Source of the DNA: an uncultured Bacteroidia bacterium
Lineage (GTDB): Bacteria; Bacteroidota; Bacteroidia; Bacteroidales; ML635J-15
Length of the DNA: 34,811 nt
Direction of reading: 5' to 3'
Assembly: GCA_902762455.1 (NCBI GenBank)
Contig: CACWOG010000005.1
Location: 1 to 34,811, forward strand
The notes under the pieces: model-generated
The model's input: only the letters and a program-made list of their open reading frames with translations
Database searches by the model: none
What the model was told of the DNA's origin: nothing
Made by a program: the position numbers and the translations under genes
In this document: one piece after another, positions 1-34,811 of the stretch
Numbering within the stretch: position 1 is the stretch's first letter
Layout of the letters: every line of letters begins with the position of its first letter

Positions 1-192
1 ATTTTTGCCAGTAATCATCCAACATGCTGGAGTATTGCTTACAGGTTTGTCCAGCGAGGATTGGGACATTGTTGCAGTTGCAGTTGCTGTTGAATTTGTT
101 GTTTGTAGTGGCCTTTTAGGCTTCTGTCCAAATGCATTTACTGTAACAAATGCCAAGGCTGTACAAAGTACAATCATGAATAATTTTCTCAT
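1..192 (-). CDS. N-terminus of a secreted protein, cut by the window edge
   Basis: Reading the minus strand from the ATG at 192-190 gives 64 uninterrupted codons to base 1, so the gene continues outside the window. The first 23 residues (MRKLFMIVLCTALAFVTVNA then FGQ) are a clear Sec signal peptide. The mature start is rich in Thr, Ser and Ala, with a short Thr-Ala alternation around residues 36-41, then a Cys near residue 57. Nothing here identifies a family. A perfect Bacteroidota promoter lies just upstream (220-250), which supports this start. It is an exported protein of unknown function. Confidence 0.75.
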   Translation of the reverse strand, partial: MRKLFMIVLCTALAFVTVNAFGQKPKRPLQTTNSTATATATMSQSSLDKPVSNTPACWMITGKN

Positions 193-219
193 ATCCTATA
201 TATTTATATTAATAATGCG

Positions 220-250
220 CAAAAATATGAAATAAATCCGTATGTGCAAA
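220..250 (-). promoter_or_regulatory. Bacteroidota-type promoter for the secreted protein gene
   Basis: On the minus strand TTTG (250-247), a 19-nt spacer and TATTTTTG (227-220) match the known Bacteroidota consensus TTTG-N19-TAnnTTTG exactly. The start codon follows about 28 nt downstream. It sits immediately after the U tract of the pruA terminator, which insulates the two genes. Confidence 0.7.
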
Positions 251-284
251 CAAAAAAAAGAGCGACAGCATTTGCCATCGCCCC
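250..284 (-). terminator. Rho-independent terminator of pruA
   Basis: The minus-strand transcript forms an 8-bp stem (GCGAUGGC with GCUGUCGC, including two G-U pairs) around an AAAU loop at 281-262, followed by a run of eight U (259-252). The wobble pairs would be mismatches on the other strand, so it points to minus-strand transcription from pruA. Confidence 0.8.
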
Positions 285-305
285 TTATTATTATGAAAAA
301 GATTC

Positions 306-1943
306 TTATTTTTTGTCCTTTCCGAGGAACGGATAACCGTATTCTGTTGGAGGACAGAAAGTTTCCTTAATTGAGCGGGTGCTAATCCATCTGTAGAGGT
401 TGAGTTCGCTACCTGCCTTGTCGTTGGTACCCGATGCCCTTGCACCGCCGAATGGCTGGTTGCCAACAACTGCGCCTGTCGGCTTGTCGTTGATGTAGAA
501 GTTTCCAGCTGCGTGACGAAGTACGTTTTCGGCTTCGATGATTGCATAGCGGCACTTTGCAAAGATTGAACCTGTAAGTGCGTATGGCGAAGTTTCGTCG
601 CAGAGGTGAAGAGTTTCGGTATATTTGTCGTCGTCGTAAACGAAAACGGTGATAACCGGACCGAACATTTCTTCCTGGATAGCCTCGTAGTGCGGGTCGG
701 TAGTAACGATGATGGTCGGGTCGATGAAGTAGCCAACCTTCTTGTCGTATGTTCCACCGAGAGCTATCTTAGCCTTGCGCGACTTCTTTGCCCTGTCGAT
801 GTAGCCGGCAATCTTGTCGAACGATTCTTCGTCGATGACTGCGTTTACGAAGTTTGTGAAGTCGAATACATCGCCAACCTTTACGGTCTTCATCATTTCC
901 TTAACATTCTTCAAGGTTTCGTCCCACAACGACTTTGGAATGTATGCGCGTGAAGCAGCCGAGCACTTCTGTCCCTGGAATTCGAATGCACCGCGTACGA
1001 TTGCAACTGCGAGTTCGCGCGGGTCAGCCGACTTGTGTGCGAAGATGAAGTCCTTACCGCCAGTTTCGCCGACAATCTTTGGATATGTGTTGTACTTGTC
1101 GATGTTGTCGCCGATCTGCTTCCAGAATGCCTTGAAAGTAGATGTGCTACCGGTGAAGTGGATACCTGCAAGGTGTGGTGATGTGAAAGCAACGCTGCTG
1201 ATAACCGAACCCTTGCCCGGGAGGAAGTTGATAACGCCGTCGGGCAAACCTGCTTCCTGGAAAATCTTCATAAGGTAGTAGTTGGAGAGGATAGCGGTTG
1301 TTGCTGGCTTCCAAATGGTTACATTACCCATCAATACTGGCGAAATGTTGAGGTTGCAAGCGATTGATGTGAAGTTGAATGGAGTGATTGCGTAAACGAA
1401 TCCTTCCATTGCGCGGTATTCGTTGCGGTTGAGTACCGAATTGTCGGAGATTGGCTGCTGAGCGTAAATCTTCGATGCGAAGTACGAGTTGAAGCGGAGG
1501 AAGTCGATAGTTTCCTGTGCGCTGTCGATTTCGGCCTGCATCGGGTTCTTGCCCTGACAGAGCATTGTAGCTGCGTTGATTACATATCTGTATTTCTTCG
1601 AAAGAAGTTCGCCGATACGCATCATAATGGAAGCGCGTTCAATCCAAGGGGTGTCTTCCCACTGCTTCTTAGCTGCCAATGCAGCGTCGATAGCCATCTG
1701 TACTTCCTTCTTGCCAACCTTGTGGTACTTTGCAAGCACGTGCTTGTGGTTTGTAGGCATAACTACAGTACCCATGTCGCCGGTCTTAACTTCCTTACCG
1801 CCAATGATGCAAGGAATTTCGATGCACTGGTTGAACTGACGTTCGAGTTCTTCTTTCAACAATTGTCTTTCTGGAGTTCCGGGTGCGTAAGAGAATCCCG
1901 GTTCGTTCTTCGGCTCTCTGAATGAGAATAATGCGTTATTCAT
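306..1943 (-). CDS. pruA: L-glutamate gamma-semialdehyde (1-pyrroline-5-carboxylate) dehydrogenase
   Basis: Oxidises glutamate semialdehyde to glutamate with NAD+, the second step of proline catabolism, in the cytoplasm. At 545 residues it has the length of the stand-alone P5C dehydrogenase family (ALDH4 type) rather than the bifunctional PutA. The aldehyde dehydrogenase landmarks are present: PFNFTSIACN near 188-197, the FTGS cofactor loop near 263-266, the general base in VGETGGKDF (Glu293), the catalytic cysteine in GQKCSA (Cys327), and EEMFGPV near 424-430. It starts at the ATG at 1943 with no Shine-Dalgarno sequence, as is usual in Bacteroidota. It has its own -7 box upstream and terminator downstream, so it is probably a single-gene unit. 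No proline dehydrogenase gene is in view. Confidence 0.96.
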   Translation of the reverse strand: MNNALFSFREPKNEPGFSYAPGTPERQLLKEELERQFNQCIEIPCIIGGKEVKTGDMGTVVMPTNHKHVLAKYHKVGKKEVQMAIDAALAAKKQWEDTPWIERASIMMRIGELLSKKYRYVINAATMLCQGKNPMQAEIDSAQETIDFLRFNSYFASKIYAQQPISDNSVLNRNEYRAMEGFVYAITPFNFTSIACNLNISPVLMGNVTIWKPATTAILSNYYLMKIFQEAGLPDGVINFLPGKGSVISSVAFTSPHLAGIHFTGSTSTFKAFWKQIGDNIDKYNTYPKIVGETGGKDFIFAHKSADPRELAVAIVRGAFEFQGQKCSAASRAYIPKSLWDETLKNVKEMMKTVKVGDVFDFTNFVNAVIDEESFDKIAGYIDRAKKSRKAKIALGGTYDKKVGYFIDPTIIVTTDPHYEAIQEEMFGPVITVFVYDDDKYTETLHLCDETSPYALTGSIFAKCRYAIIEAENVLRHAAGNFYINDKPTGAVVGNQPFGGARASGTNDKAGSELNLYRWISTRSIKETFCPPTEYGYPFLGKDKK

Positions 1944-1980
1944 AATAATTTTATTTTGTTTTGTTAATTTTTTTGATTTG

Positions 1981-1988
1981 CAAACCTA
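1981..1988 (-). promoter_or_regulatory. -7 box of the pruA promoter
   Basis: Minus-strand TAGGTTTG matches TAnnTTTG and lies 38 nt upstream of the pruA ATG. The -33 position, 19 nt further up, reads ATTC, so only the -7 element is well conserved. Confidence 0.5.
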
Positions 1989-2033
1989 CATAAAAAAAAT
2001 GACTTGTGAATATGTTTGATGAGATTTTTTTTG

Positions 2034-2062
2034 CAAAAAAATGGCTCCCACGAATGAGAGCC
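2034..2062 (-). terminator. Terminator with a UUCG tetraloop, end of the DUF4870 gene
   Basis: The minus-strand RNA has an 8-bp stem GGCUCUCA/UGGGAGCC (one G-U pair) capped by the very stable UUCG loop (2062-2043), then AUUUUUUU (to 2035). It lies 31 nt after the stop codon of the membrane protein gene at 2094. Confidence 0.85.
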
Positions 2063-2093
2063 AAGAAAATAAAGTCTAATTTTAAATTTTTGC

Positions 2094-2489
2094 CTACTTC
2101 AAGATTTTGAACTTACCGAACAATGGCAATGGCTTGGTGTTGCCTTGAGCTGCATATATAATGCCGATTATTGCAAATACCGCAAAACCAATCCAAACTA
2201 ATGAGCCTATAAATATCCACATAAGTGCTAATCCTCCAGCAATCATACCAAATAATGTTAGCAATACATAGTATATAATTACCCACGCTACTTCAGCGAT
2301 GAAAAGTACAAGACCCTGATTTGCATGGAAACGTGCGAATTTTGATTCCTTTGCTGCAAGAATTGGAACCAACACCAAAATTCCGAAATATGCAAGAATT
2401 GCAAATACCTTGTTATTCTGTACATCTTCTGGTGTAACTTCTGTCTGTGCGTTGTTTTCAACAGGCTTGTTTTCGAGTTCTTCTGCCAT
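2094..2489 (-). CDS. DUF4870 (Tic20-like) small membrane protein
   Basis: The frame is open from 2567, but the ATG at 2489 (MAEELENK) is preceded at the right distance by AAGGAG, a rare strong Shine-Dalgarno sequence in this window, so I start there (131 residues). Residues 1-25 are polar and acidic. Membrane segments follow at about 28-45, 58-81 and 88-115, and the end is basic (GKFKILK). The order of N-terminal helix, the KESKFARFHANQGLVLF loop and two more hydrophobic segments is that of the DUF4870/Tic20-like family, found widely in bacteria without an established function. It is transcribed alone, ending at the UUCG terminator. Confidence 0.85.
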   Translation of the reverse strand: MAEELENKPVENNAQTEVTPEDVQNNKVFAILAYFGILVLVPILAAKESKFARFHANQGLVLFIAEVAWVIIYYVLLTLFGMIAGGLALMWIFIGSLVWIGFAVFAIIGIIYAAQGNTKPLPLFGKFKILK

Positions 2490-2630
2490 AATTTTATCTC
2501 CTTTAAGTTTTGTATTATGAATAAATAATTTTTTTGCAAAGAAAATGAATATTCCGTTATGATGCAATAATTTTTTGTTTCAGGTTCAAAGTTCAAGGTT
2601 TAAGGCGTTTGCCTGCGAGCTTTTTGGCCT

Positions 2631-4196
2631 CTATTTCTTCACAAATTCAACCCTTCTGTTCTTGGCCTTGCCCTCGTCGGTGCTGTTGTCGGCAATAGGT
2701 GAAGTCTGTCCCTTGCCAACCGAGCTGAGCCTGCTGGCACTGATGCCCAATTCGACAAGCTTATCGACGATTGCCTTTGCGCGTGCTTCGCTGAGGGTCT
2801 GGTTCGATGCTGCATTGCCTGTATTGTCGGTGTGACCTTGAACTTCGAACTTGAGTTCCGGATTGTCGTTCATAAGTTGTACGATGCGGTTGATTTCGCC
2901 CATTGATTCCGGCTTAATTACCGACTTGCCTACATCGAAGGTAATGCCGTAGGTAACGAACTTGCCATCGGTCATCATACGGTCGTAGAGGGGAACTGCA
3001 CCCTTGGCGATACGGACATTGCGGATGTATGCTGGATATTCTTTTCCTGCACTGTTATATCCTATGCCCAACCAACCGTCTTCTCTTTTGTAATTAGGAA
3101 TGTTGACAACTCGTTTTTCGTCAACGTAAATTTTTACAGCACGCCTGTTTACCGACATTGACACATGATGCCATTTATTGTAGCCAAAATTCTCAACATT
3201 CTGCTCTGTTGAAGCTCTATCGCCATCGATTTTGCCCCAACTGCAAGAAAATCCACGCTTTCGGTCATCGTGTGTATATGCCCATTCCGTCACATGATTA
3301 TAAAAACCGAAATCTAGAATATCGCTTCCTATCCATCTGTCGCCACTTTTGCATAATCTTACCTGCAAATATCCATAATCCTGACCTTCTGTCTCATAAA
3401 AATCGTAATAGTCAAACTCTATTGTAAAAGTCTCGCCTAAATAATTATCAACTTCCATCAGTGGTTTAATCCAACAGTTCTGGTACATAGCAATCACATT
3501 TTCACCATTGACTTTAGCTATTTCGCACTCTCCTTCAACCAAATCCCACATTGACGGGAACTCTCCTAACTGCTCACCAACGAGTTGGTCGTAGTAGAAG
3601 CACTCATCACCAGGCACAAAGTCGAATTTGTTCCACTCAGATGAAGCTTTCATATTGGCATTTGCACCATCGGCGCGTTTTGCTCCACATTCATCGCAGA
3701 ATTTACCCTTATTGCCCTTGTGTCCGCACTGTGGGCAAGTCCAAGAATCATCGGCTGCAGTTGCGTCAGGTTTCTTTGCTCCACACTCGTTGCAGAATTT
3801 GCCTTGGTTGCCTGTGTGACCGCAAGCAGGGCAAGTCCAACCGCTTTCGTCAGCAGTGTTGTTTTCCTGTGATGATGCTCCAGGCTTCTTGGCTGCACAT
3901 TCCTTGCAGAAATTACCTGTGTTGCCAGTTGCTCCGCAGGCAGGACAAGTCCATCCACCATGGTCGTGCGGATCATCGCTAACAGTCTTCGAATTATCGT
4001 TCCTATCCTTCTCAATAGCCTTCTGCGTATTTTCGAAAGTCTTGTCGATGGCATTGTCCACAGCCTTGTCAACGGCTTTGTTTACACCTTCTTCAACTTT
4101 CTGGTTTACCTTGTTTCTTATCAAGTTGCCAATTTGTGCGTTTGCAACGAACGAAAAACACAGCGTAGCCAATGCTAATACTATCAATCTTTTCAT
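2631..4196 (-). CDS. Exported OmpA-family protein with three zinc ribbons and a LamG-like domain
   Basis: 521 residues. A signal peptide (1-20, ending FVANA) is followed by an amphipathic repetitive stretch (VNKAVDKAVDNAIDK, 38-52). Then come three near-identical zinc ribbons of the form WTCPxCG...FCxEC: Cys84/87/97/100, Cys122/125/135/138 and Cys154/157/167/170. Residues about 185-400 look like a concanavalin/LamG-type beta sandwich. Residues 413-521 are an OmpA C-terminal domain with FDVGKSVIKPES, GHTDNTG and NRRVEF, the fold that binds peptidoglycan. The protein is therefore expected in the periplasm or at the outer membrane, anchored to the cell wall. Zinc ribbons are usually cytoplasmic, so three in an exported protein are unusual; they may bind metal or be disulphide-bonded. 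The role is unknown. Confidence 0.88.
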   Translation of the reverse strand: MKRLIVLALATLCFSFVANAQIGNLIRNKVNQKVEEGVNKAVDKAVDNAIDKTFENTQKAIEKDRNDNSKTVSDDPHDHGGWTCPACGATGNTGNFCKECAAKKPGASSQENNTADESGWTCPACGHTGNQGKFCNECGAKKPDATAADDSWTCPQCGHKGNKGKFCDECGAKRADGANANMKASSEWNKFDFVPGDECFYYDQLVGEQLGEFPSMWDLVEGECEIAKVNGENVIAMYQNCWIKPLMEVDNYLGETFTIEFDYYDFYETEGQDYGYLQVRLCKSGDRWIGSDILDFGFYNHVTEWAYTHDDRKRGFSCSWGKIDGDRASTEQNVENFGYNKWHHVSMSVNRRAVKIYVDEKRVVNIPNYKREDGWLGIGYNSAGKEYPAYIRNVRIAKGAVPLYDRMMTDGKFVTYGITFDVGKSVIKPESMGEINRIVQLMNDNPELKFEVQGHTDNTGNAASNQTLSEARAKAIVDKLVELGISASRLSSVGKGQTSPIADNSTDEGKAKNRRVEFVKK

Positions 4197-4228
4197 AAAA
4201 TATCGATTTTATACATTATAATTTTTAG

Positions 4229-4259
4229 CAAAGGTAGAAGATTTTTTTGTAATGGCAAT
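4229..4259 (-). promoter_or_regulatory. Promoter of the zinc-ribbon OmpA gene
   Basis: Minus-strand ATTG (4259-4256), a 19-nt spacer and TACCTTTG (4236-4229) fit the Bacteroidota consensus with one mismatch in the -33 element. The ATG is 32 nt further on. This gives the gene its own promoter, separate from the phosphopantetheinyl transferase gene upstream. Confidence 0.65.
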
Positions 4260-4280
4260 AAAAGAAGAAGAAAAAATGGG

Positions 4281-5015
4281 TTAAAAGACCAAATGTCCCC
4301 ACACCACCGTATTGTCTTCAATTTTCATTGCAGAAAGGGAAAAATGGCGGGTTTTGCCAAATTTTGTTAAGGTGGCATCGATTAATCCTTCGCTTAGGCC
4401 TCTTGAAACTTCGATAATGCTTCCATTTCGACTTCCCTTCGACTGACCCTTCGACTGACGCTCAGGGGGCGTCTCGGGGGGCGTCTCTGGTGACATCTCA
4501 GCGAGCTGAATACTTATCATCTCGCGGAAATCAATGCCTTCGTCGTCGGCAAGCTTAAAAACACATTCCTTACAGTTCCAGAGAATGGTCAACTTCTCAA
4601 GGTCGCCGTTGGCAGCTGCAATTTCCTCATCGGAAAATGCCCGTGTTGCAATTCGCTGTATCCTTGGCGATATCTTTTCGATGTCAATGCCGACGGGATA
4701 GTCGGGATTATAGATTATTGCGGCAATGTCGGCGGAATGGCTTATGGAAATGTAGCCATTGTCGAGATAAGGTTTGCTGTCATTGTAATGTATTGTCTGG
4801 TTTATTCCAACAGCTTTCAGCAATGCTCGTACCGACAGCAGTTCTATGCGACGCTTGGGTGCCTGGCAATTGTCAATGCGACACAAATCCTCGTCGCATA
4901 AGTCGCACATTGCATGCAACTGTTCCTCGGATTCCTCCATTTTCCAGAAGGCGAGAAGGGAATGGTCGGACAATATGTTTTTTTGAATTAACAATGGATA
5001 ATTAATAATGGACAA
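4281..5015 (-). CDS. 4'-phosphopantetheinyl transferase superfamily protein
   Basis: Moves the phosphopantetheine arm from coenzyme A to a serine of a carrier protein. Family motifs are clear: ISHSADIAAI (91-100), GIDIE with the metal ligands Asp111 and Glu113, and WNCKECVFKL (146-155) with Glu150 and Lys154. The conserved N-terminus (LLAFWKMEESEEQL) begins near residue 20, but no ATG lies before it. The frame opens just after a stop codon inside an AT-rich repeat, leaving TTG (5015, or internal TTGs) as the likely start. Residues 176-195 carry tandem in-frame duplications (ETPPETPP and QSKGQSKG), each made by a 12-bp DNA repeat. It ends the ssb-gldE-gldD-transferase block, an order also known in flavobacteria. 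Confidence 0.9.
   Translation of the reverse strand: MSIINYPLLIQKNILSDHSLLAFWKMEESEEQLHAMCDLCDEDLCRIDNCQAPKRRIELLSVRALLKAVGINQTIHYNDSKPYLDNGYISISHSADIAAIIYNPDYPVGIDIEKISPRIQRIATRAFSDEEIAAANGDLEKLTILWNCKECVFKLADDEGIDFREMISIQLAEMSPETPPETPPERQSKGQSKGSRNGSIIEVSRGLSEGLIDATLTKFGKTRHFSLSAMKIEDNTVVWGHLVF
4435..4487. repeat. Two 12-bp tandem duplications inside the transferase gene
   Basis: CCCTTCGACTGA occurs twice in tandem (4435-4446, 4447-4458). Shortly after, a 12-bp unit ending GGGGGCGTCTC also occurs twice (4464-4475, 4476-4487; one base differs). Both have lengths divisible by three and preserve the frame, adding repeated tetrapeptides to the protein. Confidence 0.85.
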
Positions 5016-5050
5016 TTAACAATTAATAATGGATAATGGACAATTGATAA
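4986..5050. repeat. AT-rich direct repeats between gldD and the transferase gene
   Basis: Variants of AATGGATAATTAATAATGG and GGACAATTAACAATT recur several times in about 65 bases. The transferase reading frame starts inside this tract. It resembles the short dispersed AT repeats seen in intergenic DNA of Bacteroidales. No promoter box is obvious. Confidence 0.6.
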
Positions 5051-5057
5051 TGATTTT

Positions 5058-5085
5058 GTGGCGACGCGGCGCGCCACGTCGCTAC
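5058..5085. repeat. GC-rich 14+14-bp palindrome over the gldD stop codon
   Basis: GTGGCGACGCGGCG (5058-5071) is followed directly by CGCCACGTCGCTAC (5072-5085), its inverted copy with two differences. The TAG stop of gldD (5084-5082 on the minus strand) is part of the right arm. It is much richer in G+C than the AT repeat beside it and looks like an inserted REP-type element. It may also act as a transcript-end hairpin, although no U run follows. Confidence 0.7.
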
Positions 5086-5657
5086 CGCCATTCAAAACTT
5101 TCCATAAAATGTTCTATGTCGTCACGGATGAAATCTACCACCGGGGCAAGAGAATCCTTGTTGGGGTGCGCCTCGAAATACAATGAACCGCGCATAAAAT
5201 GTGTTGTGCTGTCGGTAAGGTAGAACTGCACCTGCGATGCTACATTGCCCTTGATGTTGTAGAGACAGCCAAATACTCGCGAGGAATCCTTCTCAAAGAT
5301 ATTTTCCTCGATTGCATCGGCTTTAATGGTGTGCTTGTAGGCAAAGTCGTGAGCATCGTTCAGCAGGGTGTCAATGTCGTTGTTGACAGAGCGATATGTC
5401 AAATACACAGTAGCCTTGTAGCTGGGGAAATAGATGTCGAACCAGCAGTTGTCCTCCTTTTCCTTAATCAGGAACGAATATTCTGGAATCTCGAACTTGA
5501 ACGGACATTCGCCGTTGTACTGCTTGTAGGTCTTTTCGGGAAAGTCTATGCGGAAATATCCCTTGGGACGCGGAGCATAATTTTTACCACCGCAGGCTCC
5601 CAGTATGGCCAACAACACCACAGCAATGGTTATTATGACAGCAATCTTATTTTTCAT
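5082..5657 (-). CDS. gldD: Gliding-motility-associated lipoprotein GldD
   Basis: 191 residues. A lipoprotein signal peptide ends in the lipobox LGAC, with Cys22 the lipidated residue. The mature part has the typical GldD start (YAPRPKGYFRIDFPEKTY, residues 27-44) and continues through PEYSFLIKEK and SLYFEAHPNKDSLAPVVDFIRDDIEHFMESF. GldD is required for gliding and for secretion by the type IX system in Flavobacterium; in non-gliding Bacteroidales it is thought to serve type IX secretion. Its start overlaps the end of gldE by 11 nt, so the two are translationally coupled. Its stop codon lies in a palindromic repeat. Confidence 0.93.
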   Translation of the reverse strand: MKNKIAVIITIAVVLLAILGACGGKNYAPRPKGYFRIDFPEKTYKQYNGECPFKFEIPEYSFLIKEKEDNCWFDIYFPSYKATVYLTYRSVNNDIDTLLNDAHDFAYKHTIKADAIEENIFEKDSSRVFGCLYNIKGNVASQVQFYLTDSTTHFMRGSLYFEAHPNKDSLAPVVDFIRDDIEHFMESFEWR

Positions 5658-6933
5658 CGTTCTCGGTTTTGACGGGTTCGGGCAACTTTACTTTTATCTT
5701 CTTGATTCTGCGCTCGTTGGATGCCGTTACTGTAAAATCGAAGCCATTGACGCTTATGGTCTTGTTTTTGGCTGGGATTTCCTGATTTATTTCGAGCAGC
5801 ATGCCTGCAAGAGTTTCCGATTCGCCCTTGATTTCCTGGAACAAATCGTAATCGACATCAACAATTTTGCAAAAATCCACAATGCTGGTCTTGGCGTCAA
5901 ACTCGTAGTGGCTGTCGTCAATCTTCTTGAAAATATCCTCGTCGGTGTCGAACTCGTCGTGGATTTCACCGACAAATTCCTCAAGAATGTCCTCCAAGGT
6001 CACAATTCCGCTCACACCGCCGTACTCGTCGATTACGATTGCAATGTGCATCTTCTTCGTCTGGAAGTCGGCGAGAAGGTCGTTTATTTTCTTGGTTTCC
6101 GGCACTATAAAGTGCGGACGGATAAGCTTGTGCCAATCGAAATCGTGGTCCTCGACGTGGGCAAGGACATCCTTTATGTAAAGTATTCCCTTGATATTGT
6201 CGAGGTTGTCCTCATAGACTGGAATGCGCGAGAATCCCGATTCCACGATGTCGCCGATTACCTTCGAGAACTTAGCTTCGTATTCAATTGCAAACACATC
6301 CACGCGCGAGGTCATCACTTCGCGGGCATCGAGCGAGGATGAAGCGACAATGTCCTCAAGCATTTCGCGGTCGTCCTTCAGGTCGTCGGATGCAAGTTCG
6401 ATGGCTTGCGACAGGTCCTCTATGCTTATTTCTGACGGATGCTTTTTCTGTAGGCGTTTCTTTACGGCATTGGTCGATTTTACAAGGATTATGCTAAAAG
6501 GGAAGCATAACGGTTCGAGTATCCAAAGCGGATAAGCCATGAATTTTGAAATCGACAACGGGTATTTTGCCGCAAAAATCTTAGGTATCATCTCACCAAA
6601 GAGCAATATTATGAATGTGACGACAACGGTTTGCAACACAATTACAAGCACGGGGCTGTCGATGGATGCGAAAATCCTGTCCGACAAAAAGGCCGTGATT
6701 ATCACTATTGCAATATTTATGAAATTGTTGGCTACAAGAATTGTCGCCAGCAGCTTTTCGGGATTCGACAGCAGTTTTGCGATAAGTTTTCCCTTTGCGG
6801 TCTTAGCCTTGCGGATTTTTTCCTTGTCGCCTGCCGAAAGTCCGAAAAAGCCAGTCTCGCTTGCAGAAACAAGCCCGGAACACACGAGCAAGAATATCAC
6901 TACGATAATTCCGATTATGGTCGATTGGTCCAA
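5647..6933 (-). CDS. gldE: GldE, CNNM/CorC-type membrane protein with CBS domains
   Basis: 428 residues. It has an N-terminal DUF21/CNNM membrane domain (about 1-160, helices near 5-25, 60-85, 95-120 and 132-152), a CBS pair (about 200-330, with SRIPVYEDNLDNIKGILY and IDEYGGVSGIVTLEDILEE) and a CorC/HlyC C-terminal domain (about 345-418). In Flavobacterium GldE works with GldD; relatives transport or sense Mg2+ and other divalent ions. No ATG precedes the first helix: the frame opens after a stop and the first usable start is TTG at 6933. The 5' gap carries AT-rich repeats like those before the transferase gene. It is read with gldD from the ssb side. Confidence 0.92.
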   Translation of the reverse strand: MDQSTIIGIIVVIFLLVCSGLVSASETGFFGLSAGDKEKIRKAKTAKGKLIAKLLSNPEKLLATILVANNFINIAIVIITAFLSDRIFASIDSPVLVIVLQTVVVTFIILLFGEMIPKIFAAKYPLSISKFMAYPLWILEPLCFPFSIILVKSTNAVKKRLQKKHPSEISIEDLSQAIELASDDLKDDREMLEDIVASSSLDAREVMTSRVDVFAIEYEAKFSKVIGDIVESGFSRIPVYEDNLDNIKGILYIKDVLAHVEDHDFDWHKLIRPHFIVPETKKINDLLADFQTKKMHIAIVIDEYGGVSGIVTLEDILEEFVGEIHDEFDTDEDIFKKIDDSHYEFDAKTSIVDFCKIVDVDYDLFQEIKGESETLAGMLLEINQEIPAKNKTISVNGFDFTVTASNERRIKKIKVKLPEPVKTENDEK

Positions 6934-6964
6934 TTCAGTTGAGAGTTAAAAGTTAAGAGTTGGG

Positions 6965-6986
6965 GATTGCTTACATGTAAGCAATC
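6965..6986. repeat. Perfect 22-bp palindrome between ssb and gldE
   Basis: GATTGCTTACA (6965-6975) is followed without a spacer by its exact reverse complement (6976-6986). It sits in a 100-bp gap that also holds repeats of the type TAAACATA-AAAC and AGAGTTAAAAGTTAAGAGT. It could be a repeat element, an operator or an attenuating hairpin between ssb and gldE. No U run follows on either strand. Confidence 0.8.
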
Positions 6987-7033
6987 GCAACAATCATAAA
7001 CATAGAAACTTATAAACATAAAAACTAAAAAAC

Positions 7034-7501
7034 TTAGAATGGTAAATCGTCTTCTGGTTCTGCTGCTGGCTGGAATGCGGTCGGCTCTGCTACGGCTTGA
7101 GTTTGAGCCGTTTGCTCGGCAAACGGCTGTGCAGGTGCAGATGGTGTGGCTACAGGTTGTCCTTCGCGTGCCGACTTTGGCTCCATCATGCGGATAACAT
7201 CGGCAAGGATTTCGGTAGTATAATGGGTTGTATTGTCCTGTCCCTGCCAACTGCGGGTCTGCAAACGTCCTTCCACGTAAATCAGCATACCTTTATCCAA
7301 ATAGGTTTCGCAAAGTTTTGCCGAGTTACGCCAAGCCACTATGTTGTGCCATTCGGTATTTTCGCGCAGTTCTCCGTCCTTTGAGCGGTAGCGTTCGGTA
7401 GTTGCCATACGGAAAGAGGCAACAGGTGTATCTTCTTTTACATATCTTACTTCGGGCTTTACTCCAACCCGTCCTATTAACATTACTTTGTTCAGGTACA
7501 T
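7034..7501 (-). CDS. ssb: Single-stranded DNA-binding protein
   Basis: 155 residues. The OB fold covers about 1-105 (MYLNKVMLIGRVGVKPEVRY, TEWHNIVAWR, LIYVEGRLQTRSW). A flexible Gln/Ala/Pro-rich tail follows, ending in the acidic tip EDDLPF that docks partner proteins in replication and repair. It coats single-stranded DNA as a tetramer. It is the first gene of the ssb-gldE-gldD-transferase block, and the promoter with box TATCTTTG lies just upstream. Confidence 0.97.
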   Translation of the reverse strand: MYLNKVMLIGRVGVKPEVRYVKEDTPVASFRMATTERYRSKDGELRENTEWHNIVAWRNSAKLCETYLDKGMLIYVEGRLQTRSWQGQDNTTHYTTEILADVIRMMEPKSAREGQPVATPSAPAQPFAEQTAQTQAVAEPTAFQPAAEPEDDLPF

Positions 7502-7517
7502 ATCAAAAAATTTTTGG

Positions 7518-7548
7518 CAAAGATAATTAAAATTTGCGAATTACGAAA
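7518..7548 (-). promoter_or_regulatory. Promoter of ssb and probably of the gld block
   Basis: Minus-strand TTTC (7548-7545), 19 nt, TATCTTTG (7525-7518): a full -7 box and three of four -33 bases. The ATG of ssb is 16 nt downstream, giving a very short leader. Confidence 0.65.
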
Positions 7549-7631
7549 ATGAACCTTTCTGTTCTATAAATCAAGATGTTGCACGCAACGTTTCTACAGA
7601 TTTTTATTCCTTAAATTCTTGATTTTTTATG

Positions 7632-7657
7632 TACAATCGTGCCATGGCGCGATTGTA
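7632..7657. repeat. 26-bp palindrome, copy 1
   Basis: TACAATCGTGCCA is followed directly by TGGCGCGATTGTA, a 13+13 inverted repeat with one difference. A diverged second copy lies about 100 bases downstream. The surrounding 7560-7760 region holds further AT-rich repeats (CTCAAACAACCTCAAACAATC) and no credible gene. Confidence 0.75.
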
Positions 7658-7731
7658 TAATCATCAAATCTCAAATTTTCCAACCATCTCAAACAACCTC
7701 AAACAATCATAAACCATTTTAAACGTTGAAG

Positions 7732-7754
7732 TACAATCTTGCCATGGCGTGATT
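7732..7754. repeat. Palindrome, copy 2, next to a promoter
   Basis: TACAATCTTGCCA then TGGCGTGATT repeats the element at 7632-7657 with a shorter, diverged right arm. It ends 12 bases before the -33 element of the histidine kinase promoter, so it could also be bound by a regulator. Confidence 0.65.
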
Positions 7755-7766
7755 CTTTCAAACTTA

Positions 7767-7797
7767 TTTGTCGAATCCCTTAAATTTTCTATTTTTG
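7767..7797 (+). promoter_or_regulatory. Promoter of the histidine kinase-cyclase operon
   Basis: TTTG (7767-7770), exactly 19 nt, TATTTTTG (7790-7797): a perfect Bacteroidota consensus. Transcription should begin about 5-7 nt later. This rules out the in-frame TTG at 7768 as the start and supports the ATG at 7816. Confidence 0.75.
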
Positions 7798-7815
7798 CAC
7801 TATATATTTTTCAGG

Positions 7816-10800
7816 ATGAACAAGACTCTAGGCACAGCGGAACTACAGATTGACGAACAGAACAGGCAGATTATCAAGAGCCTGATTGAACGAAATAAGA
7901 TTATCGAAGAGAACAATCTGCCACCCGACAATATGATTCCCGGGTACAAACTCGATTCAAACGGAAAATTCTTGAGTGTCAACATAAAAATGGCTGAACT
8001 GCTGGGCTATTCCTCAACCGATGAGCTTATGTCGGCAATAGTCGAAAAAAAATATCTGATACTTAAGTCTGACCTTACGACTACACTTGAAAATTCCGAC
8101 TATGTCATCGACAAGCCTTTGTATTTGCGCACCCGAAGCGATTCGTACCTGACACTTAAGAAGTCCGTCATAAAACTCAAGGAGGACGGTCGTATCCGCT
8201 ACTATGGGCTGGTTACTCGTATGGATTCGCACAAGAATGTTGTACACGAGGACGCAATATTCTGGAATGCCGTAAAGCAGATGTACGGCGGAATGAAGTC
8301 GGGTATAGTTATATGCGACAGCGACGGCTATATATTGTACGAAAATCCTGCCATAAGACATTTGCTTGGTTACGATGACCTTGCCGAACTGCCAAGTCCG
8401 CATATTACTGGCTATGTGACAGAAGGTTGCCAAAAGAAAATGAAAGAATCGCTGGGCGAATTGTTCGACAAGCAAGTCCAAATTCCAAGCATTACCTATT
8501 CGCTCATTAAAAACGACGGAAACACCATCGAGGTTGAAATTTACTCGTCAATGATTGCAATCGAGGATAGGAAATTGTGCCTTTCTGTAATTTCCGGTTT
8601 CGGCAAGGACGAAAATATGCGCAATATGGAGTCGTCTGTGCAGTACCGCAAGACTCTCAACCTGCTTTCTGAAATATACATACTGGTTACCGAATCGGGT
8701 GGAATATGCGACCTTAACGAATCGGCAGTCAACCTGTGGGGCTGGAATTACAACCGCTACCTTACAAAGTCGATTTTCGAACTTGGCAGTTTCCGTGTCG
8801 CCGACTCAAAGCGACGGCTCGACTACTTGTGCGACGACGGTGCAAGCCGATACACATTTGTCGCAAAGGAAACTATATATGGTGAACTGTTGTTGTCGGC
8901 AAGGATGCATTCGGTAGTCGTCAACGACAAAAGGTGCATTGCCGTAGTGATGGAAAGCCGGCACGAGATACAGCAGATAAAAGAAAAGCTTGAACAGGAG
9001 TATCACAACAACTTTGTAATGTTCGAGAACTCTGTTTGCGGAATAATTCACCTTAACGGCAAGGAAATCATCAACGCCAACACACAGGCCTACAGTCTGC
9101 TGAAAATATCTTACGACATCAGGGGCGAACAGTTTTCAAGCATTTTCCCCGATACCCGACGCAAAAAGCGCCATATTGTAATCACTGCCGCAAACCGTAT
9201 GGAGGAAGTGTTCAACTACGAATTTTCCACCAAGGGCAAGCGCACACTTCTCGAAGTTCACCTGTTCGACGTTGACAAGGAAAACACTTTCTGCTATTTT
9301 ATTGACACGACCCAGCACAAGTCGGCTCCGTTGTCGCTTGCCAACTTGTCGTCGCGCTACCGTGCAATAGTGGAGCAGTCGCCCTGCGGTGTGCTTATCG
9401 GCGACAAGAACGGCGACATAATAGATGTAAGCGGTCGCTTCTGCGAAATGATAAGGATGCCGGCTGTCGAGATTCTTGGAAAGAACATATCCGCACTTTT
9501 CACCGAAAGCAGTATCAAGGTAAAGCCCCTCGACTATGTGCGCGTTGATGCCGGCGAAATAATAAGCGCCGAGCGCGAACTTAAATGCGGTGACGGTACT
9601 ATCAAGATTGTCGAGATGTATTCCAGTGTTATTTCCACCGATATGTATCAGGCTGTAGTACTGGATATTACGCCAAGAAAGATATACGAAAACCAGATGC
9701 TTGACTATCGCCGTCAGGTACACGATATGGATATGGAGAAAGCCCATTTCCTGAAAATGTCGAAGGATATCACTGCAATATTCACTGCCGATGCCAATAT
9801 CAAGGACATTTTTGTGGGGGAAAGTTCTCCGTTCTACAGGTATTTCAATAGCGAAAAGGAGTTTATTGAGCGTTTCCTGAGCTACATATCGCGCAAGGAC
9901 TACGATATGATGCTAAAGCAAGGCATTGCAAACGCAATTGCTGGAAACGAAAACAAGGAGCAGAAAGTCGAAATTGTTATCGGTGGCACCTTGCTTATCC
10001 TCGAAGTAAGGTTTATGCTAATCGAAAACGGTGTGCTGGTGGTGATTTCCGATGTCACCGAAAGGGAACGGATAATAACCGAACTCAACCGTGCACTGAA
10101 GAAATCGGAGGAGAACGAAAAGTTGCAGGCTGCGTTCCTGAGCAACCTTTCGCACGAACTGCGAACACCAATGAACGGCGTAATAGGTTTTGCCGACATT
10201 CTGCTCGAAGGCGAGGACAATCCGCAAAAGCAGGAATATCTGAGGATAATACTCAACTCGTCGTACCAGTTGCTCAGTGTGCTGTCGGATATTATTGAAA
10301 TGTCGAAGCTTGAGGCTGGCGTGGTGCAGGCAAAGTCCGAAATTGTCAGCGTGAAGAAAATCATCGGTGATGTCTGTGCTTTGATGCGTACCGAACATAG
10401 TGTCACCGACAACAATGTGCAGATTATGAATCTTGCACAGGAACGCAAGGAAACGCATATCATTTCGGACAGTACAAAACTTAAACAAATAATTACCAAC
10501 CTGATTAGCAATGCAATAAAGTTCACGAAGAACGGCAAGGTGGAGGTCGATTTCAGCGAAACCGACGAAAAGGTCTGCATAACTGTTCGCGACAACGGCG
10601 TTGGAATTTCCAAGCGGGACATCGACCATATTTTCGACCGCTTCTTCCAGACAAACAACGCGAAAGCCGCCACAAAGGGTGCAGGACTTGGACTTGCCAT
10701 CGTCAAGTCGTATGTTGATATGCTTCAGGGTACTATACGGGTCGAATCGGAGGAAGGCAAGGGCTCTTGCTTCTATGTTGAATTGCCAAACAACTATTGA
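7816..10800 (+). CDS. Multi-PAS sensor histidine kinase
   Basis: 994 residues from the ATG at 7816. No signal peptide or membrane helix is evident, so it is probably cytoplasmic. Six PAS-like units are readable at about 30-135, 150-265, 275-380, 395-500, 512-625 and 645-750 (for example SGIVICDSDGYILYENPAI and SPCGVLIGDKNGDIIDVSG). A HisKA domain follows with FLSNLSHELRTPMN (phospho-acceptor His780). The HATPase_c domain has its N box at Asn899, DNGVGI at 926-931, and the GAGLGLAIV lid. There is no receiver domain and no response regulator nearby, so the phosphate target is unknown. The next gene, a receptor adenylate cyclase, starts 1 nt after its stop, which argues that the two act in one pathway. 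Confidence 0.93.
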   Translation: MNKTLGTAELQIDEQNRQIIKSLIERNKIIEENNLPPDNMIPGYKLDSNGKFLSVNIKMAELLGYSSTDELMSAIVEKKYLILKSDLTTTLENSDYVIDKPLYLRTRSDSYLTLKKSVIKLKEDGRIRYYGLVTRMDSHKNVVHEDAIFWNAVKQMYGGMKSGIVICDSDGYILYENPAIRHLLGYDDLAELPSPHITGYVTEGCQKKMKESLGELFDKQVQIPSITYSLIKNDGNTIEVEIYSSMIAIEDRKLCLSVISGFGKDENMRNMESSVQYRKTLNLLSEIYILVTESGGICDLNESAVNLWGWNYNRYLTKSIFELGSFRVADSKRRLDYLCDDGASRYTFVAKETIYGELLLSARMHSVVVNDKRCIAVVMESRHEIQQIKEKLEQEYHNNFVMFENSVCGIIHLNGKEIINANTQAYSLLKISYDIRGEQFSSIFPDTRRKKRHIVITAANRMEEVFNYEFSTKGKRTLLEVHLFDVDKENTFCYFIDTTQHKSAPLSLANLSSRYRAIVEQSPCGVLIGDKNGDIIDVSGRFCEMIRMPAVEILGKNISALFTESSIKVKPLDYVRVDAGEIISAERELKCGDGTIKIVEMYSSVISTDMYQAVVLDITPRKIYENQMLDYRRQVHDMDMEKAHFLKMSKDITAIFTADANIKDIFVGESSPFYRYFNSEKEFIERFLSYISRKDYDMMLKQGIANAIAGNENKEQKVEIVIGGTLLILEVRFMLIENGVLVVISDVTERERIITELNRALKKSEENEKLQAAFLSNLSHELRTPMNGVIGFADILLEGEDNPQKQEYLRIILNSSYQLLSVLSDIIEMSKLEAGVVQAKSEIVSVKKIIGDVCALMRTEHSVTDNNVQIMNLAQERKETHIISDSTKLKQIITNLISNAIKFTKNGKVEVDFSETDEKVCITVRDNGVGISKRDIDHIFDRFFQTNNAKAATKGAGLGLAIVKSYVDMLQGTIRVESEEGKGSCFYVELPNNY

Positions 10801-10801
10801 T

Positions 10802-13800
10802 ATGGTGAAAAAATTATTTTTAATCGCATTTTTATTGTTGCCGTTTGCTACAGTCTTTGCCCAGAACTCAGGCTACGGCATTCCGCAGATAAGGAACTTC
10901 GGAACCGCCGACTACAGGCAGGAAAGCCAGAATTTCAGCGTCGTGCAGGACAAGAACTCGCTTATGTACTTTGGCAACACCAATGGCATAATGGAGTACG
11001 ACAACGAAAAGTGGACAATCGTGAAAGTCCCCGGTCGTCCCAAACTTGCCGTAAGCGACAAGAACGAAATTTACTTTGGTGCCTACAATATGTTCGGTAA
11101 GGTGAACTACAAGAACGGGCACATTGATGTCGTTGAGTTTGAGAACAATACAGGGACAGAGTTCGGTCAGATAACAAAGCTTGCCGTTTCGGGCGACGAT
11201 GTGTATTTTACATCGAGTGGAAAACTGTTTATGTACTCCGATTCCACCATCAGGAAAATTGCCGACAATGGTTTCTTCCGTCTGCTTAGCCTTGATACTG
11301 CCGTGTATGTGCAGAAGAAATTTGCTCCGCTGAAACGCCTTAACCACGGCCGACAGGAAGACGATGCCTTCTGTTCGTTGGTCGATTCTATCGAGGTGGC
11401 AGATATGATATGTGCCAGCGATGGCTGTATAATTCTGCGCGACGAAATAAGGTCTTGCTTTTATAAATATTCAGTAGCAGACGGACTTTCTCCTTTTTTT
11501 ACCGACCTTGACAGGTACATAAACAAGAACGGCTATTCGTGCATGAAAAGTCTTAGCGATGGCGCTTTTGTCGTGGGAACAAATTCTGGGGGCCTTGTTT
11601 CGTTCGATGAGGATGGCAAGTACAGGTTTGTGCTTAGTTCGTCCAATGGTCTGAAGGACAATACAATAAACGACATTTGCATTGACAATCAGAACAAGGT
11701 TTGGGCTGTTACCGAAAACGGAATTTGTCTTCTCGAGACCAATTCGGAACTGTCGTACTTCAATGCCTACAACGGAATAAGGGGTACGGTCCTTTCGGTA
11801 AGGCGGCACGAGGGACGGCTGTATGTCGGTACCACGTCGGGATTGTTCCAGTACAGCAGATGGGAAATGCCCGGTGCTGCCATGTACAGTTTTATTGGCA
11901 TAAGGGGAATAATGAACAACTGCTGGCAGCTTTGCACCTACGAAGACAAATTGTACGCTGTGACTTTGGACGGTCTTTTCCTTGTCGGCGACAGAAGGGC
12001 CGAGAAAGTTCTCGACGGTGCCTTCAACTCGATGAAACCTATGACTATCGGTGGCGAAGAATTGCTTTTGATTGGCGGACATTCGGGCTTGACGGTAGCC
12101 AGAGTTACCAATGGAAAATTAAAGGAAATAGGCAGGCTGAAGAATATGAGGCATAGGGTGCGTACAATTGCTCCCGACAATGACGGAAGCCTTTGGCTTG
12201 GTACCGACCGCGACGGCTTGTTCAGGGTGGAATTCGGCGATTCGCTCGACTTTGACGCTATGGTGTCGGGCTATGGCTCTTCCGATGGACTTCCGCCCGA
12301 CTACGACTGGGTTGACGTGTATTTAACAAAGAGATTCGGACCTGTGTTTTCCACTTCGTTGGGACTCTTCCTTTACGACAATGCCGAGAAAAAGTTCAAG
12401 ATGGATTCGGTACATTTTGGCACTACCGCCATATATGGTACTCTCAGCGAGGATTCGTGCGGAAATATATGGTACAACTGTTCGTACCCAGGTGCCTACG
12501 AGCGCGAGGTCGGTGTGATAAGGTTCGATGCCAATGGCGGCTTTACGCGTATGACTTCGTCGTTCTGCCAGATGAGGGAGTCGGTGGTCGAAAACATTTA
12601 CCCCGAAAAGGCCGATGTGGTTTGGTTCGGTACTTCAGATGCTCTCATAAAATACAATGCTAACGGGAAAATGCATCAGGCAGCCGACAGTACCTTCAAA
12701 TGTATGATTAGGAAGGTTGCAGTGGCTAACGACTCGATAATATACGTCTTCGACAACGACTATTCGCAGGACGTTGACTTTATGCACAAAATCAGGTATC
12801 TCGACAGAAAAATCAGGTTCGATGTGGCTGGTCTGGCTTACAATACCTTCGGCGATACCGAGTACCAGTTCAAGCTCGAAGGCCTCGACGACGACTGGTC
12901 GGAATGGACTACCGACTCGTACAAGGAGTACATAAGCCTTTCGGAAGGCGACTACAAGTTTATGGTGCGTTCGCGCAACGGCTACGGACAAATCAGCAAT
13001 ACCGCCGAATTCAGATTTGAGGTTACACCGCCATATTATCGTTCAATAATTGCCTATATCCTTTATTTCTTGAGTTTTGTTGTTATAATCGTGCTTATTG
13101 TCGCGTGGAGGAACATTGTTCATGCCAAGGAAAAGCTCAAGCTCGAGAGGATTGTGGAAATGCGTACCAACGAACTTGTTATGCAGAAGGAGCAGACCGA
13201 AAAGCTTGTAAAGAAGCTGCTTCCGCAGAATACAGTGGACGAGATTCAGAAAAATGGTAACGCCAAATCGAAGAAATACGATATGGTTACAGTGTTGTTT
13301 TCTGACATTCAAGGATTTACCAAGATTGCAGCGGTTACAAACCCCGAAGAGCTGATAAAATATCTCAACGAATTGTTTGTCACTTTCGACAATATCATTG
13401 CAAAATATAATATCGAGAAGATAAAGACTATTGGCGATGCCTATATGTGTGCTGGAGGTATGCCCAACAACGATGCTACAAATCCCGTGGAGGTTGTGCT
13501 GGCTGGTATGGAGATGCAAAGGGCATTGACCGATTTCAACAATAAGCACGAGCTTAAGATGAATATGCGCCTTGGAATACATACTGGTCCTGTTGTGGCA
13601 GGTGTGGTTGGTGCGCAAAAGATTGAGTACGACATCTGGGGCGACACGGTGAACATTGCAAGCCGTATGGAGTCGCACGGCGAGATTGGTCGTGTCAACA
13701 TTTCGGAAGAGACCTATCGTCACGTAAAGGAATTTTTCAATTGCGAAAACCGTGGCTTGATGGATGTAAAGAACAAGGGCGAGATGGAGATGTACTACGT

Positions 13801-14455
13801 GAACGGAATCCTTGAGGAGCTTTCCGAAAACGGCGACGGCATCACTCCAAACCATCTGTTCAATGTGCGTAAGCAAAGCTTGAATTTCTCGCTTATTCAG
13901 GAGGAAATTCTTGAACAGATGCAGCGCGACCTTCCCAAGAACCTTTATTATCACAACCTCAAGCACACAACCGATGCCATTTATCGTGTTACCGACATTG
14001 GCACCAAGGAGAATGTTTCGGAGGAAGACTTGTTGCTTCTGCGTTGTGCCGCATTGTTCCACGACAGCGGATTTATGGCAAGCTACGACAACAACGAGGA
14101 AATCGGTGCAAGGCTGGCGCATCAGACGCTTGCAAGGTACAAGTTCTCACGCGAGCAGATTGATATTGTAAAAGGCATAATCAACGCCACCAAGGTTCCG
14201 CAGAATCCACACAACTTGCTCGAGGAAATTATGTGCGATGCCGACCTCGACTATCTTGGTCGTCCCGACTTCATACCTATTTCGCAGAACCTGTTCCGCG
14301 AGCTTTACGAACGTGGAAAGATAGATTCTATCGAGCAGTGGAACAAGATGCAGTACAAGTTCATCACCCAGCACCACTACTTTACCGAAACCGCCAAACG
14401 TAGCGGTGAACCCGGCAAACAGCAGGTGCTGAAGGAATTGAAGGAGTTGATTTAG
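10802..14455 (+). CDS. Receptor adenylate cyclase: periplasmic propeller, Y_Y_Y, class III cyclase and HD domain
   Basis: 1217 residues from the ATG at 10802; the same frame is open further upstream but only inside the kinase gene. Signal peptide 1-21 (ending FAQ). Residues about 30-650 form a two-component-regulator-type beta propeller. About 660-740 is a Y_Y_Y domain (YQFKLEGLDDDWSEWT), followed by one membrane helix near 746-770 and a charged linker or coiled coil to about 820. The class III cyclase domain (about 825-1010) has metal ligands Asp835 (FSDIQGF) and Asp879, adenine-selecting Lys875 (KIKTIGD) and Asp944 (YDIWGD), and Asn951/Arg955, so it should make cAMP rather than cGMP. The C-terminal HD domain (about 1030-1217) has YHNLKH (His1051, His1055), HD at 1087-1088 and CDAD (Asp1146), resembling cyclic-nucleotide phosphodiesterases. 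The periplasmic half is that of hybrid two-component polysaccharide sensors, with the output replaced by cyclase and HD. Confidence 0.92.
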   Translation: MVKKLFLIAFLLLPFATVFAQNSGYGIPQIRNFGTADYRQESQNFSVVQDKNSLMYFGNTNGIMEYDNEKWTIVKVPGRPKLAVSDKNEIYFGAYNMFGKVNYKNGHIDVVEFENNTGTEFGQITKLAVSGDDVYFTSSGKLFMYSDSTIRKIADNGFFRLLSLDTAVYVQKKFAPLKRLNHGRQEDDAFCSLVDSIEVADMICASDGCIILRDEIRSCFYKYSVADGLSPFFTDLDRYINKNGYSCMKSLSDGAFVVGTNSGGLVSFDEDGKYRFVLSSSNGLKDNTINDICIDNQNKVWAVTENGICLLETNSELSYFNAYNGIRGTVLSVRRHEGRLYVGTTSGLFQYSRWEMPGAAMYSFIGIRGIMNNCWQLCTYEDKLYAVTLDGLFLVGDRRAEKVLDGAFNSMKPMTIGGEELLLIGGHSGLTVARVTNGKLKEIGRLKNMRHRVRTIAPDNDGSLWLGTDRDGLFRVEFGDSLDFDAMVSGYGSSDGLPPDYDWVDVYLTKRFGPVFSTSLGLFLYDNAEKKFKMDSVHFGTTAIYGTLSEDSCGNIWYNCSYPGAYEREVGVIRFDANGGFTRMTSSFCQMRESVVENIYPEKADVVWFGTSDALIKYNANGKMHQAADSTFKCMIRKVAVANDSIIYVFDNDYSQDVDFMHKIRYLDRKIRFDVAGLAYNTFGDTEYQFKLEGLDDDWSEWTTDSYKEYISLSEGDYKFMVRSRNGYGQISNTAEFRFEVTPPYYRSIIAYILYFLSFVVIIVLIVAWRNIVHAKEKLKLERIVEMRTNELVMQKEQTEKLVKKLLPQNTVDEIQKNGNAKSKKYDMVTVLFSDIQGFTKIAAVTNPEELIKYLNELFVTFDNIIAKYNIEKIKTIGDAYMCAGGMPNNDATNPVEVVLAGMEMQRALTDFNNKHELKMNMRLGIHTGPVVAGVVGAQKIEYDIWGDTVNIASRMESHGEIGRVNISEETYRHVKEFFNCENRGLMDVKNKGEMEMYYVNGILEELSENGDGITPNHLFNVRKQSLNFSLIQEEILEQMQRDLPKNLYYHNLKHTTDAIYRVTDIGTKENVSEEDLLLLRCAALFHDSGFMASYDNNEEIGARLAHQTLARYKFSREQIDIVKGIINATKVPQNPHNLLEEIMCDADLDYLGRPDFIPISQNLFRELYERGKIDSIEQWNKMQYKFITQHHYFTETAKRSGEPGKQQVLKELKELI

Positions 14456-14458
14456 AAG

Positions 14459-14586
14459 GCGAACAGGCTTGAAGGCTAAAAAGGCTTACAGGCTACCCCA
14501 AAAACTTTAAGGTCTTTAAGAACTTTAAAGACCTTAAAGCTGGGGGAGAGTCTTTTAGCCTGTTCCTCTGTCAGCCTGTTAGCCTT
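14459..14586. repeat. Large nested inverted repeat with a perfect 15-bp hairpin
   Basis: CTTTAAGGTCTTTAA (14505-14519) and its exact reverse complement (14525-14539) flank a 5-base loop. Outside lie CCCC and GGGGG arms and then AGGCTAAAAAGGCTTACAGGC against TTTTAGCCTGTTCC and GTCAGCCTGTTAGCC. It separates the convergent cyclase gene and the minus-strand gene at 14579 and probably works as a bidirectional terminator. Similar AGGCT/AGCCT words recur near 16650-16690, so it is also a dispersed repeat. Confidence 0.75.
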
Positions 14587-14944
14587 TCATATAGTCCATC
14601 ATGTCAAGGGTAAGGATAGTGTCAAGTTCTGCTTCGTGAGCCTTGTCGGTGCGAGTGAAAGCAGTTGCGGCAACGCCTACGCTTGCTTCCTTAACTTCGC
14701 GGATTTCAAGCACCTCGAAGAATGAATCCTTGAACTTCTTGCTGTCAAATAACGAGCCTTCTGGAGCATTTGCAGGACGTTCCAAAACAAGGAAGCTATA
14801 GGTGTCGTTTTCGCGGCCTTTCCACATTTCCTCCTTGCTGATGTGTATGTTTTCGAGGTAAGCCACAACTGGATGAATACCCGTGATGTGTGTCTGCAGT
14901 TCGTTGAGGCAGAAGCCTGCGAAACTCCGAAAATTTGTTCTCAA
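14579..14944 (-). CDS. Hypothetical protein, about 121 residues, start uncertain
   Basis: The frame encodes a soluble, acidic protein with readable patches such as THITGIHPVVAYLENIHISKEEMW, ERPANAPEGSLFDSKKFKDSFFEVLEI and TLDMMDYMKG. I do not recognise a family. No ATG opens this frame before residue 40; the only early start is TTG at 14944. An ATG at 14954, one frame off, reads MFYFENKFSEF and then runs next to RSFAGFCLNE, so a single-base frameshift (real or sequencing error) may split the true N-terminus. It stands alone between the cyclase (convergent) and the hydrolase-kinase gene (divergent). Confidence 0.6.
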   Translation of the reverse strand: MRTNFRSFAGFCLNELQTHITGIHPVVAYLENIHISKEEMWKGRENDTYSFLVLERPANAPEGSLFDSKKFKDSFFEVLEIREVKEASVGVAATAFTRTDKAHEAELDTILTLDMMDYMKG

Positions 14945-14977
14945 AATAAAACATTTCTCAAATCAAAATAATTGCCA

Positions 14978-14985
14978 TAATTTTG
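14978..14985 (+). promoter_or_regulatory. -7 box for the hydrolase-kinase gene
   Basis: TAATTTTG matches TAnnTTTG and ends 18 nt before the ATG at 15004. No clear -33 element is seen at 19 nt. Confidence 0.5.
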
Positions 14986-15003
14986 TGGACTAATAAAAAA
15001 TAT

Positions 15004-16413
15004 ATGGCAAACAAATATATCGACACATCAATTCTTGACAAGGCGATGCATTTTGCAATTGATGCACACGCCAATACCGAACGCCGTGGCAAGGGATTCC
15101 CATACTCGATACACCTAATGGAAGCCGTAGAAATTGCCGCAACAATAACCTCCGATCAGGAAATACTTGCCGCTACAGCATTGCACGACACAATTGAAGA
15201 TACTGATGTCTCATTGGAGCAGCTGCGCGAGGAATTTGGCGACAGGATTGCTGCTTTGGTCGAAGCCGAAAGCGACAAGTTTGCAAACGGCTTTTCGGAG
15301 CGCGACAGTTGGACCGACCGCAAGAAGGCCGGATTGGTACGCCTTGCCAATTCTCCATACGATGCCAAGGTTGTGGCTATGGGCGACAAACTCTCGAATA
15401 TGCGTGCCATCGCCCGCGACTACGAGCGTATTGGCGATGAACTTTGGAAAATTTTCCATGCGCCAAACGGCAAATCCGACCACGAATGGCGCTACCGTGG
15501 ACTGGCTGTGGCTTTGTTCGATCTCGCCGGAACACCTGCGTACCGCGAATTTATCACTTTGCTCGAAAAGACTTTCGGACAGAAGGACTATGGTACGCCC
15601 GAAAAAATCGACATAAACGACTACATTCGCAGTGGCGAAGGCTTCAATGCCGAAAGCTACAACCATAAGGGCGGACGCACAATGATAAAGCTGTACTCCG
15701 AATCGGTGTCGCCCGAAATGCCGTTGCGCGAACTTCGCACCGCAATGAATGTTTTCCGAATGGGACTTCTTACGCCTATGCCAGGACGCTTTGTCACCGA
15801 TGGCAAGAGGTTTGGTTGCGAGTTTAGTCGTGTTGTAGATAAGAAGTCGTTTGCAAGGGCAATATCCGAGAATCCCGACAGTATGAAAAGGTATGCCGCC
15901 GAATTTGCCCGTATGTGCAAGCAGTTGCATTCTACGGTCTGCAATCCTGCTGTATTCCCGTCGGCTGCCGATATGTCTTGCAAGGCAGTTGAAAATGCAG
16001 AAATTTTTACCGACGACGAGAAGAAAAAGGTTCTCGATTTTGTGAAAAGCGTACCGACAGCAACTACTTGTCTCCACGGCGACCTGCATATTGGCAATAT
16101 TCTCGACTCGAGTTTTGGCAACCTATGGATAGATCTTGCCGACTTCAGCTATGGCAATCCGTTGTTCGACTTTGGAATGATGTATCTTGTCTGCCGATGC
16201 AATCCCGATGACTTGACAAAGAAGCTATACCATATCGACAATGAGGCAATGCTTAGGTTCTGGAAGTTATTTGCCTGCGAATATTTTGGTGCCGATACTC
16301 CCGAAAAGTTTGCCGAAGTAGAAAATAAACTTCGCCCGTTTGCCGCACTGAAGATGCTGTATTTCAGAATTAAGGGCTACGACAATTTCATAAGGGAAAG
16401 CTTGCTAGGATAA
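15004..16413 (+). CDS. SpoT/Mesh1-like HD hydrolase fused to an aminoglycoside-phosphotransferase-like kinase
   Basis: 469 residues. An in-frame TTG at 14983 overlaps the -7 box, so the ATG at 15004 is preferred. Residues 1-190 are a (p)ppGpp-hydrolase-type HD domain with all expected metal and catalytic positions: His37 (YSIHL), His61-Asp62 and Glu65-Asp66 in LHDTIEDTDVSLEQL, and Asp128 in MGDKLSNMRA. No synthetase domain follows. Instead residues about 205-469 are an APH/choline-kinase-like domain with the catalytic loop HGDLHIGN (358-365, Asp360) and metal-binding IDLADFSYGNP (Asp377 or Asp380), like the family named TIGR02172 from Fibrobacter. A hydrolase that removes pyrophosphate from alarmones joined to a small-molecule kinase is unusual. 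The kinase substrate is unknown. Confidence 0.85.
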   Translation: MANKYIDTSILDKAMHFAIDAHANTERRGKGFPYSIHLMEAVEIAATITSDQEILAATALHDTIEDTDVSLEQLREEFGDRIAALVEAESDKFANGFSERDSWTDRKKAGLVRLANSPYDAKVVAMGDKLSNMRAIARDYERIGDELWKIFHAPNGKSDHEWRYRGLAVALFDLAGTPAYREFITLLEKTFGQKDYGTPEKIDINDYIRSGEGFNAESYNHKGGRTMIKLYSESVSPEMPLRELRTAMNVFRMGLLTPMPGRFVTDGKRFGCEFSRVVDKKSFARAISENPDSMKRYAAEFARMCKQLHSTVCNPAVFPSAADMSCKAVENAEIFTDDEKKKVLDFVKSVPTATTCLHGDLHIGNILDSSFGNLWIDLADFSYGNPLFDFGMMYLVCRCNPDDLTKKLYHIDNEAMLRFWKLFACEYFGADTPEKFAEVENKLRPFAALKMLYFRIKGYDNFIRESLLG

Positions 16414-16740
16414 TGCTACGCAGTTTCTGGGGGCTAAAGCCGTTTCAATGGCTGCGCCGTTTGAATGCCTTCGGAGTTTCAATGTTTCACGTTTCTGTGG
16501 CTTCGCCGTTTCTCGCTGCGCTGTTTCAATGGCTTCGCCGTTTCTATGCCTTCGGCGTTTGAATGGCTACGCCGTTTCAAGTTTCTATGTGCTTCGCACG
16601 TTTGAATGGCTTTGCCGTTTCTTTGGCTAACGCCGTTTCTAAGTTTTGGGCTTGCAGGCTTAAAGACTTTTTGACTTTTAGCCTTTCAACCCAATGGTTT
16701 CAATGGCTTCGCCGTTTCTCGCTTCGCCGTTTCTAGGTTT
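16414..16740. repeat. Array of about 15 short degenerate units, each a mini-hairpin plus GTTTC/G
   Basis: This gap after the kinase fusion gene is filled by units of about 15-20 bases: a 3-5-bp palindrome such as GGCTTCGCC, then GTTTC or GTTTG, then AA/CT and TG. The palindrome varies but keeps pairing: GGCTTCGCC, GGCTACGCC, GGCTAACGCC, GGCTTTGCC, GCCTTCGGC, GTGCTTCGCAC, GGCTAAAGCC. The sequence GTTTCTAxGTTTTGGGCT occurs twice (near 16636 and 16731). Units are adjacent, without the long unique spacers of a CRISPR array. One 60-codon open frame runs through it but is an artefact of the repeat. Confidence 0.85.
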
Positions 16741-16757
16741 TGGGCTGTTTGCGAATA

Positions 16758-16790
16758 ATAAAAAAGGAACTGAAAATAAATTCAGCCCCT
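16758..16790 (-). terminator. Terminator of the membrane protein gene
   Basis: In the minus-strand transcript GGGGCUGAA pairs with UUCAGUUCC (two G-U pairs) around a short AU loop, followed by UUUUUU (16765-16760). It lies 23 nt past the stop codon. Confidence 0.75.
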
Positions 16791-16812
16791 TTCCAATAAA
16801 AAGCTTTTAACC

Positions 16813-17598
16813 TTATTCGTTTTTCTTTTTCTTCGGCATTTTTTTTCTTGCCTTTGCAGATGCGAATGCGCCAAGTATTACAACGCAGAATACGATTGCA
16901 CCGTACATACATTCTATCGAAAGCATTATCAAGGCCTCGATGCCGAGGAAGAATACCAATGCAATAGCCACGCCCCATGCGCTCTTTGTGCGTACACAGT
17001 CGAGAACCATCTTAACAAGGCAGAAAAGTATCATCACTATCTGGCTGCCGAACAATACCCACGAGCAAGCCGATGCCGAAGCCTTTGCAATGTAAACTAT
17101 AACGCTTGCTGCAAGTCCTGCGAGAGCAACTACTGTTCCCCATTTCCATTCTTTCCACTTCTTGCCTTCGCTAAGTCCAGCGTGTACCGACATCTGGGCG
17201 GTAACCTGCATTACAGCGCAAATCATCCAGTAAACTACCAGCACAAGTCCTACAAGGCCAAGAATTGTGAGTCCCCAGTCGCCAACTACATTGTAGTCGC
17301 AGAACCAGCCGATGCATGGTTTTTCACCATATCTGTCAACTGTTGGCAAATCAGCCATGAAGCAATAGTAATATATTGATACCAAGGTAATTCCGAACAA
17401 AGTGTAGAGAATCGGATAGAACTTGGCTTTGTCCCTGTAGCGGATTTGGAAGTTTACCAGCTCCATAAATGCAGCAATGATAAAAATGAATATCAAAAGT
17501 CCCAACGGATTGATGCCAAGTGGGTTGGAGTGATGCCAATTGACAAGCTCAGGAATGTTAGTTATTGGTGAGTCGTTAAGTCTCTCTATAAAACTCAT
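16813..17598 (-). CDS. Polytopic membrane protein of unknown function
   Basis: 261 residues starting at the ATG at 17598. About six to seven hydrophobic segments are visible (near 30-50, 63-82, 108-133, 155-175, 180-200, 207-228, 230-248), and the C-terminus is a lysine-rich tail (KARKKMPKKKKNE) expected in the cytoplasm by the positive-inside rule. Loop residues 85-105 contain two Cys (PCIGWFCDY). I recognise no family. It has its own promoter, a long structured leader and a terminator, so it is an independently controlled single gene. Confidence 0.8.
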   Translation of the reverse strand: MSFIERLNDSPITNIPELVNWHHSNPLGINPLGLLIFIFIIAAFMELVNFQIRYRDKAKFYPILYTLFGITLVSIYYYCFMADLPTVDRYGEKPCIGWFCDYNVVGDWGLTILGLVGLVLVVYWMICAVMQVTAQMSVHAGLSEGKKWKEWKWGTVVALAGLAASVIVYIAKASASACSWVLFGSQIVMILFCLVKMVLDCVRTKSAWGVAIALVFFLGIEALIMLSIECMYGAIVFCVVILGAFASAKARKKMPKKKKNE

Positions 17599-17619
17599 AT
17601 ATGTTATATTTACATTACA

Positions 17620-17671
17620 GCAAGTTCAAATATCTAAGTTGTACTGCGAGAACTTGCATTAGCGCAGTACA
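17620..17671 (-). promoter_or_regulatory. Possible H-type pseudoknot in the leader of the membrane protein gene
   Basis: On the minus strand UGUACUGCG (17671-17663) pairs perfectly with CGCAGUACA (17648-17640), 9 bp. Its loop contains GCAAGUUC (17657-17650), which pairs perfectly with GAACUUGC further down (17627-17620), 8 bp. The result is a compact H-type pseudoknot ending 21 nt before the start codon. A smaller hairpin (CACC/GGUG) precedes it. I do not recognise it as a known riboswitch class. Confidence 0.5.
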
Positions 17672-17683
17672 CCAATCGCGGTG

Positions 17684-17714
17684 CAAAAATACATCTTTTT
17701 TGTAAATTAATAAA
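17684..17714 (-). promoter_or_regulatory. Promoter for the membrane protein gene
   Basis: Minus-strand TTTA (17714-17711), 19 nt, TATTTTTG (17691-17684): a full -7 box and three of four -33 bases. Transcription would start near 17677 and give a leader of about 80 nt containing the pseudoknot. Confidence 0.55.
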
Positions 17715-17735
17715 ATTATGGGTATGCTTTTCAAT

Positions 17736-18788
17736 TTACAAATTAATATTATTGCAATACTTGCAGAATTCTGGAGCCTCGTTTTGTTGCCACATTCGTC
17801 TGAAAGCCTGTGCCTTCTTGCTATTGATGGTATTAAACACCCCATTTTCAAATACATTTCCAAAATTCATTTCTTTTGGAAAAGGTTTTGCACAGCAGGG
17901 GACAAAGTATCCATCCCAAGTGATATAATGATGATTCCAAACAAATCCGCAGTCGCGGAATTGGGACTTTTGGTCGGACAAATAACCGCTGAAACTTACA
18001 CCTGCATTTTTCTTCTTATATTCGTCAAGTGTCTTTACAACCTCAGCATATTCATTTCCATAGAAGAAGTCTGTATATTGTTCTCTCTGCTCGGGAATAG
18101 ATGCGAGGTTTATGCGATTAAAATTCACGTATTTGATTCCTACTTCGTTTGCGAATTCTATTACTTGAACAAGATTATGATAGTTTTCACGGGTTATTAC
18201 TGTGTTAACCATAAATTCATTGTGCTTGGATTTTGACACAATCTCCTTTATGTTTGCTTTTATAACGGAAAAGTCCGTATTAGGGCGTACCGTTTCGTAA
18301 ACTTTACCGATGCCGTCCACAGAAAATTGAATGCTGTCTAGAAAAGGTAGCAGTGGGAGCATCTTTTCAACGAATCCTACAAAATTTGCATTCGTAGATA
18401 TAGTAGTTTGAATGCTTGGCTTTTTTGCCTTGATATATTGCAAAATTTCCAGCAAATTTGGATATAACAAAGTTTCTCCCAGTCCGGTAAGCCCGATAGA
18501 TGTTAAATATGGATATGTTTCATCAATAATGGATTTTGCCTTTTCTATGGGCATAAAGCCTATATCCATTTGTTTCCCATACTGGTATTCGCGCGGACAT
18601 ATTATGCAGTGGAGATTGCATACATTTCCCAATTCAAGCATCAGACCTGTAGGATAAGGTTCTATAGTAGTCTGCTCCTTGTTCAGTCTGTGCCACGTCC
18701 ATAAGTTCTTCAGGTATTTAAAGAATGCTTTATTTAGTCGAGTATGTTTCAATAGGTTTATCCCCATTGCTAAATGTCTGCTATTCAT
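17736..18788 (-). CDS. Radical SAM protein with SPASM-like C-terminus
   Basis: 350 residues, ATG at 18788. After about 40 basic N-terminal residues, LMLELGNVCNLHCIIC carries the CX3CX2C iron-sulphur motif (Cys57, Cys61, Cys64). TGLGETLLYPN, a GxGE-type SAM-binding element, and ISTNANFV follow. The C-terminal 65 residues hold further cysteines (RDCGFVW, FVPCCAKPF, EFCKYC) that suit a SPASM or twitch domain with auxiliary clusters. Such enzymes modify peptides, proteins or small molecules. No precursor peptide or obvious substrate gene lies beside it, so the substrate is unknown. A perfect promoter stands directly upstream, so it is transcribed alone. Confidence 0.88.
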   Translation of the reverse strand: MNSRHLAMGINLLKHTRLNKAFFKYLKNLWTWHRLNKEQTTIEPYPTGLMLELGNVCNLHCIICPREYQYGKQMDIGFMPIEKAKSIIDETYPYLTSIGLTGLGETLLYPNLLEILQYIKAKKPSIQTTISTNANFVGFVEKMLPLLPFLDSIQFSVDGIGKVYETVRPNTDFSVIKANIKEIVSKSKHNEFMVNTVITRENYHNLVQVIEFANEVGIKYVNFNRINLASIPEQREQYTDFFYGNEYAEVVKTLDEYKKKNAGVSFSGYLSDQKSQFRDCGFVWNHHYITWDGYFVPCCAKPFPKEMNFGNVFENGVFNTINSKKAQAFRRMWQQNEAPEFCKYCNNINL

Positions 18789-18810
18789 ATCAATGTCGCT
18801 GTTTTGCTGG

Positions 18811-18841
18811 CAAAATTACAATTAAATTTTAATATGTCAAA
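18811..18841 (-). promoter_or_regulatory. Promoter of the radical SAM gene
   Basis: Minus-strand TTTG (18841-18838), 19 nt, TAATTTTG (18818-18811), an exact match to the Bacteroidota consensus. The ATG is 22 nt downstream of the box. Confidence 0.75.
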
Positions 18842-18955
18842 ATTTGAAATTCAATGAGTTGTGCCTATTGAACAATACTTTAGTTTTGACCGCAAATGAT
18901 ATTTTTCGCGGATTATCTATATGAATTAGAGGAAAAATTAGTTTTAAATTGAATA

Positions 18956-19807
18956 TTAATCTTCTCTTTCTCCTGCTGGCCATGGGTTAATCTCGATTCC
19001 TGCCATCCGTGTCATACTTTCGTGTGCGATGTCGCGAACTCGCGTAAGTTCTTCCTTGCGAGGATTGTCCTTGTTGAAAAATATTGGTTCGCCGACGTGC
19101 AAGGTTACGCAAGGGATATTCTTCGAGCCAAACAGCCGATACAAGCCTTTCCGTTCGCGATAGCTATAAACTAATGGGACAACGGGGATATTGTATTTGT
19201 ATGCCATTGAAAACGCCCCAAGTTTTAACGGACGAATTGGCACATACATATTCCAACGTACTGTTTCTGGAAAAATCAGGAACCATTCCTTGCGTCTATG
19301 ATATTCGTCGAATGCCTCGTTGAACTTTCGCATACCAGCACGGTTTTCGGGAATTGGTATGCCACCAGCGTGACGCATAAACCAACCGTTCTTACCGTTG
19401 AAATGCTTGGCAAACATTGGAATCCAAATTCTACCGAATCGCCTAACTGCCTGATTCACACCAAAAGCATCGAAAATAAAAACGTGATTGCATACGCACA
19501 TTGCACCATTTTTCAGATCCTTGCGATACTTGCTGACATTTTTTCGACCCTCTATTCTTATTCCAAAATGAAAGCGGTTCCAGAAAGCTACAAGAATCCA
19601 TTTTACGAAAAAACCTAATATGTCGTTCAGTTTGAAGCTAAACGAATTGTCAATATATGGGAAATTTTCATCGAATTGATATTTTCCCTTCGACGAATCC
19701 TCGACTTCCACTTTCAGTAGCCGACGAAACGGGTCGTCGGTTGGATATTCCATTCCAACATCGGGGATATAAACTCCTTTCTTAACCTTAAATGTGCCGT
19801 ATTCCAT
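18956..19807 (-). CDS. PlsC-like (lysophospholipid) acyltransferase
   Basis: 283 residues. It has the acyltransferase HX4D motif in CNHVFIFD (His108, Asp113), GIPIPENRAGM (149-159) and FPETVRW (179-185), a variant of the usual FPEGTR, with IPVVPLVYSY (210-219) as the last block. A hydrophobic stretch near 62-76 could anchor it to the membrane. The family transfers acyl chains to lysophosphatidic acid or related acceptors in phospholipid or lipid A-type synthesis. The N-terminal 60 residues (KVKKGVYIPDVGMEYPTDDPF) are an extension beyond the core. The exact acceptor is unknown. Confidence 0.85.
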   Translation of the reverse strand: MEYGTFKVKKGVYIPDVGMEYPTDDPFRRLLKVEVEDSSKGKYQFDENFPYIDNSFSFKLNDILGFFVKWILVAFWNRFHFGIRIEGRKNVSKYRKDLKNGAMCVCNHVFIFDAFGVNQAVRRFGRIWIPMFAKHFNGKNGWFMRHAGGIPIPENRAGMRKFNEAFDEYHRRKEWFLIFPETVRWNMYVPIRPLKLGAFSMAYKYNIPVVPLVYSYRERKGLYRLFGSKNIPCVTLHVGEPIFFNKDNPRKEELTRVRDIAHESMTRMAGIEINPWPAGERED

Positions 19808-19824
19808 TTATTTTATTTTTATGG

Positions 19825-19832
19825 CAAACATA
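19825..19832 (-). promoter_or_regulatory. -7 box of the acyltransferase gene
   Basis: Minus-strand TATGTTTG, a match to TAnnTTTG, ends 17 nt before the ATG at 19807. No good -33 element is visible. Confidence 0.5.
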
Positions 19833-19984
19833 CAAAAAGTTTGCAACATATTGGATTATTACAACAATTTCTTGCATTTTGCACTCGGCGATGTCAGCGA
19901 AACTGAAAAGCAGTTTTTCTGTGTGGCAAGTAATTGGTCGCCAAAATGTGATAATGGACAATAGTATTGTTTTTCAAAAAGTAC

Positions 19985-19992
19985 TATCTTTG
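19985..19992 (+). promoter_or_regulatory. -7 box of surface paralogue 1, inside a small inverted repeat
   Basis: TATCTTTG lies 21 nt before the ATG. Immediately upstream AGTA-(N4)-TTTT-C-AAAAA-(G)-TACT forms an inverted repeat ending against the box. The same arrangement and leader recur before the second paralogue (21292-21299), so promoter and gene were duplicated together. Confidence 0.6.
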
Positions 19993-20013
19993 CCCTTGTA
20001 AAAACAAATAATT

Positions 20014-21258
20014 ATGAAGAATTTTTGCTCAATAATCATTCTGCTTGCTATTTGTTTGGGTGCATTTGCGCAAGAAACAATCGTTAGCTTTTCGGGAAAA
20101 CTTAACGGCTCGGAATCCTGTCGTCTGGATAGCGTTGTGGTTACAAACCTTGAAAGCCACTGGTCTGAAACGGTGGTATATCCCGATTCGGTCATAGTCC
20201 TTTCTGTCAGAATGGGGAGTGATGTCATGATTGCCGAGAGCCAAGGATTATTGCAAAATGTGCCTAATCCGTTTAACGGAGAAACCCGAATCGAACTCTC
20301 TGTTTTACATTGCGAGAATGTAAGTCTGCGCTTGCTTGATGTGACAGGGAAAGTTTATGCACAATATGATGGCAGGCTTAACGAAGGAACACACGCTTTT
20401 GTTGTTTCGGCGACGAAACCGCAGACCTATATCCTTAATGCAGTTGTTGGCGAGAAGTCGTATTCGATAAAGATGGTAAATGTCGGTGATGGAGGCTCCT
20501 GCGGTATCGAATATGCTGGATTGTCTGGCAATATCACGACAAAATTGACTTCGAGCAATGAATTTCATGTTGGCGACAATATGTGCTATGTGGGTTATGC
20601 GACAATTGGCGGAATTGCTGTGCCTAGTATCATAGTTGTTCAGCGTCAGCAAGAAAATGAGGATTTGGTGTTGAATTTTTATTATCCTGGACAAGGAACT
20701 CTGAATGGACACGACTGGGTTGACCTCGGTCTGCCTTCCGGTACGCGCTGGGCAACCTGCAATGTTGGTGCTTCCTCGCCAGAAGGTTACGGAACATATT
20801 TCGCGTGGGGAGAAACCTTCAATAAGGCTATGTACGACTGGGACACCTATATATATTACAATGGCTCGTCATTTACAAAATATAATGATTCCGACAATCT
20901 GGTTGTTATTCAGCCTTCCGATGATGCGGCAACCATAATCTGGGGCGATGGCTGGCGGATTCCGACAATGGATGAATTGCAGGAATTGTTTGAATACTGC
21001 AATCACAATTGGACTGTCAACGGACTGATTCTTACTGGTTGTAATGGCAATACGATTTTCCTTCCCGCTTCTGGCGACCGTTGCACTAGCAATGTGTACA
21101 ATGTAGGCATTGAAGGTTATTACTGGCTAAGTTCTCTGGATTCAGAATCTCTTTATTATGCATACTATTTGTTTTTCAGTTCGAACAGGCTATATTTGAG
21201 CAGTCTTTATCGTTTTTATGGCTTGTCTGTGCGTGCGGTTTGCTCGCCAGAAAATTAA
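20014..21258 (+). CDS. Exported protein with an internal sorting-domain-like module and a Fib_succ domain, paralogue 1
   Basis: 414 residues. Signal peptide 1-19 (ending GAFAQ). Residues about 80-158 (NVPNPFNGETRIELSVL, LRLLDVTGKVYAQYDG, YSIKMVNVG) look like the type IX secretion C-terminal sorting domain (Por_Secre_tail type) but lie in the middle of the protein. A short variable region follows. From about 229 to the end is a Fibrobacter succinogenes major paralogous domain (TIGR02145-like): GHDWVDLGLPSGTRWATCN, YFAWGETF, WRIPTMDELQEL, GYYWLSS and SVRAVC. This domain is common in secreted and surface proteins of Bacteroidales; its role is not established. A paralogue follows immediately. Confidence 0.85.
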   Translation: MKNFCSIIILLAICLGAFAQETIVSFSGKLNGSESCRLDSVVVTNLESHWSETVVYPDSVIVLSVRMGSDVMIAESQGLLQNVPNPFNGETRIELSVLHCENVSLRLLDVTGKVYAQYDGRLNEGTHAFVVSATKPQTYILNAVVGEKSYSIKMVNVGDGGSCGIEYAGLSGNITTKLTSSNEFHVGDNMCYVGYATIGGIAVPSIIVVQRQQENEDLVLNFYYPGQGTLNGHDWVDLGLPSGTRWATCNVGASSPEGYGTYFAWGETFNKAMYDWDTYIYYNGSSFTKYNDSDNLVVIQPSDDAATIIWGDGWRIPTMDELQELFEYCNHNWTVNGLILTGCNGNTIFLPASGDRCTSNVYNVGIEGYYWLSSLDSESLYYAYYLFFSSNRLYLSSLYRFYGLSVRAVCSPEN

Positions 21259-21291
21259 CGCTAAATAATAGTGTTGTTTTTCAAAAAATAC

Positions 21292-21299
21292 TATCTTTG
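21292..21299 (+). promoter_or_regulatory. -7 box of surface paralogue 2
   Basis: TATCTTTG 21 nt before the ATG, with the same upstream TTGTTTTTCAAAAA motif and the same leader (CCTTGTAAAAAxAAATAATT) as paralogue 1. Confidence 0.6.
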
Positions 21300-21320
21300 T
21301 CCTTGTAAAAATAAATAATT

Positions 21321-22610
21321 ATGAAGAAATTTTACTCAATAATCATTCTGCTTGCTATTTGTATGGGAGCATTAGCGCAGGAAATAACTTTGCGTTTTTC
21401 TGGGCGTGAATTTCCAAGTCCAGAATACTGCCAGTTGGATAGTGTTGTCGTAACAAATCTTACTCGCAATTGGACAGAAACTATTGAGTTCCCTGACACC
21501 ATAATAGTACTTACCGTTATTGCTGGTATTTCCCCCAATGTGGAGGCTATGCAGAGGCTTGGGCAGAATACTCCTAATCCGTTCCACTGTGAAACTCGGG
21601 TGGAACTATCGGTGTTGCAGCATGATGATATTCGTATGCAACTGCTTGATGTGTCAGGTAAATTGTATGCAGAGTATAGTGCTACGCTTGATGCTGGGGT
21701 ACATACATTTCAAATATATGCAGACAAGCCGCAGACCTATATACTTAATGCGGTTGTGGGCGGTAGTTCATATTCGACAAGGATGGTAAATGTCGGCAAA
21801 GGATGTGGAAGCGGTATAAAATATGTTGGTACTTCCAACTATATTATGGCAAAACAAACATCTGTTAATGAGTTCCATTTGGGTGACAATATGCGTTATG
21901 TTGGCTATGCAACTATTGATGGCGATATTGTTGTAAGTTCTATGTCTCAGAATCTGGCTGCAAGTCAGGATTTAATTCTAGAATTTATGCATTATACAAC
22001 TCATGGCTATTTGAATGGGCATGAATGGGTTGATCTTGGTCTGCCAAGCGGTACTCTTTGGGCTACTTGTAATGTAGGGGCAGAAAAACCAGAGGATTAT
22101 GGCAATTATTATGCATGGGGAGAAACAACAGTCAAAGAAACTTACGATTGGACTACATACATATATTGTAATGGGAACGAAACTTCAATGACAAAGTATT
22201 GCAGTGATGAAGATTTCGGCTACTATGGTTTTGTTGATGATTTGATTACTCTTGAGGCTTTTGATGATGTGGCTTCTGCTAATTGGGGGCAATTTTGGCG
22301 TATGCCTACCGATTTAGATTTTGTCGAATTGAAAAATAACTGCGATGTAACAGACATTACTTATAACGGAGTGTTGGGGTACTTGTTCACTGGGTCTAAT
22401 GGCAATAGCATTTTTCTGCCTGCTGCTGGTGGTCGATATAACAATGAAATTGATGATGGTCCTGTTGGCTATTATTGGTCGGGTTCGCTTTGTACTGCGT
22501 TTCCTTGCAAAGCTTGGAATCTTGTTTTAGATTTGGGGTATTGTCATGTTGACGCATATATTCGGCAATATGGGCATTCTGTTCGTGCAGTTTGCTTGCC
22601 ACAAAACTAA
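21321..22610 (+). CDS. Exported protein with an internal sorting-domain-like module and a Fib_succ domain, paralogue 2
   Basis: 429 residues, the tandem partner of the gene at 20014 with the same order of parts: signal peptide (1-19, GALAQ), a domain with CQLDSVVVTNL, the internal sorting-domain-like module (NTPNPFHCETRVELSVL to STRMVNVG), and a Fib_succ domain (GHEWVDLGLPSGTLWATCN, YYAWGETT, WRMPTDLDF, GYYWSGS, SVRAVC). The best conserved parts are the first 20 residues and the Fib_succ start; the segment between about 290 and 340 differs most. Its codons look more AT-rich than those of paralogue 1, so the duplication is not recent or one copy has drifted. Function unknown; probably secreted or surface-exposed. 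Confidence 0.85.
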   Translation: MKKFYSIIILLAICMGALAQEITLRFSGREFPSPEYCQLDSVVVTNLTRNWTETIEFPDTIIVLTVIAGISPNVEAMQRLGQNTPNPFHCETRVELSVLQHDDIRMQLLDVSGKLYAEYSATLDAGVHTFQIYADKPQTYILNAVVGGSSYSTRMVNVGKGCGSGIKYVGTSNYIMAKQTSVNEFHLGDNMRYVGYATIDGDIVVSSMSQNLAASQDLILEFMHYTTHGYLNGHEWVDLGLPSGTLWATCNVGAEKPEDYGNYYAWGETTVKETYDWTTYIYCNGNETSMTKYCSDEDFGYYGFVDDLITLEAFDDVASANWGQFWRMPTDLDFVELKNNCDVTDITYNGVLGYLFTGSNGNSIFLPAAGGRYNNEIDDGPVGYYWSGSLCTAFPCKAWNLVLDLGYCHVDAYIRQYGHSVRAVCLPQN

Positions 22611-22657
22611 CGCAGCGGCATGCTAAAGTTGCGGAAATGTTCTAATACAAAATTATT

Positions 22658-22672
22658 TTCCTATCTTCGCAC
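22658..22672 (+). promoter_or_regulatory. Promoter-like 15-mer before the YhcG-like gene
   Basis: TTCCTATCTTCGCAC contains TATCTTCG, a common one-base variant of the -7 box, 26 nt before the ATG. The identical 15-mer lies after the gene (23908-23922), so the gene is flanked by direct repeats. Confidence 0.5.
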
Positions 22673-22695
22673 TTGTAATTTTACAAATAGTTTAT

Positions 22696-23907
22696 ATGAC
22701 AGAAAAAAAAGGTCCAACTGAGATTTTGGTAAAATATGACTTGCCACAAGGATGGGAAAACGAAACAAAGTTTTCGTTCGAGCATCTTTCCGAGTTGGTG
22801 TCAAAAATTCATAATTCGGCTTTCACGGCTACAATGAAGGCCGTAAATCGGTTTGCTACGATAAGGAATTATGTCATAGGCTTCTATATTGTGGAGTACG
22901 AACAACACGGAAGTGACCGAGCAAAATATGGTGACAGGTTGCTGAAACGATTGGCTGAGAAAGTGGACAAACGAGGCATTAATGAAACGCTTTTGCAGAA
23001 TTGTCGTCGTTTCTATTCGTTATATCCACAAATACAAAGTTATTTGATAGAACAGAAATATGCGACAGCGTCGCAGAAATCAATTTATGCGACGCCGTCG
23101 CATATTTCTTTGCAAATTGGTGCGATAACATCGCACCAATCTGTAAAAAGTCCGATGCTGACGGACAAATTTACGACTCCCGCAGAAAAAATCATTTCCC
23201 AGTTATCTTTTTCACACATAAGAGAAATAATGACTGAGGAAGACCCGCTCGCACGCTTCTTTTATGAAACGGAGTGTATCAAATGTTGTTGGAGTGTTAA
23301 GGAACTACGCAGGCAGATTTCAACCAATCTGTATTTTAGGGCGGGAGTAAGTGAAAAGCCGGAACTGCTTCTGGCGAATACGCAAATCAATAGGGAACCT
23401 GCGTTGACAATAAATGAACCGTTTTCATTGGAATTCCTAGGTTTGCGTCCCGAAGCATTTACTGAAAATGATTTAGAAAACGCACTGATAACGCATTTGC
23501 AAGATTTTCTGCTTGAAATGGGAAAAGGTTTTTGTTTTGAGGCACGACAAAAACGGATGATTATAGATGATGAATATTATTTTACCGACCTCGTTTTCTA
23601 CAATCGTGTTCTGCATTGCAATGTCATAGTAGAGCTTAAAGATGATGAGTTCCGTCACTCCGATTTGAGCCAATTGAATGCTTATGTGTCTTATTTTAAG
23701 GAAAATGAGATGAATGAGGGTGATAATCCGCCTGTCGGAATTTTGCTCTGTACGCGAAAAGGAAAGAAAATGGTTGAATATGCTCTCGCAGGTATGGATA
23801 ATCATATTTTTGTTTCCACATATCAGTTATCGCTTCCTGATAAGAAAACTCTTCAGGATTTCTTGTTAAGGGAAACTCAACAAGATTCCATTCCAGACCA
23901 AAAATAA
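22696..23907 (+). CDS. YhcG/DUF1016-type PD-(D/E)XK nuclease
   Basis: 403 residues. The N-terminal DUF1016 region (about 30-200) contains the characteristic IGFYIVEYEQHGSDRAKYGDRLLKRL context and RRFYSLYPQ. The C-terminal nuclease domain (about 235-390) has FCFEARQKRM, YFTDLVFYNRVLHCNVIVELK, with the Asp of FTDL and the ELK forming the PD-(D/E)XK core, and GILLCTRK. Such proteins occur near restriction and defence loci in Bacteroidota; their cellular target is not well defined. The linker at about 120-150 is encoded by three successive small DNA palindromes (23061-23140). The gene is flanked by a 15-bp direct repeat that includes the promoters of this gene and the next one. Confidence 0.88.
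   Translation: MTEKKGPTEILVKYDLPQGWENETKFSFEHLSELVSKIHNSAFTATMKAVNRFATIRNYVIGFYIVEYEQHGSDRAKYGDRLLKRLAEKVDKRGINETLLQNCRRFYSLYPQIQSYLIEQKYATASQKSIYATPSHISLQIGAITSHQSVKSPMLTDKFTTPAEKIISQLSFSHIREIMTEEDPLARFFYETECIKCCWSVKELRRQISTNLYFRAGVSEKPELLLANTQINREPALTINEPFSLEFLGLRPEAFTENDLENALITHLQDFLLEMGKGFCFEARQKRMIIDDEYYFTDLVFYNRVLHCNVIVELKDDEFRHSDLSQLNAYVSYFKENEMNEGDNPPVGILLCTRKGKKMVEYALAGMDNHIFVSTYQLSLPDKKTLQDFLLRETQQDSIPDQK
23061..23140. repeat. Three mini-palindromes inside the YhcG-like gene
   Basis: TGCGAC-AGC-GTCGCA (23061-23075), TATGCGAC-GCC-GTCGCATA (23086-23104) and ATTGGTGCGAT-AAC-ATCGCACCAAT (23116-23140) have perfect arms and 3-base loops. They encode ATASQ, ATPSH and AITSH, so the protein shows a degenerate repeat. 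The arms differ between copies while pairing is kept. Confidence 0.9.
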
Positions 23908-23922
23908 TTCCTATCTTCGCAC
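23908..23922 (+). promoter_or_regulatory. Promoter-like 15-mer directly before the GGGP synthase start
   Basis: TTCCTATCTTCGCAC, with -7 box TATCTTCG at 23912-23919, ends only 2 nt before the ATG at 23925. If used, the transcript would start at or within a few bases of the start codon. Confidence 0.5.
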
Positions 23923-23924
23923 CA

Positions 23925-24650
23925 ATGATTCTAAATGGTCCAACATATAAGACAATTTTGCATAACTGCTTGCAGCACAAGCGACAACTTGCAGTTTTGA
24001 TAGACCCTGACAAGCAGTCGGCGAGCGAAACTGCAGCGTTTGCTCGAAAAATTGAGGCTTCGAGTGCCGATTATGTGTTTGTGGGTAGCAGTTATATGCT
24101 CGGAAACCTCGACAAATGCATCGAAGCGATAAAGGACAACACGCAGAAGCCGGTCATTATTTTCCCAGGACACGCAAGCCACATTTCCGAAAAGGCTGAC
24201 GCCATTCTTCTGCTCTCGCTCATTTCGGGACGAAATCCAGAATTTCTCATTGGAAACCATGTGGTTGCGGCGGCTTCGCTTATGCAGATGGACATAGAGG
24301 TCATAAGCACAGGTTACATTCTTGTCGATGGTGGCAAGACGACCTCGGTGGAATATGTCAGCAATACGCGACCAATTCCTGCCGACAAGCCCGAACTTGC
24401 CGTTGCAACTGCCGTGGCTGGCGAAATGCTCGGTCTTTCGATGACTTATTTGGAGGCTGGCAGCGGTGCGCTGAATCCAGTGTCCGACAAGATGGTGACA
24501 GCGGTGCGCAAAACGACAAAAACTCCGCTGATTGTCGGTGGCGGACTTAGAAATATTGAAACTATAAATCAAAAATACGAAGCGGGAGCCGATATTGTAG
24601 TCGTCGGCAACGCATTCGAAAACAAAGAATTACAGATAAATCAATTTTAA
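23925..24650 (+). CDS. Geranylgeranyl/heptaprenylglyceryl-phosphate synthase (PcrB/GGGPS family)
   Basis: 241 residues. It joins a polyprenyl diphosphate to sn-glycerol-1-phosphate to make an ether lipid precursor. The TIM-barrel landmarks are present: LAVLIDPDK (22-30), YVFVGSSYM (50-58), FPGHASHIS, LLLSLISGRNPEFLIG (95-110), STGYILVDGG, YLEAGSGA (phosphate-binding), VGGGLRN and ADIVVVGNAF. Many Bacteroidota carry such an enzyme although their membranes are ester-based. There is no other Met before the conserved block, so the ATG at 23925 is firm even though a promoter box ends 5 nt before it. NadA starts 1 nt after its stop, so the two form an operon. Confidence 0.93.
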   Translation: MILNGPTYKTILHNCLQHKRQLAVLIDPDKQSASETAAFARKIEASSADYVFVGSSYMLGNLDKCIEAIKDNTQKPVIIFPGHASHISEKADAILLLSLISGRNPEFLIGNHVVAAASLMQMDIEVISTGYILVDGGKTTSVEYVSNTRPIPADKPELAVATAVAGEMLGLSMTYLEAGSGALNPVSDKMVTAVRKTTKTPLIVGGGLRNIETINQKYEAGADIVVVGNAFENKELQINQF

Positions 24651-24651
24651 G

Positions 24652-25647
24652 ATGACAGCACAGGAAGATGTAAAGAAATTTGGCTTCGTAAAACAGCCAA
24701 TCGACAGCAATATCGACTTGAAATCGGAGATTCTCCGCATGAAAAAGGAAAAGAATGCCGTAATTCTTGGGCATTTCTACATAAATTCCGAATTGCAGGA
24801 CATCAGCGACTATGTAGGCGATAGCCTCCAGTTGGCTCAGATGGCAGCCAAGACCGATGCCGAAATAATTGTGTTCCTTGGTGTTAACTTTATGGGTGAA
24901 ACTGCAAAAATCATCTGCCCCGACAAGAAAGTTATAATTCCCGACCTCAATGCTGGCTGCTCGCTTGCCGATTCGTGCCCTGCCGACGAGTTCGCCAAGT
25001 TTATTGCCGAACATCCGGGACATACTGTTGTTTCGTACATCAACACCACGGCAGCCATAAAGTCGATGACCGACATTACTGTTACCTCGTCAAATGCAAA
25101 GCAGATTGTAGATAGCCTGCCTGCCGATGAGAAGATAATCTTCGGTCCCGACAAGAACCTTGGCGGTTACATCAACGCGCAGACCGGCAGGAATATGGTG
25201 CTGTGGAATGGAGCCTGCCACGTACATCGCCGTTTCGACCTTGAGGCAATCCTGAAACTCAAGGAGGAGCATCCCGGAGCAAAGATTATTGCTCATCCCG
25301 AGTGCGAAAAGCCGGTTGTCATTGTCGCCGATTTCGTTGCAAGTACGGCTGGCTTGCTGAAGTATGTCAAGAACAACGATGCGAAGGAATTTATAGTTGT
25401 TACCGAATCGGGCATTCTGCACCAGATGCGCAAGGCTGTTCCCGAAAAGACCTTGATTCCTGCACCGGCATTGGATTCAACCTGCGGATGCAACGATTGC
25501 AACTTTATGAAACTTAACACTTTGGAAAAACTTTACAACTGCCTGAAATACGAAATGCCCGAAATTACCATTCCCGAGGATGTTCGCGAGAAGGCCTATC
25601 GTCCGATAAAGAGGATGCTTGATGTTTCGGCAAAGTTGGGATTGTAA
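24652..25647 (+). CDS. nadA: Quinolinate synthase
   Basis: 331 residues. It condenses iminoaspartate with dihydroxyacetone phosphate to quinolinate in de novo NAD synthesis, using a [4Fe-4S] cluster. Motifs: VILGHFYINSELQDISDYVGDS (substrate histidine at 41), VNFMGETAKI, AGCSLADSCP (Cys103), WNGACHVHRRF (Cys189), HPECEKPV, and DSTCGCNDC (Cys278, 280 and 283), which contains the third cluster ligand. The length and order fit NadA. No nadB or nadC is in the window. It is coupled to the upstream GGGP synthase (1 nt gap). No hairpin terminator follows. Confidence 0.96.
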   Translation: MTAQEDVKKFGFVKQPIDSNIDLKSEILRMKKEKNAVILGHFYINSELQDISDYVGDSLQLAQMAAKTDAEIIVFLGVNFMGETAKIICPDKKVIIPDLNAGCSLADSCPADEFAKFIAEHPGHTVVSYINTTAAIKSMTDITVTSSNAKQIVDSLPADEKIIFGPDKNLGGYINAQTGRNMVLWNGACHVHRRFDLEAILKLKEEHPGAKIIAHPECEKPVVIVADFVASTAGLLKYVKNNDAKEFIVVTESGILHQMRKAVPEKTLIPAPALDSTCGCNDCNFMKLNTLEKLYNCLKYEMPEITIPEDVREKAYRPIKRMLDVSAKLGL

Positions 25648-25975
25648 AAAACAGCGTTGATTACGACATAAAGATGGTATCCAACAGGTTAGTGTCATTA
25701 ACCAGTTCAAATTTGAAGCCATCGATGGCAAGATTCCATTGATGCAGAGTGCGTTCAGGCACTTGCCTTTATGAAGGGAATCAACAATTTATATTATTAT
25801 GAGCAAGAGGAATAAAAGGGAAATGGAATAGCATTAAATGACTGGAATGGCATTGTATTAAGGACAAAGTGGATTATGACAAAACAAAGTATCTGTAATT
25901 AATAAAGATTATATAGCGATACTAACGGATGATAGTCTTTGTATAGGAGAAGATTGGAAAATAAAATGTAATAAT
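25648..25975. other. 328-base gap at the border of the AT-rich island
   Basis: No full gene, RNA or terminator is seen. Short open pieces (for example reading FEAIDGKIPLMQSAFRHLPL near 25713-25772) end at stops and look like decayed coding DNA. The last 96 bases are open in the frame of the next gene (…YIAILTDDSLCIGEDWKIK) but offer no start codon. Base composition falls from the nadA level to the AT-rich level of the following cluster across this gap, which suggests a junction of acquired DNA. Confidence 0.45.
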
Positions 25976-26902
25976 ATGACAACAGAATCAAAATCACCAA
26001 TAGACAATTTATTTTCTCAATTAATGGGTTATATACCAGATAAAGCTGGGCAGGCTTTTGAAATCATATCATCAGCTGTATTATCTATTGTCCTGAATAA
26101 AGATGGAAAACTAAATCAATACATAGAAGGTCTAAGTGGTAGTAGATATCAATTGGACGGTATAATAGATTCATCTCTAATGGTTGAAGCGAAGGATTAT
26201 ACCCATAGTAATGCAAAAGTTGGTCGTGGAGACTTGCAAAAAATGCAAGGTGCTCTAACCGATTTACCTGATATTACAAAAGGTCTATTTACATCAGCCA
26301 CAAACTATACAAGAGAAGCAATACGATATGCTGAAGGTAGCGAAACGAATAGACGGCAAAAAAAGATTGTTCCTGTAACCATTCGCCCAATTAAAGACGA
26401 AGATGAAACTGGTCGAGTAAAAAAAATTATTATAAATATAAATTCTGTATATCCTGATTTTCAAAAAGGAAGATACACTGTTATTTTTTCTGAAGGAGAA
26501 GAGGAAAGACTTAACAAAATGATTTCCCAAGAGGATAAAAATATTAGCGAAAAAACAATCTCCTATCGTATTGACAAATTTTATGACGACCATTTTAATA
26601 TTATGTACACTCTCCATGATTTGCTATCTACCCAATATCCACAATATTCGTATGACGATACAAGTATTAATACATGTTTTTTTATTGATGCTTTCATTAT
26701 AATACAAGATAAGCCATATAAAATAAATGGTATTAAATTTGAGGATGTCCCAATTGTTAAAGATAATATCTCCTTTTCAATCACACCAAATGGAAACGCA
26801 ACAATTCTTGTCGAATCAAATAAGTTAGGAATAAACAAATTAATAACAGATACTGATTTAAAAGCAGCTATAAATAGATTATATCCCAAAAACGGAAACT
26901 GA
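25976..26902 (+). CDS. Mrr-like restriction endonuclease domain protein
   Basis: 308 residues. The N-terminal 125 residues have the Mrr-type PD-(D/E)XK core: GQAFEIISSAVLSIVL (25-40), YQLDGIID with Asp61, LMVEAKDY with Glu71-x-Lys73, then DLQKMQGAL with Gln88 and KGLFTSATNYTREAIRYA. All catalytic positions are kept. The remaining 180 residues are not recognised and may recognise target or partner. The gene is visibly AT-rich and heads three genes in the same direction. Mrr-family enzymes cut DNA, often modified or foreign DNA, so an anti-phage or restriction role is the natural inference, not shown. Confidence 0.8.
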   Translation: MTTESKSPIDNLFSQLMGYIPDKAGQAFEIISSAVLSIVLNKDGKLNQYIEGLSGSRYQLDGIIDSSLMVEAKDYTHSNAKVGRGDLQKMQGALTDLPDITKGLFTSATNYTREAIRYAEGSETNRRQKKIVPVTIRPIKDEDETGRVKKIIININSVYPDFQKGRYTVIFSEGEEERLNKMISQEDKNISEKTISYRIDKFYDDHFNIMYTLHDLLSTQYPQYSYDDTSINTCFFIDAFIIIQDKPYKINGIKFEDVPIVKDNISFSITPNGNATILVESNKLGINKLITDTDLKAAINRLYPKNGN

Positions 26903-26943
26903 CCTTGCTGTTGGTAAAGAGGGAAAAGTAAATAGAATATATT

Positions 26944-28074
26944 ATGATGTCACTTAGAGATTTCTTTGAATACGAAAAAGAAGCAATAGGCTTACTAAAA
27001 GAAAATATCAAAAAGAATAACGATGAAACAATCAAAACTCATTATCCATTTGAGTACTTTGATTGTTTGTATAACTTTGACTTGGTGCTACTAAAAGGAA
27101 ATATATTAAAAGATATATATATAATCAAAACGCAATCATCAATTTACTCAAATTATAATTTCATAAAATCTCTACTAGAAAAATACAAGAAAATAACAAA
27201 TGCCGATGTACATGTTGCTTATATAGATAATGATAAAAAACTGCAAATTAAAGGAATAGATAATTTCACCAAAAACAACACGAAACAAAATATCCAAACA
27301 ATAAAAACATTTACAGATTTTTATAATGAGATTAAAAATAATTGCAATGTATTTTATGATGGTCAATATTTTTTTAGAGGACACTCTATGGATAGTTTCA
27401 AACCGATTCCAAGCATATTCAGAGATGATAATATAAAACACGAAAGCCAAATGTATCACGAAGCAATACGAAAAATGCCATTCGAATTCACAGAGGATAT
27501 GAGTACATTTGACAAACTAGTAAAAATGCAACATTATGAATTGCCGACTCGTTTGCTTGATATTACGACCAATCCATTGGTAGCTTTGTTCTTCGCTTGC
27601 AAAGAGAATGAAAATGAAGATGGAGAGGTGCTGATTTATCCAATTATGAATGAACAAATCAAATACTATGACAGTGATTCTGTGTGTATATTGTCCAATT
27701 TAGCGAAACTTTCTACAAATTTTATATTCAGTAAAGACAAAGATTATTTAGTCTATGACATAAAACAAGATAAAGCTAGTTTTAATGGGAAGTATTTGAA
27801 ATCAGAGGATACCAAAAAAGTTTTTTGTGTAATGCCAAAACTAAACAATGAAAGAATTGTTCGTCAACAAGGAGCATTTTTTATCTTTGGAATGGGGGCG
27901 TCAAAAGACAAGCCAGCTACCTTTTACGATCAACCAATAAAAATACGAATAAATGCAAAGAGTAAAAAAGACATATTAAAAGACCTTCGGATTCTAGGTG
28001 TTAACGAAGCTACATTATTCCCCGAGACTAACAAAATATTAAAGCAGATAAAAGTGGAATTAAGTGGGAAATAA
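26944..28074 (+). CDS. FRG-domain protein
   Basis: 376 residues from the ATG at 26944 (a second ATG follows directly). The N-terminal 130 residues are lysine-rich and unrecognised (with ILKDIYIIKTQSS). The FRG domain covers about 140-280: YFFRGHSMDSFKPIPSIFR, KMQHYELPTRLLDITTNP and ALFFACKEN. FRG domains, named for a conserved Phe-Arg-Gly, are found in many phage-defence-associated proteins; the biochemical activity is not settled. It lies 41 nt after the Mrr-like gene with the same AT-rich composition, so they are probably one transcription unit. Confidence 0.82.
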   Translation: MMSLRDFFEYEKEAIGLLKENIKKNNDETIKTHYPFEYFDCLYNFDLVLLKGNILKDIYIIKTQSSIYSNYNFIKSLLEKYKKITNADVHVAYIDNDKKLQIKGIDNFTKNNTKQNIQTIKTFTDFYNEIKNNCNVFYDGQYFFRGHSMDSFKPIPSIFRDDNIKHESQMYHEAIRKMPFEFTEDMSTFDKLVKMQHYELPTRLLDITTNPLVALFFACKENENEDGEVLIYPIMNEQIKYYDSDSVCILSNLAKLSTNFIFSKDKDYLVYDIKQDKASFNGKYLKSEDTKKVFCVMPKLNNERIVRQQGAFFIFGMGASKDKPATFYDQPIKIRINAKSKKDILKDLRILGVNEATLFPETNKILKQIKVELSGK

Positions 28075-28096
28075 ACAAATTTACAATCATTATTAT

Positions 28097-28110
28097 TGCG
28101 AAGATAGGAA
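28097..28110 (-). promoter_or_regulatory. Inverted third copy of the 14-mer TTCCTATCTTCGCA
   Basis: On the minus strand this matches the first 14 bases of the repeats at 22658 and 23908, including the box TATCTTCG. If active it would transcribe antisense to the FRG gene. It may instead be the scar of a rearrangement. Confidence 0.4.
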
Positions 28111-28127
28111 ACTGGACAAATATTGTT

Positions 28128-29096
28128 ATGACTAAATATATTAACAATAATAAAACAGAACGAATAGGAGTTCATAAGGTAGCATTAATTCTATCCGAAA
28201 TGGGATTTATATTTAGAGAAACGTCAAATTCAGATACAGGTGTTGACGGACAAATAGAAGAAATAGACGATAAATATAATGCTACTGGACGCATTATGGC
28301 TGTTCAAATAAAATCAGGAAGTTCATATTTGTATGACAACGGAAATAAGTGGAAATTTTATGTTGATGAAGCACATAAAAACTATTGGAGATTGTTCCCT
28401 ATCCCAGTAATGCTATTAATACATAATTCTAACGATGGAAATGTTTATTTCATAGATGCTAAGTATGTCTTAAATGCAACAGGGAATATTGATATTCCTA
28501 AAAAAAATGTACTATGCGAAGAAAATAAAGAGGAGTTCTTAAAAACAATAGGTGGCAGTTTAAAATATAGCGATATAGAAAGTGTTTTTCTATATATGCT
28601 CAAAAAAAGGAGTTATGACATATCTTTCCCTGTTTCATTTTTGGAATTATTTATTTCTGGCCTCACAAACCTGTGCAATGACCTATTCTTCGACGTGTCA
28701 CTTAGTACCGATATTGCTGAGGTAAATTGTGAACTTTCTGGAACATCTATAGATCATGAATTTTTATGGGAATACATTAAATTTATCGTAAAAGAGAATC
28801 TTGCAGAAATAAATTTTCATGCTTGTCTGAATAGCTATGAAGAAAGAGAGATACAACCTAGATTTATAGCACCTTTAACATTTAGGGGAAAACAATTATT
28901 GGATTATATTACTCAATTAGAAAAACAGCATTTAGACGAATGTGATATTTCTATAGTTTGTGAAAGTTTTGTGAGACTTCATTTCGACTACTATTCTGAG
29001 AAAAGATTGAAAAGATTAACTAAATTACAGTCATTGCTATTGGCTAAGATGGAAAAAAAAGAAAAGAATTTACATACCCGTCCTGCTCAGAAATAA
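28128..29096 (+). CDS. DUF4365 domain protein (PD-(D/E)XK-like)
   Basis: 322 residues. The N-terminal 150 residues match the DUF4365 pattern: an N-terminal helix (GVHKVALILSEMGFIFRE), TGVDGQIEEID with the acidic ligand Asp, MAVQIKSGSSY with Gln-x-Lys, WRLFPIPVMLLIHN and VYFIDAKYV. This is a nuclease-like fold often found in defence genes. The C-terminal half, with several Cys and an EKRLKRLTKLQSLL helix, is not recognised. It is third in the AT-rich cluster, 53 nt after the FRG gene, with an inverted promoter-like repeat in between. No terminator is obvious after it. Confidence 0.8.
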   Translation: MTKYINNNKTERIGVHKVALILSEMGFIFRETSNSDTGVDGQIEEIDDKYNATGRIMAVQIKSGSSYLYDNGNKWKFYVDEAHKNYWRLFPIPVMLLIHNSNDGNVYFIDAKYVLNATGNIDIPKKNVLCEENKEEFLKTIGGSLKYSDIESVFLYMLKKRSYDISFPVSFLELFISGLTNLCNDLFFDVSLSTDIAEVNCELSGTSIDHEFLWEYIKFIVKENLAEINFHACLNSYEEREIQPRFIAPLTFRGKQLLDYITQLEKQHLDECDISIVCESFVRLHFDYYSEKRLKRLTKLQSLLLAKMEKKEKNLHTRPAQK

Positions 29097-29415
29097 ACAT
29101 CAGAAACAATCCAACCTTTGCAAAATTATAATTACACCTTACCGTATTTACCCCGAATCGGTCATCAAAAGGTTATTTTGCTAGGCCATACCTGCAACCG
29201 ACTGACTCATAAGTTATTACAAGTACATTTTTCTAATGGCGGTCATTTGAAAAAAATGAATTGTAAATGCATGTATAATAATTGTTTACAAGGATAATTA
29301 TAACTTTCTATATTTTTTTTACGACCGATTTGGGTTTAAACTATATGTGAAATAGTTTCTTACTTTTTTCCAAAACATTTTCCTCTTATTCATATATAGG
29401 TATTAAAAAAATCTT

Positions 29416-29423
29416 TATATTTG
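29416..29423 (+). promoter_or_regulatory. -7 box in front of the small RNA candidate
   Basis: TATATTTG fits TAnnTTTG; transcription would begin at about 29428-29430, right at the first stem of the RNA. The -33 region is AT-only and not a clear match. Confidence 0.5.
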
Positions 29424-29427
29424 TCCC

Positions 29428-29585
29428 GTCAAATGGCAGTTGCTGTTTGACAGACATATTTGATTAACGATGATTCGCGCTATAGCGTGGATTGTTGTAT
29501 CTACATCTTTCTCTTAAGGTAATTCTCACAACCTCTGTCAAAAGAAGTGGTATATCAGTGCCACGCTTCTTTTGTGTGTTTTATT
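29428..29585 (+). ncRNA. Structured small RNA with its own promoter and terminator
   Basis: About 150 nt with no convincing reading frame. From 5': GUCAAA (29428-29433) pairs with UUUGAC (29446-29451). A 16-bp hairpin at 29467-29498 centred on CGCUAUAGCG contains five G-U pairs and no mismatch; on the other strand those pairs would be broken, so the RNA is + strand. UUUGACAGA (29446-29454) can alternatively pair with UCUGUCAAA (29534-29542), closing the whole structure and excluding the first stem. A terminator hairpin follows. It could be a free small RNA (a 6S-type fold is one idea) or a leader. I cannot name its family. Confidence 0.55.
29540..29585 (+). terminator. Rho-independent terminator of the small RNA
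   Basis: AAAAGAA-GTGG (29540-29550) pairs with CCAC-(GC)-TTCTTTT (29561-29573), with a two-base bulge and a 10-base loop, followed by GTGTGTTTTATT. Its first three bases overlap the UCUGUCAAA strand of the closing helix, so the two structures partly compete. Confidence 0.65.
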
Positions 29586-29639
29586 GCCCGTTTGGTGCTG
29601 TCGGGTGCAAAAATAACTAACAAAACCGTCCACAGATGG

Positions 29640-29700
29640 CTCTTGACACAACAAAAATAATCTTGACACAACTTGAACCATTTTGGTACAACTTGAACGA
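29640..29700. repeat. Direct repeats upstream of the lipoprotein operon
   Basis: TCTTGACACAAC occurs twice (29640-29651 and 29660-29671) and ACAACTTGAAC twice (29668-29678 and 29688-29698), in a regular array ending about 20 nt before the -7 box. The spacing is typical of tandem operator sites for an activator or repressor. Together with the small RNA it fills most of the otherwise gene-free stretch 29097-29763. Confidence 0.6.
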
Positions 29701-29721
29701 ACCGAGTGTATATTAAGGACT

Positions 29722-29729
29722 TATCTTTG
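29722..29729 (+). promoter_or_regulatory. -7 box of the lipoprotein/zinc-ribbon operon
   Basis: TATCTTTG, a full TAnnTTTG match, 34 nt before the ATG at 29764. The -33 position is a poor match, which fits a promoter that needs an activator binding at the direct repeats upstream. Confidence 0.6.
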
Positions 29730-29763
29730 CGAAATATTTATTAATAATTAAATTTTAAAGAAT

Positions 29764-30600
29764 ATGGTAAGAATTTTTAAATTATCGTGGTTGATTATGG
29801 CAGTAGCCATTAGTTTGATTTGCTTTTCATGTGGGAATAGCAATGACGGAAGTAAGAGTAATGTTGAACGCAATAATGATCGCATTACGAATGAACCTGC
29901 TAATAAAATAGACAAGGATTCATTGGATGCAATATCGCAATTGTTTGATAATGCGTTTTACAAAGAGCAAATTCAATATGTAGCAAAAGAAAATTGTCGT
30001 ATTTCTGATTATTTTACAATAGGAAAAGGAGAGATAATCGGATATGGCGGTAAAGAAAGTGAACATGATGGTAATACATACAAATCATCTGATAGTAAAT
30101 ATCATTACTTTAGACCTTATGGAGATTCTCCAGACTTCAAAATAGAAAAGTCAAAAGTTGAAGTTAAGACAAAAAAGATATATGCTGTTTCTTCAAATGT
30201 CTTGGAAAAATGGACGGCAGTTTTTGAGAATTCAAAAGGAGAAACAGCTAGAATGTTTAAAATTGACTATAATGGTCATAGAATAGAATATGGGTATAAA
30301 TGTGTGCTATTGTTAGATAATGAAAAAGAAAGTTCTGGAGTCTATTTCGGAAGTGATGACCAATTAAATGATTATGAAAACAATGTGTATTATGCTCTTA
30401 GTGATTATTGTACGATGCAGTTGGAAAATTCTGATTTTAGCGGAAAATATTATAAAGGCAACAAGCTACAATGCAATTTATATAATGAGGGAACTATTGG
30501 ATATGAATACGGAAGTCCCATTTCCTTTGATGCCGAGAATAAGAAAATAAATTTTAGCGGAACAGAATATGATTTCAAAGGATTGATTAGAAACAATTAG
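29764..30600 (+). CDS. Putative lipoprotein of unknown function
   Basis: 278 residues. The signal peptide ends in CFSC with Cys23 as the probable lipid site, followed by a polar linker (GNSNDGSKSNVERNNDR). Residues about 50-278 are a beta-rich region with YFTIGKGEIIGYGG, KWTAVFENSKGETARMFKIDY and, late, a repeat-like NEGTIGYEYGSPISFDAENKKINFSG. I recognise no family. It is the first gene of an operon of four, 11 nt before a zinc-ribbon/Fib_succ protein, so it probably works at the cell envelope with the later genes. Confidence 0.8.
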   Translation: MVRIFKLSWLIMAVAISLICFSCGNSNDGSKSNVERNNDRITNEPANKIDKDSLDAISQLFDNAFYKEQIQYVAKENCRISDYFTIGKGEIIGYGGKESEHDGNTYKSSDSKYHYFRPYGDSPDFKIEKSKVEVKTKKIYAVSSNVLEKWTAVFENSKGETARMFKIDYNGHRIEYGYKCVLLLDNEKESSGVYFGSDDQLNDYENNVYYALSDYCTMQLENSDFSGKYYKGNKLQCNLYNEGTIGYEYGSPISFDAENKKINFSGTEYDFKGLIRNN

Positions 30601-30611
30601 ATTTTAGGAAT

Positions 30612-30661
30612 ATGGCATTAATTACTTGCCCCGAATGTGGGGAGCAAATATCAGACAAGGC
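30612..30661. repeat. Zinc-ribbon coding module, copy 1
   Basis: The first 50 bases of this gene agree with 31500-31549, the first 50 of the next gene, at 48 positions by eye. The downstream parts of the two genes are unrelated, so this short exon-like module was copied or gene-converted recently. Confidence 0.8.
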
Positions 30662-31496
30662 AAGAATTTGTCCTAAATGTGGTCTGCCTTTAAAATTAGA
30701 CACCGTTAGACATTCGGAATGTACAGAAAAAAGGGGTAATACAAGAAGGTGGAAAGCAATAGTGGAAATAGTAGCAGGTGTAACCGTGTGTGCTACTATA
30801 ATATTGGGTATAATGATCTCTGGCGTTTTTTCTAATTCTTCTGATTCCGATAATATTGCGGGCAGCAAAAAGGACAATACAATAAATGGACACGAGTATG
30901 TTGATTTGGGACTTTCGAGTGGCTTGCTATGGGCCACTTGTAATGTCGGGGCAACAATGCCAGAAGAATATGGCGAATACTATGCTTGGGGAGAAACGGT
31001 ATCAAAAAGCAAATACATGTCTGAAACTTATAAGTTTGCAGATGAGTCAAATCACTATTTGTGTACCGAATCCCCAAGTGTTTTGCCACCTAATTACGAT
31101 GTGGCATCTGTTTGTTGGAGTGGTGAATGGCGGATGCCCACATTTGAAGAATTTAACGAGTTGGCAAATGACTGCAAATGGGAGTGGGTGACTTTGAACG
31201 GGCATAATGGATATAAAATTACAGGTTCAAATGGCAATTCTATTTTCCTGCCCGCTGCTGGCAGTAGAGAAATGTATGCCTATGTCGGTTGTGGAGGAAG
31301 TTTCGAATATGCTGATGACGATTATGCTGGTGTAAAGGGAAAATACTGGTCAAGTACAATTAATTGTATTGATAATACTCGTGCTTGCGCTTTATCTTTT
31401 GACTCAAGTTTTTATAAAATTCAAAATCGAGGCGGTGGCGAATTTAGGTATATTGGATATACTATACGCCCTGTCATTATGTTGAAGAAAGATTAA
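30612..31496 (+). CDS. Zinc-ribbon, single-helix protein with an extracytoplasmic Fib_succ domain
   Basis: 294 residues. An N-terminal zinc ribbon with Cys6, Cys9, Cys20 and Cys23 (LITCPECG, ICPKCG) is followed by a basic linker and one membrane helix (about 48-73). From about 92 a Fib_succ domain runs to the end: GHEYVDLGLSSGLLWATCN, YYAWGETV, WRMPTFEEFNEL, SNGNSIFLPAAG, KYWSST and YTIRPV. With no signal peptide the ribbon should be cytoplasmic and the domain periplasmic. The same domain ends the exported pair at 20014-22610, where it is joined to a different N-terminus. It is 3 nt from the next gene, whose first 50 bases are nearly identical. Confidence 0.85.
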   Translation: MALITCPECGEQISDKARICPKCGLPLKLDTVRHSECTEKRGNTRRWKAIVEIVAGVTVCATIILGIMISGVFSNSSDSDNIAGSKKDNTINGHEYVDLGLSSGLLWATCNVGATMPEEYGEYYAWGETVSKSKYMSETYKFADESNHYLCTESPSVLPPNYDVASVCWSGEWRMPTFEEFNELANDCKWEWVTLNGHNGYKITGSNGNSIFLPAAGSREMYAYVGCGGSFEYADDDYAGVKGKYWSSTINCIDNTRACALSFDSSFYKIQNRGGGEFRYIGYTIRPVIMLKKD

Positions 31497-31499
31497 ATT

Positions 31500-31549
31500 A
31501 TGGCATTAATTACTTGCCCCGAATGTGGGGCGCAAATATCGGACAAGGC
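31500..31549. repeat. Zinc-ribbon coding module, copy 2
   Basis: Copy of 30612-30661 with two substitutions in 50 bases (including GAG to GCG at codon 11), immediately at the start codon of the next gene. Confidence 0.8.
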
Positions 31550-32543
31550 GGAATGCTGTCCAAAGTGTGGCATCCCGATGAAAGAAAATGATGAAAATGT
31601 TTCATCTTGTGATAATAATGACAATGTGCAGAAAAAGAAAATGCTCGTCTGGATAATAGGTATTGTTGTAATGTGCGTTATAGCACTATGTATTGTGTAT
31701 GCAACGACAAGGTCTGCAGAAGAAATTGTTTCTCACGAAACAGAATTTGAGACAGAAGACAATGTAGAGCATGATTTCAAAGAAACATTGGATTCCGATG
31801 CCATTGTTGCAGAGATTTCCAATTCTAATACGAAAAAATTGTACTATTTGGATAATAATGACGGAATGAACAGATTAATGTCATATAATTATAAAACAGG
31901 TACAGCTAAAATGATATTCGAAACAGCATTGTCATTACTAAGTTGGAAACTTGCTGGCGATAGATTGTTTTACATAATTTATAATGGTGGTAATGGAAGT
32001 AAAATAAAAGATATTAGCTATTTGGATACAAATGACGAGTCAACCCATTATATTACAACATGCTATGAAGCAAAATTTGAAGGCAATAATATTTTGAACA
32101 TAACTGAAATGATTACAACAGACACAAGAGGTGCTCATTGTGACTGGGAATATGACAAACGGGAGTATTCTTTAAATTTATATGCAAGCGAAGAGGAGTT
32201 TAAGAGAATAATAAATGAGCAACAAAAAATAGAAGAAGAATACGAACAGCAGCGTAATCATCAGCAGTTCGAGGGAGATGGTCCCGACTGGCTACAAGGC
32301 ACTTGGTATGCCTATATGTATGATGATTACGGCAATTACATTGGAAATATGACCTATGTATTAAACAAAGGAACAATGACTACGTATATTAATAATGAGT
32401 ATGTCCAGACTATGCCGTATTTATATTCTAGTGACAATGGTTCTATTTTGCTTTTCGATAGAAAAGGCAATGCAGCTGGGCTAATGTACACAAAAAACAA
32501 GCGACTGATAGGCAACGACGGAACAATATTTTCAAAAAAATAA
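31500..32543 (+). CDS. Zinc-ribbon, single-helix protein with an unknown periplasmic part
   Basis: 347 residues. The zinc ribbon (Cys6, Cys9, Cys20, Cys23; also Cys19) is nearly identical to that of the preceding protein. One membrane helix follows at about 48-69. The rest is acidic and extracytoplasmic by prediction: residues about 105-215 read like a beta-propeller or DUF5050-like strand pattern (KKLYYLDNNDGMNRLMSYN, DRLFYIIYNGG), then a charged helix (EEFKRIINEQQKIEEEYEQQ, about 234-253) and a C-terminal beta module (WLQGTWYAYMYDDYGNYIGNM). I cannot name a function. The shared ribbon suggests that both proteins meet the same cytoplasmic partner. Confidence 0.8.
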   Translation: MALITCPECGAQISDKAECCPKCGIPMKENDENVSSCDNNDNVQKKKMLVWIIGIVVMCVIALCIVYATTRSAEEIVSHETEFETEDNVEHDFKETLDSDAIVAEISNSNTKKLYYLDNNDGMNRLMSYNYKTGTAKMIFETALSLLSWKLAGDRLFYIIYNGGNGSKIKDISYLDTNDESTHYITTCYEAKFEGNNILNITEMITTDTRGAHCDWEYDKREYSLNLYASEEEFKRIINEQQKIEEEYEQQRNHQQFEGDGPDWLQGTWYAYMYDDYGNYIGNMTYVLNKGTMTTYINNEYVQTMPYLYSSDNGSILLFDRKGNAAGLMYTKNKRLIGNDGTIFSKK

Positions 32544-32556
32544 TATTTGAAAATAT

Positions 32557-34811
32557 ATGATGAAACTTAACACGGCATTGAATACAAGTAGGGTTTTCAT
32601 TGGTTTCCTGCTGGTAATAATTGCTTCCAAGCCAATATTTGCCCAGAAATGGGTAGATATGGGCGTAAAGTCTGACAATGGTCAGCCATTGTACTGGGCA
32701 GATGGTGACTTAATAAAAGAAGATGGAAATTTTAGGATTGGCGAATATTCGGAAATCGGAACGGCGTTCTACTGGGGCGACCCTAATGGCGGGACGAATG
32801 CTGCCATTGGTTCTAATATTCCAAATATAGTTGGAAACAAAAAATATGATGTAGTATCGGCAAATACCGAGTATCCCAATCGTATGCCATCTAGATCTGA
32901 ATTTATGAGGTTACTTAAAAATTGCAAAATTAATATTGAAACTTTTTATATAGAAGGCAAACGGTTGCCAGTTAATCCCAACGATTACAGTTGGATATAT
33001 GGAATGTGGTGCGAGCCTGTCGATTTTACAGGGTCTATTAATAGTATTGCAGCGGCAATAAATGGAGCAGTTAAATATGCAATAAGTTTATATCGAGACA
33101 ATACATATAGATACATTGAAGATATTTCCGATTTTTCTGGTACTAGTACACGAAACTGGGTGGGAACTTATAAACTGGATAAAGAAAATAATGTAATAGT
33201 GCTTTATAAAAATGGTAGGGAATGGGCTTTTATCAGGTTCTCTTTAAGTATGCGTACGATGACAAGAAATGGTAAAAGCCTAAATAAGAGCGGAGGAGTG
33301 TATGAGTACGAAGCCACTACCTATATTTATTGTGCAAAATTAACAAGTAATATTAATGGAAATGTGCTATATTTTGCGCTTGACAGGAAAAAAGGAGAAC
33401 GAACAAAAGAAGTTTCTAAAGAACAGTTGTCTTATTGGACTGGTTCTGCTGATAAAAATAATAGTAAAAATGCATACGGATGCATCATCAGTGATAATTT
33501 ATATTCTTTAAGTAGAGCTTCATATTGTAAGGTGCGACCCGTTAGGGATTATGCCTATAGGGATGTAAGAAATTATAATCCTGATTTCGGTTTTATAATG
33601 TTTGAATGTTCAAATAAGGAATTTGACGGTACTGAAATATATGTGGATGGAAAGAAAATTCCCGAAAAATTAAAGGATGGGCTTGAGATTCTTGTTGGAA
33701 GTGGAAGCAAGGAAGTTTTGATAAAAACACCGTCAAAATGGTATTCCGACCAAACTAAGAAAGTTACCGTTGCGTACCGAGAAAACACTACAGTAAAGGT
33801 TGACTTGCCGCCAAAATTTTCCAATGTTAAAATTACCGCTGGCAGTATCTATGATAGTATATCCGTTGACAATGAATTTGTTGGCAAAGGGAAATGGGAA
33901 GGACGGTTGATGTATGGTTCACATAATGTTGAAAGCCGAAACATATATTATCATCCACATTCTATGAAAATAGATGTACAAAAGAAGGGGGCTGTAACAT
34001 TTCAAGTTCCAGCTTTAAAACGAAAAACTCTTGATATAGACATAGATTCGAAACCGCAAGGAGCAAATGTAACTTTTGATGGAAAAAATCTCGGAACAAC
34101 ACCATTGAAATTGAATAACATTCCTGCTGGTAGTACCAAAACTTTGGAAATCAGCAAAAAGAATATGACACCATATAAATGTCAACTAACTTTTGATGAA
34201 GTAAAAATTAAAAATGTTCAAGATGTTGAATTGCCTTCTTATTATGTAGGAGAATCGGAATTGTCAAACAAAGGCAATCTGGATATTGGTGTAAAATTAA
34301 ATCGTATGCACATGAATATTTTCGATTATAAGCCTATTTCCAGGAAACGCTTTTTCTATGCGGATTTATTGGCATGTGGAGATTACATTGGAGAAAATAA
34401 ATCTTTGTCATTCGGCGGCGGAATTAACATTGGTATCTATTTCCGCAGGTTGCCGTTTAATTTGGAAACAGGATTTAGGGTTACTAATACTGACTCTTGG
34501 ATGACATTAAGATTTGGGTATGGTTTTGTTATAAAAGGCGATATGAGGATTACTCCTCAGTTTGGGTTAGAAAATCTTACGTCAAAGCGCGATTACCTCA
34601 CTATTGGCGCAAAGCTTGAATACGGCATATATAATTTTATTTCTGTAGGTATTACTCCGTCATGGTATATTATTAGCAACTCCAGTCAAATAGACGCATT
34701 TGTATCTTTTTTCTTCCCAACGAGAATGACATGTTCGGAATACAAGTTGGCTAAAGATTACAGCAGTGCAGGATATAAATCTGAAAAAGAAACTAAAAAT
34801 GAAAAACAACG
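32557..34811 (+). CDS. Large exported PEGA protein with an outer-membrane-barrel-like C-terminus, cut by the window end
   Basis: Open from the ATG at 32557 (second ATG at 32560) to the last base: 751 codons without a stop. Signal peptide 1-29 (ending IFAQ). Residues 31-345 resemble a diverged Fib_succ domain (KWVDMGVKSDNGQPLYWADG, FYWGDPNGG, NRMPSRSEFMRLLKNC, a late YWTGS and CKVRPV). About 365-480 is beta-rich and PEGA-like. Residues 492-560 are a PEGA domain (DIDSKPQGANVTFDGKNLG, TPLKLNNIPAG). From about 575 alternating strands (FGGGINIGIYF, LETGFRV, MRITPQFGLENL, YLTIGAKLEYGIY) look like an outer-membrane barrel. It is the last gene of the 29764 operon, 13 nt after the previous stop, and probably its surface component. 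Confidence 0.82.
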   Translation, partial: MMKLNTALNTSRVFIGFLLVIIASKPIFAQKWVDMGVKSDNGQPLYWADGDLIKEDGNFRIGEYSEIGTAFYWGDPNGGTNAAIGSNIPNIVGNKKYDVVSANTEYPNRMPSRSEFMRLLKNCKINIETFYIEGKRLPVNPNDYSWIYGMWCEPVDFTGSINSIAAAINGAVKYAISLYRDNTYRYIEDISDFSGTSTRNWVGTYKLDKENNVIVLYKNGREWAFIRFSLSMRTMTRNGKSLNKSGGVYEYEATTYIYCAKLTSNINGNVLYFALDRKKGERTKEVSKEQLSYWTGSADKNNSKNAYGCIISDNLYSLSRASYCKVRPVRDYAYRDVRNYNPDFGFIMFECSNKEFDGTEIYVDGKKIPEKLKDGLEILVGSGSKEVLIKTPSKWYSDQTKKVTVAYRENTTVKVDLPPKFSNVKITAGSIYDSISVDNEFVGKGKWEGRLMYGSHNVESRNIYYHPHSMKIDVQKKGAVTFQVPALKRKTLDIDIDSKPQGANVTFDGKNLGTTPLKLNNIPAGSTKTLEISKKNMTPYKCQLTFDEVKIKNVQDVELPSYYVGESELSNKGNLDIGVKLNRMHMNIFDYKPISRKRFFYADLLACGDYIGENKSLSFGGGINIGIYFRRLPFNLETGFRVTNTDSWMTLRFGYGFVIKGDMRITPQFGLENLTSKRDYLTIGAKLEYGIYNFISVGITPSWYIISNSSQIDAFVSFFFPTRMTCSEYKLAKDYSSAGYKSEKETKNEKQ

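Follow-up and report, generated by a model that had tools for sequence, protein, structure and literature searches.

Can a single bacterial receptor both make and destroy cAMP? The question is raised by one gene in the window (the whole stretch of DNA analysed, 34,811 nucleotides), which belongs to a rumen bacterium and for which an earlier note had proposed a periplasmic sensor, an adenylate cyclase and a phosphodiesterase (PDE)-like HD domain in one chain. Bifunctional proteins of the GGDEF-EAL and RelA/SpoT types likewise make and degrade a nucleotide messenger with one bacterial polypeptide, but their messenger is c-di-GMP or (p)ppGpp and their enzymes are unrelated to those of the receptor. 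For cAMP the nearest known system is CAPE (COMBINED AC with PDE), found in Marchantia and other streptophytes, with CAPE-like proteins in non-photosynthetic stramenopiles; both activities have been demonstrated for MpCAPE (PMC5159850, PMC8115329). One paper places class I phosphodiesterases in eukaryotes and the class III enzymes in bacteria (PMC8115329), and a literature search found no description of a bacterial cyclase–HD PDE. The analysis presented here indicates that the receptor is probably a one-protein cAMP switch, predicted to make and degrade cAMP as a bacterial counterpart of plant CAPE.

Architecture of the receptor gene

The open reading frame is real, running on the plus strand from an ATG at 10802 to a stop codon at 14453–14455 and encoding 1217 residues. 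Its features, and its upstream neighbour, are as follows.

7813..10800, + strand: multi-PAS histidine kinase without receiver, upstream neighbour (Pfam)
10802..14455, + strand: complete gene, HTCS-type sensor, TM helix, class III cyclase and PDE-like HD domain (open reading frame and Pfam scan; layout repeated across the family)
10802..10861, + strand: signal peptide, residues 1–20, MVKKLFLIAFLLLPFATVFA-Q (hydrophobic 19-mer at residue 1)
10862..12667, + strand: periplasmic beta-propeller part, residues about 21–622 (Reg_prop, model, BT4663 match)
12839..13024, + strand: Y_Y_Y domain, residues 680–741 (Pfam 2.6e-10; inside the BT4663 alignment)
13037..13105, + strand: single TM helix, residues about 746–768 (hydropathy)
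13115..13264, + strand: coiled coil and cyclase-transducer-like segment (...KLVKKLLPQNTVDEIQ...), residues about 772–821 (sequence)
13265..13807, + strand: class III cyclase domain, residues 822–1002 (Pfam Guanylate_cyc, PF00211, 3.5e-61)
13913..14452, + strand: class I PDE-like HD domain, residues about 1038–1217 (model pLDDT 96.7; PDE10A Z 18.0; profile E 1.9e-6)
13952..13966, + strand: HNLKH, with H1051 at the general-acid position of YHNxxH (100/100 cyclase–HD proteins) and metal-binding H1055 (98/100)
14060..14065, + strand: H1087-D1088, the HD dyad (kept in 96/100 cyclase–HD proteins)
14237..14245, + strand: D1146-A-D1148 (D1148 pairs with the PDE metal Asp in the profile alignment)
14351..14362, + strand: Q1184 and F1187, aligned counterparts of the class I PDE Gln that binds purine and of the clamp Phe (hhalign, MQYKFI against SQVGFI)

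Pfam, hydropathy and the individual residues bear out the proposed series of signal peptide, propeller, Y_Y_Y, one helix, complete cyclase and HD domain within this one frame. The only hydrophobic 19-mers in the protein lie at residue 1 (the signal peptide) and residue 746 (the single TM helix). Only 1 nt separates the stop of the upstream histidine kinase from the start of the receptor gene. In a neighbourhood comparison this kinase was the sole neighbour kept, being retained in the closest relatives and absent from more distant ones; it probably shares an operon with the receptor gene, but only among close relatives. Gene neighbours were otherwise dropped as a clue to a regulon.

The sensor, which the earlier note had described as a Y_Y_Y/propeller type, proves to be of the HTCS type by Pfam, model and fold match. 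Its ectodomain consists of two seven-bladed propellers and Y_Y_Y (Reg_prop, Pfam 1.9e-13; propeller model pLDDT 88.3) and aligns with that of BT4663 over 663 residues, Y_Y_Y included, with Z 29.7 and rmsd 4.3, although identity to HTCS sensors is only 16%. The hybrid two-component sensors BT4663, BT4673 and BT3049 share the two propellers and Y_Y_Y followed by a TM helix, but their output is histidine kinase, response regulator and AraC, whereas that of the receptor is cyclase–HD. The receptor is not itself a hybrid two-component protein: where such a protein has kinase, receiver and DNA-binding output in one chain, Pfam finds a cyclase and an HD domain.

The cyclase domain

All six residues that had been named as a complete class III cyclase are present and of the ATP type: D835 and D879 for metal, K875 and D944 for adenine (the ATP-type pair), and N951 and R955 for the transition state. 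The set is invariant among 30 family sequences. With both metal Asp residues, the Lys/Asp pair and the Asn/Arg pair in place, the domain has the features of a class III adenylate cyclase, and it should be an ATP-type enzyme making cAMP. PDB alignments with membrane guanylyl cyclases begin at residue 780. Single-domain membrane cyclases—bacterial adenylate cyclases and the ANP receptor guanylyl cyclase—likewise place one cyclase domain per chain behind a coiled coil and TM helix; unlike the receptor, they have no attached phosphodiesterase.

The HD domain and its relation to class I phosphodiesterases

Pfam recognises the HD domain at 1.1e-4 in the full protein and, over the cut-off, at 6.9e-6 when the domain is taken alone. 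Its model matches PDE10A with an rmsd of 2.7 A over 193 of 215 residues, and all six Foldseek matches with E < 1e-3 are PDE5. Aligned by hhalign to four human PDEs (E 1.9e-6), the domain pairs the YHNxxH, HD, ATK/ATD, ADL and QxxFI motifs; the E value is 4.1e-6 when the family-only HD alignment is used, and 0.24 for a comparison domain, an HD of RelA/SpoT type encoded elsewhere in the window. The PDE10A and PDE4D letters in the alignment were verified against the PDB. In class I PDEs a purine-binding Gln and a clamp Phe are invariant, and the profile alignment places Q1184 and F1187 at these positions; the H(X)3H(X)25-35D/E motif given for class I cNMP phosphodiesterases (PMC4222275) is present as H1051-x3-H1055-x32-D1088.

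Of the HD residues singled out earlier, H1051, H1087, D1088 and D1146 are all there and do not vary among 30 family sequences, but D1146 is the less likely metal ligand. Profile alignment of CDADLD (receptor) with HCADLS (class I PDE) sets D1148 on the metal Asp, and relatives without the HD dyad have also lost D1148, yet keep D1146; the distal metal Asp is probably D1148.

The likeness has limits. With class I PDEs (PDE10A, PDE5, PDE4, PDE9, RhoPDE) the domain shares the fold (Z about 17–18), YHNxxH, HD, metal Asp, purine Gln and clamp Phe, but two large inserts are missing from it, as is the second His of HDxxH. F1091 replaces that His, which stands at the fifth place in 39 of 100 cyclase–HD relatives; position 1098 is Asn in the receptor and His in most relatives. 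PF00233 (PDEase_I) gives no match to the receptor's HD domain and weak matches in 55 of 90 relatives, the best (1.3e-4) below the cut-off. The PS00126 signature, HD[LIVMFY]xHx[AG]x2[NQ]x[LIVMFY] (PMC5617230), is absent, the receptor reading HDSGFMASYDNN there. The domain is thus predicted to work like a class I PDE without being a formal member of the class. Compared with the definition of CAPE, the receptor has the cyclase part and an HD domain that is class I-like outside PF00233 and PS00126, in reversed order. Both proteins join a class III adenylyl cyclase to a class I PDE-type domain in one chain, both domains being thought cytoplasmic; CAPE, however, is eukaryotic, has its PDE N-terminal and its cyclase C-terminal, lacks a periplasmic sensor and carries a full-size canonical class I PDE, where the receptor's HD domain is about 180–215 residues long and only PDE-like.

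An unlikely alternative is that the domain actively hydrolyses another nucleotide (dNTP or other, as in YpgQ/YedJ-like enzymes) and sits next to the cyclase to serve some other end, for example removal of product or of a second messenger. In a PDB profile search the best matches are generic HD hydrolases (2pq7 at 1e-9, YedJ at 7e-7, BH2835 at 1.8e-5), with PDE5 at only 0.012, and 2pq7 is level with PDE10A on fold score (Z 17.5), so the class I PDE fold is found here but does not exclude other HD families. These sequence matches nevertheless span the core HD helices only (profile positions 16–142), while the PDE alignment reaches the Gln/Phe helix, and the rmsd of 2pq7 is 4.6 against 2.7 A for PDE10A. 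Repeated fusion and linkage to cyclases, and fusion to a Pycsar effector (both described below), point to cyclic mononucleotides as substrate. Structure comparison with other HD families, proposed as a check, gave no alignment to a non-nucleotide family, the 2pq7 tie aside. Together, fold match, profile alignment, nucleobase residues and gene linkage uphold the suggestion of a phosphodiesterase-like domain, and sequence and model support a compact relative of the eukaryotic class I cyclic-nucleotide phosphodiesterases, PDE-like rather than generic HD.

Conservation and linkage to cyclases

The HD domain is present in 30 of 31 family genomes and joined to a cyclase in every complete open reading frame; in a genome-wide scan, 79 of the 80 nearest loci were cyclase–HD fusions, with varied sensors. 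Chance does not explain the fusion, which is found repeatedly both within the family and throughout other Bacteroidota. Cyclase–HD relatives run through much of the phylum, and because the receptor is one of a very large group, a point absent from the earlier note, predicted cAMP turnover looks common there rather than peculiar to this protein. Marinifilum, a relative that can be cultured, is among the carriers of a cyclase–HD fusion (L051, L052, L054, L058, L061). Viral relatives were limited to four matches, weak or moderate.

Both sites are intact in 77 of 100 cyclase–HD proteins, the HD site only in 17, the cyclase site only in 5 and neither in 0, with 1 gapped. Retention of the HD site in the 17 proteins whose cyclase has decayed, beside the 77, favours HD catalysis. 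It is improbable, more so than hydrolysis of another nucleotide, that the domain is non-catalytic or product-sensing, binding cAMP or AMP to give feedback on the cyclase. A domain of this kind can persist without catalysis, as a few relatives (downstream copies L064, L089, L108 and L110) retain it after loss of the dyad; against this, the receptor and nearly all relatives retain the complete set of ligands, and the HD domain also exists alone.

Position 1184 is Gln in 96 of 100 cyclase–HD proteins, a number equal to that retaining the dyad. Among non-fused HD domains, a class III cyclase lies within 11 kb of 14 of 18 Q-type domains (expected 0.24) and of 1 of 27 non-Q domains, a correlation that is not phylogenetically independent, as Q and non-Q form one deep split on the tree (3 changes; independent contrasts give zero informative pairs). 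The cyclases linked to non-fused Q-type domains carry ATP-type K/D or K/T. Such linkage can mislead: S. meliloti SpdA, adjoining CyaD1, hydrolyses 2',3'-cNMP (PMC4222275).

Other phosphodiesterases and cAMP receptors

A search of 296 Bacteroidota genomes for genuine PDEase_I enzymes found no PF00233 protein over the cut-off; three of five sub-threshold matches were the receptor's own HD family. No PF02112 protein over the cut-off was found in family genomes. As far as these two PDE classes go, the HD domain is therefore the best candidate. The search for a canonical cAMP receptor of CRP type in the receptor's own genus gave none: its two CRP-like proteins lack the cAMP phosphate-binding Arg. 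CRP was rejected as the cAMP receptor, the homologues carrying Y/H or L/H at the phosphate-cassette Glu/Arg positions.

Proposed base-type subfamilies and Pycsar

PycTM, the membrane effector of Pycsar, occurs fused to an HD subfamily that has Asn, Thr or Ser at the Gln position (28 of 29 HD–PycTM proteins). That the receptor itself belongs to a Pycsar-like defence system, making or destroying cyclic pyrimidines, is very improbable and was rejected: PADLOC PycC models match its cyclase (9e-22) and PycTM is fused to HD relatives, but these models match class III cyclases generally, the K875/D944 pair and Q1184 are of ATP and purine type, PycTM occurs in 0 of 31 family genomes, Pfam finds no Pycsar effector among the scanned neighbours, and an HTCS-kind sensor with family-wide conservation is unlike a defence island. 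A tentative wider proposal treats the Bacteroidota HD family as a branch of the class I PDE fold in bacteria, divided into two subfamilies that differ in base specificity. HD domains of the Gln type, fused or linked to adenylate cyclases, might degrade cAMP; those of the Asn/Thr/Ser type, fused to PycTM, might degrade cyclic pyrimidines as PycTM's own off-switch; and the receptor might be one example among many make-and-break cAMP modules under sensor control.

A proposed model for the receptor

For the make-and-break receptor we infer two enzyme activities under sensor control. The ligand of the two-propeller/Y_Y_Y ectodomain would be periplasmic and, by analogy with BT4663, probably a small piece of glycan; its signal would travel along the TM helix and coiled coil to a class III adenylate cyclase acting as a homodimer. 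The homodimer would convert ATP to 3',5'-cAMP, presumably for a downstream receptor, and the C-terminal HD domain, with bound metal, would convert 3',5'-cAMP to AMP. Together the two domains could shape a pulse of cAMP that is transient or local, and the balance between them may be tilted by the sensor.

If the model is true, this conserved class I-like PDE, attached in bacteria to adenylate cyclases, would serve Bacteroidota as a built-in cAMP off-switch. The split between Gln and Asn/Thr/Ser would offer a simple handle on purine versus pyrimidine cyclic nucleotides, and cAMP signalling in this major phylum of gut and rumen could be tested directly with one purified protein.

Gene organisation and domain architecture

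The stretch belongs to a draft genome of the Bacteroidota, 2.86 Mb in size and 80% complete, in which the protein studied here is the only class III cyclase detected; the nearest named records are Bacteroidales MAGs from rumen, reticulum and red-deer. Three genes are concerned:

7813–10800, + strand: multi-PAS histidine kinase without receiver, upstream; its stop lies 1 nt before the start of the cyclase-HD ORF
10802–14455, + strand: cyclase-HD gene, an ORF of 1217 aa
14983–16413, + strand: RelA/SpoT-type HD_4 and the APH-like kinase domain of TIGR02172, one fused protein

The upstream kinase is retained in the closest relatives only. Pfam and hydropathy bore out the layout read in the earlier note: signal peptide, Reg_prop propellers, Y_Y_Y, one TM helix at 746, Guanylate_cyc (822–1002) and HD. 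The catalytic residues named there for the cyclase are likewise all present, six of six, and invariant across 30 family sequences; the Lys/Asp pair is of the ATP type. Single-domain class III cyclases are homodimers with two sites, and the same is expected here. The HD domain occurs in single copy in 30 of the 31 family genomes, and shares an ORF with the cyclase in every one of the 29 family loci that were retrieved with a start clear of a contig end.

The ectodomain model (pLDDT 88.3) is matched best by periplasmic domains of Bacteroides hybrid two-component sensors, which outscore other propeller proteins: BT4663 (Z 29.7, rmsd 4.3, 663 residues), then BT4673, then BT3049. BT4663 is the sensor of heparin/heparan sulphate; an identity of 16% permits nothing beyond a guess that the ligand is a glycan fragment.

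The HD domain resembles class I phosphodiesterases

By formal tests the HD domain falls outside the class I phosphodiesterases (PDEs): it scores below the cut-off of PF00233, and the PS00126 signature is broken at F1091. The earlier description of the domain as PDE-like is supported by its fold and its profile. With a model built from an alignment of 90 relatives (pLDDT 96.7), Foldseek returned six matches at E <1e-3, every one a PDE5 entry, although the PDB is so rich in PDE entries that many such matches mean little, and score and coverage are to be weighed instead. The structural comparison that the earlier note had proposed placed PDE10A first (VIA, Z 18.0, 2.7 Å, 193/215 residues), followed closely by PDE7A, PDE5 and the RhoPDE of a choanoflagellate; the generic HD hydrolase 2pq7 ties on score (Z 17.5), but at an rmsd of 4.6.

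Against a profile of four human PDE catalytic domains (PDE10A, PDE4D, PDE5A and PDE9A, the first two confirmed letter by letter in the PDB), the HD profile aligned at E 1.9e-6 over 159 columns, and the family-only alignment at E 4.1e-6; the unrelated RelA/SpoT-type HD of the window, a weaker control in being a single sequence, gave 0.24. The alignment pairs YHNLKH with YHNNIH, ALFHD with SAIHD, IINATK with IVLATD, CDADLD with HCADLS, MQYKFI with SQVGFI and, inside one printed block, RELYERG with EEFFRQG. On these pairs D1148, rather than D1146 as first proposed, occupies the place of the class I metal Asp, and Q1184 and F1187 line up with the Gln that binds the purine and the Phe of the clamp (roles in PMC5617230).

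Distribution and domain combinations

At least 587 relatives turned up when 84,980 species genomes were scanned. Cyclase-HD fusions make up 79 of the 80 nearest, a set biased to the fused form by its choice on similarity; the remaining one is interrupted by a contig end. Their N-termini are diverse: some are large propeller ectodomains, others short coiled coils in the cytosol, and there are also single-TM forms and a kinase-AAA-GAF form.

In a phylum sample, 135 of 395 genomes hold HD relatives, which stand alone, are fused to PycTM or YitT/DUF2179, or lie behind TIR-TolB-TPR. Fusions to PF18967 PycTM, a Pycsar effector, occur across Bacteroidota (L141:868-2142, L132:1474-2697 and about 27 further loci), and 28 of 29 have N/T/S where the purine position would otherwise hold Gln. 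Four loci (L115, L121, L124, L126) encode in-frame fusions of HD to YitT membrane/DUF2179 proteins; in both cases where the distance was measured, a class III cyclase lies less than 2 kb away. The proteins of L142 and L143 read TIR, TolB/FlgO-like, TPR, HD (TIR and TolB labelled by sequence reading); the L142 gene is separated by 59 bp from a gene for a receiver-adenylate cyclase (receiver likewise labelled), and for the L143 gene the distance to a cyclase is about 10.5 kb. One relative, at 35% identity, sits on a 6.1-kb putative viral contig, L219 (IMGVR_UViG_3300012006_000604).

Linkage and the fate of the two sites

Among the matches listed, 14 of 18 unfused HDs with Gln at position 1184 have a class III cyclase within 11 kb, a limit chosen post hoc (chance expectation 0.24), 10 of them within 3 kb, against 1 of 27 (within 11 kb) with another residue there. 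Weak cyclases may have been missed in these counts, mainly in non-Gln genomes; a further caveat is that on the tree the two types separate in a single deep split, with 3 changes. Cyclases linked to the Gln type carry K/D or K/T, the ATP type. Atypical base residues (H/G, Q/V) are found in the cyclase near the sole linked standalone HD of the other type and in that of L196 (G179:C48:6500-10500). The L196 cyclase, a membrane class III enzyme with Q/V in place of K/D, is encoded facing an HD-PycTM gene, and the two may form a cyclic-pyrimidine system with its own HD. No class III cyclase was found in 18 of 80 HD-bearing genomes searched, so the wider HD family has another use too.

Among 100 distinct cyclase-HD proteins both sites are kept in 77, only the HD site in 17, only the cyclase site in 5 and neither in none, with one alignment gap. 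At four loci (L064, L089, L108, L110) the copy with intact cyclase and decayed HD lies downstream of a second cyclase-HD gene, the genes being 3–4 kb apart. This pattern argues that each domain would be a separately useful enzyme.

Relation to known systems

The Glu/Arg of the cAMP cassette is absent from the genus's two CRP-like proteins; the CRP/FNR-like regulator L164 (G000:C18) and its relatives L165–L170 are without the canonical cAMP-binding Glu/Arg. PycTM was not found in the 31 family genomes, nor did any class II PDE (PF02112) match reach cut-off in the family.

Plant CAPE proteins combine a class III cyclase with a class I PDE, and both activities were demonstrated for Marchantia (PMC5159850); similar fusions evolved independently in stramenopiles (PMC8115329). 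In bacteria, GGDEF-EAL proteins offer a parallel that concerns c-di-GMP (PMC10745434). A search of mainly open-access literature found no bacterial cyclase-HD phosphodiesterase. SpdA, a putative PDE at a cyclase locus, turned out to be active on 2',3'-cNMP, a caution against reading a PDE substrate from cyclase linkage (PMC4222275).

The domains, residues, conservation, homology and linkage of the cyclase-HD receptor are shown computationally; the earlier observation is confirmed, and its interpretation is supported in identity and architecture. We infer that one receptor, possibly under the control of its sensor, would both synthesise and hydrolyse cAMP, with a switch logic.

Follow-up and report, generated by a model that had tools for sequence, protein, structure and literature searches.

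Three adjoining genes of an uncultured Bacteroidia bacterium, encoding an Mrr_cat nuclease, an FRG-domain protein and a DUF4365 nuclease-like protein, are probably a small acquired defense cluster of three separate effector genes and not one three-part machine. Because the trio was never found together in any other sequence searched, these anti-virus genes probably lie side by side by chance and are separate from one another; each of the three families occurs without the others, in varied surroundings. The DNA analyzed, hereafter the window, spans the whole of contig C5, 34,811 nucleotides. Its relevant features are listed in Table 1.

Table 1. Position of the three genes, their domains and the neighboring gene remnant in the window.
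Feature	Position	Strand	Basis
Fic-domain gene remnant	25670..25841	+	two out-of-frame pieces of a BRO-N-like/Fic gene, internal deletion between them
Mrr-like PD-(D/E)XK restriction nuclease, 308 aa	25976..26902	+	Pfam Mrr_cat, seven-sequence alignment
Mrr catalytic region (D61, E71, K73)	26156-26338	+	Mrr_cat match and alignment
FRG-domain protein, 376 aa (PADLOC PDC-S15)	26944..28074	+	Pfam FRG, PADLOC
FRG-protein N-terminal domain (residues 1-113)	26944..27282	+	low-confidence model; possible PD-(D/E)XK-like fold
C-terminal FRG region (residues 139-347), ADP-ribosyltransferase-like	27358..27984	+	structure model, literature
DUF4365 PD-(D/E)XK nuclease-like protein, 322 aa	28128..29096	+	Pfam DUF4365, PDB 9qbp
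DUF4365 domain (D40, Q60, K62)	28158-28538	+	Pfam

Organization and composition of the three genes

The preliminary description had placed an Mrr-type nuclease gene, an FRG gene and a DUF4365 gene in a row, and all three are present there as intact ORFs on the plus strand, each with a Pfam match above the cut-off. Its assignment of the trio to defense-type families is likewise borne out by the Pfam matches to Mrr_cat, FRG and DUF4365 and by the placement of the FRG protein in PADLOC PDC-S15. The genes are separated by gaps of only 41 bases (Mrr to FRG) and 53 bases (FRG to DUF4365), and the region has a G+C content of 30.2%, relative to 44.0% in positions 1-25647 of the window. Low G+C, including that at third codon positions, is common to all three genes, and the base counts given earlier (15 G+C in the 60 bases from 27001, 34 in the 60 bases from 25141) are exact. 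Upstream of the three genes, Bacteroidetes-type promoter motifs scored no better than in shuffled sequence.

The Mrr-like nuclease

With the Mrr-type (type IV-like) restriction endonucleases, the first protein shares an Mrr_cat domain (PF04471; E 2.7e-6, 27.9 bits against a cut-off of 21) that carries the D and E-x-K motifs. D61, E71, A72 and K73 are the same in all seven full-length sequences aligned, so the catalytic residues are intact, as had been claimed, and the invariance of D61 and E71-x-K73 predicts that the protein is probably an active nuclease. E. coli Mrr has an N-terminal winged-helix domain, Mrr_N. The window protein differs from Mrr-type endonucleases in that its catalytic domain lies near the N-terminus, and in the 190 or so residues that come after it Pfam recognizes nothing (residues 102-308 carry no domain); Mrr_cat is the protein's sole Pfam match at E up to 1. 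Because Mrr_N is absent and the motif starts at residue 61, we classify it from its sequence as an Mrr_cat-containing protein, not Mrr proper, and since Mrr_N was not found, target recognition presumably resides in the C-terminal half.

This subfamily is rare and scattered, with members in Niallia, Paenibacillus, Pseudoalteromonas, Salinivibrio, a deltaproteobacterial draft genome and one viral contig, where they lie near a type I restriction-modification operon or other restriction genes, or are solitary. None was found in 393 genomes of the order or in phages. In the genome-contig collection, exact peptide patterns of Mrr as the only query retrieved nothing, and a three-sequence profile recovered four relatives.

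The FRG protein and its N-terminal domain

On its own, the FRG gene is an already catalogued defense candidate, PADLOC PDC-S15 (E 2.8e-84), and its Pfam FRG match is equally clear (E 1.8e-19, 70.9 bits against a cut-off of 25). Proteins of PDC-S15 are phage-defense candidates that are still uncharacterized (PMC12482510), and the FRG domain has been assigned to the ADP-ribosyltransferase superfamily, with NADase activity in immunity suggested (PMC9503650). Seven residues of the FRG region (R145, G146, Q196, H197, T202, R203 and D206, forming RG, QH, TR and D motifs) are invariant across 37 sequences. The AlphaFold2 model of this region is mostly confident, with blocks mainly near 90, and compares at Z 6.1 with the Rhs toxin TreTu and at Z 4-5 with known ADP-ribosyltransferase toxins, all below the Z 8 guide; Foldseek with the same model returned nothing significant (best E 0.15 in PDB and 0.013 in BFVD). 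Relatives of the FRG protein are encoded after a dynamin-like GTPase, beside Fic, and on plasmids and prophages. The dynamin-like GTPase is a recurrent FRG neighbor, upstream and on the same strand in two genomes of the order (L038:5088-8339 and L039:4631-8581), and is absent from the window.

The one unusual feature of the protein is its N-terminal domain. The FRG region of the window protein matches the PDC-S15 model, whereas residues 1-113 are additional and lie outside the best model. Relatives align mostly from about residue 107 on, other FRG proteins have different N-termini, and residues 1 to about 110 have no sequence relatives in the collections searched. An apparent match of one viral locus (L115) to residues 7-349 fails for the N-terminal domain, the BLASTP alignment starting at residue 117. 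The only Pfam hit to the domain is DUF7088, which at E 0.041 does not reach the cut-off. Its AlphaFold2 model is of low confidence (block pLDDT about 30-77), and the structural matches to this poor model, at Z 4-6.5, are mostly to PD-(D/E)XK or tRNA-endonuclease folds, including Hjc resolvases (Z up to 6.5), activated SPARDA (Z 5.4), RecU and tRNA splicing endonucleases. The fold is a lead only, because values of Z below 8 can reflect merely a common arrangement of elements. D46 and K62 are present, and I60 stands at the place of the catalytic acid. As modeled, the domain that precedes the ADP-ribosyltransferase-like FRG domain thus weakly resembles a PD-(D/E)XK fold without its catalytic acid. 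It is no recognizable duplicate of the DUF4365 or Mrr neighbor, since profile comparison gave either a probability below 1%. We regard as very doubtful a composite locus in which the FRG toxin would be triggered by a fused, dead PD-(D/E)XK DNA sensor while the flanking active nucleases cooperate with it as a unit.

The DUF4365 protein

The third protein matches Pfam DUF4365 (E 8.2e-23) and PDB 9qbp (E 5.7e-10), and its D40 and Q60-x-K62 are kept in relatives. Q60 and K62 correspond to Q62 and K64 of TmuRE, whose replacement in the TmuRE DUF4365 domain yields an inactive mutant; once active on target recognition, the TmuRE short-Argonaute complex degrades DNA non-specifically (PMC10810196). In PADLOC, the closest match to the domain is the nuclease portion of short-Argonaute effectors, and a DUF4365 nuclease domain with Q-x-K is common to the window protein and the SPARDA / DREN-APAZ short Argonaute systems (PDB 9qbp, 9jsb). 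Unlike SPARDA, however, the window protein has no APAZ match in its C-terminal half, and no Argonaute gene lies beside it, the neighbors being the FRG gene and a lipoprotein-like gene without a Pfam match. Membership in SPARDA is ruled out on these two grounds.

PADLOC and PDB matches of the protein end near residue 110-140, and residues 137-322 have no Pfam match. The structure model is poor (mean pLDDT 40) and was left out of comparisons. Full-length relatives, at 32-43% identity, occur on plasmids, on phage contigs and in one genome of the class, with neither of the other two families beside them. The surroundings of DUF4365 relatives are instead the inside of a type III-like restriction-modification locus, or a neighboring HEPN gene, and some relatives stand alone.

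Do the three families co-occur?

Linkage was assessed by applying profiles of the three families to every locus retrieved. The search for further trios covered 393 genomes of the order (all three families), 335 genomes of the phylum (FRG and DUF4365), the genome-contig collection (Mrr only), plasmids, phages and viral contigs. It yielded 276 loci, with those of the window's own genome excluded and overlapping loci not collapsed, so that some redundancy remains; FRG was present in 196, DUF4365 in 40 and Mrr in seven. With so few Mrr relatives, linkage is weakly tested from the Mrr side, and the queries do not reach remote subfamilies.

No trio was found in these 276 loci, nor any locus with Mrr beside FRG or DUF4365. 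A first round, comprising loci of the order, plasmids and Mrr relatives, gave no pair outside the window genome, and a second, with viral contigs added, gave none either. The preliminary description had put forward the trio as a candidate three-gene system that would fail if the genes never occurred together elsewhere; they do not in any of the collections searched, a clear negative for this trio within that scope. No paper describing the trio was found in a literature search that left most subscription journals outside.

The same pattern appears when whole genomes are compared. Among 392 other genomes of the order, FRG occurs in 10 and DUF4365 in seven, with no overlap; among 334 others of the phylum, the counts are nine and four, again with none. 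For unlinked families, zero overlap is expected in most such samples (P 0.83 for the order and 0.90 for the phylum), and the lack of overlap is therefore no proof of avoidance. Were the system obligate, by comparison, most of the 11 DUF4365 genes would have FRG as a neighbor, and none does.

These counts bear most directly on the reading in which the trio is a genuine but very rare or lineage-specific system expressed from one promoter, its nucleases attacking DNA and its FRG protein providing a last-resort abortive step. The single strand, the short gaps, the uniform low G+C and the possible nuclease-type fold in all three proteins speak for such a system, and the operon-like packing and shared composition count against three separate effectors. 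We nevertheless consider it unlikely, for no second trio exists in any collection searched, none of the 11 other DUF4365 genomes has an FRG match and none of the 19 FRG genomes has a DUF4365 match.

The sole two-family locus of the 276 is MT837109.1, a 7.7-kb fecal scaffold deposited as phage, which encodes DUF4365 and then FRG, both of remote subfamilies, on one strand 0.6 kb apart and without Mrr. This arrangement counts against the separate-effector reading, and it would fit a functional pair of a nuclease and an ADP-ribosyltransferase-type toxin to which Mrr is a mere neighbor. It is, however, a single case among 196 FRG loci, its gene order is reversed, its FRG protein lacks the N-terminal domain, identities are only 31-35%, and no other sampled genome has both families; we judge such a pair quite improbable.

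On the same scaffold (L190:423-7311), an MBL-fold-like gene, a protease/TPR-like gene, DUF4365 and FRG stand in a row on one strand, possibly a defense locus of another kind.

Acquisition or rearrangement of the segment

Comparison with 11 close relatives, whose nadA is 96-99% identical, places the three genes in a segment that, judged by sequence, has been acquired or rearranged. The GGGP-synthase/nadA block (23.9-25.65 kb) aligns in all 11, and some upstream genes do so in part of them, yet nothing in any of the 11 aligns with the trio. In eight, asd directly follows nadA; the other three end at a contig end or differ. In the window genome, asd follows an unrelated ORF close to the end of a different contig (C10), and the nadA-asd junction is therefore split. 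Together with the G+C difference and the Fic remnant described below, the broken junction upholds the earlier proposal of acquisition.

The gap before the Mrr gene, described earlier as decayed DNA, is indeed decayed and holds what is left of a Fic-domain gene, a neighbor of defense type that one relative has in intact form. Its 328 bases contain two pieces of the gene, with the middle missing and the frame lost, at 75% and 89% identity to the intact gene of a same-genus genome (G022, L054:6728-7603, minus strand), where the matching pieces are 546 bases apart. That gene has a Pfam Fic match at E 6.3e-12 and a Bro-N match below the cut-off, and the C-terminus is preserved in the remnant as MKGINNLYYYEQEE*. 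In G022, two Fic-type ORFs, one of them the match to the remnant, flank a type I methyltransferase-like ORF (L054:3706-7603).

The remnant directly upstream, the AT-rich segment and the fact that plasmids and prophages carry relatives of FRG and DUF4365 would also suit genes without present function, carried as cargo or decaying as relics of a mobile element. Against this, all three ORFs are full-length with conserved active-site residues, and no transposase or integrase was recognized adjoining the trio; we consider a relic very improbable. It is more improbable still, to the point of being scarcely credible, that the sequence was misassembled after nadA and the trio comes from another organism. 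The genome is a draft of 354 contigs, 80% complete, and synteny breaks right after nadA; but the Fic remnant on one side of the trio matches a same-genus gene, and 29152-29745 on the other contains repeats found throughout the genus and elsewhere in the window genome. These two matches assign the DNA flanking the trio on either side to the genus.

A YhcG-like nuclease had been noted 2 kb upstream. The gene is present (22696-23907, YhcG_C 6.3e-52) and belongs with the YhcG / DUF1016 nucleases (PADLOC PDC-S02), but it stands before the GGGP-synthase gene and is not contiguous with the trio: two housekeeping genes, the GGGP-synthase-like gene and nadA, lie between them. A YhcG/DUF1016 gene is absent at the corresponding place in G022.

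Repeats around the segment

Just downstream of the trio, positions 29465-29605 hold a dispersed, unnamed RNA-like element without an Rfam match, located upstream of a run of lipoprotein-like genes. Twenty copies were found in 13 genomes of the genus, seven of them in the window genome, with a mean column identity of 66%. The element has three main hairpins, with four pairs showing compensatory changes, and the window copy has an MFE z of -4.0. Two neighboring pieces, 29152-29341 and 29371-29470, likewise recur within the genus. Separately, the 12-mer CCTATCTTCGCA precedes the YhcG and GGGP-synthase genes and recurs inverted at 28097-28108, between FRG and DUF4365.

Predicted roles and implications

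Under the favored reading of three separate effectors, the activity and the anti-phage function of each gene are predicted. The Mrr-like protein would cut incoming DNA alone, in the manner of solitary type IV-like restriction nucleases. In the FRG protein, the N-terminal 110 or so residues, possibly a dead nuclease-type fold, may sense DNA or a phage product, upon which the FRG domain would consume NAD+ or modify a target and the infected cell would be stopped. The DUF4365 protein would act as a stand-alone PD-(D/E)XK DNase, its C-terminal half giving targeting or control.

Overall, neighboring defense families in an acquired island need not form a system. Should the FRG protein sense DNA through a dead nuclease fold at its N-terminus, this would hint at what triggers the uncharacterized FRG (PDC-S15) proteins.
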